From positions 536,001 to 600,000 of the forward strand of contig CAJNDS010001757.1 of assembly GCA_905221605.1 (NCBI GenBank): 64,000 nucleotides of DNA, read 5' to 3'. Below, in pieces: positions 1-64,000 of the stretch. Position 1 is the first letter of the stretch; each line of letters begins with the position of its first letter. A model generated the notes under the pieces. It did no database searches, was not told where the DNA came from, and saw only the letters and a list, made by a program, of their open reading frames with translations. The position numbers and the translations under genes were made by a program. The stretch is from Symbiodinium natans (taxonomy: Eukaryota > Sar > Dinophyceae > Suessiales > Symbiodiniaceae).

Positions 1-2770
1 TCAAAAACAGACGTGCAATTCTACGACGGAAAGCCATGCGGCGGGAAGTTTAGGGTTTAGGAAGTTTGGGGTGTTTAGGGTGTTTAGGGTTTAGGAAGTT
101 TAGGGTTTAGGTGTGTAATTCTGAACTTCTGAGTTCTGACTCGTGGACATTGAGAGGCCTGTTTCCCGGCTACCGGCCCGCCTTGCTGGCCCGGGGGGAG
201 CTATCTCTGAAGGCCCCGGAGCGGGCATGAGTGGTTCTGGGCTGTAGGGCTGTAGGGTTTAGGGTTTAGGGTTGTTGGTGAGTGTCTTGTAAGGTCTCTT
301 ATCGATATTGGTAGTTGTGTATATAGGGGGGTGTTCTCTCGGAGAAAAGAGGACCCTACCTCTGGGCTGCTTGTTTGGGGTTTGGGGTCGGGGCGTTGCG
401 TTTGGGATTCGAGGATTGGAAGCCCACTCTCACAAACCCGAAACTTTAAACCCTAATACTAAGCCCTAAGCCCTAAGCCCGAAGCCCTAAGCCCTAAGCC
501 CTAAAGCCCTAAGCCCTCAGCCCTAAGCCCTCAGCCCCCTAAGCCCTATAAGCCCTATAAGCCCTATAAGCCCTATAAGCCCTATAAGCCCTATAAGCCC
601 TATAAGCCCTATAAGCCCCACAAGCCCTATAGGCCCCCCCCTAAAAGTCCTAAAAGCTCTAAGCGCCCTAAGCCCTAAGCCCTACGCCCTAAGCCCCAAG
701 CCCTAAGCCCCAAAAGCCCCAAGCCCCAAGCCCCAAGCCCTAACCAAGCCCTAAGCCCTAAGCCCTAAGCCCCAAGCCCTGGGCCCCAAGCCCGAAGCCC
801 CAAGCCCTAAGCCCCAAGCCCCAAGCCCTAAGCCCTAAGCGCCCTAAGCCCTAAGCCCCGGACCTGGATCCTGCAAGCCACAAACATCGAGCCCGCTCCT
901 TGTACTTGAAGGTTCATGCGTAGTGATGAGTAGGGTGATAGGTACCTTAGGGTTTAGGGTTTAGGGTTTAGGGTTTTGGGATCTAAGGTTGTAGCTTGGG
1001 ATGTTCCCCTCACGCCACCACTGGATACCAAGAACGGCCGGGCTGTACAAAGGCTGCTGGCAGCTTGGAGATGTGAATCGCTAGTGCTCCTTGAGGCTCA
1101 ACACCATTCTGGGGACGGTCTTCGACTTTATGGGGTTTAGGGTTTAGGGTTTCCCCCTGGAGCTGGCTGCAAGCTGCGTGCAGACGCTTTCGCCTTGGTG
1201 CCAGGGCTGGCGACCACCCTTCGCAAAGAAGCCCTTCTGTCGTGTCTTAGACGCAAGGTCACAGCGGATGACCTTGACAATCACCGCCTCGACTGCCTGG
1301 CGCATTGATGCCGCCTGGCGAGGACAACTCCCGGCTATGGACGACGAGGAGGATCGTTTTGTTCGCGCTGTCCACGTGAAGCGCCCTTACGAGAACAGTC
1401 CTCAAGAGGGATTGTTATAGGGCGTATTATAATCCCTATTCAGGAGTGTCAGTATAAGGGGGAGCATCCCAAGTTAAAGCATAATTATAGTATAACTTGG
1501 TAGGCCCTTGGATATTTCATATTTTGCCCTCTTGGGTTTAAGAGCACCGTCTTGAGGAACATTCCATCCAAAAGAAGTACCTGAATGAACGTTATAATAT
1601 AGGTTACCTTACTTTTACCCTATTTATATCCATTCATTATTATTTATGAGTCTTTAAGTGTGTCTCGTCCTGAGCTTCCGTCAGGTCGCCAGCGTATAGT
1701 CGATTGTAGTCCCTGGCCCTTGTGTTTAGACCCCAAACCCTGAAACCCAAACCCTAAACTTCTAACCACACCGCCAACCCTGAACCCGACACAGGAAGCC
1801 CTAAACCTTAAGCCTTAAGCCCCAAGCCCAGACGACCTAAACGCTAACCCTAAAACCCCATACCCCTAAACCCTAAACCCAGGAAGCCCTAAACCTGCAC
1901 CCTAAAACCAGGGGAATCCGCTCTCCTGGGAAGCCCTGAACCCTATAAGCCTAAGCCCTAAACCCTAAACTCCACACCCGAAACCCTAAACCCTAAACCT
2001 ATATGCCCCAAAACCCTAAACCCCAAGCCCTAATCCCGAAACCCGAAACCTTAAACCCTAAACCCTAAACCCTAAACCCTAAACCCTAAACCCTAAACCC
2101 TAAACCCTAAACCCTAAACCCTAAACCCTAAACCCTAGAAAGCCCAGGTCCAGGACTTCGAGCGCGCCCGGGCGGACTTCCGACAGGTCCTCCAGGATGA
2201 GCCGGGGCCCCTTTTTTTTGGGGTGGTTTGGGGTTTAGGGTTTAGGGTTTAGGGTTTAGGGTTTAGGGTTTAGGGTTTCGGGGCTTAGGGTTTAGGGGTT
2301 TAGGGTTTAATTAGTGGTGTTTAGGGTTCAGAATTTCAGGGTTCAGGGTTTGGGGTTGCTTACGGTTGAGGGTTCAGGGTTTAGGGATCACTTTTGTTTC
2401 TGCAAAAGTGAAGGGTTTGCAGGAGCTGCCTATGATGAGGGTTGAGGGTTCATTCGAGAGGGGAGGGGTTTGAGGCCCAAGTGTTTGGCTTTCAAAGGCG
2501 GGGTTAGTAGTTAAGAGTGCCGCTGCAGCCCTAAGCCCTAAACCCTAAACCCTGAACCCTAAACCCCAATGGACGCTAAGTTGAAGCCCTGCCGATTTAC
2601 TTGAAGGTTCATGTGTTCTCAGTAGGGTTAGAAGGAAAGGGAGCCTATTTCACAGCATTAAAGTCGGGTCGGACGTAAGGAAACCCATATGGGTTTGGGT
2701 TTTGGGTTTGGGTTTAGGTTTTCGGGTTTCGGGTTTCGGGTTCAAGGTTTGGGGTTTGAGGTTTAGGGCT
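1..2770. repeat. Degenerate telomere-like repeat region
   Basis: Mostly variants of CCCTAAA/TTTAGGG. Positions 422-870 are CCCTAAG/CCCCAAG variants, including a 9-bp AAGCCCTAT run at about 540-620. A near-perfect CCCTAAA array lies at about 2056-2135, followed by a TTTAGGG array at 2228-2300, so polarity flips within 200 bases. Between the arrays are unique stretches, half-palindromes at about 992-1012 and 1430-1478, and a broken coding-like fragment at 1158-1420. No intact gene was recognised. Confidence 0.8.
1158..1420 (+). pseudogene. Broken coding-like fragment between half-palindromes
   Basis: Two frames look like protein in succession. One, from about 1170 to 1310, reads a Leu/Ala/Arg-rich helix (contains LRKEALLSCLRRK) and hits a stop. 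The next frame, to 1420, continues with an acidic/basic stretch (contains MDDEEDRFVRAVHVKRPY). This fits an exon or gene fragment broken by a one-base frameshift. No family was recognised. It is flanked by separated halves of a palindromic element (about 992-1012 and 1430-1478), so it may be captured cargo. Confidence 0.3.
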
Positions 2771-2833
2771 TAGTCAGCAGTCCCCTGTTCTATAGTACGA
2801 TGCACACTTCCCGGCATTCAGCATTTGGTTTGA
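2771..2833 (+). repeat. A1, left split direct repeat
   Basis: The 63 bases starting TAGTCAGCAGTCCCC recur exactly at 10267-10329. This is the left terminus of the element; the gag-like ORF opens just after it. Confidence 0.9.
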
Positions 2834-2852
2834 AGGTGGCCCCTTAGTTGAA

Positions 2853-4169
2853 GTGAACTTAGGGGCCGAACTTTCTTCGGGGCTGTCACCTCCTGCACTT
2901 CGTGCGGGAAGTGGACATAAGTCCTTGAAGTTTGTGAGGCAGTGGTCAGGAGCCATGGCGGGAACGCCTGGCCTGCCACGGTGGCGAAAGACTGGCCGTA
3001 CTGCCAGCCCCAGTCACCTGACTGGGGTCGAGGAAGATGTGTGGATCGAGGCGGCCGCCTACGACAACCGAGGCCACCGGCAAGGTCAGCTTGCGATCTA
3101 TCTGGCCGAGCCTGGAGACAGAATTGGGGCTGAAGAAGGGGCTGGATTCCTTGGGAACGTGATTGCGGTGCAGGACGGTTACTACGCTTGGTGGGTGGAG
3201 AGCACCTATGGTGCCTACGTGGTAGACCGCACCATCCCCTTTCACTTCTGCATCCACCCGGTGAACGACTGTGATGTGGAGACTGTGTACCGGAACCCCA
3301 TCCATGTGGACGTCTTCCGGATCATCCCAAAGGAGTCCCTCAACAGGATCAACTGGCTGACCGACAATGACAAGGCCACCATAGCAGCACACCCGAGCTT
3401 GGCCGAACCTGCGGCGCGTGAGGGGAACAGTTCGCTGGACCCCTTACGCAACGTGGGGGTGGCCGGCGGAGGTGGTGTTGGCGGGGGCCCCGTGGAAACT
3501 GGTATGGCGGGAATTGGTGGCTTGGCAGCAGCCTTGGGTACAGGCCTGGACGTGGCAGAGCCAAAGCCAGACGAAGCCACACAGAACCTGTATGAACTGG
3601 AAAAGCCCACGAAGAGCAGTGGAAGTGACCTCCTGGAGGAGATCCGTGGGCGTGAGGCGGCAGGTGCCAAGAGATCTGCCCTCGAGCTGGCCGGCGTGAA
3701 GGAAAAGAAGAAAAAGAAGAGTAGGAAGGACAAGAAGCGCAGGGACGAAAGCAGTGGCTCGTGTTCCTCTTCCTCTTCGGCGTCGTCTTTTCACTTGGCC
3801 GCCCTTCCGAAAGGCGTGGAGAAACTCAGGAGGCTGCACCAGCGGCGTCCGGGGCAGCTAGCAGCTCTGACGCTGCGGCGGTGTCAGGAGCTCCTCGCCA
3901 TGGCGAACGGAGGGGAAACGGCAGATATGAGCGCCAAGATGCCACCCGTCGCTCGAGGGTACCTTCGACAGATCTACTTGCAGGCGAACCCGCCGGGACA
4001 GATCGGGGCCAGGAACCACAAGGAACTGGAAACACTGGCGACCGTGATCGACCTCATCGCGAAGAACGATCCCCTGCGCGCCCTGGACATCTTAGTGCAG
4101 CGGCTCAAAGCGATAGAGCTGAGCGTGTCGCAAGGCAACTGGACCCAGGCAGAGCAATTGGAACTCTAA
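2853..4169 (+). CDS. Gag-like ORF1 of the YR retrotransposon
   Basis: Structural ORF of up to 438 residues. The better start is probably Met35 at 2955 (context CCATGG), giving 404 residues; the first ATG-like start is weaker. The N-terminal third is a compact domain rich in aromatic residues (QDGYYAWWVESTYGAYVVD, then PFHFCIHPVNDCDVE). A Gly-rich linker follows at about residues 195-225, then a Lys-rich stretch (KEKKKKKSRKDKKRR) and a poly-Ser run. The C-terminal third (about 305-438) is helical: LRRLHQRRPGQLAALTLRR, later LQRLKAIELSVSQGNW. I recall this helical module from dinoflagellate retroelement gag proteins, but that is from memory, not a search. It ends at a TAA at 4167-4169. The likely continuation is the basic tail in the next frame, so this stop may be a frameshift product. 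Confidence 0.7.
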   Translation: MNLGAELSSGLSPPALRAGSGHKSLKFVRQWSGAMAGTPGLPRWRKTGRTASPSHLTGVEEDVWIEAAAYDNRGHRQGQLAIYLAEPGDRIGAEEGAGFLGNVIAVQDGYYAWWVESTYGAYVVDRTIPFHFCIHPVNDCDVETVYRNPIHVDVFRIIPKESLNRINWLTDNDKATIAAHPSLAEPAAREGNSSLDPLRNVGVAGGGGVGGGPVETGMAGIGGLAAALGTGLDVAEPKPDEATQNLYELEKPTKSSGSDLLEEIRGREAAGAKRSALELAGVKEKKKKKSRKDKKRRDESSGSCSSSSSASSFHLAALPKGVEKLRRLHQRRPGQLAALTLRRCQELLAMANGGETADMSAKMPPVARGYLRQIYLQANPPGQIGARNHKELETLATVIDLIAKNDPLRALDILVQRLKAIELSVSQGNWTQAEQLEL

Positions 4170-4433
4170 TGTGTCGGAGTCGTCGGCCATGTTCAGGCAA
4201 GAGCTGAAAGCCGCCCAACAAGAGGTGAGATCAGAGTGGTCTCTGCAAAGAGGGCCGCGGCGCCAGCCCAGGTGGGGGCAGGACTGGTGGTACAGGGCTC
4301 CAGACAACGTACCCGTAGCCGAGAAGGAGGGCGAGGCCTGCGACAAGGCGCCAGAGAACAAGCCAACGAGACCGAAGGGAGGCAAGGGCGGCAAGGGCAA
4401 AGGCAAGAAGGGGAAGCCGCGCTGGAAGTGACT
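4168..4433 (+). pseudogene. Out-of-frame basic C-terminal tail of gag
   Basis: Frame +1 relative to ORF1 is open from the ORF1 stop to a TGA at about 4432. It encodes a helical segment (FRQELKAAQQEVRSEW) and ends in a Gly/Lys tail (KGGKGGKGKGKKGKPRWK), which suits nucleic-acid binding. It has no convincing ATG of its own at the junction, so it most likely belongs to the same protein as 2955-4169 after a one-base shift near 4165. It could also be expressed by frameshifting. Confidence 0.5.
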
Positions 4434-5490
4434 CCAAGTTTTGGGGGTTCTGGAGCACCGGGGGACTCACCTTTCGGGGAGGGTCCCTTGGGTATCTGGG
4501 CCCCCAAGCTTTTGGAGATCCTTTCCGAGCCAAGCTTCCAGGACACGCCCTCCATTGCCTGCCAGGTGAAAGGCCTCCTCAAGGACCACAACTTGGCCAC
4601 TATCGTCTCGACAGTGCTGTCCGCCCTGGGGAACGATGACACCCGCGAGCACGTCTCCTTCACGGTCATGGACACCCTCGTGGAAAACATGTGGGCTCCC
4701 CCCAATATTGTGGCGGAGCTGCTTCGAAGCATGTTCTCTGACCTGCTGGTGGACGAAGGCCCAGAACTGTCCAGCCACTTCCGAGAGGTCTTTGACATTC
4801 CCAGCACGACGAAAGTGCCAGCCATTAACTTGGTTGTGCGCGGGCCCGAAGCGCTCGAGATCTACCGTGGCATCTTGGTCATGCCAATGTCAGACCAGTG
4901 GACGGGAGACGACGGAGGTGTCTATGTGGGCCGAGGTAGACCCGGGACTACAAGATCGGTGCTCTTCGAGGGCTATGCCGACATGCTGCCCCGACCTTTG
5001 GTTCTCTCGATGCTCAATGGCCGGCCCCTCTACGTCTTTGATGACGAAGTGGACGCTGCCAGGCTGATTATCGACAAGTACCAGGTGCAGCCTGCGCCCA
5101 ACTGCTGGACTTCGGCTTCTTTGAAAAGCTGGCTGGTCTTCTGGCTTTCGGGGAGGACAGCGGCTCCGGCTTCTTTGGTGGGTCTGGTGCTGAAGGTGGC
5201 GGTCACCTTTGGGCCGGGCTCCGGGTGCGGCAAAACCTCGCCAAGCAGCTGCTTGCTGCCACACCACGTGAAATCCACGAGCGCGACCTGAAGGTAAAGC
5301 CAGACATCCTCGCCGACTGCTTCGGCCTCGGCAGTAACTTCTGCCCAAAGATCCGAATCCATGCAGCCACTGTGCCAGGCTGACAGCATTCGCTCGACCA
5401 ATTTTGCCTCAGCTTTGCTGGCCTCCGGCAACGCCATGGGGAGGAGCTCGCAGGGCGAAGGCTTGAAGTGCTCTCTAGCGCACACGGGCA
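4434..5490 (+). pseudogene. Linker protein region between gag and RT, frame-disrupted
   Basis: The same frame as ORF1 is open from 4170 to 5291. From about 4440 it reads like a globular protein (LLEILSEPSFQDTPS, then ALEIYRGILVMPMSDQW, then GRPLYVFDDEVDAARLI). Near 5100 the protein-like frame appears to shift (to LLDFGFFEKLAGLLAFGED, stop at 5381). Another shift leads to the frame open at 5361-5576, and a third leads into the RT frame near 5500. I do not recognise a domain. Position between gag and RT suggests a protease or structural role, but no aspartic protease motif is visible. The antisense ORF over 5030-5695 is treated as a shadow. Confidence 0.45.
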
Positions 5491-7446
5491 ATGTCCTCAA
5501 GAAGATGCCCAAGGACGGCCCTCCAGGAGGCCACAGCTCAGCGTTTCCGCAAGTACGCCAGACTCTTTGTCCATGATGACGAGGGTGGTCCTGCTGTAGT
5601 TGAACTTGGGTCCTGGGAATCTGTGAGGCAGTCGCTTGGCGACACCTACACCGGTCGCGAAGTCCAAAGGGCTTACAAGCTGACATGGCGAGCAATCCAA
5701 CCCCATGTCCCAGGACCAGGAGAAGCTGGACGTATTAATTTAGCGGACAAGGTGTCGCCTGAGCTTCGCGCCTTTGTGGAGGACCCGGACTTGTTGAGAA
5801 TCCCGGACATTGAGCTGGGAGACGTTCCTGAGTCCGCGGCGGTTCTTGTGGAAAGCCAAGAGGACTACGAGGAGATAGTCTCCAACCTGGTTGTTGCCGG
5901 CATGATGGAGCGGGAGATCCCTGAGGAGACGGTCGAGGTCCGCGGCAAGAAGATCACGAACGGCATGTTTGGGGTGCACAAGGCGTGGGTCCAAGAGCCA
6001 GATGGAACCTGGACTCGAAGCTTGCGGCTGATCATCAACCTCATTCCAACAAACCGGCTGCAGTCCAGACCGCCAATCCAGCCTTCGACGCAGATGGGCT
6101 ACGCTCCCCTTTGGGGGCAGATGGCACTCAATGAGGATGAGATCATCCTGGCATATGCGGAGGATATCCGGCATTGCTTTCACATCTTTGCACCCTCACC
6201 ACGGTGGCGAGGCTACTTTGTGATCGGCCGCTCTGTCCAAGGCCGCTGCTTTCAAGATGGCATCGGTGCCCGCGGACGCCCGCGGGTCCGCACGGCCCCG
6301 ATGGGATGGTGCAACATCGTCGATTTCGTGCAGTCCGCCCTGGAGAATGCCGGCACCCTCGCGGGAGTTCCTGCTGAAAGAGTAGTACGGATGGGCGACC
6401 CGTTGCCGCTCATGCCAGTCACGGGGACCCGTGACTACTACAGCTTCTACGTCGACAACTTCGACAGCTTCAAGGTGATGGCCGCTACGGAGCAAGGCCT
6501 CTACGAAGGGAAGCCTTCAGACACCCAGCTTGCCCTCCGCGAAGTCTTCCAGTGTTGGGGCGTTGGCCGTGATGAGAAGAAAGCCGCGGAGGGGACGCTG
6601 AAGTGGTCCTCACTTGGTGCAGAGCAACTGGGAGACCTGGGCCTCGTTGGCTCCTCGCGGAAGCTGCGCCGGGCTGTGCTGGGCGCCACTGTCCGGGTCC
6701 TTGAGTGCTCCCCGGCGGTGCCGCGTGGATCGCATGAGCTCTTGACCATCGTGGGCAAAGCAATGCGTTCAGTTCAGTTCTGCCGCCCTCTTGCCTGTAT
6801 GTTTGATGAGCTCTACGCCTGCTTGTCACACGAGGACAAGAAGATCAGCATCACAGCAAAGGCGGAGACAGAGTTGTATTGCATCCTCATGAGCCTCCCG
6901 ATGCACTACATGGAACAGCGGATGCAGATCTGCCCCACTGTTTATGCCACAGATGCCTCTCTTGAAGGGGGGGGTGCTTGTGCCAGTGTTGGGCTGTCTG
7001 CGCGTGGGCGTGCCAAGTGCCACCTGCTGGGCTCTGATGACGACATGGGAGGGGGCTGTGATGCAGTCTTGGTGATCGAGGCCTTTGGTGGAATCGGCGG
7101 CTTGCGGAAGGCTCTCGAACTGATTGGGCTTCAACCTCAAGGCCTGATCCTGATCGAGTCAGACCCGCTGTGCCAGAAGCTTGCCAGACGGCATTGCGGA
7201 TATGTCCAGGTTGTGGACGACATCAAGAAGGTGGATGCCGCAATGGTCCGCGATTGGCGACGGCAGTTTCCTCGTGCCAAGAAAGTGATCCTCGGAGGTG
7301 GATGGCCCTGTGTGCACCATTCGCGCCTCAATGCAAACCGAGAAGGTGCGGAAGCCGAACTTCTCTCTTGCTGGACGACCTCATCCGCACGCAAGATCTT
7401 CTTGAAAGGTGCAGCCAGCCGCTGCACTTGCCCCCCTGGCACGTGA
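5491..7446 (+). CDS. Reverse transcriptase, RNase H N-half and DNMT N-terminal motifs
   Basis: 651-residue ORF. RT motifs: Arg-rich entry (SLRLIINLIPTNRLQSRPP, about 177-195), motif A with Asp225 (AEDIRHCFHIF), motif B (RTAPMGW, about 267-273), and motif C as YVDN (320-323) in place of YxDD. The first acidic residue of RNase H is Asp488 in YATDASLEGGGACASVG. Only about 30 residues later a C5-cytosine methyltransferase starts: motif I AFGGIGGLRKALELIG (531-546), motif II LIESDP (554-559), and motif IV GGGWPC with catalytic Cys607 (codon 7309-7311). The frame goes wrong near 7345, so residues after about 618 are not the real protein. The continuation is in another frame (7347-8000). The start codon is uncertain because the protein probably continues from upstream. 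Confidence 0.8.
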   Translation: MSSRRCPRTALQEATAQRFRKYARLFVHDDEGGPAVVELGSWESVRQSLGDTYTGREVQRAYKLTWRAIQPHVPGPGEAGRINLADKVSPELRAFVEDPDLLRIPDIELGDVPESAAVLVESQEDYEEIVSNLVVAGMMEREIPEETVEVRGKKITNGMFGVHKAWVQEPDGTWTRSLRLIINLIPTNRLQSRPPIQPSTQMGYAPLWGQMALNEDEIILAYAEDIRHCFHIFAPSPRWRGYFVIGRSVQGRCFQDGIGARGRPRVRTAPMGWCNIVDFVQSALENAGTLAGVPAERVVRMGDPLPLMPVTGTRDYYSFYVDNFDSFKVMAATEQGLYEGKPSDTQLALREVFQCWGVGRDEKKAAEGTLKWSSLGAEQLGDLGLVGSSRKLRRAVLGATVRVLECSPAVPRGSHELLTIVGKAMRSVQFCRPLACMFDELYACLSHEDKKISITAKAETELYCILMSLPMHYMEQRMQICPTVYATDASLEGGGACASVGLSARGRAKCHLLGSDDDMGGGCDAVLVIEAFGGIGGLRKALELIGLQPQGLILIESDPLCQKLARRHCGYVQVVDDIKKVDAAMVRDWRRQFPRAKKVILGGGWPCVHHSRLNANREGAEAELLSCWTTSSARKIFLKGAASRCTCPPGT

Positions 7447-8000
7447 TCCGCCTCTTCGAGAATGTGGTCATGGATGGTAATGACCTCGACATCCAGTCTG
7501 CTAAGATCGGGTGGCGACCCATCTTCTGCGACAGTGTGCAGGCCCTGCGATGCCGAAGGCCGCGGTTGTGGTGGATCCAAGGAGTGGATGTCTTGCAAGG
7601 TGGTGACCTCAAGATTGTTGAGAGCAGCAGGGTGGCCAACCAGCACCGAGACGTCCGTGCTCTTAACCTCCGCCACGCTGTGATCGACACCGAAAGGCCC
7701 CCAATGGATTGGTTCCTACGACCCGGGTGTTACAAGACCGAAGAGCCGGAGGAGCCCTTCCTGACCTTTGCCCGGCCTGTGCCAAAGAAGCAAGCTCCCT
7801 CTGAGCCGGCAGGCATCGACAACTGTGATGCCAAAACACTGGGGCGTTGGAAGGGGGACTCCTGGCGCCTGGCGCCCTACCAGTACGCTCCCAAGAACTT
7901 GGTCACAAGCCCTCACGGGCAACGTCGGCTCACCTCAGATGAGCAGCTCCGCCTCCTCGGCTTCAACAGACCACCTGGACTACAAACAGAAGGTCAGTGA
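7347..8000 (+). pseudogene. DNMT central part (motifs VI-IX), shifted frame
   Basis: Continuation of the methyltransferase in the next frame. Motif VI is ENVVMD (about 7458-7475, the conserved ENV) and motif VIII is CRRPRLWW (about 7550-7573). A target-recognition-like region follows (MDWFLRPGCYKTEE). A motif IX-type segment RRLTSDEQLRLLGF lies at about 7923-7966. The frame then fails at a TGA (7998-8000), and motif X is found in the following frame. Together with the Cys-containing motif IV upstream this is a complete C5-MTase motif set, broken by two compensating indels near 7345 and 7970. Confidence 0.8.
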
Positions 8001-8754
8001 GGACAAGAAACAACAGTTCATCGGCAACACGTGGCCGGTAGTCGTGGCGGCTCGCCTCCTGCTGGGGCTGGTCATGACCGAGGAGCAAGCCGGTGTGCGT
8101 GACCTCACCAAGGAGCTGTGGGATGCCTGGAAAGCCCTGGAAGATCGCGCCCAGCAGGTCAAGAGAGGGTCTTGGAGTGAAAGGTTCGGTCCGAGTTCGG
8201 GGGAGGGGGCTGCCGTCCTTCCCTTCCGTCCGGGGGGGGTGGACACTGGCTCTGTTCCTCGGCTCATGATCGACCCGGACCTCAAGCTCACTGATGAGCA
8301 GTTCTTGGCCCGGATGGTGGGCCGCAATGTTTCACATCGGGGCACGGATGTCCGCCTTGACTTTGGCATCCCCTTCCAGGCCTCGGACTTTGGGAGGCGC
8401 GCGGTCGACCCCACACTGTGGACGTGGAAAGTCCTGATGAGCTACCGTTGGAAACGGACGGGGCATATCACACAGTTGGAGGCCGTTGCTGTCCTTGACC
8501 TCCTCAAGCGCCTGAGCCGTGCTGCAGGTTCAGGTAACGAAAAGTTCCTGCTGATGGTCGACAACCAGGCTGTGGTTGGGATCATCACGAAGGGCCGGAC
8601 CTCAGCCCACATGCTTCAGAGCACCTTGCGGCGTCTCAACTCGCTCCTGCTGGCCTCCAACAACAGGCTCCTCGTTGTCTACGTGCGGTCCGAGTACAAC
8701 CCCGGAGACGGACCGTCACGTTGGGTAGCAAGAAGGGCATCGCAGGATGCCTAG
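7980..8754 (+). CDS. DNMT motif X and RNase H C-half of pol
   Basis: The frame is open from 7768 but becomes protein-like from about 7980. It starts with methyltransferase motif X (QQFIGNTWPVVVAARLLLG, about 8011-8070), matching the GN..P pattern. A linker of about 110 residues follows. RNase H then resumes: the conserved Glu in GHITQLEAVAVLDLLKRL, the second Asp in LLMVDNQAVVGI, and the last Asp in YNPGDGPSRW. The missing first Asp is in the RT ORF at 6950-6960, upstream of the methyltransferase. The stop at 8752-8754 overlaps the recombinase start by 8 bases. Confidence 0.8.
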
Positions 8755-9709
8755 GAAAACTGTGCTGAGCAAGAGGACCAAGCAGGAGAGAAAAGATGAA
8801 CGCAAGGTGCTAGGAACTTTGAGGTCGCAGATTGTGTCACCTAAAACTGAATCTCGTTACCTTGAGCATGTTTCACGTTTTCTGAGTTTTCTGAAGCAGC
8901 AGGGAAAGTCTTACCCTACCACTTTTCTTGCTTTGGACTTTGAGCTGAGCGGTTTCATCGAGCATCTTTGGGAAGATGGGGACCCACGATCTTGGGCAGG
9001 GGACGCCCTGAGTGGTCTTGGCCACTTTATCCCTCCTGTTAAACCGCACTTGGTGGGCAGTTGGCGATTGCATGCGGCGTGGGGTAGAGCTGAACTACCT
9101 GCGCGAGCTCCTCCTTTCACACCAGTTCTGGTTTACGCCCTGGCCCAGGCTGCGTATGAACAAGGTTGGGGGGACACTGCCACCTTGCTTCTTCTTGGTT
9201 TTCACACGTTTGCTCGGTCGGGTGAGCTCTTTTCAGCACGGTGTGGGGACTTTGTGCTGGGTCGCGGCCGTGGAACATGGTCGCTTCCGTTGACCAAATC
9301 CGGGCAGCGAGCTGGCGCTTCCGAATCCCTAGTCATCTCAGACACGTTTGTGGGCACTGCTGTTGCAAACTTCATTCGGAACAGGAGCAAGGGGGACCTT
9401 CTTTCAAACTGTTCTCCCGGGGTGCAACGCCGTCGTCTTGCCCAACTTTTACAACGGCTGGGTCTGCAAGCGCCATATCGTTGGTACTCTCTTCGCCGAG
9501 GGGGAGCCACTCATGAGTATCGTGTTACGAATAATTTGCCCGCGGTGTGCTTGAAAGGACGTTGGACTGCAGTTCGCACTGCACGAATCTATCTTTGTGA
9601 TGGGATGGCCCAACTCTCGCAGTTGCAGTTGCCAGCGCCGCAACTTCGCAAGTTGCAAGCTCTTGCCCGCAAAGCGCGGCCTGGGTATGATGCAATCAGT
9701 TCAGATTGA
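8747..9709 (+). CDS. Tyrosine recombinase (YR) of the retrotransposon
   Basis: Intact 320-residue ORF. It would integrate the circular DNA intermediate at the TAG crossover. Catalytic signature: Arg157 (HTFARSGELF), Lys184 (LTKSGQR), the box YSLRRGGATH (247-256, Arg250/251), Trp273 (GRW) and nucleophile Tyr282 (TARIYL). The N-terminal 120 residues are a SAM-like core-binding region (SRYLEHVSRFLSFLKQQG). Length is typical for a Ngaro/DIRS recombinase. The ATG overlaps the pol stop, suggesting coupled expression from one transcript. No frameshift is visible, in contrast to gag/pol. Confidence 0.88.
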   Translation: MPRKTVLSKRTKQERKDERKVLGTLRSQIVSPKTESRYLEHVSRFLSFLKQQGKSYPTTFLALDFELSGFIEHLWEDGDPRSWAGDALSGLGHFIPPVKPHLVGSWRLHAAWGRAELPARAPPFTPVLVYALAQAAYEQGWGDTATLLLLGFHTFARSGELFSARCGDFVLGRGRGTWSLPLTKSGQRAGASESLVISDTFVGTAVANFIRNRSKGDLLSNCSPGVQRRRLAQLLQRLGLQAPYRWYSLRRGGATHEYRVTNNLPAVCLKGRWTAVRTARIYLCDGMAQLSQLQLPAPQLRKLQALARKARPGYDAISSD

Positions 9710-10008
9710 GAAGAAATTGTAGGGGCACGAGGGCCGCTGAGGATGCAAGTGCCAGTAGCGGCAACGCTCTGGCAGCTAATGGTAGGCAGTTGGCTCTCGT
9801 TTCGGTTGGGGATGCAAGTGCCAGTAGCGGCAACGCTCGGGCAGCTGCAGTAGGTGGTAGGCATTCCTTTCCGTGCGTGGGTACGAAGAGTGCACATGGC
9901 ACTTAGACCCGCCCACATCCTCCCTTCTTTGTTGTATTCCGTTCTCACCTTCCTGCTTGAGGGCTACGGGAAGCCGCACTATGTGCCAAGTGGGTGAGGT
10001 GGAGTGCA
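9710..10008 (+). other. Element 3' noncoding region with direct repeats
   Basis: Follows the recombinase stop. It holds two imperfect direct repeats at about 9740-9790 and 9808-9857, sharing the core GATGCAAGTGCCAGTAGCGG. No ORF of interest is present. Confidence 0.6.
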
Positions 10009-10269
10009 GCTTGGCTGTTTAAAAGTTTGAGCACGGGCTCCATGTGGGAGGGCCAGCCAGGACGGAGCATCGGCGGGACGTTATTGGTCGCTTGGGCCGC
10101 GGGGTTGTCCAGCTGGGGGGCCGGGTGGCTTCTTTTGTGCTCCCCTGGCTGGCAGTTTCCGGGGCTCTTGCGCCGTTTTCTGTCTCACGTTGTGTTTTGG
10201 GTGAACCACTTCGCTCTCTAGCGCAGCTAATGCCGAAAACAAGTGACGGAAGTGTTGTGTGAGTACTAG
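10009..10269 (+). repeat. B1 split direct repeat
   Basis: A 261-base copy matching 10376-10636 with a single A/G difference near 10083. It ends GAGTACTAG, where TAG is shared with the start of A2. Confidence 0.9.
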
Positions 10270-10329
10270 TCAGCAGTCCCCTGTTCTATAGTACGATGCA
10301 CACTTCCCGGCATTCAGCATTTGGTTTGA
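10267..10329 (+). repeat. A2 split direct repeat, next to the internal junction
   Basis: Exact copy of A1 (2771-2833), placed directly after B1 and sharing TAG. The B1-A2 joint recreates the circle junction needed for YR retrotransposon replication. Confidence 0.9.
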
Positions 10330-10375
10330 CCCGCCGTCCACCCCCATTCGCCACCCGTGGGGAAGCTGCACTCTG

Positions 10376-10636
10376 GCTTGGCTGTTTAAAAGTTTGAGCA
10401 CGGGCTCCATGTGGGAGGGCCAGCCAGGACGGAGCATCGGCGGGACGTTGTTGGTCGCTTGGGCCGCGGGGTTGTCCAGCTGGGGGGCCGGGTGGCTTCT
10501 TTTGTGCTCCCCTGGCTGGCAGTTTCCGGGGCTCTTGCGCCGTTTTCTGTCTCACGTTGTGTTTTGGGTGAACCACTTCGCTCTCTAGCGCAGCTAATGC
10601 CGAAAACAAGTGACGGAAGTGTTGTGTGAGTACTAG
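10376..10636 (+). repeat. B2, right split direct repeat and terminus
   Basis: Matches B1 at 260 of 261 bases. It ends TACTAG, and the flank then reads GATTTTTCACAG. Short ORFs inside B1/B2 recur because of the duplication and are not taken as genes. Confidence 0.9.
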
Positions 10637-12600
10637 GATTTTTCACAGTAAAAAAGGCACTTATGACTTCTAACTATCCATGAACATTCAAGCAGGGGTT
10701 GTTCAGGCTGGTCTTATGGGCACTTTTAGGGGGTGGCACTGGGGGTGACTCAGGAACCCTATAGCCCTAAACTCTACAGCCTAAAACGTAATTAACCCCT
10801 AACCCCTGACCCCTGACCCCTGACCCCTGACCCCTAAACCCTAAACCCTAAACCCTAAACCCTAAACCCTAAACCCTAAACCCTAAACCCTAAACCCTAA
10901 ACCCTAAAAACCCTAAACCCCCTAAACCCTAAACCCCCTAAACCCCCTAAACCCCCTAAACCCTAAACCCTAAACCCTAAACCCTCAACCCCAAACCCCC
11001 TCCACCCAGGCCTGTCCACCTAATAGCCCGTCGCGGCCTGGCCGATGCGCCAGCGCCCCTGATTGCCAGAGAGTCATAAGTGGGGGGTATATGTACCTTG
11101 ACTAGGGTTTTAGGGTTTAGGGTTTAGGACCCTAAACTCTAAACCCAAGACCCTAGACGCTAAAGTTTCACTGTTGGGGGGGGGCGAAAATGTCCAATTT
11201 GGAGCGAGTCCAGCTTAACAAGAAGCCCTAAACCCTAAACCCTAAATCCTAACATAGGTTTCCTTACTTCCGACCCGAGTTATATTTATCCATGAACCTG
11301 CAAGTACGGGTTTCGGGGTTTAAGGGTTCAGGGTTTAGGGTTTAGGGCTGGGGTTTAGGGGGCTAGGGCTTCGGGTTCAGGGCCTCTGGAGCAGTCAAAA
11401 TAAAGGGGGGGAAGGGTTTAGGGTTTAGGGTTTGGGGTCTGGTGTTTAGGGTTTAGGGTTTGGGGTGGAGGGTTTAGGGTTTAGGGAGCCTGACTTACGG
11501 GGCATGTTTACCCTTTCTTTCTTGAAGTACAGGGTTGCTCTAGGACTCTAAGTAGAACACAAAACGTTTTAACCCAGAGGCTCTCAAAGCCAAGCCATGC
11601 AATACGTGGCCGCGGTCAAAGCGCCCTACAGCCGACACCAAACACAGTGAGCCTAGGATCTAGAGTTCGGGGTAGTTTCATGCGCCCTTAATATGGTCTC
11701 CAGCCTCCTTCAAAGGGTTCTGAATCTGGGCCTGAAGTCTGGGCCCTTAATTTGAATAGCATAGATAAGGGGTATACAAAGGGGTACCCTTTTTCAGGCC
11801 CATACCTAAGGGACCATGAAACTACGCGTAACTACGTAATTACCCTTAGAGTATAGGCTTTCGTTGCTTGAAGGGCTCCTTTTCAGGGGGGGTCGCCTGC
11901 GTAATCCGAGCTTTTTGATGACCATAGGGTTTCGGGGTTTAGGGTTTAGGGTTTAGGGTTTGGGGGTTCTAGACCCTGCCGTATAAGGGCCCGAGCCGCC
12001 TCCTAAACGTTTCGGGTCCCCTGCGTCCACGCGGCAACTGATTTAGCCTAAGCCCTGAAACCCTAAACCCTAAACCCTAAACCCTGAACCCTAAACCCTA
12101 AACCCTAAACCCTTAACCCTGAACCCTAAACCCTACACCCCAAGCCCCAAGCCCCAAATTCTACGGGTTAACACGGCTTAACTTTCGAGTTCTAAGTCCC
12201 AAACCCTAAACCCAAAACCCGAAAACCCTAGAACCCTACATAAAACTCAAAACCCTGAAACCCTAAAACCCTCAAACCCTAAAACCCTGAAACCCTAAAA
12301 CCCCGAAACCCTGAAACCCTAGAACCTTGAAACCCTGAAGCCCTGAAACCCTAAACCCTAAACCCTAAACCCTAAACCCTAAACCCTAAACCCTAAACCC
12401 TAAACCCTAAACCCTAAACCCTAAACCCTAAACCCTAAACCCTAAACCCTAAACCCTAAACAACCCTAAACCGCTAAACCTAACATTGAGGCTGAGAGGC
12501 CTTGGCAACTTCCACGAGGCTGGGCCTGCCAGCCCCCGACTTTTTCTAGGGGTTGAGGGTTGAGGGTTTAGGGTTTGTAGGGTTCGTAGGGTTCGTACTG
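10637..12600. repeat. Telomere-like arrays and a MITE-like palindrome
   Basis: C-rich arrays at 10790-11000 and 12050-12480 (the last with about 16 near-perfect CCCTAAA units at 12345-12463), and G-rich arrays at about 11310-11490. A family-3 palindromic element lies at about 11688-11855. The sequence between them shows no supported gene. Confidence 0.75.
11688..11855. mobile_element. MITE-like element, family 3
   Basis: Shares the core CTTCAAAGGGTTCTGAA...GGGCCC...GGGGTATACAAAGGG with copies at 35255-35407, about 30203-30357, about 52690-52800 and about 63440-63560. The ends are roughly inverted (ATGGTCTCC versus GGGACCAT). No coding capacity. Confidence 0.55.
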
Positions 12601-14230
12601 GGGGGGGGGTTTATCTCACATCGCGCGGTGTAAATACACATCGATCGGCGTCCACACTGGGGTCTTGCAGTTCCCGCACAGGACCCGGCACTGATCCTAG
12701 CTGTCCAGTTTTCAGCCTATGCAGCGTCCACAATGGGGTCTGGCATGCAAACCACCCCATGCCCATCATCGAAAACCCAAGCCCGACACTGTTTGGGATC
12801 TGCTTGCGGCAAGTGTCGATAAGTCAGCCTTTGCGGCTTTCAAGTTCTATTCAGGTCAGGGTTTGGGGTTAAAAGGGCAAGACCCCAACGGGTTTAGCAA
12901 CCCAAACTCCCGAAATCCAAAGCCGGTGGGTGCCCTAAAGCTCAGACTGTTTTCCTCTAAAGCTTCGCACAACCCTCAAACCTTCGCTCTGCCCACTCGT
13001 CCGTCACACGCCTCGGCCTCAGCATGGGTTGGGTTTAGGGCTTAGGGTTTAGGAATTAGGTTTGAGGGTTTAGGGTGTAGGGTTTAGATTTAGGTTTTAG
13101 GGTTTAGGGTTACTCGTAGGGTTTAGGGTTTAGGGTTTAGGGGGGGGAACACGTGGAGACAGCTGAAAACCCTGCTCTGCAATTATCCCTTATCTTTTGA
13201 GACGGCTGACAAACTTGCTCGATAAACCCTAAACCCCCAGCCCTTAAACCCCTGAACCTGACACCCTAGACCCTTTTACCCTAAGTCCTATAAACCATAC
13301 CCTTCACCTGCAATCACTGTGCACTGCACTGTGTGTCTATGGGGTGCACTCGAGCAGCTGCGGGTCTCAGCTTCGAAGATCAATGTTTTGTATGTTGATA
13401 AAAATCGAGCGTCTCCTTCGGGATTTGCTGCCAAGATGTACGCCAGATTGATGTAAAAATGGCCCGAAACAATGGCGTCGGCGAGGTTTGGTGGACTTTG
13501 AGGTCTCCGTGGCTGACAGCCGAAAACAGCGTCCACATTGGGGTTTCGTATCTTGTGATGTGTATTCTCTCGCGTGATGGGTAATTCTTTGCGCGAGCGT
13601 CCACATTGGGGTGATGTGTAATTTCACGGCCTGATGTGTGATAACCCCCTCCCTTGTAGGGTTTAGGGCTCAGGGTTCAGGGTTCAGGGTTTGTAGGGTT
13701 TAGGGTTTATTGTTTAGGGTTTGGGGCGCTATTAGGCATGTACAAAAGCTTCAACCCTAAATCCGAACCACCGTGTTCCCTTGTAGAGGCTTTTAACCAA
13801 AGAAGGGTACTCTTTGCTTTCTAGGTGACTCTGGGGCCTAGAGGTTCCGGGGTCGTGTCGCGGCTTAACCCCACCTCCTCCCATGAAAGCCCACACTTCA
13901 AGTGCAGCGGGTGATCAGGAGGTCGCCATTTGAGTCGGCGCAAAGTGTGCGTGCACACACCTGGCAGAGCCCTATCGTAGCCATCTCCCCGACTCTTGAA
14001 ATCCGGCGCGCTGTGCACCCGAGTCGCAGAACTGCCCCAATAGTGTAGAGGCCGCTTTGTTTGAGACACCACTGGCAGGCTGTGCGCCACTACAGCAGAG
14101 CCATCAGTGACACCATGCAGGCCATATGGTGGACTTGTAGCGTTTGGGGTTTCATGTAGGGGGTCGGAATAATTACTTATAATATTCCCGTAAGGTCCCT
14201 CTATAGTTATACAATTGTAGCCCCCCAAAC
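12600..14230. repeat. Intergenic region with a recurrent GCGTCCACATTGGGGT motif
   Basis: The motif GCGTCCACAnTGGGGT occurs at about 12649, 12724, 13531 and 13597 with one or two changes. TTTAGGG arrays lie at about 13030-13140 and 13660-13725. ORFs at 12719-13045 and on the minus strand at 13821-14228 are not convincing. No gene is called. Confidence 0.5.
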
Positions 14231-15300
14231 CCTATTCTAAGTATTACGGCTCCTATATTGGGTGGTAGTGGCGGCGGTGGTGGTGGCGGTGCCCGCATCG
14301 TCATCGTCATGATGTTTGCTCGTCTTCTTAGCAGTCTGAGGGTCCCCAACATCCCTCAACCCTACACCCTACGCACCCGACACTGTAAACTCCGAATCCT
14401 GAACCCTACAGGGAGGCTCATGATGAAGACACTACTTCCTTAATCACCGCACTTAGAACCCTACTGAGAACTGCACATGAACCTTCAAGTAGAAATCCTC
14501 AGCCCTAAACCCGAAACCCTACTTAGAACTACCCATGAGCCTCCAAGTACACCCTAAACCCCAAACCCCAAACCCCAAACCCCAAACCCTAAACCCTAAA
14601 CCCTAAACCCTAAACCCTAAACCCTAAACTGGTTTGCGTTTTAAGCCCCGGGCCCTAAGTCCTACAGGCGCCAAGAGTTCAGGGGCTTGGCCTCCGAAAC
14701 AAAGGGTTGGGGTTTAGGGGTTTAGGGTTTAGGGTTTAGGGTTTAGGGTTTAGGGTTTAGGGTTTAGGTTTTAGGGTTTAGGGGTTTAGGGGTTTAGGGG
14801 TTTAGGGGTTTAGGGGTTTAGGGGTTTAGGGGTTTAGGGGTTTAGGGGTTTAGGGGTTTAGGGGTTTAGGGGTTTAGGGGTTTAGGGGTTTAGGGGTTTA
14901 GGGTTTAGGGTTTCGGGATCACCAGAAAAGCCAGAACCCTACAAAAGAGGGTTTTGGGTTCTGGGAGGCCTCGGATGAGGGTTTGGGCTTATATAGGGGT
15001 TTAGGGTTGAATTGGTGGTCTTGATGAGCACCTTAGTACAAGTACACGATGGTCCCAAGATCCTTGGAAGCGGGAGATCGGGTTTAGGGCTTAGGGTTTA
15101 GGGTAAGCCCTGAAGCCCTCAATCGTTCTTGAAGGTCCATGGGCGGTTATAGGCAGGACTAGATGTCAGTAAGGTAGTCAAAATTGTAACCTGAATGAAG
15201 CAAAATTCCAACCCTACTTGTAACTATCCGTGAAACCCTAAACCCTAAGCACCCTAAACCCTAAACCCTAATCCTAAACCCCGAAGCCCTAAGGCCTCAA
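14230..15300. repeat. Telomere-like arrays, including an 8-bp TTTAGGGG variant
   Basis: CCCTAAA run at about 14550-14630. TTTAGGG passes into about 17 units of the 8-mer TTTAGGGG at 14705-14905. Parts of family-1 palindrome ends (ATGAACCTTCAAGTAG and CATGAGCCTCCAAGTA) lie near 14477-14549. Confidence 0.8.
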
Positions 15301-15783
15301 GTTTGCCAGTGGTTACGATCATGAATGCAGAGGGGCAGCTGCATGGATATGTCGGGCTGGAGGCCTCGGCCCTACTTTTCAGGGCCCATCCGACCCCAGA
15401 AGTTTCTTCTTTAAAGAAGAGCAGGAGGAGTAAAGACAGTGGACAGAATGGAAATCATGGGAGTAGTAGATACTCTGCACATGATCATAATCCTAGAAAG
15501 AATCGTCATCAAAAAAGGTAAGCAACGACCGCAGCGACTGTCATCACAACACAACTGCGCGGGCTTTTTGTCTCAAGCGAGCGCGCTGCAGAAGAAGGTT
15601 TTTTGTCGGTTCTATCCATCCGCCAATTCTTCCCACCGGCATGCTTTCCGGCCCCATGCCTGCCGCATCACTCTCCCACGAGGGTCATCGCGTGGTGCAG
15701 CAGAACCTTAGTAGCAGAGTAGGCAAGCTTTTGTGGCATTCTTGGGGTATTGTCATAAACCCTAAACCCTATAATCCCTACAG

Positions 15784-15946
15784 AATCCCAAAGGCTACCC
15801 TTGAGTTCCCCTCGGATGCCGGGAAAAACCTCAGGAATACATTTCTCAATGTGGTTTCGGATGAGGACATCGAGCTCAGGGCCCTGAAGTGGGGGCGGTT
15901 GTCCTCTTGGCCATGCAACCGCGCCGCAGGGAGGATGGAGGGGGGG
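15784..15946 (+). CDS. Exon-like island
   Basis: Open frame preceded by an acceptor-like CTACAG. It reads a varied soluble-protein sequence (contains NLRNTFLNVVSDEDIELRAL), unlike the repeat-derived ORFs nearby. No family was recognised and the boundaries are uncertain. The sequence upstream (15300-15720) is unique and holds a possible GTAAGC donor near 15519, so it may belong to the same gene. Confidence 0.35.
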
Positions 15947-15956
15947 TGGGGGGGGG

Positions 15957-16001
15957 CGTTGAGGGTTGAGGGTTGAGGGCTGAGGGCTGAGGGCTGAGGG
16001 C

Positions 16002-16040
<39 letters not shown>

Positions 16041-16085
16041 GGTTTAGGTTGGGGTTAGGGTTAGGGTTTAGGGTTTAGTTAGGGT
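15957..16085. repeat. TTGAGGG variant telomere-like array
   Basis: About ten units of TTGAGGG with GCTGAGGG variants, grading into TTTAGGG. Confidence 0.85.
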
Positions 16086-16638
16086 TTAAGCGTTTGAAGG
16101 CAAGCTCAAGGACTTGGCTGGTTGACATCCCTGTCGCTGTTGCTACAGCCTTGATGATGTAGTACATCTGCAAGATCAAACGCAAACTTCCTAACCAACA
16201 TTAGCAGTGCAGAACAATGGCGTCATGTACTGGTGCTTCAGGGTTTGTAGGGATAAAGGTACCTTCTAGTCTAAAGCGCTGTGTGGTACATCTACGGCCT
16301 GTAAGGGCAGGCGAGGAACGGCTTTCTTCTAAATGTGTCGTCCTGTCCACTTACTACCTGAAGATCAGACTTTGCCCTCAGCCACAACCTCTAAACCCTA
16401 AACCGTGAACCCTGAACCCCAAACCCTGAACCCTAGACCGGGACCTAGGATCACCCTCCCGGGTGTCCCCCGGAAGAATATTATACAACAATCCCCCTCT
16501 CCCCTTCCCTTCCCCACATGAAGGTTCATGGTTGTAAGTCGGGAAACAGTAAGTTCTCCTATAACCTCAAGTCGGGCACCTATAACCCTGCTCATAACTA
16601 CCCATGAACCCTTCAAGCGCACGAGGTACCCCACGTAG

Positions 16639-16987
16639 CTCACATGGCGACGCAGCCGCCTCGGAAGACGTGAGCGGGGCGGACCCGGTCGTGGAGCTTG
16701 CGGAGGCTCAGAGCACGGAGCAAGATTGCCACTTCGTAGTAGAGTGGGTAACCTTTAGCCTTTCTTTGGGGTCGTAGAATCCCTCGATAGTCCCAAAGCT
16801 TGACTAACCTTTAGTTACCATAGGATGCTGGACAACTCAGGCAAGGATTGCAATCCTTGCATCTTCTTGGCGAGTTCAGGGGGATGCTTGCATGGTGCGA
16901 GCTGCAAGTTTTGCCACATGCACTCCGCGAAGAAGGACGGCGCGGCAAAGAAGCGCGCGCGGAAGCAGACGCGTGACAAGTTGCTTG
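16639..16987 (+). CDS. CCCH zinc-finger protein, two exons (partial gene)
   Basis: Exon A (16639 to about 16747) reads an acidic Ala/Glu-rich segment (SGADPVVELAEAQSTEQD). Exon B (about 16824-16987) reads CNPCIFLASSGGCLHGASC then KFCHMHS, followed by a basic tail (KKRARKQTRDKL). The Cys/His spacing matches the CCCH-like finger that I recall as abundant in dinoflagellate RNA-binding proteins. The intron is about 76 bases, starts GTAACC and ends with GTTACC then ATAG; its exact edges are uncertain by one base because of a repeated G. After exon B the sequence runs straight into GTAGCCCAGTGGTACCC, the terminal repeat of an introner-like element that provides the donor. 5' and 3' exons are incomplete. 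Confidence 0.6.
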
Positions 16988-17381
16988 GTAGCCCAGTGGT
17001 ACCCTTTTCCCAGTTTTTTGGTCAAGGTTCCCCTATAAAGTGCCCGGCATACCCTTCGTGTAATATGGTGGTTTCCGAAATTCGGGGTACCTTATTGGGG
17101 TCCTTATTTAAGCCCTAAACCCTAAACCCTAAACCCTAAACCCTAAACCCTAAACCCTAAACCCTAAACCCTAAACCCTAAACCCTAAACCCTAAACCCT
17201 AAACCCTAAACCCTAAACCCTAAACCCTAAACCCTAAACCCTAAACCCTAAACCCTAAACCCTAAACCCTAAACCCTAAACCCTAAACCCTAAACCCTAA
17301 ACCCTAAACCCTAAACCCTAAACCCTAAACCCTAAACCCTAAACCCTAAACCCTAAACCCTAACTCTAGGGGGCTACCAAG
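16988..17381 (+). mobile_element. Introner-like element containing a telomere-like array
   Basis: It begins at the exon B donor with GTAGCCCAGTGGTACCC, nearly the same 17 bases as the start of the intron at 34525. The probable right end is GGGCTAC at 17371-17377, the reverse complement of the left tip. About 36 CCCTAAA units (17111-17364) lie inside. A coding-like stretch resumes at 17382. Confidence 0.5.
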
Positions 17382-17447
17382 GTACAAGGCCGAGGTGTTG
17401 AAGCTTCTAGGGGGAAACCGAGACTGGGCGGCAGTTTTCCGAATAGT
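17382..17447 (+). CDS. Exon-like island after the introner
   Basis: Short open stretch reading YKAEVLKLLGGNRDWAAVF, preceded by CTACCAAG. It could be the next exon of the CCCH gene, although the reading phase with exon B does not join cleanly. No family was recognised. Confidence 0.3.
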
Positions 17448-17590
17448 TTAGGGTTTAGGGTTTAGGGTTTAGGGTTTAGGGTTTATTTTCTTGGAAGTTG
17501 TTGGGTTCGTTTTTTCGGGCTTAGGGTTTTTGTTTATAAGTTGTTGTTCTAGTCATGAAAATAGATTGTTGTTTTTTGGGACCTTGAAAA

Positions 17591-18022
17591 CTAAGCCAAA
17601 CCCCAAACCCCAAACCCCAAACCCCAAACCCCAAACCCCAAACCCCAAACCCCAAACCCCAAACCCCAAACCCCAAACCCCAAACCCCAAACCCCAAACC
17701 CCAAACCCCAAACCCCAAACCCAAACCCCAAACCCCAAACCCCAAACCCCAAACCCCAAACCCCAAACCCCAAACCCCCCAAACCCCAAAACCCCAAACC
17801 AAACCCCAAACCCCAAACCCCAAACCCCAAACCCCCCCAAACCCCAAACCCCCCAAAACCCCAAACCCAAACCCCAAACCCCAAACCCCAAACCCCGAAC
17901 CCCGAACCCCAAACCCGAAACCCCAAACCCCAAACCCCAAACCCCAAACCCCAAACCCTAAACCCCAAACCCTAAACCCTAAACCCTAAACCCCAAACCC
18001 TAAACCCTAAACCCTAAACCAC
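17591..18022. repeat. CCCCAAA heptamer array
   Basis: Over 50 units of CCCCAAA with minor variants, grading into CCCTAAA at the end. The long ORFs here in several frames (repeating NPKPQTP or FGVWGLG) are translations of the repeat. Confidence 0.95.
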
Positions 18023-18026
18023 CTAG

Positions 18027-18150
18027 GAGAGGAGATGCAGGCCCAGCAGGACCAACTCCAGCACCTCGCCAAGAACAACGCCTTTGTGCGCGCCTTCGCG
18101 CTGGCATGCCTCGAGACCGATTTGCTGACCACTCTCACCGAAGCTCGAAT
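18027..18150 (+). CDS. Exon-like island, helical
   Basis: Bounded by an array and AG on the left and by TTTAGGG repeats on the right. It reads a charged helix (EEMQAQQDQLQHLAKNNAF) then ALACLETDLLTTLTEAR. Base composition and codon choice (C/G-ending) look like a real dinoflagellate exon. No family was recognised. Confidence 0.4.
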
Positions 18151-18696
18151 GGGGTTTAGGGTTTAGGGTTTAGGGTTTAGGGTTTAGGTTCTCTAAATGA
18201 GGGTCCCTTTTTTTAGGATCACTTTTGAAAGGGCGCCGCCTTATACTGGGCACCCAAAAAGGAACCCGAATTTGGGAAGCTGCCCATGCTCTTTCGAAGA
18301 CTTTCTGGCAGTTTTCGGGGCTGGCCATGTTTAGAAGGTAACTTTGAGAACTTTCGGGGCCGGTGATTTCAAGGGCCTGTAAGCATTTGCTATAGCGGTT
18401 TCAAGAACAGGGGAGGAGCAACTAAGCGTAATGCATTGCGGTGGCTGCAAGTACAGTGCAAGATGCTCGAGGGTTGAGCCTATAAGTTTTAACCTTCGAG
18501 GTATGACACCCTAAACCCCAAACCCTAAGGGTTTAATTTAGGGCAGTCTAGGGTGTAGGGCAGTTTAGGGTTCAGGGTTTAGGGTTAAGGGTTCAGCATC
18601 TCAACTCCAAGCATTCACTAGTCAAGCAATTACTCCAGGAAAATACCCACCCGCCCAAAGAATCCCACAACATTAAGAAAACATTTTACTTATAGA
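18150..18696. other. Unassigned region
   Basis: A TTTAGGG tract (about 18152-18190) and unique sequence follow; no gene, palindrome or satellite was recognised. Confidence 0.4.
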
Positions 18697-19236
18697 ACGA
18701 CCTTGCCCATGCCCAGAAAACGGCGACCTTGCCCAGTAAAACAGCGACCTTGCCCAGTAAAACGGCGACCTTGCCCAGTAAAACGGCGACCTTGCCCAGT
18801 AAAACGGCGACCTTGCCCAGTAAAACGGCGACCTTGCCCAGTAAAACGGCGACCTTCGGGCACACCCCCCTGCCCAGTAAAAATGCTACCTTCGGCCCCG
18901 AAGGTCGCCGTTTTACTGGGCAAGGTCGCCGTTTTACTGGGCAAGGTCGCCGTTTTACTGGGCAAGGTCGATTTTGGTCAAAAAATCGACCTTGCCCAGT
19001 AAAACGGCGACTTGCCCAGTAAAACAGCGACCTTCGGGGTCCAAGGTCGCATTTTTACTGGGCAGGGGCGGAAGGTCGCCGTTTTACTGGGCAAGGTCGC
19101 CGTTTTACTGGGCAAGGTCGATTTTTTTGACCAACTGACCTTGCCCGGTAAAACGGCGACCTTGCCCAGTAAAACGGCGACCTTGCCCAGTAAAACGGCG
19201 ACCTTGCCCAGTAAAACAGCGACCTTGCCCAGTAAC
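18697..19236. repeat. 21-bp satellite in alternating orientations
   Basis: The unit is CGACCTTGCCCAGTAAAACGG. Forward blocks lie at about 18697-18852 (seven units), 18984-19032 and 19137-19236. Reverse-complement blocks (GCCGTTTTACTGGGCAAGGTC) lie at about 18903-18966 and 19075-19117. Turning points carry short spacers such as CGATTTTGGTCAAAAAATCG. Neighbouring blocks can pair into long hairpins. The short ORFs (repeating PSKTATL) are repeat translations. Confidence 0.92.
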
Positions 19237-19239
19237 TCC

Positions 19240-19834
19240 TTAACATTTAAATTATATATGAAAGAGAGGTTTAGGGTTTAGGGTTGAGGTTGAGGGTAAC
19301 CCTAATCCCCTGAACTCCCAAAGTTGAACGCAGCGCCTAAGGACATGCCTGATGAAGTGCGACCTCGCGTCCTGCAACCAGGCCCAGTCCAGCGACCCCG
19401 CTGAGGGTCGAGTGGGCTTGAGGCTTGAGATTGATTGTACGCAGAACACGTTGCTCACTACAGTCGGTTTTAGGTTTAGAGTTTAGGATTTAGAGTCTAC
19501 ACTGTTATCTTGCGTCAACGAATTTCTTCACACGTATGCTTCAGTGTCCAGGAACTTATCCTGCAGATCTGGGGGAGTCGCTAAAATCCGGGCCCTTTTT
19601 GTGTACCCTAAATACAAGGCTCCGTATTATAAGAGGAACCCCCAAAAGACCATAATTTAGAGAATCCCCCATGTCTGGCTTTCAGTCTTGAGGCTAGAAA
19701 GACCAGAGTCGCGGTGTAGCATTGGCAGAGCAGCTTTTCGACGTGCTGTCGGGGTATAGGGTTTAGGGTCCATGGTTTCGGGGTTCACGGGCCGCCAGAC
19801 AAGCTGCGCATATCGGTACATGTTTTTGTTGTAT
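19240..19834. other. Unassigned region
   Basis: Unique sequence with short telomere-like motifs (about 19268-19300 and 19468-19495). The minus-strand ORF at 19252-19458 is not supported by any motif. Confidence 0.4.
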
Positions 19835-20520
19835 CATGACATCATAGTATCATAGTATCATCGTATCATAGTATTGTAGTATCACCGTGTCATAGTATCA
19901 GAGTATTCTGGTATAAGAGGTTTAGAGTGTCATAGTATTCGAGTATTAGAGTATCCGAGTATTAGAGTATTAGCTTATAATAGTGCAATAGAATACTTGT
20001 ATAATCGTATAATCGTATGATAGGATTATAGTATTCTAGTATTGTAGCATTATAATATTATAGTATCATAGTATCATAGTATCGTAGTATCATAGTATTA
20101 TAGTATTATAGTATTATAGCATCATAGTATTATAGCATTATAGTATTATAGTATTATAGTATTATAGTATTATAGTATTATAGTAGTATAGTACTATAGT
20201 ATTATAGTATTATAGTAGTATAGTATTATAGTATTATAGTATTATAGTATTATAGTATTATAGTATTATAGTATTATAGTATTATAGTATTATAGTATTA
20301 TAGTATTATAGTATCATAGTAGTATATTATTATAGTATTATAGTATCATAGCATTATAGTGTTATAGTATTGTAGCATTATAGTATTATAGTATTATAGT
20401 ATCATAGTAGTATAGTATTATCGTATTATTGTATTATAGTCTTATAGTATTTTCGTAGTATAGTATTATAGTATTCTCGTGTTGTAGTGTTTTGCAGTGT
20501 TGTAGTATTGCAGCATAATA
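19835..20520. repeat. AT-rich 8-bp satellite
   Basis: Runs of TAGTATTA/TAGTATCA, best ordered at about 20090-20330. It is strongly AT-rich in an otherwise GC-balanced window and has no ORFs. Confidence 0.93.
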
Positions 20521-21600
20521 GTCGTCCAGTAGTATAGCCGTACGGTATTCTAATACCACAGTGTCATCATCTCAGTTCGGGGACTTGCTGCTCTGTCCAG
20601 CACGTAGAATTGGAGAATGCCTGTGGGCTCATATGTTGTGATGAAATCTCAAGTCCATGCCTTGTCAGACATCTCCGAATGTCTTTTTTGCTCGTTTGGG
20701 GCACAGAGGCCTAGGCCTTAAACCGCGAAGGCATTCGAGGCGTTCAATAGGCTTGTGCGACTGCCGACTTTTCCTCTACAAGTTCCCTTATAAACCCGAA
20801 GCCCAAGCCCCTAAAACCTGAATCCTTCCTTTCTAGCAGCCAAACCCATAGGCCCTCAGCCTCGTGGAGAATGCCTGCCGGGGTTTATGGCTCCGGGTTC
20901 AGATGGGAGTTGTTCTAGCGTTTCGGGTTTGGGGTTTAGGGTCAGTTTTCTATGTAGGGGCTTTTGCTTGCATAGTTGGGGTCGGGTTCTACGTAAGGGT
21001 TCCCCATAAGAGAGCCCTAGCTTAGAACAGCTCCCATGATCACACAATCTGTGAAGTATTTCTGCTTATTTGAACGGGCCACATGAACACCGTGTTGGGT
21101 TTTGCCGATGTGCCAACACGGTCCATTCCACAGGCCCCATGCTATATATGTAGGGTTCTGTAAACCGCGCAGTTCTTTTTTTGGACCCCTGTTACGTCAT
21201 GTACAGAGTAGCGCCACCCGTAAACCCTAAACCCGAAACCTTCATAAAACCTGACCTGTTGACCGAAGGATCACAGTGGCCGCTGCAGATCGAAGATATA
21301 TGAGGGGTTTCCGAAAATGGGGGTACCCTTTTGGGGTTTCCTTTAATATGAATAATACTATTTTCGGGTATATGAAGGGTACTCCCTATTTTTTGGAAAT
21401 ATCCATATGGCCTCCCTGGGAGATGTCCGCATCTGATGTCCTTCCTCTGTTTGAGGCGACGAGTTCGTTATGACGTTATGGTCGGAAAGAGCAGATGTTG
21501 ACATGACCTGTGCCAGTTTGTAGTTCCCTTTTTTCGGGACCCACTCTCTTGGTACATTATGCCAACCCGGCGAACCATTTGTGTTCCCGAAAGTGGGGAA
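20520..21600. other. Unassigned region before the 1.1-kb tandem repeats
   Basis: Mixed unique sequence with scattered telomere-like motifs. The ORF at 21276-21473 has a plausible composition but no recognised motif, so it is not called as a gene. Confidence 0.35.
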
Positions 21601-24600
21601 CTACAAAGAAGGGAGGGTGTTTCGGAGTTGGCCACAAGGTTGACGCGCTTGGGCGAGCAATCCTTGTATCCTGGCGCGTGTATGGCCTTTGAATGCCATG
21701 CAGGTTGATGCCAAGAAGGCGATACCCTGTGCCCTAGCGCGGGATGTTCCTTCTGTGGTTCTGCATCGCAACCCAGCCGCAACCCAGCCCCGGGCCTTGG
21801 GCAAAGTCTCATGCCGGACAATTGCGCTGTAACCGAGACCCTGGCTTCGGGCCGCACAGCTCCTGAACCCCTAAGCCTCGAAACCCTAAACCTAAGCCCC
21901 GAAACCTGAAAACCCAAACCCCAACTCCCCCCAAGCCCCAAAACCGCTCTCGTCGTGGACTGCTCCTAAGGAGACCGGACTGGTGCTAGACCATTGCCCA
22001 CGACAAAGCCTTCAGGGTTCAGGGCGTTTCGGGTTTAGAGTGTTTAGGGTTTAGGGTGTTTATGGTTGGGGGTTTCATAGGTGGTTCTGTACCTGGGGAT
22101 ATATGTCTGGTTACCTGGCTGTATAACCCTACCTACCTACAACCACCCAAAGTACAACAGCACTGCCCCGTCTACCCCTTGTCTCGGGTTTCGGGTTTAG
22201 GGCCTCAGGCCTAATGTTTGGGCAGCTCTCTGAATAGTTTCCCTTGTTGGGGTTCCTGTTCTAGTTCACGGAGCCGTATTTGTAGGGCACAAGAATGGTC
22301 CCAGAATTTAGATAAGAAGTTCTCTGATTCCCTGTTGTGATACGTAGCCCTGCATTTGGCCTTAATCCCTCAACCCTAAGCCTAAACCCTAAACCCTCAA
22401 CCCTAAATCTTTGGTGCCAATAGGTCTCCCGCACAGGTTGCAGCAAGACGGCCACAGAGTTTGAAGGACTAGAGGAGGGACCCTCTTAAGGACGCTTTAT
22501 AGGGTCGAGTTTAAGGTTTAGCTTTAAGGTTTTAGGGTCCCTCCGACTATCCCTAAACATGGAGGTTTAGGGCAAGTGGAACCTCTTCTCTCGCTTCTCC
22601 AGTCAAGTTGGCTGGACTGGGGGCGGGTTTCACGGCACGAAGAAGGGCGCGCTGGAAGCTCCAGTGCGTCACGCTGAAAGAACCGAGCCCTGGACCCTGA
22701 ACCCTGAACCTAGAGCCTGGATCCTGTACTACCCGCCTCAACTACGCAGACTACCCCGCTTCAACCCGAAATAAGGCTCAATGAAGAAGGGAGGGTGCTT
22801 CGGACTTGGCCAGCAATCGTTGTATCGTTGCGTCGATGGCCTTTAAATGCCATGCAGGTTGATGCCAAGAAGGCGATACCCTGTGCCCTAGCGCGGGATG
22901 TTCCTTCTGTGGTTCTGCATCGCAACCCAGCCCCGGGCTTGGGCAAGTCTCATGCCGGACAATTGCGCTGTAACCGAGACCCTGGCTTCGGGCCGCACAG
23001 CTCCTGAACCCCTAAGCCTCGAAACCCTAAACCTAAGCCCCGAAACCTGAAAACCCAAACCCCCAACTCCCCCCAAGCCCCAAAACCGCTCTCGTCGTGG
23101 ACTGCTCCTAAGGAGACCGGACTGGTGCTAGACCATTGCCCACGACAAAGCCTTCAGGGTTCAGGGCGTTTCGGGTTTAGAGTGTTTAGGGTTTAGGGTG
23201 TTTATGGTTGGGGGTTTCATAGGTGGTTCAGTACCTGGGGATAAATGTCTGGTTACCTGGCTGTATAACCCTACCTACCTACAACCACCCAAAGTACAAC
23301 AGCACTGCCCCGTCTACCCCTTGTCTCGGGTTTCGGGTTTAGGGCCTCAGGCCTAATGTTTGGGCAGCTCTCTGAATAGTTTCCCTTGTTGGGGTTCCTG
23401 TTCTAGTTCACGGAGCCGTATTTGTAGGGTACAAGAATGGTCCCAGAATTTAGATAAGAAGTTCTCTGATTCCCTGTTGTGATACGTAGCCCTGCATTTG
23501 GCCTTAATCCCTCAACCCTAAGCCTAAACCCTAAACCCTCAACCCTAAATCTTTGGTGCCAATAGGTCTCTCGCACAGGTTGCAGCAAGACGGCCACAGA
23601 GTTTGAAGGACTAGAGGAGGGACCCTCTTAAGGACGCTTTATAGGGTCGAGTTTAAGGTTTAGCTTTAAGGTTTTAGGGTCCCTCCGACTATCCCTAAAC
23701 ATGGAGGTTTAGGGCAAGTGGAACCTCTTCTCTCGCTTCTCCAGTCAAGTTGGCTGGACTGGGGGCGGGTTTCACGGCACGAAGAAGGGCGCGCTGGAAG
23801 CTCCAGTGCGTCACGCTGAAAGAACCGAGCCCTGGACCCTGAACCCTAAACCTAGAGCCTGGATCCTGTACTACCCGCCTCAACTACGCAGACTACCCCG
23901 CTTCAACCCGAAATAAGGCTCAATGAAGAAGGGAGGGTGCTTCGGACTTGGCCAGCAATCGTTGTATCGTTGCGTCGATGGCCTTTAAATGCCATGCAGG
24001 TTGATGCCAAGAAGGCGATACCCTGTGCCCTAGCGCGGGATGTTCCTTCTGTGGTTCTGCATCGCAACCCAGCCCCGGGCTTGGGCAAGTCTCATGCCGG
24101 ACAATTGCGCTGCAACCGTGACCTTGGACCCTGGCTTGGGGCCGCAGAGCTACTGAACCCCCAAGCCCCGAAACCCTAAACCCAAACCCTAAACCCTAAA
24201 CCCCAAACCCCAAACCCAAACCCCAAACCCTCAACTTCCCGCAAGCCCCAGAACCGCCACACTACCAAGCCATTGGTCTTGGCTCTCGACGTGGACCGCT
24301 GCATACGGAGACCGGACTGGCGCTAGACCATTACCCACGATAAAGCCCTCAGGGTTCACGGTGTTTCCGGTGTAGAGTGTGTAGGGTTTAGGGTGTTTAG
24401 GGTTTAGTGTTTAGGAGTTCATGGGTAGTTGTAAGTAGGGCTATAAGTAACTTGGGAGATAGGATAGGCTACCTGGCTTGTCTAGGACCCTACTTTCTTC
24501 TTTCAAACCACCCAAAGTACAAGAGCACTGCCCCGTCTACCCCTTGTTCATGGTTTCGGGTTTAGGGGCCCACGGGCCTAGTGTTTGGGCTGCTCTCTGA

Positions 24601-25373
24601 ATAGCAACCCTTTTCGGGGTTCCTGTTCTACATTTTCCGGAGCCGTATTTGCAGGGCACAAGAATGGCCCCATGATTTAGATGAGAAGTTCTCTGATTCC
24701 CTGTTGCGATACGTAGCCTTGCATTTTGGCCCTAATCCCTCAACCTTAAACCCTCAAGCCTCAACCTTGAATCTTTGGTGCCAGAAGGACTCTCGCATAG
24801 GTTGCAGCAAGACGGCCACAGAGTTTGAAGGACTAAAGGAGGGACTCTCTTAAGGACACTTTATAGGGTCCATTTTGGGGCAACTTAGGGTTTACACTTT
24901 AGGGTTAAGGTTTTAGGGTCCCTCCGACTATCCCTAAACATGGAGGTTTAGGGCAAGTGGAACCTCTTCTCCCGCTTCTCCAGTCAAGTTGGCTGGACTG
25001 GGGGCTTCCAGCACCGAGCCCTGGACCCTGAACCCTGAACCTAGAGCCTGGATCCTGTACTACCCGCCTCAACTACGCAGACTACCCCGCTTCAACCCGA
25101 AATAAGGCTCAATGAAGAAGGGAGGGTGCTTCGGACTTGGCCAGCAATCGTTGTATCGTTGCGTCGATGGCCTTTAAATGCCATGCAGGTTGATGCCAAG
25201 AAGGCGATACCCTGTGCCCTAGCGCGGGATGTTCCTTCTGTGGTTCTGCGCAACCCAGCCCCGGGCTTGGGCAAGTCTCATGCCGGACAAGTGCGCTGCA
25301 ACCGTGACCTTGGACCCTGGCTTGGGGCCGCAGAGCTACTGAACCCCCAAGCCCCGAAACCCTAAACCCAAGC
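21600..25373. repeat. Tandem repeat of about 1.14-1.19 kb, units 1-4 (first part)
   Basis: The landmark GAAGGGAGGGTG recurs at about 21608, 22788, 23930 and 25116. Units 2 and 3 are offset by 1142 bases and nearly identical; the landmark CTAGTTCACGGAGCCG is at 22264 and 23406. Unit 3 into 4 is about 1186 bases and more diverged. Each unit contains small TTTAGGG/CCCTAAA islands. ORFs repeat with the unit and show no known domain. Unit 4 is split by the LTR element at 25374-29041. Confidence 0.88.
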
Positions 25374-25674
25374 TGTTGATGAGCAGTAGCCTGTCTATGT
25401 CCATAGGTGCAGCATGTTAGTTTTCCACGCTGCTCAACGGCCCAAGAGCAGTAGCCTTGAGCATGCTTTTAACTCTGTCAAGAATATAGGTGCCAAGCCT
25501 TATATTATAGCAGCATCATGACTTCAGATTCGTCGTGTTTGCTTTTGTTCGCTCGCTTGCAAAAAGAAACTCCGCCTTTGTGTGAGCCATGGCAGGAAGG
25601 GGATTAGACGTGGGGGAACTCGCGGCTCTACTTATGTCTTCTGCCCTTGCTCATCCTGTTGCTTCACACCAGCA
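25374..25674 (+). repeat. 5' LTR
   Basis: Starts TGTTGATGAG. The end is taken at CA just before GGTTATGAGCCC, with an uncertainty of about 10 bases. It matches 28756-29041 apart from scattered substitutions, small indels and a different last ~20 bases. Confidence 0.75.
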
Positions 25675-25691
25675 GGTTATGAGCCCAACGC
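25675..25691 (+). promoter_or_regulatory. Primer binding site, possible tRNA-Met anticodon-arm type
   Basis: GGTTATGAGCCCAACGC directly after the LTR is the reverse complement of a tRNA-Met anticodon arm with a CAT anticodon (GGGCTCATAACC). Drosophila copia is known to prime from a half tRNA cut in this arm. A standard 3'-acceptor PBS (TGG...) is not seen. Confidence 0.6.
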
Positions 25692-27030
25692 TTGGGCCGG
25701 GCTACGGCGCGGCAGTACAGCAACCATCCCCACTTCCCGGGAGGTTTGCGAATTCAAGGTTCAATGCCACCAGTTGAAACAGGCCAATCAGGTGCAGTGG
25801 GCCTTGAACATAGTATGGCTACGGGAAGGGCATTGACGGGCATAGACCAGCATGAGCCGTCCGGAGGTTCAGGGGGCATGCCGCCGATGCCGACCACCAC
25901 ACCTGGTACCGAGCAAAGGCGTCGGGAAGGCGAAGCATTGCCAGGGGGAGTAGTCACTGAGAGTGCTTCCGTTGAGGGATTTGTGACCCCAAGGTCCCAG
26001 CAAGGTTTGCCAGCCATAGCCGAGACGGTTGAGGGCTTCCCTGGGGTTGGGCTCCAGCTCATGTCAAGGGTTGGGGATTTTTTCAGAGTAGCCCGCACTG
26101 CGGTCATGCAGGTCCCGGTGTGGCAGGACACACACGTAACGCCACCACGAAGTGCTACCCGCTCACTGGCTAGTCCGGGGGGCGCACCAGGGCAGCTGGC
26201 TTTGGGAGATGGGTTCTTATAGTGGGTCGCCGCCCCAAGTGGGGCCACAAAGAACGCCAACATCCTTTGCACTGCCGTGCCCCCAAAGGGGGGGCCCGCT
26301 GCTGAACGCTGACATGCTGCAGCGCATGCAGGCTTTGGAACGTAGGGCTCCCCTTTTGTACGGTAATGTGCCCGATAGGCCCCAATCCCGCTCAGACTCA
26401 ACCTCGTTGGTGCAGGACGCCGTTCAAGCTGAGGTTGCGAGGACTCAGCTCGTGAGGAGTGCACTGCGCGTCGAGAATCACCCCACGCAAGATGCGGTGC
26501 TGGAGTACCATAAGCATTTGTTGTCAAAGTTTGAACACTAGCGGGAGCACAGGTGGCGAGGACGCCCAGATGGTACAGGTCAACGCCATTGCAGCCGCCC
26601 CTGTTGAGGGAGGTCAGACAACATGTAAGTTTTTCCTGCTGCAAAAAGGTTGCAAGTTTGGGTCGAAATACCGAACTCCTCACACCATGGATACGCTTTC
26701 TAAAGCTGAGCGCGCCAAGAACTGCTTAACATGCGGCTCGGAAGAGCATCGCCAAAGGGACTGCGCCGGCAAACCCTTGAGGCTAGATGCTAAGGCCCAA
26801 CAATGCCGGCCTCTAATTCCCAGCAGGAAGCAGAACAACCCGCGTCATCGTCCACGTCATCCGCGCCTATTATTATACCCGTTGTGCTTGCAACTCCGGT
26901 GAAGGCAAACATGTTAACGTTTGTGCAAGAGGCGCTGAGGGCCATTAGGCAGGTAGAGGCCACTGAAAAAGCAGAAGCGTTGGCCAAAGCGTCCGGAGGG
27001 GATGCGGCCCCGGCTCAAACCAAGAGGGGT
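25692..27030 (+). pseudogene. Copia-like gag with CCCH-type and CCHC zinc fingers, frame-disrupted
   Basis: Protein-like sequence passes through at least four frames: 25692-26222 (VEGFVTPRSQQGLPAI), 26215-26541 (LLNADMLQRMQALERRAP), 26545-26800 and 26803-27036. The third part carries CKFFLLQKGCKFGSKYRTPH, which looks like a CX8CX5CX3H finger with the third Cys changed to Tyr. It also carries an intact zinc knuckle CLTCGSEEHRQRDC (CX2CX4HX4C, about 26723-26764). This pair of fingers is, from memory, usual for dinoflagellate Copia gag. Frame changes make it non-functional. Confidence 0.65.
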
Positions 27031-27032
27031 CC

Positions 27033-27600
27033 TTGAATGCAGAGTTTGACCATTCATGCGCTTCATCCTGCCAAAACTGCGCCCTAGCAAACCCACGTTT
27101 TGGAGCCGAAACCCGGGGTTTGCTTGGAGCCGAACATCAGGCTGATTCTGAGTCGTTGGCCTTAGTGGACTCTGGAGCCACGCGCCCTTTAAGGCCAGCG
27201 TCATCGCAGGAGGAGTGGGCCAAGGCAAACCAGGTGCAGTTTGGTTTAGCGGGGGGCCAGACATCACACACGCGGACATCGCACATGCGCATCACCAAGC
27301 ATGGGGTGATACTCTCGCCTCCCACGGCCGGGGTACATGGTGAGTTGGACGGCTGATGAGTGTTTCTTGCGTTCCCCTGAGGGTGAGCTCACCACGTTGA
27401 TGGTTGAAAACGGTTGCCCCGTGATTGAGCATGATAGGGCATTGACGCTAATCGCTGAGTTGGAGGCTCAACGTCAAAATGCATGCAGCGCGCGTTGCAA
27501 ATCGCACTGCAAACGAGTCCCTTCAACCCTCATAGCCAAAGCACTTCAGGCCTTTGGCTCGCCCTGGGAGGGCAGGATGAGCACGTAGGTCCAAGTCTGA
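27033..27600 (+). pseudogene. Copia-like aspartic protease region, frame-disrupted
   Basis: The 27033-27356 frame holds LALVDSGATRPLRP with the retroviral-type D-S-G active site (Asp codon near 27168). Frame 27337-27588 continues with CFLRSPEGELTTLMVENGCP. Integrase (HHCC) and DDE motifs expected next are absent. Confidence 0.6.
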
Positions 27601-28755
27601 AGCCAGGGTGGGGGCATGGAATAAGTGCCGCGCTCATCTGGCCAGGGCAAACTCTCCTTTTGGAGCCGAAAAAAGGGGGTTGCGGGACCCAGGTTTTGGA
27701 CCCAAAAGTGAGCCTACAGCAGTCCGCAACCATTTGGTTCAGGTTGTACGCCGACGATGAGTGTGACGATGCCAGCTTGATTGTGCCGGGGACTCAAGCG
27801 TCTATGATTTGGGAACCCACCCGCAGCAGCTACAGGCGCTCCAGTACCGTACTGTGTTGATGAGGAGCCGTGCGTTAGGTTGTGGGGTTTGAGCGGGAGC
27901 CTCCTGTCCAGGAGGAGTCCCAACAACCCCCTGCAGAACGTGCGCGGCTCACAACTGTGCGTTTAGCTGCAGCAGCAGATGTCCTTGTGACAGCAGTTTT
28001 TTGGGGCATGCCTGGGTTTTGCCTGTTCCGCAAACGCGATCATCCTGTTTGCGCGGTATTCATGCTGTCTTTCTGCAAGTCATAGGCGCCGCTAGCCAGC
28101 AGGATGAAGCCGGAAGACCTGTCGCTTCAGGCGCCGACCTGATGCTCGCAGTTTGCATTTTCGGCCCTTGGTTTGTGGGAGTTTCTGAAGTGGGGTTCTG
28201 CCTTCTTGTCCCGCAGGGCCTTTTGTACGAGCAGTGTGTCGCTAAGCCCGCGAAAGGCGCGCAAGTTGCAGCGCTTCAGGGACGGCGCGGAGCAAGCAAT
28301 CCGGGCAGAAATTTCTGAGAGAGAAGCAGCGGCCAGTTCCTCACAGCTCACAGCGTCTTGTGACCGCGTCCGGGAGGAATGCGCCAGCTTCCACCATGCA
28401 GGCCGATGAAGCGCCAACTCGCTACTTTGCAACGCCAGAGGGCAACAAGCTTCATCGCATGAAGGCCTGTTCCACACTTGTCCATTCGCACAAGTTTGTC
28501 GTGTTTGAGGTCTGCCAGCAGTGCCACAGGAGCCAGGCAGACTGCGCAGCACAGCGCACGTTAGGGCACCCGCCGCCCTGACGGGTAGGTTGCGCGTTCC
28601 ATTGCGCAGTCCTGCCAATCGTGCGTTGCTTTTGCAAAGAGGTGCCTGAAGAGCCCTTTCACCGCATTTCACTGCACAGAGGCGTCCTGCTCTATTCTGA
28701 GGCCACCCGGCCAGCTGCACTTACTCAACCTCCTGACGAAGGAGCGAAGGAGGAG
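27600..28755 (+). pseudogene. Remnant of the pol 3' part
   Basis: Short frames only. The last (28360-28581) reads YFATPEGNKLHRMKACSTL then VCQQCHRSQAD, a Cys-pair tail that I recall at the C-terminus of dinoflagellate Copia polyproteins. RT and RNase H domains were not found, so they appear deleted. The long minus-strand ORF at 28127-28720 is taken as a shadow. Confidence 0.4.
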
Positions 28756-29041
28756 TGTTGATGAGCAGTAGTCTGTCATGTCCGTAGGTGCAGCATGTTA
28801 GTTTTCCACGCTGCTCATAGGCCCAAGAACAGTAGCCTTCAGCATGCTTCTAACTCTGTCAAGAATATAGGTGCCAAGCCTTATATTACAGCAGCATCAT
28901 GACTTCAGATTCGTCGTGTTTGCTTTTGTTCGCTCGCTTCAAAAAGAAACTCCGCCTTTGTGTGAGCCATGGCAGGATGGGCATTAGACGTAGGGGAACT
29001 CGCGACTCCACTTATGTCTTCGGCCCTTGCTCCGCTTGTCA
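28756..29041 (+). repeat. 3' LTR
   Basis: Starts TGTTGATGAGCAGTAG after the purine tract and ends near GCTTGTCA; its last ~20 bases differ from the 5' LTR. The flank then resumes the tandem repeat (AACCCTCAAGCCCAAG). Confidence 0.72.
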
Positions 29042-29845
29042 AACCCTCAAGCCCAAGAACTGCCACACTACCAAGCCATGGTCTTTGCTCTCGACGTGGA
29101 CCGCTGCATAAGGAGACCGGACTGGCGCTAGACCATTACCCACGATAAAGCCCTCAGGGTTCAGGGTGTTTCGGGTTTAGAGTGTTTAGGGTTTAGGGGT
29201 TAGGGTGTTTAGGGTTTAGGGTTTAGGAGTTCATGGGTAGTAGTAAGTAGGGTTCCTTGGAATACAAGATAGGTTACGTGGTTGTATAGCCCTACCTACA
29301 ACCGCCCAAAGTACATGAGCACAGCCCTGTCGGGTTTCGGGTTTAGGGCCTCAGGCCTTGTGTATGGGCAGCTCTCTGAATAGCAACTCTATTTTCCGGA
29401 GCTGTATTTGTAGGGCAGAAGAATGGTCCCATAATGTCGATATTGACACCAGTTCTGTACGATACGTAGCCTTACATTAGCCCCTCAACCCTCAACCCTA
29501 AACCCTCAACCCTAACACCTAGACAATAAACCCTAAACCGTTGGTGCCAGGAGGTCTCTCGCACAGGTTGCAGCAAGTCGGCCTCAGAGTTTGAAGGACT
29601 ACAGGAGGGACCCTCCTAAGGGACCCTTTATAGGCTCCATTTTGGGGGGCAACTTATCGCAAAATGTAGGGTTAGGGTTACGGGTTTAGGGTCTCTCCGA
29701 ACGTCCCTAAATAATATGGAGGTTTAGGGCAAGAAGAACCTCTACTCTCTCGCTTCTCCAATGTCGGGGAGGGTCTCACCATGGCACCGAGAAAGGTGCT
29801 TTGGAAGCTCCCAGTGCCTTGCGCTGAAAGGTTTCTAGCCTTAAA
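29042..29845. repeat. Tandem repeat unit 4, continuation after the LTR element
   Basis: Resembles 24250-25000 (CACACTACCAAGCCA, CTCTCGACGTGGACCGCTG, then GGTTGCAGCAAG landmarks), showing that the Copia-like element landed inside a fourth unit. Confidence 0.75.
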
Positions 29846-30500
29846 CCCCAAACCCCAAACCCCAAACCCCAAACCCTAAACCCTAAACCCGAAACCCGAA
29901 TCCCTAAACCCCAAACCCTAAACCCTAAACCCGAAACCCGAAACCCTAAACCCTAAACCTCAAATTCTCAACCCTGAACCCCAATAAGCCCCTCTCCGAG
30001 CCTTAAACCCTTTACAGAAAGGACCCTATGCCCCAAAACCTCTCGATCCCTAAACCCCCCGCGCAAGCCCCTGAAGCCCTAAACCCCCCACCCCTAAATC
30101 CCTAAACTCCCCAAACCCCTAACTTCTCTAAAACGCCCGAAGCCCTAAATCCCTAAACCCTAAACCCTAAACCCCTAAACCCCCCAACCCGAAGGTGGGC
30201 AGGTGTTCAGGTCTACGGAATGTTACATGGTCCGTTCGTACGTTCCCGACCTTCTGTAAAGTGTTCCGAAGTATGGGCCCTAGGACTTTGTAAGGTACAT
30301 CAGGGGTATACATATGGGTTCCCCGATTAAGGGCCCCATACGAACGCGCCATGTATAAACCCTAAACCCTAAACCCTAAACCCTAAACCCTAAACCCTAA
30401 ACCCTAGACCCTAAACCCTAAACCCTAAACCCTAAACCCTAAACCCTAAACCCTAAACCCTAAACCCTAAACCCTAAACCCAAACCCCCTACGGTGGTGG
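29845..30500. repeat. Telomere-like arrays around a family-3 MITE-like element
   Basis: CCCCAAA/CCCTAAA arrays at about 29845-30180 and about 18 CCCTAAA units at 30357-30480. The element lies between them. Confidence 0.8.
30203..30357. mobile_element. MITE-like element, family 3
   Basis: Left part TTACATGGTCCGTTCG and right part CGAACGCGCCATGTATAA are inverted. The shared core is GTGTTCCGAAGTATGGGCCC and GGGGTATACATATGGG. Confidence 0.6.
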
Positions 30501-30510
30501 GGGTGTTCAG

Positions 30511-30589
30511 GGAAGCTGCCGTTCAGGCCCTGGAGCACAGGGAGCAGCAGGAGCGGCCCTGGGCCCACGGGCGGGAGGGGGGCTCCTGA
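30511..30589 (+). CDS. Exon-like island (possible terminal exon)
   Basis: Follows an acceptor-like GTTCAG and reads EAAVQALEHREQQERPWAHG, ending at TGA. It is surrounded by arrays on both sides. No family was recognised. Confidence 0.35.
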
Positions 30590-30620
30590 GATCCGAGGTT
30601 TAGGGTTTAGGGTTTAGGGT

Positions 30621-30652
<32 letters not shown>

Positions 30653-30884
30653 GGTTTAGGGTTTAGGGTTGCTAAAGCCAAGCCCCAGATTTCATTCCCA
30701 GAATCTTGCTTAGCCCTAAGCCCGAAACCCTAAGCCCTGAGCCCTAAGCCCTAAACCCTGACCCTACAGAAAGTTGACAAAGCCCTCAGCAGCTGGAGCG
30801 CCTCAATACTTCAAGGTTCATTTAGGGTTTAAGGTTTAGGGTTTAGGGTTTAGGGTTTAGGGTTTAGAGTTTAGGGTTTAGGGA

Positions 30885-30987
30885 TACTTGGAGGTTCATG
30901 GGTAGTTATAAGTAGGGTTATGAATAGGGTAACCTAGATGATCACCCTTAGTTCAGGTACTTATTCCTACGCATGAACCTTCAAATA
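30885..30987. mobile_element. MITE-like palindrome, family 1
   Basis: TACTTGGAGGTTCATGGGTA at the left and GCATGAACCTTCAAATA at the right are inverted repeats. The interior contains AGTAGGGTTA. Confidence 0.65.
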
Positions 30988-31269
30988 CCCTAAGCCCCAA
31001 AGGCTGTAAAGCTCTGGAGCCCGAAGCCCCAGACCATAAACTGGAAACCCAGCACCCAGCACCCTCAACCGTAAACCCTAAACCCAGGACCGTAAACCCT
31101 AAACCCTAAACCCTAAACCCTAAACCCTAAACCCTAAACCCTAAACCCTAAACCCTAAACCCTAAACCCTAAACCCTAAACCCTAAACCCTAAACCCTAA
31201 ACCCTAAACCCAAAACCCTAAACCGTAAACCCAGGAAACCATCCTTAAAGGCCCCAAAAGCAACAAAAC

Positions 31270-31394
31270 GCCCGAAGCGCAATTCCAGGCGCAGGAGGCG
31301 CTAGAGGATGGAGCTGAGGAGATCAGCCACGCAGGGGAGACAGGAGGCTGGAACGTTCATGGAGCCAGTTTTGACCGACCTCAGCCCTAGTTTA
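31270..31394 (+). CDS. Exon-like island
   Basis: Open stretch reading QFQAQEALEDGAEEISHAGE then GWNVHGASFDRPQP and a stop. Acidic and helical, flanked by arrays. No family was recognised. Confidence 0.33.
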
Positions 31395-31466
31395 GGGTTT
31401 AGGCTTTGGGGTCCCGCGCCACCAAGAAACCCTAAACCCTAAACCCTAAGCCCTAAGCCCTAAACC

Positions 31467-31519
<53 letters not shown>

Positions 31520-32602
31520 ACCCTAAACCCTCAGCCCTAAACCCTAAACCCTAAACCCGAAACCCGAAACCCTGAACCCTAGACCCTAAACCCGAAACCC
31601 GAAACCCTAAACCGTAAACCCTAAACCCTAAACCCTCACCCAACTCGAAACCTCCTGCGCGCGCCAGATGCCGGCCTTGGGGACGCCGGCCCTGGGGCGT
31701 CGGGACCGGACCTGGAGCCGGGGCCCTGATCTCGAAGTCGTTTTTGGGTTTTGGGTTTAGGGTTTTGGGTTTTGGGTTTGAGGTTTGGGGTTTAGGGTTT
31801 GGGGTTTAGGGTTTAGGGTTCAGGGTTTTAGGGTTTAGGGTTTAGCCTGTTTTTGGGTTTAGCTCTGTCTCTCCTTAAAGTCCAGGGTTTTAGGGTTTCG
31901 GGTTTAGGGTTTAGAGTTCAGGGCTCGGCGCGCGTTATTCTGAGATTTCGAAAGGCTTCAGCAGATTACAGGGTTTTGGGGCTTGGCAAGGGCTTTTGGG
32001 GGCCTCGAAGGGAAGTGAAGGTCTTCGAGAGGGTTTAGAGGGGTTTGGGGCTTGGGGGCTTCAAGATTTTAAAACTCAAGGTTTTAGGGTTGACAGGAGT
32101 TCGTCAGGATCGTTGGTGTTTGGGTTGTTTGGTACGGGTTTTAAGCTTTTCTTTTGAGGGGCTTAGGTTTTTAAGTCTCGCATTCAAGGGTTTGAGGGGT
32201 TCGGAATTAGGGGCGTTTAGGCGCTTAGGAGCTCGGGCTTTCTAGTCCGCAGGATTGAGGTTGGTTTAGGGGGTTGAGGGCTTTTGTAGGGTTTTAGAGT
32301 GCTTTTGCAGGCCCAGGGTCGGAACACTGTCGGAACCCTAAACCCCAAACCTAAACCCTAAACCCTAAACCCTAAACCCTAAACCCTAAACCCTAAACCC
32401 TAAACCCTAAACCCTAAACCCTAAACCCTAAACCCTAAACCCTAAACCCAAAACCCTAAACCCTAAACCCTAACCCCTAAACCTAAACCCTAAACCCTAA
32501 ACCCTAAACCCTAAACCCTAAACCCTAAACCCTAAACCCTAAACCCTAAACCCTAAACCCTAAACCCTAAACCAGTTTTGTTTGATTTCTGTGCGGTTTC
32601 CT

Positions 32603-32701
32603 CCGCCGGGGCCGTGGCCCTGAGGCCCAGCACCTCCATGAACCAGCAGCTGCCCTCCACCAACGCGGGGGACAGCAGGAACGGCAGGCAGCTGCACAAC
32701 C
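32603..32701 (+). CDS. Exon-like island
   Basis: Reads SAGAVALRPSTSMNQQLPST then NAGDSRNGRQ. GC-rich, and lies between two CCCTAAA arrays. No family was recognised. Confidence 0.3.
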
Positions 32702-32852
32702 CGAAACCCTAAGCCCTAAGCCCTAAGCCCTAAACCCTAAACCCTAAACCCTGAACCCTGAACCCTGAACCCTAAACCCTAATCCCTAAACCCTGAACCC
32801 TGAACCCTGAACCCTAAACCCTAAAACCCAAAGTCTCCTGTAAACCCTACAC

Positions 32853-32954
32853 CTTGGGATGCTCCCCTTTTATTCACAGTCCTTAATAGGGATTGTCGTA
32901 TCCCCTATGATCATGCCTATTAAGGACTGTTAGTATACAGGGGGAACGTCCCAA
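32853..32954. mobile_element. MITE-like palindrome, family 2
   Basis: A complete palindrome of about 102 bases: CTTGGGATGCTCCCC at the left, GGGGGAACGTCCCAA at the right. Inner arms are CAGTCCTTAATAGGGAT and TATTAAGGACTG. No ORF. Confidence 0.8.
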
Positions 32955-33009
32955 CCCTAAACCCTCAACCCTAAACCCTAAACCCCGAAGCCCTAAGCCC
33001 GAAACCCAA

Positions 33010-34458
33010 AGCCCTAAACGATTCACGAAGCAGGTCTTGATGCGTGGATGATTTTGATGTTATGAATGTTGGACGTGGTCAGGCATGATAATGCGCAGTC
33101 TGTTGGTTCGGTGCCAAAGTCCATAGACACTGCTCCTTGATGATGCCAACAGCCAGTCAGGTTTAACCCTAAACCCTAAACCCTAAACCCTAAACCCTAA
33201 ACCCTAAACCCTAAACCCTAAACCCCAAACCCCAAACCCTAAACCCGCAAGAAACCCCTGAAGCTTCCGGGGAGGCCAGAGGAGCTGACTTCAGAGGCTG
33301 AGCCTGAAAAGCTCAGGCGGGGGGGAGGGGGGGTACTTGAAGGTTCATGGGTAGTTATAAGTAGGGTTTAGGGTTTAGGGTTTAGGGTTTAGGGGCAGCT
33401 ATAAGTAGGTTCTAAGGGCCTTAGTGAAGGTGATAGCATCGGTTGCCTTACTTGTAGCCCTACTCGTCTTTGCCCATGAAGCTTCAAGCAAGAGCGGAGG
33501 GTTTCAGGTCTGAAGGGGTTTAGCTAGGTTAGCTGCTCCAGCGGCATCGGGCGCAGCTGGTTCTTTCATACAGAAAACGCGCCCAATCCCTCCAGACACT
33601 GGCTGGCGCTTCACCTAAACCCTAAACCCTAAACCCTAAACCCTAAACCCTAAACCCGAAACCCTAAACCCTAAACCCTAAAAAGAACCCCAAACCCTAA
33701 ACCCGAAACCCCAAACCCTAAACCCTAAACCCTAAAAACAACCCTAAACCCTAAACCCTAAACCCTGAACTCTCATGGCTCCAGGAGCTTTCTGGTAGAG
33801 CTGCTGATGCGCCGCGCGCCGGGCGCTGGGTAAGCTCTCTGGTGCTTTGCGGTCTCCTTTGCCTTGGGGAGCCCCTAAACCCTAAACCCTAAACCCTAAA
33901 CCCTAAACCCTAAACCCTAAACCCTAAACCCTAAACCCTAAACCCTAAACCCTAAGTCCTAAACCCTTGAGATCCCTAAGAGGCCTTTAGCAGCCCCTAA
34001 TCGGAGCGCTTCATAAGCCCTAACAGGCCCTGACATAATTCCCGAGCCTGAAGCAGCCGCAGGCACAACTTTGACTGACCGCTCAGAGGTGGTCCTGCTC
34101 AAAGAGCCTCCCTACAGCAGCCTCAACCTTGAACCAGCCCTAAACCCCAAACCCCAAACTCTAAGCCGTAAACCCTAACCCCGAAACCCTAAACCCTTGA
34201 GTCCAAGCCCTGGCCTATCCTGCGCCCGTCCCCGGAGCCCGGTACCCTGAACCCTTGTTCTCAACCCTGGACCTTGCTATACCACATCTCCAACTCCAAA
34301 TTCCAGATGGCCGGCGCTCCGAAACAATGTAACAACGGCCCTTCATGGGTTAGCCTAAACATCAGGGCCCGCATCATCGGGTTTAGGGCTTAAGGTCTAC
34401 GTAGGGTTCTTCGGCCCTCTGTTTCAGGGCTGAGGTCGTCTTACTTCCCCCGCCCGCC
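33010..34458. repeat. Arrays, a family-1 element and an exon-like island upstream of the ankyrin gene
   Basis: CCCTAAA arrays at 33165-33245, 33615-33770 and 33873-33960. A family-1 palindrome at 33334-33490 is interrupted by five TTTAGGG units. An exon-like stretch at 33785-33829 ends at a GTAAGC donor. The tract just before the ankyrin gene has CCCTCTGTTTCAG (AG at 34426-34427), a candidate spliced-leader acceptor. Confidence 0.65.
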
Positions 34459-37400
34459 ATGGGGAACCAAGCGTGCAGCGAGGGCTGCCTGAGCGACCCT
34501 CTGGCCGCCAACTTCAGAATCTCGGCAGCCCAGTGGTACCCTTTACTACCCTTTTTTTAGGTCCTGGGTTCCCTTACTTCAAAGTAACTTACCCAAAAAA
34601 AGGGGTGCCCTTAGTATGAAAAAAGGGGTGCCCTTAGTATGATCTGGTTACTGGGCTACTAAGGAATGAATGCCATCCACGAACGTCTGTTCCCCATGCT
34701 CCTTGATTTCACAGGAAGTTGGAGGCAGCATGGGCTGCCTCAAGGGTTCACGTGGGATTCAAAGCTACAGTCAACTTGAAGCCCGAAACCCTAAACCCTA
34801 AACCCTAAACCCCAGGCCCGACGATTCAAGATTGGCAGTGCGGCAAAGGTACGTGGTGAAGGTGTCCGACTTCCTTCAGATGGAGGGCGCCCCGCGTCCC
34901 CACAACGTGCTGCGGGACGAGGGCTTACTCCACGAGTGGTGCCCGGATTTTGTTTTAGATGGGGGGTTTAGGGTTTAGGGTTTAGGGTTTAGGCTTTAGG
35001 GTTTAGGGTTTGGGGTTTGGGGTTTGGGGTTTCGGGTTTAGGGTTTAGGGTTTGGGGCTCCAGGCATTGGGGGTGTGTGGGCTTTGTGCTTTCTTTCCCC
35101 ACCCCTACATGACGTGGCAGTGCCCGAACCTACGGGCCCCACCGGACGATGGGGCGCTGAGATGCTCTGCTCGTGGGGCCGGTTTGCCGCACAACCTACG
35201 CATCCGTGGATGGGTGCGTATGTGTTGCGTTTATAGGGTGGCTTTAAGAACCCTCTTAGGGTAGCTACATGGTCCCCTTAGTTTGGTTCCCTTTCTTTTT
35301 CAAGGGTTCTGAAGTATGGGCCCTTGGGATGTATAGGTTCTAGAAGGGGTATACAAGGGATCCCCTCTCCAGGGCCCGCACGAAGGGGGCCATGCAACTA
35401 CCCTAAGAAACTCAGGTATCCTGGCATGTTCGCCATTTTCGTGTCCCACCAGTGGCTTGGAGCCTCCGAACCCGATCCGGAGGGAAAGCAGGCGAGGTAA
35501 GGGTTGTGAAGGGAATTCCTCGTAAGGAGACCCCCCAAAAAAGAAAGACCTGAAATGCCCTAAACCTTACACCCTAAAACCTCTAGAAGAGCCCTAGAAC
35601 CTACAGAAGAACCCCCAGGTGGAGGTGCTCCGCAGCGTCCTGCGTGGCTTCGTGGACGGCTCGCTGCAAGTCGAGCCCCATGTTGCCAGCATGGTGTACT
35701 CGGGCTTCGTCCCCACCTGGCCTTCGTCCATGAGCAGCTACATCGCCCATGGATTCCTGTTCTTCGACTGGTTCGCCATTCCCCAGATCACCGCGCGCCA
35801 GGAGGGCGTGAATGAGCAGGAGACCAAGTCGGAAGCTGCCAAGGCTGTGCAGTCCATTCCTGCATATGTGGAGGCCTGCAGCCTGTTCCTGGTCCTGGCA
35901 CCGGAGTTGCTGCACATTGAGACCAAGAAGCTTTGCAACTATTCCACGTGGCTGTCGCGGGGCTGGTGCAGGCACAGGTCTTCAACAGACTCTTGCGGAA
36001 ATCAAAAGAACCTGTCAGGATCAGAAGTAGTCTCAAGCAGTCTTAAGTTTGAAATGCCGCTGAGCAAGCCATCCGAGCCAGTTCTGCAAACAACCCAGGC
36101 CGGCTAACCGATTTCAAACAGCCACGCCGCCCTCCAGTCCCCTACAACACCCACAAGCCCGAACGGAAAGAGGAAGAAGGCAGCCCCAACCCCAGCAACC
36201 GGTCGCGAAGTTCTGCGCAGGTTGGGAGTTCCCTTTTGGAAGCTGTGAAACCAGAACTTTGATGAAGCTAAGACTCGAAACTCCAAGCCTTTACCCAACT
36301 TGTGTGACCACGGCTGAGTTTTCATCCAATACTTGAAGGTTCATAGAAGCAGGGTTTAGGGTTTTAATATGAACCTTCAAGCATTGGGGGGGGAGGGGGC
36401 TTTCCCAAAAGGCCTGAAACGTTGGAAAAAGAAACCCAAAACGCGAACTGGCGCTGCGCTCTCAGATGGGCTCTAAGGGGGCGTCTAGCAGTTTTTGAGG
36501 TTTTAAACCTAAATCCTAGACCCAAAGCCCTAGACCCTAAATTAGGGCTTAGGCTACAGGGCTCACAGGGTGGAGGGTTTAGAGTGATCTAGGGGCATAG
36601 GATTGAAGTGTCCAGGAGAGCGCCCGGCCCTGGACGCAAGTCTGTGATTCGGCTTCTGCTCCGTGATAGCAAGAGTATACATGTTAAGCAAACACAAGGT
36701 ATACATGAATGAAAATTAGAAAAAGAATCACAATAATGTTTACTCAGAAAAGTGCAAGTATAAGAAGAGCGAAAGAACGTTCACTTGCCTAACCCTAAAC
36801 CCTAAACCCTAAACCCTAAACCCTAAACCCTAAACCCTAAACCCTAAACCCTAAACCCTGAACCCTGAACCCTGAACCCTAAACCCCAAACCCCAAACCC
36901 TAAACCCTGAACCCTAAACCCTAACCCCTGAGCAGGGCCGAGCTTTGGCTGTGGCTTCTCTCGAACCGCGCGGACACCAGCGTGGTGATCGTCTTCTCTG
37001 CCACGGAGGCTGAGTTCATGGTCCAGTCCGACTGGCAGGACCGTAGCACTAAAGGGTACAGGGTTTAGGGTTTAGGGTTTGTGGTTTTCGGACCCTAAAG
37101 CCCGGACCCCAAGCCTTGACTTAGTCAGGCTGGTGTCGTCTAAGCCCTCACCCGCAACCCTGGAGCCTAGGACAACAGCATCGCCGGGGGCGACTTCACC
37201 GTCCCAGCCGACCGTGCAGTGGTCTGCAAGCTTGGCGAAGCCGCAGCCGCAGGGAAGCAGCGCCACCTGCAGAGCCGAGGCCCCATCGATGCCTTCCGCT
37301 TCTTCTTGGCCCAGAAGCAGAAGTTCCCAGAGCCTGCGTTTAAGGGAATTGGTTTTTTTGGTTTCGATTACAAACCCAGCGTGATGGTTTTGTGATACTT

Positions 37401-38867
37401 TTCAACAGGATACATACATGGCGGTTCTGGAAATCGCAAGTACTCTAGGGGCCTTAAGAATTGCAAGAGGGCTTTTGGGGGTTATTGTAGTCTAATCATT
37501 TTGGAATCAAAAGGAACTACTGTTAGTAACTATTCCGACCCCCCTAAACCCTAAACCCTAAACCCTAAACCCTAAACCCTAAACCCTAAACCCTAAACCC
37601 TAAACCCTAAACCCTAATCCCTGAACCCCTGTCTTACGTAGGTTCCTGGACTCCCAGCCGGAGCCCTGGAACGAGGAAGAGTTTGTGGCGAGGCTCCGCT
37701 TCGAGAGCATGGAGGATGCTGCCCGGAATCGCGACGGGATGAACCTAGGTAGGCGCTTGGGATGTTTTGCATTTTGGGGTTTAGGGTTTAGGGTTTAGGG
37801 TTTAGGGTTTAGGGTTCAGGGTTTCAAAGCCCATCCTAGGAACGGGCTGCTGTGTGGGGTCTATGCTGGAGATGTGGCTAGGCAGGACCTTGGGACATTG
37901 TGCTTGGGTTTCGGAGGCTCAGATACGAGTGTGTTTCAGAGGGTGTTATAGGGCCAACCTAGGTGAGGCTGGTGCGCCGGCTGGTTGATCTCCAGGCAGA
38001 CGTGAATCGGAGAGTCCGCGGGCTTGGGGAGTTCGGGCTCTATGATGGCATGACCCCACTCATCATCGCCGCACGCTCCAACCAGGAGCCGGAGGTGCTG
38101 AGGACCCTCATCGATCTCCGGGCCGATGTTGGCATCCGCGTCAAGCACACCGGGCTGGGCCCCGCTGGCCTTCTGCGCACGGCCGCGCACGTGCAGGTGC
38201 TGCTCGATGCCCGGGCAGACTTGCACTCCTCAGAACTGCCTATGGGGCTCAACCCTCTTTCAAGCATTGCTGGATGCTCGGACTTCCTTTGTCGGTGTTG
38301 TTGCATGTGCTCTTAAGTCTCTTAAGCTGCCCACAAGCTCCGCCGTCTGTAAGCACTTTGACGTAGCGAAAGAAAAGATACGGCGGCTAATTTGAAGATC
38401 CAGGCCACGCAACTGCGGAGGCCGTGGCTGCGATGCTGGCAGCCCGGTGCAGCCCCAACCCTCCCCTTCGAGGGGTTGGCTGCGGCCCACTGCAAGCTAT
38501 CGCCGTCTTTGCACGAGGCAAGAGGGATGCAGCAACCAAAGCTCTCATGCTGATGGAGGCCCGCGCGGACCTGAACGTGCGCGCATGTCCCTCCGGGTTC
38601 TTCCAGCGGCTCTGTCAGAGTGCGCGGGTACGGGCCGCTCTCTGGGGCTTCGACAGCTGTGCGACGAAGACCCGCTTCCTGGCCAGCCTGCCCGGCATCA
38701 CGCCTCTGGGGATGGCGGCCCTTGTTGGGGACGAGGCCTTGGCGGAGCTCTTCCTCGAAGCCGGGGCGGAGGTGATCCCAAACGATCGCGGGGACACACC
38801 CGATGTCCTTGCGGCCGCCAACCACCACACGCGCCTGGCCGCCTCCCTAGCAGTGGTTCACTTCTGA
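34459..38867 (+). CDS. Multi-exon FFDWFAIPQ-domain protein with ankyrin repeats (11 exons)
   Basis: Exons deduced: 34459-34524, 34715-34745, 34839-34938, 35416-35491, 35619-35971, 36936-37038, 37171-37322, 37642-37748, 37830-37881, 37968-38272, 38404-38867. They sum to 1809 bases, exactly 603 codons with the stop, and every junction keeps frame. Donors are GC, GT, GT, GC, GC, GA, GT, GT, GC, GA; all acceptors are AG. The N-terminus MGNQACSEGC suggests myristoylation and palmitoylation, so membrane association (inference). The central domain contains FVSHQWLG (about 75), FFDWFAIPQ (about 139-147), SIPAYVEAC and WLSRGWCRAELW. I recall this as a dinoflagellate-expanded family of unknown function. 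Ankyrin-type repeats follow (DGMTPLIIAARSN near 373; GITPLGMAAL near 549). The second exon (31 bases) is the least certain. Introns hold telomere-like arrays and palindromic elements. Confidence 0.85.
34525..34659 (+). mobile_element. Introner-like palindromic element supplying the intron 1 donor
   Basis: It starts exactly at the intron 1 5' splice site with GCAGCCCAGTGGTACCC and ends GTTACTGGGCTAC, an inverted repeat of GTAGCCCAGTAAC. A 24-base internal duplication (AAAGGGGTGCCCTTAGTATG core) is present. The same left end forms the donor after the CCCH exon at 16988. Confidence 0.7.
35255..35407. mobile_element. MITE-like element, family 3, inside intron 3
   Basis: The ends CTTAGGGTAGCTACATGGTC and GGCCATGCAACTACCCTAAG are inverted repeats. 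It ends 8 bases before the exon 4 acceptor (AG at 35414-35415) of the ankyrin gene. No ORF. Confidence 0.75.
36790..36930. repeat. CCCTAAA array inside intron 5 of the ankyrin gene
   Basis: About 19 units of CCCTAAA/CCCTGAA/CCCCAAA lie directly before the exon acceptor at 36935. The intron spans 35972-36935 and also holds a short family-1 palindrome near 36332-36386. Confidence 0.9.
37545..37628. repeat. CCCTAAA array inside intron 7 of the ankyrin gene
   Basis: About ten units lie between exons ending 37322 and starting 37642, placed where the pyrimidine-rich tract is expected. Confidence 0.9.
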
Positions 38868-40440
38868 TGCCTTTCGCAAGCTCGCAAGCCCTCAAAAGGA
38901 CCCTTCGCCCTAAGCGGTGCAGCTTCGAACTTTGAAGACAGGAGGCCTTGGTTTGAAGCAGGAAGCTGCAAGCAGCAGGGCAGTGTACTCGAGGCTGCTA
39001 AAGCCATAGCGGTGGAAGCTTGTAGACTCATTGTAGACGAAACCAGCCGCAAACGGAACTGCCCTGGGCCCTACTTCCTGCAGGGTGGTGTGGGCTTGAG
39101 GGCTTGAGGTTTGCTTGAACCCAGCAGAAGACCTCCGAAGCTGGTGGTCTTTGCACGCCCCAGAAGAGTCCCACTTACTTAGCCTCTTCGCTACGGGGAC
39201 ATGGGCGTAGCACTCCAAGTCCCCGCTGCCTCCCTGATATCCTGCCTCAGTGCGACTTCCGAGAGCCCATACCTCTAGACCCTACGACCGTGCCGGAAAT
39301 CTCAAGTTCCCTCTCGCGGCATCTTGAAAGCTGCACGGCAACATGCTGATCAAGTCTTCCGAGGAACCCTCAAGCCGCTAGGGCCAGGGCTTAACGCCCC
39401 GAAACCTCCCACACACCCCCCAATTCCCCCCTAAACCCTCCTAAACCCCCTCAAGCCCCCCTCAAGCCCCCCTCAAGCCCCCCTTAAAATCCCTAAACCA
39501 CCTAAAGTTCCGAAACCTGAACCTTAACTAGGACCCAGAGCAGGCTCTTATTGCTTTTTTTTAGGGTTTATGTTCCCTTATACGCCCCCTTTAAGGCTCC
39601 TGGTCCCCAAGCCTTGAAGCCCTAAACCCTAAACCTATACCCTAAACTCCAAACCCTCAGCCTTACACCCTCGAACCCTAAGCCGAACCCTAAACCCTGG
39701 TCAAGCACAGCCTTTGAGGCTAGTTCTGCGGCTCCTGGGGAACCTTGAGGCGGCTGGCCCGACCCTCAGGGGCCCCAAGGGGGGTGTGGGGGGGTGTAGG
39801 GTTTAGGGTGTCGGGTTTAGGGTTTAGGGTTCAGGGTTAAGTGTTAAGGTTAGGGCTTGGGCCTTTTTTGCACCCAAAACACGACTCAAAGCGAAAAAGG
39901 ACTTGGAGCCAGCCAAAGCCGCAGCCAGCCAAACCAAACTCACAGGTTCAGAATCGCATCTTGGTTCCTGACTCCTTACTGGGCAATTCAGGGCCACAAG
40001 GTGAAATTAGGATTTGGGGATTAGGGATTAGGGTTTAGGATTTGGGGTTGAGGGCTGGCAGAATTTCCTGGAAGTCAGGAATCGGGTGCCTGGAATTCCA
40101 AGCGGAAGGGCCTTTCTTGTCGAGGTCGGGTGGAGAATCGTACCGGAGGAGCATGTTCCGACCCTCAACCCTGCCACCCTAAACCTTATAAACCTTAAGG
40201 TTTTCTGAGCCCTAAACCCTGAACCCCAAACCCGGAAACCCTAAACCCTAAACCCTAAACCCTAAAACCTAAAACCCTAAACCCTAAACCCTAAACCCTA
40301 AAACCCTAAACCCTAAAACCCTGAACCCTAGACCCTAGGGTTTTTCGAGGGGGTTCGGGCCTCTCTCATCGACGATGTTCGGTCTGAGGTTTCATGGCTT
40401 GGACATCTGCCCTGTTTTTTTTCCCTAAACCCCCTTTTAG
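38868..40440. repeat. Region downstream of the ankyrin gene
   Basis: Unique sequence to about 39400, then C-rich degenerate repeats (CCCTCAAGCCCC at 39435-39485), TTTAGGG motifs near 39795-39840, and CCCTAAA at 40205-40340. The ORF at 39841-40038 is not convincing. No gene called. Confidence 0.5.
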
Positions 40441-40974
40441 GTTGGGATGTTCACCCTTATGCTACAAGTCCTTAATAGGGACTATAGTACCCTAAACCAA
40501 AGGGTACAGTGCCTACGCCGCCAGCTACTCTTCTGGAAACGGACACTTCTGCTGCGCCGGCGCCGAATGCTCTATCTTCGACGCCATTGGTCAATGCGGA
40601 CTCTGAGCATCCTATTGCTTTGAGCAGTGTGCGCTGGGTGATTCTTCGCCTGACATCCTGGTCTAATGCTGATCTGGTGCAGATGCCGCCGCAACGTCTT
40701 TTTCTAAACCCTAAACCCTAAACCCCAAACCCTAAAGCCTAAACCCTAAACCCTTTACCCTAAACCCTAAACCCTAAACCCTAAACCCTAAACCCTAAAC
40801 CCTAGACCCTAGACCCTAAACCCTAAACCCTAAACCCTAAACCCTGAACCCTGAACCCTGAACCCTGAACCCTGAACCCTGAACCCTGAACCCTAAACCC
40901 TAAACCCTAACCCCCCTCCCCCCCCTATTGTCATCCCTTTTGAGCGCTGTTAGTATAGGAAAAACATCCCAACT
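40441..40974. mobile_element. Split family-2 palindrome with coding-like cargo
   Basis: The left half (40441-40492) reads GTTGGGATGTTCACCC ... AGTCCTTAATAGGGACTATA. The right half (about 40921-40974) reads CTGTTAGTATAGG ... AACATCCCAAC. Between them are a coding-like stretch (40509-40700) and CCCTAAA/CCCTGAA arrays (40706-40915). Confidence 0.55.
40509..40703 (+). CDS. Coding-like cargo inside the split palindrome
   Basis: Open frame reading a Pro/Ala/Ser/Thr-rich segment (TSAAPAPNALSSTPLVNADS) then VRWVILRLTSWSNADL. It runs into the array without a stop of its own. No family was recognised. Confidence 0.3.
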
Positions 40975-41530
40975 TTTAGGGTTTAGGGTTTAGGGTTTAG
41001 GGATTGCCCCCAAAAAGGCAGCCTTAGCCCGGATATGATTCTGAATCTGGGCCTATTCCACATGTGGGAGGCGCTAAGTTGAGCCCGAGGCCCCAAACCG
41101 AAACGTGCTGTGCTTTTTCAGGTCTCAGGCTTGTTTTTGTTTGCGTTATTTGGGACATCTCTTGAGTCCTAAACGCTAAACCCTAAACCCTAAACCCTAA
41201 ACGCTAAACCCTAAACCCTAAACCCTAAACCCTAAACCCTAAACCCTAAACCCTAAATCCTAAACGCTAAAACCCGTTTAGGGCGGATCAACCCTTTAGG
41301 GCCTCCCCGCCTCGATCCATTTAGGAAGCGACTTCGTGGATGCGCTTGAGTTGGAGCCGGAGGCACCTCCAAAGCCCTTTAGGGTTTAGGGTTTAGGGTT
41401 TCGGGTTTAGGGTTTAGGGTTTAGGGTAGCCTATACCTTAAACCCTAAGCCCTTTAGCCGCTAAGTTTTTGTTTTTAAGGGCCTTGGGTATCTCAGGGCT
41501 TGGGTTTATAGCAGCTTGCGGACTTAGGGT

Positions 41531-41584
41531 CGCCACTACTTCGTCCGCTTCTACAAAGCTCTGGAGCATGCTGAGAGTCTATGA
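41531..41584 (+). CDS. Exon-like island (possible terminal exon)
   Basis: Reads RHYFVRFYKALEHAESL and a TGA. Aromatic and charged composition unlike the repeats. No family was recognised. Confidence 0.35.
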   Translation, partial: RHYFVRFYKALEHAESL

Positions 41585-42030
41585 ACTTCACCCAAACAAC
41601 CCAGGGTTTAGGGTTTAGGGTTAGGGTTTAGGGTTTAGGGTTTAGGGTTTAGGGTTTAGGGTTTAGGGTTTCGGGTTTAGGGTTTAGGGTTTACGGTTTA
41701 CGGTTTAGGGTTTAGGGTTAAGCTGGGCCCTTGTGCGACTTCCGAGTATCTACTATTCCTTTCATTGTTCGTGTTTCTATATCGGGCTAGTACTAGTGGT
41801 AGTGTTCGTGCTACGACGACGACTGCTACTATTCCTTGTACTACCACAAAATTGTATCAATCTCCTTTTATGGGTTCATGAACTGCAGCTTTTTAGTTTT
41901 ATGTGTTTCTTGCTGCCTCTAGTTTGACAATGTTTTACTAGATTATGAACGAGTTCAGTGTCTAGTGTTCTTGCTACTACTGCTATGGTTACTATACCCC
42001 GGAATCCTAGCCTGAGCACGACAGGAGGGG

Positions 42031-42117
42031 CTGGCGCTGTTCTGGTATGGCAAGATCCTCATCGAGCAGCAGCGGCATCAGGAGGTGCAGCTCGAGACTT
42101 TCGGGGCGGGTGGAGGT
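42031..42117 (+). CDS. Exon-like island
   Basis: Reads LALFWYGKILIEQQRHQEVQ then LETFGAGG, running into repeat. An overlapping frame is also open, so the frame choice rests on composition only. Confidence 0.33.
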
Positions 42118-42951
42118 TAGGAGTTAGGGTTGAGGGTTTCGGGTTAGGGTTTAGGTTTAGGGTTTCGGGAGGATCCTAGCAAGCTCAGGGCTTCGTTTGT
42201 TGCTTGGCTCCTTGGGGCGTGCTCTAGAACGTAGAACCATCAGGCGTCCGGATCTGTTCCAACGCGACTGCGAGAGAAGGGCTTTAGAGTTTTGGGTTTA
42301 GGGTCCCAGGCTTTAACCCCCCTAAGCCTTAAACACCTAATCACCACACCCCAAGCCTTATCCCCAAAACCCTAAACACAAAACCCGACTCCCTAAGCCC
42401 CAACCCCCCCAAAAACCTTCAACCAAAAACCCTAAACCCTAAACCCTATACCCGAAACCCTAAGTGCTAAACCCTAAACCCTAAACTTTCAGGCCGTCTC
42501 GTACCTCCAAGCATCGCTCCAGCTTCTTGGACGCCGGGAGTCTTTATGTGGGTTTAGGGTTTAGCGTTTAGGGTTTCCGAAAATAGGATTACGGTTCGTG
42601 GTTTCCGAATGCACCGGGTACTTTTTTTGGGGCGGGGGGTCCTATAAGAAGGGTCGTTTGTGGGCCGCCATGTGTTTTTCTATCTGGGGGACCCCGCTTT
42701 TTAGCTTTCAGATAGGGTTCAGGGCCGGGGCCTCGGAGTCTCTAGTGTGGAAAACCCCTCCATTATAAAACCAAATACAAAAAAACAAATAAATGCCAAT
42801 TATGCTTTTGTTTTTTCATGCTTTATTCGTTCGTGGGAAGGAAGGAGCTCCTACAGAGACCCTTCACGGTATAGGGTTTAGGGTTTAGGGTTTAGGGTTT
42901 AGGGTTATCGGTGGTCGACTCCCGCCTGTGAAGCAGCAGGGAATTGCCCCT

Positions 42952-43750
42952 GAGCCCCTTTCAAGAGGCTCAGGGTAGCTTTGAAAGCGCTTTTTCATTG
43001 AAAAAAAGTGGACAGAGTACCTTCTGAAGAGGTCCTCAGCAGGCTTTCAAGAGGCTCAGGGTAGCTTTGAAAGCCCTTTTTCCTCCAAAAGTAGACAGAA
43101 TACCTTCTGAAGAGGTCCCCAAAGGCTTTCAAGAGGCTCAGGGTAGCTTTGAAAGCGCTTTTTCATTGAAAAAAAGTGGACAGAGTACCTTCTGAAGAGG
43201 TCCTCAGCAGGCTTTCAAGAGGCTCAGGGTAGCTTTGAAAGCCCTTTTTCCTCCAAAAGTAGACAGAATACCTTCTGAAGAGGTCCCCAAAGGCTTTCAA
43301 GAGGCTCAGGGTAGCTTTGAAAGCGCTTTTTCATTGAAAAAAAGTGGACAGAGTACCTTCTGAAGAGGTCCTCAGCAGGCTTTCAAGAGGCTCAGGGTAG
43401 CTTTGAAAGCCCTTTTTCCTCCAAAAGTAGACAGAATACCTTCTGAAGAGGTCCCCAAAGGCTTTCAAGAGGCTCAGGGTAGCTTTGAAAGCGCTTTTTC
43501 ATGCAAAAAAAAGGTGGACAGAGTACCTTCTGAAGAGGTCCTCAGCAGGCTTTCAAGAGGCTCAGGGTAGCTTTGAAAGCCTTTTTCCTTAAAAAAAGTA
43601 GACAGAATACCATCTGAAGAGGTCCCCAAAGGCTTTCAAGAGGCTCAGGGTAGCTTTGAAAGCCCCTTTTTCATGCAAGAGAAGTAGACAGAATACCTTC
43701 TGAAGAGGTCCCCAAGAGGCTTTCAAGAGGCTCAGAGAGCCCTTAAAACC
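42952..43750. repeat. 168-bp higher-order satellite (86 + 82 bp monomers)
   Basis: The landmark CTTTCAAGAGGCTCAGGG starts at 42958, 43044, 43126, 43212, 43294, 43380 and 43462, so 86- and 82-base monomers alternate. About ten monomers in all; the last three are more diverged. Each carries CTTTCAA ... TTGAAAG arms around GAGGCTCAGGGTAGCT. Confidence 0.93.
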
Positions 43751-43859
43751 CTCCCAACATGCAGGATTGAACACGAATTTTGAGACCGCGGGGGGGTTGG
43801 GGGTGGGGGGAGGGAGGTTGGAGTTGTGCTGATTCAAGAGGTGCTGTGCCTTTTGGCCC

Positions 43860-44630
43860 CATGCCTGAATCGCCTGATGGGCAGGGGTTTTGGGGTTTTA
43901 GGGTTTGGGGTTTAGGGTTAGGGGTTTAGGGTTAGGGGTTTAGGGTTTAGGGTTTTAGGGCTTGGGGTTTAGGGCTTAAGGTTTGGAGTTCCGGGTTTGG
44001 GGTTTTGAAGAGCATGTAGCTGAAACAAGAGCAGTCACTCACTCCGCGTCAACCCCTGCCGGCCAAACCCTGACCCCTAAACACCCTAAACCCCAAACCC
44101 TAAACCCGAAACAAAACCCTAAACCCTAAACCCTAACCCCAAACCCTGAAGCCCCTTAAGCCCACCCCGAACCCGCTACAACGACCCACCCCCAGCCTCA
44201 GGGTTTGGGGTTTGGGGGTTGAGGGGTTGAGGGGTTGAGGGGTTGAGGGGTTGAGGGGTTGAGGGGTTGAGGGGTTGAGGGGTTGAGGGGTTGAGGGGTT
44301 GAGGGGTTGAGGCGTTGAGGCGTTGAGGCGTTGAGGCGTTGAGGGGTTGAGAAGGGTTGAGGGGTTGAGGGGCTTAGTCCTTAGACTTCAAGAAACCTGG
44401 ATTCGCTAAAACTAAACCTCAAAAATCAAAGCTTCGCCCTTCAGATACCCGTTTTAAGAGTGCCCCTAAACCTAAACCCTAAGCCCTAGACCCAAGACCC
44501 TGCACGAGAACTCCACCTCCTGAACCCTCCAGCATTCATAAACCCTAAACCCTAAACCCAAACTCCTAAGCCCTAAAGCCTAAACCCTAAGCCCAAAGCC
44601 CTGAAATCTGGCGCGTTGACGCGAGAGACA
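43860..44630. repeat. Telomere-like variants including an 8-bp TTGAGGGG array
   Basis: TTTAGGG/TTAGGGG at 43890-43990. About 17 units of TTGAGGGG lie at 44215-44370, with GTTGAGGC variants in the middle. CCCTAAG/CCCTAAA motifs follow. Confidence 0.9.
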
Positions 44631-44637
44631 CCAGCAG

Positions 44638-44776
44638 AGGTGGCAAGGCCGCCAGGCCGCCGAAGACGAAGCTGAGATCTCCGCAGCCGTTGCCACTGCA
44701 TCCCACAAGCGTCCTTTCGAGGACACGGACGCTGCCGAGGAATTGGACGCTGACACGAGGATGCTGGCGGTGCACC
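44638..44776 (+). CDS. Exon-like island, acidic
   Basis: Preceded by ACCAGCAG. Reads QAAEDEAEISAAVATASHKR then PFEDTDAAEELDADTRMLAV. Acidic, Ala-rich, coding-like. It may form a gene with 44888-44946 and 45308-45412. No family was recognised. Confidence 0.38.
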
Positions 44777-44887
44777 CTAAGCCCTAAACCCTAAACCCCA
44801 AACCCGAAACCCTAAACCCGAAACCCTAAACCCCAAACCCGAAACCCTAAACCCTAAACCCTAAACCCCAAACCCACGCAGCCCCAG

Positions 44888-44946
44888 GTTCCACGAGCCC
44901 ACGCGCGCCGTGGCCCACGCCATCCTAGGGGCCTTCCCCTCACTGG
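44888..44946 (+). CDS. Exon-like island
   Basis: After CCCCAG, reads FHEPTRAVAHAILGAFPSLG, then a possible GATGTG donor and a TTTAGGG array. Placed between two arrays exactly as the ankyrin exons are. Confidence 0.38.
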
Positions 44947-45307
44947 GATGTGAGTTAGGGTTTAGGGTTTAGGGTTTAGGGTTTAGGGTTTAGGGTTTAG
45001 GGTTTAGGGTTTAGGGTTTAGGGTTTAGGGTTTAGGGTTCAGGGTTTGGGGTTTAGGGTCTAGGGTTTGGGGTTTAGAGTGGAGGGTTTTCGGGTTGAAA
45101 CATGTTTTTGAAAGGCGTCATGAGATGCAGCCAGGTGTCGCAGTCCAAAGCCCTAACAGGCTCCAGCTTGGGTAGGAAGGAATTCCAAGGTTCCCTGGAT
45201 TCCCTGAACCCTAAACCCTAAACCCTAACCCCTAACCCCTAAACCCTAAACCCTAAACCCTAAACCCTAAACCCTAAACCCCAAACCCTAAACCCTAAAC
45301 CCTAAAG

Positions 45308-45412
45308 TCGATTTGTGTGCCGCGCATGCCCTTTATGGAGGCTCTGCTGATGATCCGCGCCAATCCCGACTTCGAGACGGCCCAGCGCCACTTGCGAGAG
45401 GCGGGCGTATGT
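45308..45412 (+). CDS. Exon-like island
   Basis: After CTAAAG, reads MPFMEALLMIRANPDFETAQ then RHLREAG. Helical and coding-like. No family was recognised. Confidence 0.38.
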
Positions 45413-47253
45413 TAACTTTCACCCTAAGCCCTCATCCATATTACCCTAAACCCTAATCCCTAATCCCTAAACCTGTACCCAGACCTGAGGGTCTTGTGCA
45501 GAGTCTGTAGTTCGAGGTTCGATGACCGAACGATGTGGTTCTGGTAGTGACCCGAACTTGTTTGCCTCAAACCTTTACACCCACAACACCCCCCCCCCCC
45601 TCCCCCTAATTAGGGGTTTTTGGCTTCAGGGTTTAAGGGTTCAGGGCCTAGGGGTCTCTATTGCAATCTGTTCCTCATAGTTTAGGGTTTAGGGTTTAGG
45701 GGTTTAGAGTTTACGGTTTAGGGTTTAGGGTTGAGGGCTACCACAAAGGGACCTAAGCTCGAGAAGGTCTCGAAGACGTTATGCAAAAGGCCCCACATCC
45801 CAGGCATCTCCACACTTGAGCAGGCCAAAGGTATTGGGCACCTGACTCCCTCGAAACGTTTTGAACAAGCCGTTTTGAACGGAGCGTTTTGCAGGAACGT
45901 CCTTTCATTTGTCTCATGTCTTTTTTTTTTTTGACCGGGAAAGTGTAGAGGCACTTCTTTTGCTTTCATGGTTCTTGGGCCGGGAGATTTTGTCCTGGAA
46001 AGTCTTGAGGGATTTGGGGTCTCCCAGGATGTGTTTCGGAGTTTCGGGGCTTCCTGGTGCGTTTTTGGGGCCTCCCCAAGGAGTTTGTGGGCCTTTTGTG
46101 GCCTCCAATGGCGCTTGGGGTTATTCTACATAAACTCTTGCGTGTCAGGTGTTTAGACAAACAACTTGGGAAATTCACAATTGAGGTCACATACAATTTC
46201 AATTTATTTTGTCTTAAGGGTTTAGGGTTAGGGTTTAGGGTTTAGGGTTTAGGGTTTAGGGTGTAGGGTGTAGGGTTTAGGGTTTAGGGTTTAGGGTGCA
46301 GGGTTTAGGGTTTAGGGTTTAGGGTTTAGTAAGCCCTGAGCAAAGGCGGTGCACCTTGCGCCCTCCTCGCAGGCAGCGAGGCTAACCTTGCGCCGGCCTC
46401 TGCAGGCTTAGGGTTTAGGGCCCTACCCCCCCCAATCTCCCAGAAACCCTAAACCCTAAACCCTAAGCCCTAAACCCTAAACCCCAAACCCTAAACCCTA
46501 AAGCTCCCTCAAACCCTGAAGCCCGACCCCGACCTGCCCCCACCACCCCCACCGGCAAGAGTGAATGTTTCCCTGCGGGTGAATATCAACTTAGTAGCTG
46601 AGTGAGTACACTTTACACTTTTTGGGATACTTTAATCCCCTATAGAACTGAAAGCGTACACTTTCTGGGGGCGTATGAACTCAGCAACTAAGTCCATGGC
46701 TTCTGCTGGTGGTTTTGGGGTTGTGGGAGGTGAACATTACTGTAATGGATTAAATGTTCATCTGCGTTCCGTCCTACTTGAAGGCTCATGGGTAGTTGTA
46801 AGTACAGGGTTCAAGGTAACCTGTATCAGAACCTTAATTCAGGTACCCTCTAACCCTACTTCTGACTACCCATGAACCTTCAAGTACATTGAGCCACCTT
46901 CGCGACTTTGGCTGCTGCAGTGCTCGAATTGGGAGTTTGTCCAAATAGCCCTGCGTAAACCCCTCAACCCTGAACCCCCAAATACCTTCATTATCCGTAA
47001 AGCGACTCGGAGAACCTCCGCCCTATACATTACACTCCCGGGCCCCTGAAATACCCCGGTTTGAGGCACTCACAGTTGCACAGACGGCCATGGCGTATTC
47101 TGGACCTTCCGCTGAGGGTGAAGTGCTGAACGTGGCATTGCTTAGTGGCCAGGCGACCCAGCTTCCGGTGACGCCTCAGACGACATGAAGGGAGGTGAAG
47201 GAAGCGGCGGAGCTCGATCTTGATGTTGGCATCAGGCACTTTTTTCCACGAGA
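45413..47253. repeat. Arrays and palindromes upstream of the MIF4G ORF
   Basis: TTTAGGG arrays at about 45680-45735 and 46217-46330. A family-1 palindrome is at 46775-46886. 45740-46200 and 46890-47250 are unique without a supported gene. Confidence 0.55.
46775..46886. mobile_element. MITE-like palindrome, family 1 (complete)
   Basis: 112 bases. TACTTGAAGGCTCATGGGTA at the left is the near-exact inverse of TACCCATGAACCTTCAAGTA at the right. The second arm AGGTAACCTG is internal. No ORF. Confidence 0.85.
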
Positions 47254-48054
47254 ATGGCAGAGTCCTCGGTCGAGGCAGAGATGTGGCGCACAGTTGCAAT
47301 GCTAGAGCTGCGCCGGGGGCCGACGCTGCAAGCACTGGCTGGGTACCGCATGCAGGTCAGACGACAGGTGCAAGCCTCTATGTGCAAGGTAAGTGCAGTC
47401 AAGCGCAGAGGCTTGAGAGGCATCGAGGAGGAGATGGCAAACATTGAGTTGCAGAATGGTGAGGAGCTGAAGTGTGCCGTGCACGCCGTCTTCAGGAAGG
47501 CTGTTGCGGAGCCTGCCCACGGTGAGACCTGTGCAAAGATAGCCCTTGCTTTGAGGCATCGCTACCCGCAGTTTCCACCGGAGCCCGAAAGTGAGAAGCC
47601 CTTGTCTTTCACTCGGGTTCTGCTCACAGTCACCCAGGCCGAGTTCGAAAGCTTGCCATGCACTCTTGAGGCATCGGCCGATGACGTAGCAAAGTTCCCT
47701 GATTCCGAGGCCTTGCAAGCGGAGGTGGAGAGGCGGAGGCACGTGATGCTGTCCTGTGTGAGTTTTATTGGCCACCTGTTCTTGGAGCATCTGTTGCCCC
47801 TGAAGGTGCTTAAGCAGGTCGTGCAAGACCTAGTAGGCCTGACACAAGGCCGGCCATCACCACCCGAAGGGCACAGGATCGACTGTGTTGTAGAGCTGCT
47901 GATGTTGGTCGGCCCGTCTTTGGAGAGGAGACCAAGTAGCGGGGCGTTGCTGATAGAGATCGAATCACGACTGAGGGATCTTACTTTCCTTGGCCTTTGC
48001 TCGGGCGAATTGTGCTTTGCCATCCGCAACCTGGCGTGGCACCATTTCGGATGA
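47254..48054 (+). CDS. MIF4G-domain (eIF4G-like) protein
   Basis: 266-residue single-exon ORF. From about residue 55 it follows the HEAT-type MIF4G fold of translation factor eIF4G: CAVHAVFRKAVAEPAHGETC, ALRHRYPQFPPEPE, SFTRVLLTVTQAEFESLP, SFIGHLFLEHLLPLKVLKQV and VVELLMLVGPSLE. That module normally binds eIF4A/RNA during initiation. The N-terminal eIF4E-binding motif of full eIF4G is not evident, and the C-terminus is short (FAIRNLAWHHFG). So this is either a stand-alone domain protein, a partial gene with unseen exons, or an intronless retrocopy. A GTAAGTGCAG at about 47388 lies within the frame. It is the longest uninterrupted ORF outside the YR element. Confidence 0.65.
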   Translation: MAESSVEAEMWRTVAMLELRRGPTLQALAGYRMQVRRQVQASMCKVSAVKRRGLRGIEEEMANIELQNGEELKCAVHAVFRKAVAEPAHGETCAKIALALRHRYPQFPPEPESEKPLSFTRVLLTVTQAEFESLPCTLEASADDVAKFPDSEALQAEVERRRHVMLSCVSFIGHLFLEHLLPLKVLKQVVQDLVGLTQGRPSPPEGHRIDCVVELLMLVGPSLERRPSSGALLIEIESRLRDLTFLGLCSGELCFAIRNLAWHHFG

Positions 48055-48364
48055 GATCAAGGTGGGCTCCGCTACCGGAGACGTGCAGTAGTCGCCGAAA
48101 ATCGATCACCTTTTATTATTTCCGTAGGTGCTTCTTTCCACTGAGCCCCCAAAGCCCAAACCTCAACCCTCTATCCTTCAAGCCCGAAATCCCTAAACCT
48201 TAAATCCCTAAGCCCGAAACCCGAATCCATGAAATCCTAAACCCGAAGCCCTAACTCCAGGCCCGAAGGGGTTGATGCTTGTAGGGATTTGGGATTTAGG
48301 GTTTAGGGATTTAGGTTTTAGGGGTTCAGGTATTTAGGGTGTAGGTTTTAGGGCGTAGGGGGAA

Positions 48365-48483
48365 CCTGGAGGCTCATGGGTAGTTGCAGGTAGGGTTATA
48401 AATACGTAACCTTTAAGTTATAAGGTTAGTTAGGGGGGCTGTACTTTCGCCCCTGCCTACAACTACCCATGAACCTTCAAGTA
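48365..48483. mobile_element. MITE-like palindrome, family 1
   Basis: Left arm CTGGAGGCTCATGGGTAGTT, right arm AACTACCCATGAACCTTCAA. About 119 bases, no ORF. Confidence 0.75.
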
Positions 48484-48997
48484 GGCCCTTGGGATGTGTC
48501 TTGTTTTCCCGTACTGTATGTCAGAGGAATTCATTGACGAATCTTTGTCAGAGGTAAGTGGAGCCTTGCGTAACCTCGGACCCAGTGTAGGCCCTTATTC
48601 CCTTTTGTAGGGGCTAGGTTCCCTTATAATACCATGTAAGCCAAAGGGCACCCTTTTTATTCCTAGGTTACTCTTCCCTGAACCCTCAACCCCAAACCCC
48701 ACATTCGCCCCAAACCCTAAATTAGCCCTAAACCCCGAACCCTAAACCCCAAACCCCAAACTCTAAACCCGCCTGAACCCCAAGCCCGAAGCCCTAAACC
48801 CTAAGTCCTACTTGAAGCTGCCCACCCTAAACCCGAAACCCTAAACCCTAAACCCTAAACCCTAAACCCTAAACCCGAAACCCTCAACCCTAAACCCTAA
48901 ACCCTAAACCCTAAACCCTAAACCCTAAACCCTAAACCCTAAACCCTAAACCCTAAACCCTAAACCCTAAACCCTAAACCCTAAGCCCTAAACGTCA

Positions 48998-49084
48998 GCT
49001 GAGGTGGATTTGCTCAGCCGCCGCGGCACTGACAGGGAAACCGCGGGATCCGACAAAAGCCCTCAGCGGCGGCCACAGCTGGGC
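48998..49084 (+). CDS. Exon-like island
   Basis: After ACGTCAG, reads AEVDLLSRRGTDRETAGSDK then SPQRRPQLG, bounded by arrays on both sides. No family was recognised. Confidence 0.33.
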
Positions 49085-50544
49085 TTAGGTTTGGGGTTTA
49101 GGGTTTAGGGTTTGGGGTTTGGGGTTTAGGGTTTAAGATTTAGGGTTCAGGGTTTGCGGTTAGGGTTTAAGGTTTAGGGTTTAGGGCTTAGGGCTTAGGG
49201 TTTAGGGTTTTGCAGGTTCATGGGCTTAGGGTTTAGGGTTTTGCAGGTTCATGGCCTTGGGGCTTAGGGTTTGGGGTTAACGGGGTTTTGGGTTTAGAGT
49301 TTTAGGGTTTAGAGTCTAGGGTGGGTATATGTAGTGGTTACAGGTAAGGTAACCTGCCATATCCTTGAAGGTACTTCTAACCCTACTTACAGCTACCCAT
49401 GAGCCTTCAGGTACAGGCTTTACCCGCTTCAAAGGCTTCATGATTTTTGCACGCCAAAGTGGCTGTTCGGTTTTTGGTGTTTTGAAAGTTTGTTTTTTCT
49501 TTTTTTAAAAAATATTTTGCTTTTGCTTCTTTCGGGTTCAGGGTTTTCGGCCTTCAGGTGTTCAACGGCCTTCCTGACACGACTGTCTCCTTGAGCTGAC
49601 ACAAGCGCTTTAGTTGATGATGCTCGGGAAGACACTAACGCCTGCAAGCTTCGTGGGAATGGATGTTCATCCTTAATCCCCTAAGACCCATTTGTTCTAG
49701 TAGCCCTAAACCCTAAAGCTTGGCATGTTCCCATTATACTAGCAGTCCTGAATTGGGATTGGTACTATAATCCCAACCCCAAACCCCAAACCCAAACCCC
49801 AAACCCCAAGCCCCAAGCCCCAAGCAGCCCCAAGCAGCCCCAAGCGGCCCCAAGCCCTGAACCCTGAACCCTGAACCCTGAACCCTAAACCTTAAACCCC
49901 TAAACCCTGAACCATGAACCCTAAACCCCTAAACCCTAAACCCCTGAACCCCTGAACCCCTAAACCCCTAAACCCCTAAACCCCAAACCCCTAAACCCCC
50001 AAACCCCAAACCCTAAACCCTAAACCCTAAACCCTAAACCCTAAACCCTAAACCCTACGAAGCCCAAGCTCCAACAGCCCTGAGGCCTGCTTGACCGCAC
50101 GCTGGCGTCGCTGGAGGCGACGTGCAGAGAGGGGCCTTAGGGTTTAGGGTTTAGGGTTTAGGGTTTAGGGGTAAAGGGGTAAAGGGGTAAAGGGGTAAAG
50201 GGGTATAGGGTTAGGGGTTCCGGGGTTAATAGAACTACAGGGTTTCGGGTTGGGGGTTTGGGGCTTAGGGTTTAGGGTTAATAGAACTACAGGGTTTAGG
50301 GTTTAGGGTTTGAAGTTTGGGGTTTGGGGCTTAGGGTTTAGGGGTCATAGATTTTCAGGGTTAGGGTTTGAGGTTTGGGGTTTAGGGTTTTGGGTTAATG
50401 GAACTACAGGGTTTAGGGCTTAGGGTTAATAGAACTACAGTGTTTAGGGTTTAGAGTTTAGGGTTTAGGGTTAATAGAACTATAGGGCCGAGGGGTATTG
50501 AGTTCGGGGCTCAGGGTTACCTGAACTGTCGGGGTTCAGGGTTG

Positions 50545-51031
50545 CCCCAATACCCCTTCGTCAAGGAATATACCTTAACCAGGCTCTTGCTCCTTGCATT
50601 GTCTGAGGGACGAGCTGGTTTTGACCCGAACAGGAACTTTGTGCGAGAACTGAAGAGTGATGCTGAAGGATCAAATCGAAAGGGAAATTTCGGAACTGGT
50701 ATGGCCTTATATGGACCATAGAGCCTTTCAGGGCCATGCGTTGTCTTTCCACACGCCGCCATTCGATGTGCTCTGGGACCCGAACGACGTCGTGGCTCTC
50801 CGGCTTAACGAGAACGGAATTCCCCATGAACTGCCTTTTCTAGGACTCGCAGGTAATGGCGGCCGCATGTCAGTACCGCTGTTTGACGCGAGGTTGGAAG
50901 AGCTAGCAGTGCCCCTAAAAACCCAGAGACTCCAATATCCCTTAATGAAGGAATATACCTTAAATCATATTAGGGATCCCTAATATGATTTAAGGAATAC
51001 TCCTTAATTAAGGGATATTGGAGTCTCTGGG
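50545..51031. mobile_element. Palindromic element, half copy plus full palindrome around an ORF
   Basis: The full near-perfect palindrome (50932-51031) is centred on AGGGATCCCT, with arms CCAGAGACTCCAATATCCC and GGGATATTGGAGTCTCTGG. A left half copy (CCAATACCCC ... GGAATATACCTTAA) lies at 50545-50577. Between them a 108-residue frame (50657-50983) has protein-like composition (EREISELVWPYMDHRAFQGH) but no recognised domain. Confidence 0.6.
50657..50931 (+). CDS. Coding-like ORF inside the palindromic element
   Basis: The frame opens with ATG (Met2 is at 50660) and reads a mixed soluble-protein sequence (contains VLWDPNDVVALRLNENGI and VPLFDARLEELAVPL). It then runs through the palindrome to a stop at 50983, so the true end is unknown. 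Could be a captured exon or an element-encoded peptide. Confidence 0.3.
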
Positions 51032-52227
51032 AGGTTAAAGGCATGTAGGGGTATTTTGGGGGAGTAGAACTACACAGTGCGGGATTTAAGGGTTGGGCCT
51101 TCGGGTTGATTCGCCTGGGGAGGAATGGTAGGGTTTAGGGTTTAGGGTTTAGGGTTTAGGGTTTAGGGTTTAGGGTTTAGGGTTTAGGGTTTAGGGTTTA
51201 GGGTTTAGGGTTTAGGGTTTAGGGTTTAGGGTTTAGGGTTTAGGGTTTAGGGTTTAGGGTTTAGGGTTTAGGGCTGCTCAAGGCCTTTTAGGGGCATGTA
51301 GGGCTTAGTCCCGCAGACGTGGGTCTCGGGTATACGGCTCGGGTGAGGGGACCCGAAGGCCGAAACCCTAAACCCTCGGAGTGCCCCCCAACTCCTGAAT
51401 CCTTGAACCCTGCATTCCCTTCAAGACCTAAATCCTAAACCTAAACCCTTAACCCTTAGCCCTGAACCCTAAACCCTAAACCCTAAGCCCTAAACCCTAA
51501 ACCCTAAACCCTGACAGGCCCTGAATGGAGGCCCTTTGAAGGCGCTAAAGAGCCCCAAAAGCCATCAAAGCCCCGAGCTGCCCTGAGAAGCCCTGAGTTG
51601 AAGGACCTTCCGGGCTTCATGCCTTTGGGTTTAGGGTTTAGGGTTTAGGGTTTAGGGTTTAGGGCTTAGGGTTTAGGGTTTAGGGCTTAGGGTTTAGGGT
51701 TTAGGGTTTAGGGTTTAGAAGTTTAGGGTTTAGAAGTTTAGAAGTTTAGGAACCCTGAACCCCGTGTTCCCCAAAGCTGCAAACCTGTCCCAAAACCCCT
51801 GCTTGGGTAGTTAGAAGTACCTGTAGTATGACCTTAGTTAAGGTACTGAACCATACTTATAAGCACTCAAAACCTTCAAGTTAAACCCTGAGCCCCAACC
51901 TAACTGGGTTTCTGTTGAGGAACTTCACGCAAGTAACAATGAGAAGGATACAATTTGCTATACTGCCGATCTAAACGGAAACCTGCTGCAACTTGCTTGA
52001 AGTAGCCCGTTCTGGTTGGTTCTTGGTAGGGAATGAGGCCCTATATCATTCCTTCAAGGGTATATATAGGGCCCTCATTCCCTCATTCCCTACTACGAAC
52101 CAGGGGGCTTTGCAAGTGTAGGGTTTAGGGTTTAGGGTTCAGGGTTTAGGGTTTAGGGTTTAGGGTTTAGGGTTTTGGGGTTTCGGGTTTAGGGTTTAGG
52201 GTTAGTAACCCTTTTCCATCCTTGCAG
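51032..52227. repeat. Telomere-like arrays and a small palindrome
   Basis: About 20 TTTAGGG units at 51129-51272, further arrays at 51425-51515, 51627-51745 and 52118-52205. A palindrome at about 52022-52102 has ends GTTCTTGGTAGGGAATGAGG and CCTCATTCCCTACTACGAAC. Confidence 0.8.
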
Positions 52228-52309
52228 TCGGACAAGCGCGGCGACGAGAGCTTCACGAGCATCGCCCCGAGTGACCAGCGCAGGGATGTGACCCCTCAGA
52301 AGCCAGCCC
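52228..52309 (+). CDS. Exon-like island
   Basis: After CATCCTTGCAG, a good acceptor, it reads SDKRGDESFTSIAPSDQRRD then VTPQKPA. Polar and coding-like. No family was recognised. Confidence 0.38.
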
Positions 52310-53300
52310 TAACCAAAAACCCCAAACCCTAAGCCCTAAACCCCAAACCCCAAACCCTATTCCCTAAACCCTAAACCCTAAACCCTAAACTCTAAACCCT
52401 AAACCCTCAACCCTAAACCCTAAGCCCTAAGCGCCAAACCCTAAACCCTAACCCCTAAACCCCTAAACCCCTAAACCCTAAACCATAAACCCTAAACCCT
52501 AAACCCCAGACCCTAAACCCTAAACCCTAAACCTTCACCCCTAAACCCTAAACCCTATACCCCAAACCCTAAAACCTAAACCCTAAAACCTTCAAGTAAA
52601 ACATGCGTAAGCTTCCAGCCCAGGCTGCCAAAGCGCACGTACCGTCGGGCACGTGGCCGGTGGCCCCGGGGTCCAGACGGTTCTTTTCTCTTGGACTTCG
52701 CGTGTCTCAAGGCCCTGACCTTCTGTAAAGGGTTCTGAAGTATGGGCCCCCCTTTTAGGGGCCCATTTTAAAGGACCATGCAAACTACCCCAGGATGAAC
52801 CCTCAAAACTTAAGCCGGTTCATGGGCTTGCAGCCTTGATGATGGTACTTGTAACCGCATTTTTGCAACCCATGAACCTTCAAGTACCCTGAATCCGAAA
52901 CCCTAAACCCCTAAATCCTAACCCCAAGTCCTAAACCCCAAGCCCTAAGCCCTATACCCTAAACCCTAACTCCCGAACCCCAAACCCCAAACCCCAAACC
53001 CCAAACCCCAAACCCCAAACCCCAAACCCCAAACCCCAAACCCCAAACCCCAAACCCCAAACCCCAAACCCCAAACCCAAACCCCAAACCCCAAACCCCA
53101 CCCCAAACCCCAAACCCCAAACCCCAAAACCCCAAACCCCAAACCCTAAACCCTAAACCCTAAACCCTAAACCCTAAACCCTAAACCCTAAACCCTAAAC
53201 CTAAACCCTAAAACCCTAAAACCCTAAACCCTAAGCCCTAGCCCTAGACCCTAAACCTAAACCCTTTGGGGGGAGACAGGGGAAAAGTAAAGGAGGAGAA
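52310..53300. repeat. CCCTAAA and CCCCAAA arrays
   Basis: CCCTAAA variants at 52315-52590. About 20 CCCCAAA units at 52978-53145, changing to CCCTAAA to 53265. Between them, about 52690-52800 is a family-3 element fragment and 52815-52886 a family-1 palindrome. Confidence 0.88.
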
Positions 53301-53308
53301 GGGGGAAG

Positions 53309-53374
53309 ATGGCTGGCTACAATGACTCCACCGACGAGCTGGCCTTCACTTCCTTCACTTCCGCCAAGAAGCTA
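53309..53374 (+). CDS. Exon-like island with start codon
   Basis: ATG at 53309 followed by MAGYNDSTDELAFTSFTSAK, then a TTTTAGGG array. Could be a first exon. Coding-like sequence with many Trp resumes at about 53487-53560 (KLAFFVSYTWCYWWWCEWW). No family was recognised. Confidence 0.35.
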
Positions 53375-53582
53375 GGGTTTTAGGGTTTTAGGGTTTCAGG
53401 GTTTCAGGGTTTTAGGGTTTTAGGGTTTTAGGGTTTCCGGGTTTCAGGGTTTCAGGGTTTTAGGGGTTTAGGGTTTTAGGGTACAAGCTGGCCTTCTTTG
53501 TCTCCTACACCTGGTGCTACTGGTGGTGGTGTGAGTGGTGGGAGGATGTTTCACTCTGGAGGTGTTCTCACCCGCCTTGGCG

Positions 53583-54090
53583 ACCCTAAACCCTAAACCC
53601 TAAACCCTAAACCCTAAACCCTAAACCCTAAACCCTAAACCCTAAACCCTAAACCCTAAACCCTAAACCCTAAACCCTAAACCCTAAACCCTAAACCCTA
53701 AACCTAAACCATAAACCCTAAACCCTAAACCCTAAACCCTAAACCCTAAACCCTAAACCCTAAACCCTAAACCCTAAACCCTAAACCCTAAACCCTAAAC
53801 CCTGAACCCTAAACCCTAAACCCTAACCCCTAAACTCGTTGCAAGCCTTCGAAGCCCCAAGCCCACAATTCGAGGCCGGAAGCGGGGGTGCCGCCGCCGT
53901 CGCCCTCTCCGCCCGCAGCCGGAGCGCTGAGGAGGCAGGGGTGGGGTTCAGGGTTCGGGGTTCAGGGTTCAGGGTTCAGGGTTTAGGGTTTAGGGTTTAG
54001 GGTTTAGGGTTTAGGGTTTAGGGTTTAGGGTTTAGGGTTTAGGGTTTAGGGTTTAGGGTCTAATGTTTAGGGTTTATTGGGGGGTCTTAG
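53583..54090. repeat. Long CCCTAAA array followed by a TTTAGGG array
   Basis: About 34 CCCTAAA units at 53585-53828. A 100-base GC-rich spacer with a coding-like frame (FEAGSGGAAAVALSARSRSA) follows, then opposite-polarity TTTAGGG to 54060. Confidence 0.92.
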
Positions 54091-55460
54091 GAGGGCTTTG
54101 GAGGGGTCTTCGGGGATGTTTCCGGGGGGTTTGGGAAGTTTAGGAGGGCTTTCGTTCGGGGAGGTGCGGCTCGACAGGGAAGCGTTTCAGGGTAGGGTTT
54201 CGGGTTTCGGGTTTCGGGTTTAGGGTTCAGGGTGTAGGGTTTAGGGTTGAGGGTTTAGGCTTTAGGCTTTAGGCTTTAGGGTTTAGTTAGTTGTGACTTT
54301 CCCTGAGCCCTAAACCCTAAACTCTACACCCTAAACCCCTAAACCTTGAACAGTTTCAAGGTTGAGGGGGGTTGTTGGGCATGCGGAGTGCGGGTCATTT
54401 CCAGCACCGCCAGGAGTTGTCCATGATTGTTTTGGCATACATGCAGGAGTCGTCGCGGCGCATTGGCTTTTCCCCTTATACGAACAGTCCTTAATAGGGA
54501 TTATAGTACCCTAAACCCTAAACCTTAAACCTTAAACCCTAAACCCTAAAAACCCCATAAACCCTATAAACCCCATAAACCCTATAAACCCTATAAACCC
54601 CATAAACCCTATAAACCCTATAAACCCTATAAACCCCATAAACCCTATAAACCCTATAAACCCTATAAACCCCATAAACCCTATAAACCCTACAAACCCT
54701 ATAAACCCTATAAACCCTATAAACCCTACAAACCCTGTAAACCCTATAAACCCTATAAACCCTAGGCCCTAGACCCTAGACCCTAGACCCTAGTCTCCTT
54801 CTTGTTCACACACGGGTGGAGCCAAAATCTCTCGAACTCTAGGGTTAGGGGCTCTGGGCTGTGGGTTTAGGGTTTAGGGTTAGGCAGAGGGTTTGGGGTT
54901 TGGGGTTTAGGGTTTAGGGTTTAGGGTTTAGGGTTTAGGGTTTAGGGTTAGGGCATATAGAAATTGTATAGGGTCATGTGCTGCCAGGCCCGCTGGCAGG
55001 CTACCCGTACACTCGTCAAGTGGCGGCCTCAACACTTGGTGTATCCCTCAACCTCCCCTAAGCCCCCTAAGCCCCCTAAGCCCCCTAAGCCCCCTAAGCC
55101 CCCTAAGCCCCCCTAAGCCCCCCCAAGCTCCCTTAAGCCCCCTAAGCCCCCTGAGCCCCCTAAGCCCCCTAAGCCCCTAAGCCCCCTTAAGCCCCCTTAA
55201 GCCCCCTTAAAGCCTCCAAAGTCACCTCCAGCCGAACCCCCAAGTGCCCCAAATAACTGTCAAGAACCCTTAGATTAGAGTTGTATACAGGTGTAGACAG
55301 GGTACATGTTCACGGGTAGTTCTAAGCAGGGATATAAGTGAGTAACTTTTAGCTACCCGTGAACCTTCAAGTAATCGACTCAACATTGAGATCACCAAAA
55401 CCCCCAAACCCCTAAATCCTAAGGCCCCCCCCAAAAAAAAGCAAGCAATCTAAACATAAC
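54091..55460. repeat. Variant arrays: 9-bp CCCTATAAA and CCCCCTAAG
   Basis: A half family-2 palindrome (54469-54512) runs directly into CCCTAAA and then about 22 units of the 9-mer CCCTATAAA (54550-54765). CCCCCTAAG units lie at 55050-55205. A family-1 palindrome is at 55304-55373. Confidence 0.85.
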
Positions 55461-55866
55461 ATGTCAAAAGGACAAATGCAAAAAAAATCAACGGTCAGGA
55501 ACCAGCAGGCCCTGGCCAAGGGCGACGACCTGGCCCAAGCGCTTCAATGCCGTCAAGTGCTCAGAGTCGGGGCTTGGGAGGAAGTTTATAGGGGGCTTAG
55601 GGGTTTGGGGGGTTTGGGGGGGGGGGGTTCGGTTTCGGGGTTTCTGCATGAGTTCGAGGCTCGGGATGCTGTATTTTGGAGTCGGAGGTTTGAGGTTTTG
55701 GCGGGGGGGTCTCCAGGGATCTGAGTTTTGGCACCAAGAATGCTGATCCTCTAAAGCTCGCCGTGAATATTTGTGAATGTTTGGGGGATTAGCGTTCCGT
55801 ACCCTAAACCCTAAATCCTAAACCCTAAAACCTAAACCCTAAACCCTAAACCCTAAACCCTAAACC

Positions 55867-55897
<31 letters not shown>

Positions 55898-56700
55898 CAC
55901 CCTCAACCCTCAACCCTCAACCCTAAACCCTACACCCTAAACCCTAAACCCACCCCCCCAACTCAACCCCCCCCCAACCACAACCAAAAAATCGAGGCAC
56001 TGACTCGAAGGCGAAGCCTAGATTTGGCAACCGTTTGTCAACAGCTGCAGCATCCCAATGGCACCCAAAACCCCAATAGCCAATAGACCCAAAACCCTAA
56101 ATTTTAGAGTCTTGAGCTACATCGAACCACCTGAGCCCGCTTTAGGCCCGAGCCGAATGGCCTAACTCGTGAGCCCGCCCTAAAAGCCGTAAACCCTTAG
56201 GCCCTTAAAAGGGTTTAGGGTTTAGGTTTAGGGTTTAGGGTTTAGCGTTTAGGCTACCCTGAGACCTTTAAACCTTAGACCCTTAAAGAGGGTAAACCTT
56301 AAACCCCTAGACCCGTAAACCGAAGCCCCGAAGCTCTTCAAATCCCTCGACGTCCTGAAAGCCCATAAAGGCCCAAGCCCTAAACCCTACACCCTCCAAA
56401 ACCACTAAAGCCCTGAAACCCTGAACTCCCCGCGACCATCTTCAGGGTTTAGGGTTTAGGGTTTAGGGTTTAGGGTTTAGGGTTTAGGGTTTAGGGTTTA
56501 GGGTGTAAGGCTTCAAGGGGTTTCGGGTTTGCGGGCTTTGGGGTTCAGGGTTTAGGGGTTCAGGGTTTGGGGTTTAAGGGTTTAGGGTTCAAGGGGTTTA
56601 GGGTTCAAGGGGATTCGGGTTCAAGGGGTTTCGGGTTCAAGGGGTTTCGGGTTCAAGGGGTTTAAGGGTTTAGGGTTCAAGGGGTTTAGGGGGTTAGGGA
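55461..56700. repeat. Unassigned region with CCCTCAA and TTTAGGG arrays
   Basis: CCCTCAA units at 55865-55925, TTTAGGG at 56440-56515, then 10-bp-like GGGTTCAAGGG variants at 56575-56690. The ORF at 55461-55724 starts coding-like (NQQALAKGDDLAQALQCRQV) but runs into G-rich repeat. Confidence 0.6.
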
Positions 56701-56709
56701 TTTTCTCTC

Positions 56710-56783
56710 TTCGCGGCCCGAGGAACCTACATCCAGCTTGTTGCCAGGGAGCCGCAGCAAAGGGCAGCTCCGGCGCCCTCCCA
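56710..56783 (+). CDS. Exon-like island
   Basis: Reads FAARGTYIQLVAREPQQRAA then PAPSQ, before TTGAGGG repeats. No family was recognised. Confidence 0.33.
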
Positions 56784-56942
56784 GGTTGAAGGTTTCGAGG
56801 GCTTTTTCCTCGAGTTTAGGGTTGAGGGTTTAGGGTTGAGGGTTTAGGGTTTAGGGTTTAGGGTTTAGGGGTTGGGGTGGACTGAGGAAGGGGTTTTCGT
56901 ATTGGGTCTCTGGGATTTTGGGGCTTCTGGGAGTTGGGGAAG

Positions 56943-57037
56943 GTACCGGCGATGCTCTTCCAGCTGCGAGTCACGGCCCTCTGCGACCTCTGTAGGTGGG
57001 AGGAGGCCGAAACCATGGGGCAGTTGCGGGTGGACGG
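56943..57037 (+). CDS. Exon-like island
   Basis: Reads MLFQLRVTALCDLCRWEEAE then TMGQLRVDG. Helical, with two Cys, bounded by repeats. No family was recognised. Confidence 0.38.
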
Positions 57038-57194
57038 GTTTAGAGTTTAGGGTTTAGGGTTCTAGAGTCTTGTTAGAGGCTTATGTACATCCCAAAGACT
57101 TTGAACCTTAAGAGCCCTTAAAAAACCCTTCAAGGGAGTATACAGGGTACCTCATTCCCTCATTCCCTCATTTCCTTATTTCCTCATTCCCTCA

Positions 57195-57560
57195 TTCCTA
57201 AACCCTAAGCCTTAAGCCCTAAGCCCCTAAGCCCCTAAACCCTAAACCCTAAACCCTAAACCCTAAACCCTAAACCCTAAACCCTTAACCCTAAACTAAG
57301 TGAGGGGTCGCTTCCGTCGAGCGACAGACCCCGAACGCTCGGCCGAGGGCCTTACAGCCCGAGCGCCCAAGCGAAAAGAGAAACGGAAAGGTGAGGGTTA
57401 AGCCTCACCGTCTGTCCTGGACAGGCCAACGGACATCGGCCTTTTTTACGACAACGTCAGTACTCGGCCAAGGGATGGCCGGCACCCAGACCACCTTTAG
57501 CGTAGCCCCAAATCGTAACCCTTTGCCTCTGGAGGTTGGTTCAGGGTTTTGGGTTCAGGG
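57195..57560. repeat. CCCTAAA array and unique sequence
   Basis: CCCTAAG/CCCTAAA at 57195-57297; then unique GC-rich sequence without a supported gene. Confidence 0.6.
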
Positions 57561-57679
57561 TTTGTCGGGCCCCCCCCCCCCGGGGCCCCCTGGTCCCTGG
57601 TAGCTGGATTCCTGGACCAGGAGGCTGGCGAGGGGTCCAGGCAGGCTGGTTGCTCAATTTCGAACCTTTTTCACGGATT

Positions 57680-58000
57680 TCCAGGCCCCGGGCCAAGGCC
57701 CCCCGGCCAAGGGCCCCCCGGCCAAGGGCCCCCGCACCCAAGGGCCTTTTGGGCCAAGGGCCCTCGGGCCAGGCCCCGGGTCAAGGGGCGAGGCGGCCAA
57801 GGGTTTCTGGGCCAAGGGCCCCCCGCAGGCGAAGGCCCCCCCCGGGCCCAAGGCTCCCGGGCCAAGCCGCCAAGGGTGCCCGGGCCAAGGGCCGGCCAGG
57901 CCAAGGGCTTCCCGGCCAATAGGTCTCCGCCAAGGCTCCCCCAGGCCGCCTGTCAGCCAAGGGCCCAGGCCAAGGGCCCCCCAAGCCAAGGGAGCCAAGG
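57680..58000. repeat. GC-rich GGCCAAGGGCCCCC minisatellite
   Basis: Irregular repeats of GGCCAAGGGCCC and relatives, spaced about 11-22 bases. The overlapping Pro/Gly/Arg-rich ORFs on both strands are repeat translations. Confidence 0.85.
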
Positions 58001-58084
58001 ACCGGCCAAGACCCCTGAGTCAAGGACCCCCAACAATACGCCCCCTAGGAAGCCCCCAAGAGGCGCCAAGAGCCACCAAAAGCT

Positions 58085-58870
58085 TCAAAAGCTTCAAAAG
58101 GCCCACTAAAAGAAGGGGGACCACAAGATTTGTCCGTGCCCACAATGAGAATATTGAAAACATTGTTTTTAGGCCCCTGCCCGCCTTTTAGTCTTGAAAT
58201 CGATGGCTCCCCCTAAATCAGCAAGGACCTCTACGGGCCCACGTGCCGAAGGCCCGAAAAGGACCGAAACTACCCCGAACCCCAGCCTAAACCCTGACAC
58301 CGCAAAACCCTACGACGGCCTTCAAGCAAATAAGGGCCTCTACGGGCCCTAACGTGCCGAAGGCCCGAAAAGGGCCGAGGCTACCCCGAACCCCAGCTTA
58401 AACCCTAACACCGCAAAACCCAACGAAGGCCTTCAAGCAAATAAGGGCCTCTACGGGCCCTAACTTGCCGAAGGCCCGAAAAGGGCCGAGGCTACCCCGA
58501 ACCCGAGCTTAAACCCTAGCGATTGAAAGACTCATTGGCGAAAAACTCATTAATAGGTTCCCTGACCTTTAAATGAATAAAGCCTCTACGGCCCCTGACA
58601 CGCCGAAGGTCCGAACAAGGCCCCGAGAGACCCCTTCAAAAGGCTTCAAAAGGCCCCCTAAAAGAAGGGGGACCCCAGGATGCCCGTACCCGCAATGAAA
58701 AATGCGATTTTTTGGTAGTGAAATCGATGCTTAATTGAGGCCCTGAAAGAAGGGGAATCCAAAAGCAGACACAAAGGGTTTCCCTGACCTTCAAATAAAT
58801 AAGGGCCTCTACGGGCCCTGACACGCCGAAGGCCCGAAAAGGGCCGAGGCTACCCCCAACCCAAGCTTAA
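58085..58870. repeat. Repeat cluster with ~110-bp units in a higher-order layout
   Basis: The unit CCTCTACGGGCCC ... GCCGAAGGCCCGAAAAGGGCC recurs near 58229, 58338, 58449, 58586 and 58806. A second block (CTAAAAGAAGGGGGACC ... GAAATCGATG) is at about 58105-58205 and 58650-58725. So a larger segment of about 540 bases is partly duplicated. Confidence 0.85.
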
Positions 58871-59135
58871 ACCCTAACAGCGCAACTTTAAAGACATCAA
58901 AGCAAGCATCAGAGCACAAGAAAGTAAATTCCATAAACCCTAAACCCTAATAGAGTATAGTTTGGGTGGCCGGGGTGGGTTGACGGGCAACGCGAGCGCG
59001 CGGCCCGGGGTGTTTCACACCCGAGCGCGCGCCCTCCCCTGACACACTCTAAACCCTAAACCCTAAACCCTAAACCCTAAACCCTAAACCCTAAACCCTA
59101 AACCCTAAACCCTAAACCCTAAACCCACCAGCCAG
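58870..59135. repeat. Inverted GC arms and CCCTAAA array
   Basis: GCGAGCGCGCGGCC and ACCCGAGCGCGCGCCC flank GGGTGTTTC near 58990-59033, a possible strong hairpin. About 12 CCCTAAA units follow at 59047-59125. Confidence 0.7.
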
Positions 59136-59219
59136 TGGAAGGCGGTGGCAGATTGTCGTCAAGCACTGCTGATTGCCGCGGCCTCGGCCGGGTTCCGCAG
59201 GCGTACCAGTTTCATGCCA
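59136..59219 (+). CDS. Exon-like island
   Basis: Reads WKAVADCRQALLIAAASAGF then RRRTSFM, between arrays. It may belong with the islands at 59363, 59655, 60778, 61645, 62665 and 63943 as one spliced gene (inference from strand and spacing). No family was recognised. Confidence 0.38.
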
Positions 59220-59362
59220 AGCCCCAAACCCTAAACCCTGAACCCTAAACCCTAAACCCTAAACCCTGCACCCTGAACCCTAAACCCTAAACCCTAAACC
59301 CTAAACCCTAAACCCTAAACCCTAAACCCTAAACCCTAAACCCTAAACCCTAAACCCCAGGG
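59220..59362. repeat. CCCTAAA array
   Basis: About 19 units between two exon-like islands, an arrangement like an intron of the ankyrin gene. Confidence 0.9.
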
Positions 59363-59434
59363 CAGAACGGGAGTGGCGTGCCAGTGAGCGGAAGATGATG
59401 CACTCTGACCCTGTCTGTGGGAAGTTGATCTAAA
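59363..59434 (+). CDS. Exon-like island
   Basis: After CCCCAG, reads AEREWRASERKMMHSDPVCG then KLI and TAA. Charged, coding-like. The stop may lie beyond a splice donor. Confidence 0.35.
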
Positions 59435-59454
59435 GTTTATCACAATGAGGACCT

Positions 59455-60280
59455 AAAACTCAACCCTAAACCCTAAACCCTAAACCCTAAACCCTAAACC
59501 CTAAACCCTAAACCCTGAACCCTAAACCCCAAACCCCAAACCCCAAACCCGAAACCCGAAACCCGAAACCCGAAACCCTAAACCCTAAACCCTAAACCCT
59601 AAACCCTAAACCCTAAACCCTAAACCCTAAACCCTAAACCTTCAGTTGAAGCCCCAGGATCCGGGAGACGAGCCCACACAGTTCACAATGCATGCAGCTT
59701 GGAAGCATCGACCCTTGGTTAGGGTTTAGGGTTTAGGGTTTAGGGTTTCGGGTTTCGGGTTTCGGGTTCAGGTAGGGTTCAAGGTTATGGATTAGGGTCG
59801 GATTTCGCTGATTTCCGAGGTTTAGGGGGTTTAGGGGGTTTAGGCGTAGGGCAGTTAACCCTAAACCCTAAACCCTGAACCCTCCACCCTCCAAGCACGA
59901 TGCCCCTAAACACCCTGAGCCCCCAAGTCCCTCAGCGGATTTAGGGTTTAGGGTTTAGGGTTTAGGGTTTAGGGTTTAGGGTTTAGGGTTTAGGGTTTAG
60001 GGTTTGGGGTGCTTGTGGGGCATGGGCTTTCTGGCTTTTCGGCTTGAGGCCTTAGCGTTAGTCAAGTGGGATGTGGGGCCAAAGCAAGAACCCTAAACCC
60101 CAAACCCCAAACCCCAAGCCCCAAACCCCAAACCCCAAACCCCAAACCCCAAACCCCAAACCCCAAACCCCAAACACCAAACCCTAAAACCGCAACCCCA
60201 AACCCTCAACCCTAAACGCTAAAACCGCAACCCTAAACCCTCAACCCTCAAACCTGAACCTGAAACCCTGAACCCTGTGA
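59455..60280. repeat. Arrays of both polarities
   Basis: CCCTAAA/CCCGAAA to 59640, TTTAGGG/TTTCGGG at 59718-59770 and 59940-60005, CCCCAAA at 60090-60185. A short coding-like stretch (QDPGDEPTQFTMHAAWKHR) lies at about 59655-59715. Confidence 0.85.
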
Positions 60281-61640
60281 GCAGTCCCCTCAACCCTAAG
60301 CCACAAGGTCGGTACATGTGGGGAGTCCCCAACCCAGGGTTTGCCTCGCAGCCCTCATAGCACAGGGTTTAGGGTTGAGGGTTTAGGGTTGAGGGTTTAG
60401 GGTTTAGGCTTAGGTTTCTTTGCAGATCTTTGGTCAGCGTTCCGTATAAATATTGGTGAGTGCCTTGACGGGGGTCCGTTTGAGGATACTAGCAGTCAAG
60501 ACACTACTTCATTAGCACCCCAAGCCCCAAAACCCCAAGAAGGTACCGAAGCCCATCGTCCCTAACATCCCAAACTCGCAAATTCCCGAAGCCTCAGAAC
60601 CTTCAAAAAGCCTTCAACCCTAAACCCTTAAATCTCACAACTCAAGTCCTTTATCTGCCTAAAGCCCGAAAAGCCACAAAGCCCCAAAAGCTTAAACCCT
60701 GAACCCTAAACCCTAAACCCTAAACCCAAAAGCCCTAAACCCGAATGCAGCGCATGCTTGACTAGGTGGCGGCCGGCGTGTTGCGGTTTCAGGACCTCAA
60801 GTTTGAGGCTGGTGACGGGTTTGAGTTTCGGGTTTAGGGTTTAGGGTTTAGGGTTTAGGGTTTGAGGATGATGGTGGTTGTTGCCATGCGTCTATGAATA
60901 CCAGTAGTAGGATGACCATTCTAACGACGAATACAACTACAATGGTTTGCTGTTGCCTATTGACTAGTACTACAACTGTACCCGTACACCTAAACCCCAA
61001 AACCCTAAAGCCCGAAACCCCAAACCCCTAAACACAAGCCCTTAGTCCCAAACCCCCAAACCCCAAACCATAACCCCCAAAAACCCTATAAACCCTAAAC
61101 CCTAAGCCCTTAATCCCAAACCCCTAAACCCTAAACCCCAAACCCAAACCCCATAAACCCTAAACCCCAAACCCAAGACCCCATAAACCCTAAACCCTAA
61201 ACCCTAGCCCTAAACCCCACACCTTAAACCGTAAGCCCTAACCCTAACCCTAAACCCTAAACCCCAAACCCTAAACCCCAAACCCCAAACCCCCAAACCC
61301 CTAAACCCCAAACCCCTAAACCCTAAACCCCAAACCCCTAAACCCTAAACCCCAAACCCCTAAACCCTAAACCCCAAACCTCAAAATTCTGTTGAGGCCT
61401 CCATAGGCTGCTTCACCAAAGCCATCCGCCTCCAGCCGGTCAGCACGCAGGCTCAGGGCCAACACCGGAGAGAAGGATCTAGGGTTTAGGGTTTCGGGTT
61501 CAGGGTCTAGGGTTTCGGGTTTCGGGTTTAGGGTTTAGGGTTTAGGGTTTCGGGTTCAGGGTCTAGGGTTCGGGTTTCGGAAGGGTTTAGGGTTTAGGGT
61601 TTACAGGGTTTAGGGTTTAGGGTTCAGCGGTTCGGGATTT
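60281..61640. repeat. Variant arrays with one exon-like stretch
   Basis: TTGAGGG/TTTAGGG at 60365-60410, CCCTAAA variants at 60690-60745, CCCCAAA/CCCTAAA mixtures at 60990-61385, TTTAGGG/TTTCGGG at 61480-61625. A coding-like stretch (VLRFQDLKFEAGDGFEF) lies at about 60778-60830 after GTGGCGGCC. Confidence 0.8.
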
Positions 61641-61644
61641 CGCC

Positions 61645-61731
61645 TGGAACTCAGGCGCGGCTGCATCGTGCTATCGCGCTGGCCTGCGCAGCCTGGGCAC
61701 GGGGGATGGAGGCCCAGCAAGTATTGGGGCA
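61645..61731 (+). CDS. Exon-like island
   Basis: Reads GTQARLHRAIALACAAWARG then MEAQQVLGQ. Helical, Ala-rich, bounded by TTTAGGG arrays. No family was recognised. Confidence 0.38.
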
Positions 61732-61803
61732 GGGTTTAGAGTTGAGGGTTTAGGGTTTAGGGTTTAGGGTTTAGGGTTCAGGGTTTAGGGTTTAGGGTTT
61801 AGG

Positions 61804-61904
61804 CTTGGGATGTTCCCCTCAAAGTAACAGTCCTTATAGGGATTATAGTACCCTGTACCATGATCCCGATTAAGGACTGTTCGTATAAGGGGGAACATCC
61901 CAAG
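61804..61904. mobile_element. MITE-like palindrome, family 2 (complete)
   Basis: 101 bases: CTTGGGATGTTCCCCTC at the left, AGGGGGAACATCCCAAG at the right. Inner arms are CAGTCCTTATAGGGATTATA and ATGATCCCGATTAAGGACTG. Confidence 0.88.
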
Positions 61905-62664
61905 TTTAGGGCGTAGCCTCTTTAGCGACAATGAGAACTGGGTTCGGGGGTATTGAAGGTAGTTTAGATGATAAGGGGACAACTTTGTCCTTTCTCAGTC
62001 AATACAAGCTTCACGATCTGAAAACGGCAGTATCAAGAAACAAGTGCATGTTAGTGTGCTTTAAGAATCCAATAGTTACTATAGTTCTCTTGGTGCTTAG
62101 ATCTCGTGTTATCTGATTTCACGTGTTCGCTCATTTCCTTTCCTCTTTCCCTTATAGGACTAATCAGCACAAAAAGTGTACCCTATCCCTGGAATGCCTA
62201 AATCTCAGTTGCAGTGCGCCCTGGGTTTAGGGTTTAGGATTTCCGAAGCCCTAAGCCCCCCAAACCCGTCAAAGGGCTTAGACTCCAGGGTGTTTAGCGT
62301 TCTAGGTAAGTGGCATTGCTCTCGGCGTCGCTGCGCTTCTCGCCACTTTTTTTTCCCTTCGTTCTTGTTCTCTGATAAACCCCAAACCCTAAACCCTAAA
62401 CGATAGCCGTCATCGTCGTCGTTGCCTGGTGCCTGACCTCCCTCAATTGTAAACATTCCTCTGGCCGCCCAAGCCCCTAAAGCCAAGATTGAACACTAAA
62501 CCCTACATCCCAAACCCTAAGTCCCTAGCCTAGACCACATCTTTCCGAAACTCCAAACTCCAACCTTGCCCCCCCCCCCCCCTCCCCCCCTTTTCCTCTC
62601 TTCCTCGCACCCTGAACCTCAAGCCCTAAACCCCAAACCCCAAACCCTAAACCCCAAACCCGCC
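61905..62664. other. Unassigned region
   Basis: Unique sequence with a few CCCTAAA motifs (62378-62400). ORFs at 61931-62116 and 62205-62486 have no supporting motif. Confidence 0.4.
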
Positions 62665-62732
62665 CAGGGCTCCGCCCAAGAGACTGCCCGTGTGGCGCAG
62701 TTGCTGAACGACGCCGTCCAGGCCTGGCCAGG
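62665..62732 (+). CDS. Exon-like island
   Basis: Follows CCCGCC, reads QGSAQETARVAQLLNDAVQA then WPG. Helical, coding-like, immediately after a CCCCAAA tract. No family was recognised. Confidence 0.4.
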
Positions 62733-63942
62733 GCTGATAATGAGGGTTTTTTTGGGCTTTGAGTGAAGGTTGTTAGGGTTTTATTGTTTTTCTATAAAGT
62801 TTTTTTTTTTTTTTTTTTTTGGGGGGGGGGGGGGGGCGGGCTTCTTGGGGTGTTTGAGGTTTCTATTACAGGATTTCTAGGGCTGATAATTAGGGGCTTT
62901 TATTGGGCTGTTTGAGTGAAGGTTGTTCGGGCCTTTTTCAGGGTTTTAAGGGCTTTTTATAGGGTTGTGTAGGGTTGTGAGGGTTTATAGGGCTTTTGAG
63001 GGCTGTTTGAGGTCTGTAGGTTTACAGGGTTTATAGGGCTTTTTAGGGTGTTTGAGGTTTATAGGGTTTATAGGGCTTTCAAGGGTGTTTGAGGTTTATA
63101 GGGTTTATGGGGCTTTGAGGGTGTTTGGGGTGATAGGGCTGTTGGGTTGTTTGGGGTTTGCAGGCCTTTTGGGTCCTTGGGGTAGGTAGGGTTTTCTAGG
63201 ATTTCAAAAGGTTTTATTTTTTCATGGGGATATTATAATATCGGTATATAGGCTTTATAGGGTGTATAGGATTTATAGCGGCTACAGCGTTTCGGGTTTG
63301 GCTTTTGGGGGGGGCCTATGGGGTCCAGGTGTTTACATGAGGAGCGCGCATCTGATCAGCATAGGGGGCTCCTAACATGATCTCAGGAATTATCGAGACC
63401 TCGGTTGGGATAGCGATCCTAGTATCTAACATCAGTTTCCTGGGCCCTTAAGATGGTCCCGTACCTCCTTTGAAGGGTTCTGAAGTATGGGCCCTTGGGT
63501 TGTGCAGGGTATATAAAGGGTAAGGGATCCCCCCTAAGATAGTAGTACGGTTCATGGGGTCTCTGGGTGGGCGGTGCTTTGGGTATTCTATTAGGTTTCC
63601 CCTTAAATAGACGGAACCTTGGGGAAGGGGGGGGGTCACGCGATCCGTGACAAAATTAGCGGCCTCCACACGCGCGTACTTGGAGGTTCATGGTAGTTAT
63701 GAACCAATTATAACTGTACTTCTAACTGTACTTATAGCCATATTAGGGCACTTAAGGGTCTGATAAGTGGGTTATAAGTACAGCTGTAGTTGGTACGCCC
63801 AAAAGCCTAAGCCAGAGCTCGATAGGTTTAGGGTATAGGGTTTAGGGTTTACTGTTTAGTGTTTAGGGTCTAGGGTTTAGGGTCTAGTTATTTCGGTTTT
63901 AGCGTTTAGGATTCCAGAACTGCCTTTGCGCGTCCTTGCCAG
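62733..63942. repeat. T/G homopolymers, G-rich repeats and a family-3 element
   Basis: A T run followed by a G run at 62796-62836. Irregular TTTATAGGG and GGGTGTTTGAGG repeats at 62940-63150. A family-3 element at about 63440-63560 and a family-1 half near 63677. TTTAGGG at 63825-63890. Confidence 0.7.
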
Positions 63943-63981
63943 GATCTCGAGGCGGTGGAGCAGCAGGCTGCTGCTGCCTAA
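63943..63981 (+). CDS. Exon-like island, possible C-terminal exon
   Basis: After GTCCTTGCCAG, a good acceptor, reads DLEAVEQQAAAA and TAA. Short, so support is mainly the acceptor and codon choice. Confidence 0.3.
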   Translation, partial: DLEAVEQQAAAA

Positions 63982-64000
63982 TATGGGGGGGTTTCCGACC

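What the first reader, a model, noticed from the sequence alone, without database searches (positions are those of the whole stretch)
6950..8735. C5-cytosine DNA methyltransferase nested inside the RNase H domain of a retrotransposon
The first RNase H Asp (YATDASLEGGGACAS, Asp488 of the RT ORF) lies about 40 residues before DNMT motif I. The remaining RNase H residues (Glu in GHITQLEA, Asp in MVDNQA, Asp in NPGDGPSRW) lie after DNMT motif X (FIGNTWP). Between them is a full C5-MTase motif order: I, II, IV with Cys607, VI (ENV), VIII and X. So the enzyme sits as an insertion in one fold rather than appended to it. Methyltransferases in dinoflagellate retrotransposons have been reported before; the nesting within RNase H of a YR element is the part that looks new to me.
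Basis: partly seen in the sequence, partly recalled or inferred. Interest (0 to 1): 0.9.

Follow-up and report, generated by a model that had tools for sequence, protein, structure and literature searches.

The report
DNA methyltransferase nested inside RNase H
In a family of algal jumping genes, a DNA-methylating enzyme sits inside the folded RNA-cutting part of the copying protein instead of beside it, and many relatives share this arrangement.

Summary
The window carries a 7.87-kb split-repeat (A-coding-B-A-B) retrotransposon, 2771-10636. This copy's pol frame is broken; a 98-99.6% identical copy in the same genome reads through as one 1355-aa ORF.

Dnmt3 in dinoflagellate DIRS elements is published (PMC5890265). 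I found no text describing the nesting, but its figures could not be seen. New here: nesting runs through a whole clade; the insert persists where its catalytic motifs are lost while RNase H stays intact; two relatives carry a different insert in the same loop. One or several insertions: not settled. A coupled function is inferred, not shown.

The parts
2771..10636 (+). whole retrotransposon copy (broken)
   Evidence: repeats and exact limits of 98.3-99.6% identity to L010
2771..2833 (+). repeat A, first copy
   Evidence: 100% identical to 10267-10329
2796..4169 (+). open frame at the place of gag; identity not shown
   Evidence: only a sub-threshold Pfam match
5479..7446 (+). frame with RT, RNase H first half and start of the DNMT
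   Evidence: no Pfam RVT match, RT placed by alignment and recalled YVDN motif
6892..6987 (+). RNase H first half (strands 1-2, Asp1 at 6952-6954)
   Evidence: profile 6-37, E 5.7e-4
7060..8080 (+). DNMT3-like cytosine methyltransferase, over three frames in this copy
   Evidence: Pfam PF00145 sub-threshold E 0.0044; alignment to open relatives; fold of relative P0015
8347..8751 (+). RNase H second half (strand 3 to last helix; Glu, Asp, Asp)
   Evidence: profile 70-176, E 3.2e-32 over 8419-8739; fold
8729..9709 (+). tyrosine recombinase-like ORF
   Evidence: weak: NCBIfam XerA E 0.0061 and Pfam Phage_int_SAM_4 E 0.13, both sub-threshold; no PDB sequence match; motif recalled
9990..10269 (+). 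repeat B, first copy
   Evidence: 97% to second copy
10267..10329 (+). repeat A, second copy
10357..10636 (+). repeat B, second copy

Best explanation
The window holds a broken copy of a dinoflagellate-type DIRS/PAT-like retrotransposon whose pol protein carries a DNMT3-type cytosine methyltransferase inside its RNase H domain, in the loop between beta strands 2 and 3. RNase H folds from two halves whose catalytic residues lie about 500 residues apart; the methyltransferase is a self-contained lobe on that loop. Proposed working (inferred): RT copies RNA to cDNA, the two-part RNase H removes the RNA, and the tethered methyltransferase marks CpGs of the new DNA before the recombinase integrates it. 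Because one fold encloses the other, imprecise deletion of the lobe would wreck RNase H, so the lobe can persist after it has lost catalysis. Shown: sequence order, two-half profile match, predicted fold, conservation. Inferred: substrate, timing, benefit (cDNA methylation step about 0.45) and a single old insertion.
Against: The window copy is broken. Foldseek alone is weak for the C half (best E 0.072). The first-half match in the window is modest (E 5.7e-4). The PC or EN motif is missing in 14 of 31 inserts, so methylation is not universal. The careful tree forces two changes of state, not one. No biochemical test.
Confidence: 0.8

Rival explanations
1. Linear polyprotein: RT, then DNMT, then a complete RNase H after the DNMT; the upstream TDAS motif is a chance or remnant match.
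For: The first-half match is short and weak in the window (E 5.7e-4); listing domains by Pfam would suggest a linear order.
Against: The C-terminal part starts at profile position 38-70 in all 31 two-half proteins and lacks the first Asp; the missing part is found upstream in order, with the Asp kept in 31 of 31. The C-half fold begins at residue 28 of RNase H1.
Confidence: 0.06
2. The loop is a hot spot: methyltransferase domains entered it several times, not once.
For: P0052 and P0093 hold a different insert in the same place; P0092 without an insert lies within the clade beside P0052 (99/94), and starred branches force two changes, 0 of 200 bootstrap trees needing one; the loop varies in relatives without the DNMT (Asp1 to KGR 73-168 aa in 42 pieces); nine of 20 insert-tree splits differ from the RT tree, and its root is unresolved.
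Against: DNMT-type inserts share order and similar spacing; 11 of 20 splits are shared with the RT tree; one nested clade is not rejected under LG+G4 (p 0.08). One gain plus one loss also gives two changes.
Confidence: 0.3
3. The nested DNMT is a passenger: RNase H is disabled or supplied in trans, and the insert has no function.
For: Eight of 31 inserts lack the PC motif and six more lack EN; inserts evolve somewhat faster in three pairs with a dead insert.
Against: RNase H residues are conserved in 31 of 31; 17 of 31 inserts keep both PC and EN; isolated SymbioDIRS DNMT domains are active in yeast (PMC5890265).
Confidence: 0.12

Closest known systems
SymbioDIRS-Dnmt3 (de Mendoza et al. 2018, PMC5890265; outline, sections 6, 10, 19 and found passages seen)
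   Same: DIRS-like A-coding-B-A-B repeats, DNMT3-type domain in the pol ORF with RT, separate recombinase ORF, dinoflagellate hosts
   Different: its text as seen gives two domain orders but no nesting in RNase H; figures and supplements not seen; sequences not compared directly
DIRS1-like elements with Dam-like MT (PMC3266345, found passages seen)
   Same: tyrosine-recombinase retrotransposon with RT, RNase H and a methyltransferase in pol
   Different: there the order is RT-RH-MT, methyltransferase after RNase H, adenine type (PMC5890265), inverted repeats; here cytosine type, nested, split direct repeats
PAT-like elements (PMC3266345, found passages seen)
   Same: split direct repeats
   Different: a nested DNMT is not mentioned in the passages seen
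DNMT3A/DNMT3B catalytic domains
   Different: hosted inside RNase H; about 20% identity; PC or EN motif missing in 14 of 31 relatives

Membership tests
SymbioDIRS-Dnmt3 retrotransposons | A-coding-B-A-B repeats | tested here: met
SymbioDIRS-Dnmt3 retrotransposons | DNMT3-type domain in one ORF with RT | tested here: met
   in L010 and open relatives; in the window copy the frame is broken
SymbioDIRS-Dnmt3 retrotransposons | separate tyrosine recombinase ORF | tested here: inconclusive
   ORF 8729-9709 with only sub-threshold matches
SymbioDIRS-Dnmt3 retrotransposons | sequence kinship to the published copies | not tested
   published sequences not at hand; P0023 is named Skav201090, which I read as S. 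kawagutii from recall
C5 DNA methyltransferase (DNMT3) | DNMT3 fold | tested here: met
C5 DNA methyltransferase (DNMT3) | PC and EN catalytic motifs | tested here: met
   both in the window and in 17 of 31 relatives; not in the other 14
C5 DNA methyltransferase (DNMT3) | methylation activity | not testable with these tools
   no assay; related published domains active in yeast
RNase H | D-E-D-D residues | tested here: met
   window and 31 of 31 for the first three, 30 of 31 for the last
RNase H | RNase H fold | tested here: met
DIRS1-like with Dam-like MT | methyltransferase after RNase H | tested here: not met
   the insert lies between the RNase H halves

The most novel reading that the evidence does not exclude
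The strand 2-3 loop of RNase H in this retroelement lineage is a docking site where DNA-modifying domains became locked in: a DNMT3 insertion became a lasting lobe of the copying enzyme, methylates cDNA as RNase H uncovers it, and is kept even when dead because it can no longer be removed without harm; another methyltransferase-like domain fills the same site in sister elements.
Probability: 0.3. Interest if true: 0.8.

Novelty: new variant of a known kind. Interest (0 to 1): 0.62.

Why it matters
Domain capture by retroelements is usually pictured as joining beads on a string. Here one enzyme is nested inside another and stays so through a diverse clade. It gives a testable reason for retrotransposon DNMTs, physical coupling of cDNA methylation to RNA removal, and a natural case of entrenchment, in which a dead enzyme is kept because it is built into a needed fold. 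It also explains why routine annotation misses it: the Pfam RNase H model matched none of 17 relatives scanned.

Tried and rejected
Linear order with a complete RNase H after the DNMT: see rivals. Frame artefact or chimera: rejected by L010 and the two-half proteins. Viral-contig scans with A3 and P0052 gave no relative. PDB sequence search of the recombinase ORF: no match. The VIA rows shown for the P0015 model are methyltransferases spanning 468-811, so RNase H was not tested; the C-half model was made for that. dN/dS: synonymous sites saturated in most comparisons. AU test under the PMSF model did not finish; LG+G4 gave p 0.08. Literature: searches show no paper stating the nesting, judged from titles and abstract starts; one listed 20 of 43 and 76 listed 15 of 26. 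PMC5890265: outline, sections 6, 10, 19 and found passages; PMC6338049, PMC9998398 and PMC3266345: found passages. Supplements and figures not seen.

Full report
What is there. The window (G000:C1721:536001-600000 of a 759-Mb genome) holds a retrotransposon at 2771-10636. Its ends are set by repeats A (63 nt, 100%) and B (280 nt, 97%) in the order A-coding-B-A-B and by the limits of identity to a second copy, L010 on contig C59: four main aligned pieces of 98.3, 99.6, 98.3 (inverted) and 99.2%. L010 shows the same repeats. At the inner junction the B and A copies overlap by three bases, which would fit a recombinase crossover without target duplication (inference).

The pol of the window copy is spread over three + frames, 5479-7446, 7062-8000 and 7765-8754. 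L010 has one open frame of 1355 aa through the same region.

The nesting. The Pfam RNase H model does not match the window pieces or any of 17 relatives scanned at E<=1; the window C part has only a weak match to PF00336, viral polymerase C-terminal domain (E 0.088). I therefore built a profile from uninterrupted RNase H pieces of 42 relatives without the insert: 38 of the 47 proteins listed (P0089 and P0095-P0098 left out by hand; P0055, P0068, P0081 and P0093 gave no usable piece) and four ORFs of the window's own genome, L029-L032. Against 115 targets it matches 31 in two halves in order, with 347-480 residues between. Of 34 targets with a single match, 27 have only the first part, six only the second, and one (P0095) an uninterrupted RNase H; the other 50 have none. 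Most one-part targets are incomplete proteins or broken frames, by their lengths. At the columns of Asp1, Glu and Asp2 the 31 have D, E and D in every case; the last Asp is D in 30, P0013 ending before it. Of 3100 shuffles the best score was 6.0 bits; the weakest first half among the 31 scores 9.6 bits (P0042). The 31 are not all independent: L009 is the place of P0024, and L013/L014 and L018/L019 look like near copies.

In the window the halves are ORF 5479 aa 472-503 (profile 6-37) and ORF 7765 aa 219-325 (profile 70-176); no other of 145 ORFs of the element matches at E<=1.

Spread and age. A tree of RT plus RNase H columns (54 of 56 rows, insert left out; P0087 and P0093 dropped as too short) puts all 24 nested rows in a 25-row clade with support 100/98; the odd row is P0092, uninterrupted, sister to P0052 (99/94). 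P0095, uninterrupted on a long branch, lies next to it. The tree needs two changes; starred branches force two, and 0 of 200 bootstrap trees need one. That is one gain and one loss, or two gains. The AU test with LG+G4 does not reject one nested clade (p 0.08), which does not show one. The insert tree (23 nested DNMT-type rows and two other DNMTs) shares 11 of 20 splits with the RT tree; nine differ, some with support above 90, and its root is unresolved. I read this as mostly joint inheritance, with an old insertion likely but not settled.

State of the methyltransferase. By a simple motif scan of the 31, PC and EN are both present in 17, PC without EN in six, and PC absent in eight. The eight are P0013 and P0043 (EN kept), P0042, P0052, P0093, L011, L027 and L028. 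RNase H residues are intact in all eight but for the cut end of P0013. P0052 and P0093 carry a zinc-finger-like stretch followed by APEC/APDC, FSRA and EHPY.SW motifs; I call this methyltransferase-like from recalled patterns only. Pfam gives nothing for P0052 and NCBIfam nothing for either.

Selection. In six pairs whose inserts keep PC, insert dN over RT dN is 0.92-1.33. In four pairs with an insert lacking PC it is 1.55, 1.40, 1.29 and, against the trend, 0.91 (L010/L011). Synonymous sites are mostly saturated and the pairs overlap, so this is only a hint.

Other architectures. L034, in the same genome, has a DNMT upstream of an RT (by recalled motifs) in one 1015-aa ORF; the RNase H profile does not match that locus above chance (best E 0.38). 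This may be the second SymbioDIRS type of PMC5890265. PF00145 has 117 matches in the genome; I read three of those loci (L033-L035), so more arrangements may exist.

Known and new. PMC5890265 reports SymbioDIRS-Dnmt3: DIRS-like repeats, DNMT in pol with RT, two domain orders, independent acquisition, and CG methylation in yeast by isolated domains of both. The element here most likely belongs to that group; the published sequences were not compared. I did not find, in the parts of that text seen or in the listings, a statement that the DNMT interrupts RNase H.

How it may work. RT makes cDNA, RNase H built from both halves removes RNA, the tethered DNMT methylates CpGs of the new DNA. PMC5890265 already proposed that cDNA is methylated upon retrotranscription; the nesting adds a physical coupling and a reason for keeping dead inserts. 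Neither is shown here.

Noticed in passing
window 4845-5521: Compared with L010, about 300 bp (5223-5521) are inverted and about 120 bp (4846-4966) have no counterpart at that place, so the window copy is also rearranged upstream of RT.
   Followed up: partly
P0052 and P0093 (database proteins): A different insert, zinc-finger-like plus methyltransferase-like motifs (recalled), in the same RNase H loop.
   Followed up: partly
L034:1957-5001: DNMT upstream of an RT in one ORF of the same genome, a different architecture.
   Followed up: partly
P0095, C-terminal part: Uninterrupted RNase H, and after it a DLYTGQGGVARAM stretch that resembles a methyltransferase motif I (recalled).
   Followed up: no
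window 418-2400 and 10765-11990: Arrays of CCCTAAA/TTTAGGG-type telomere-like repeats on both sides of the element.
   Followed up: no
window 9738-9846: Two 40-nt direct repeats, starts 69 nt apart, between the recombinase ORF and repeat B, also in L010.
   Followed up: no
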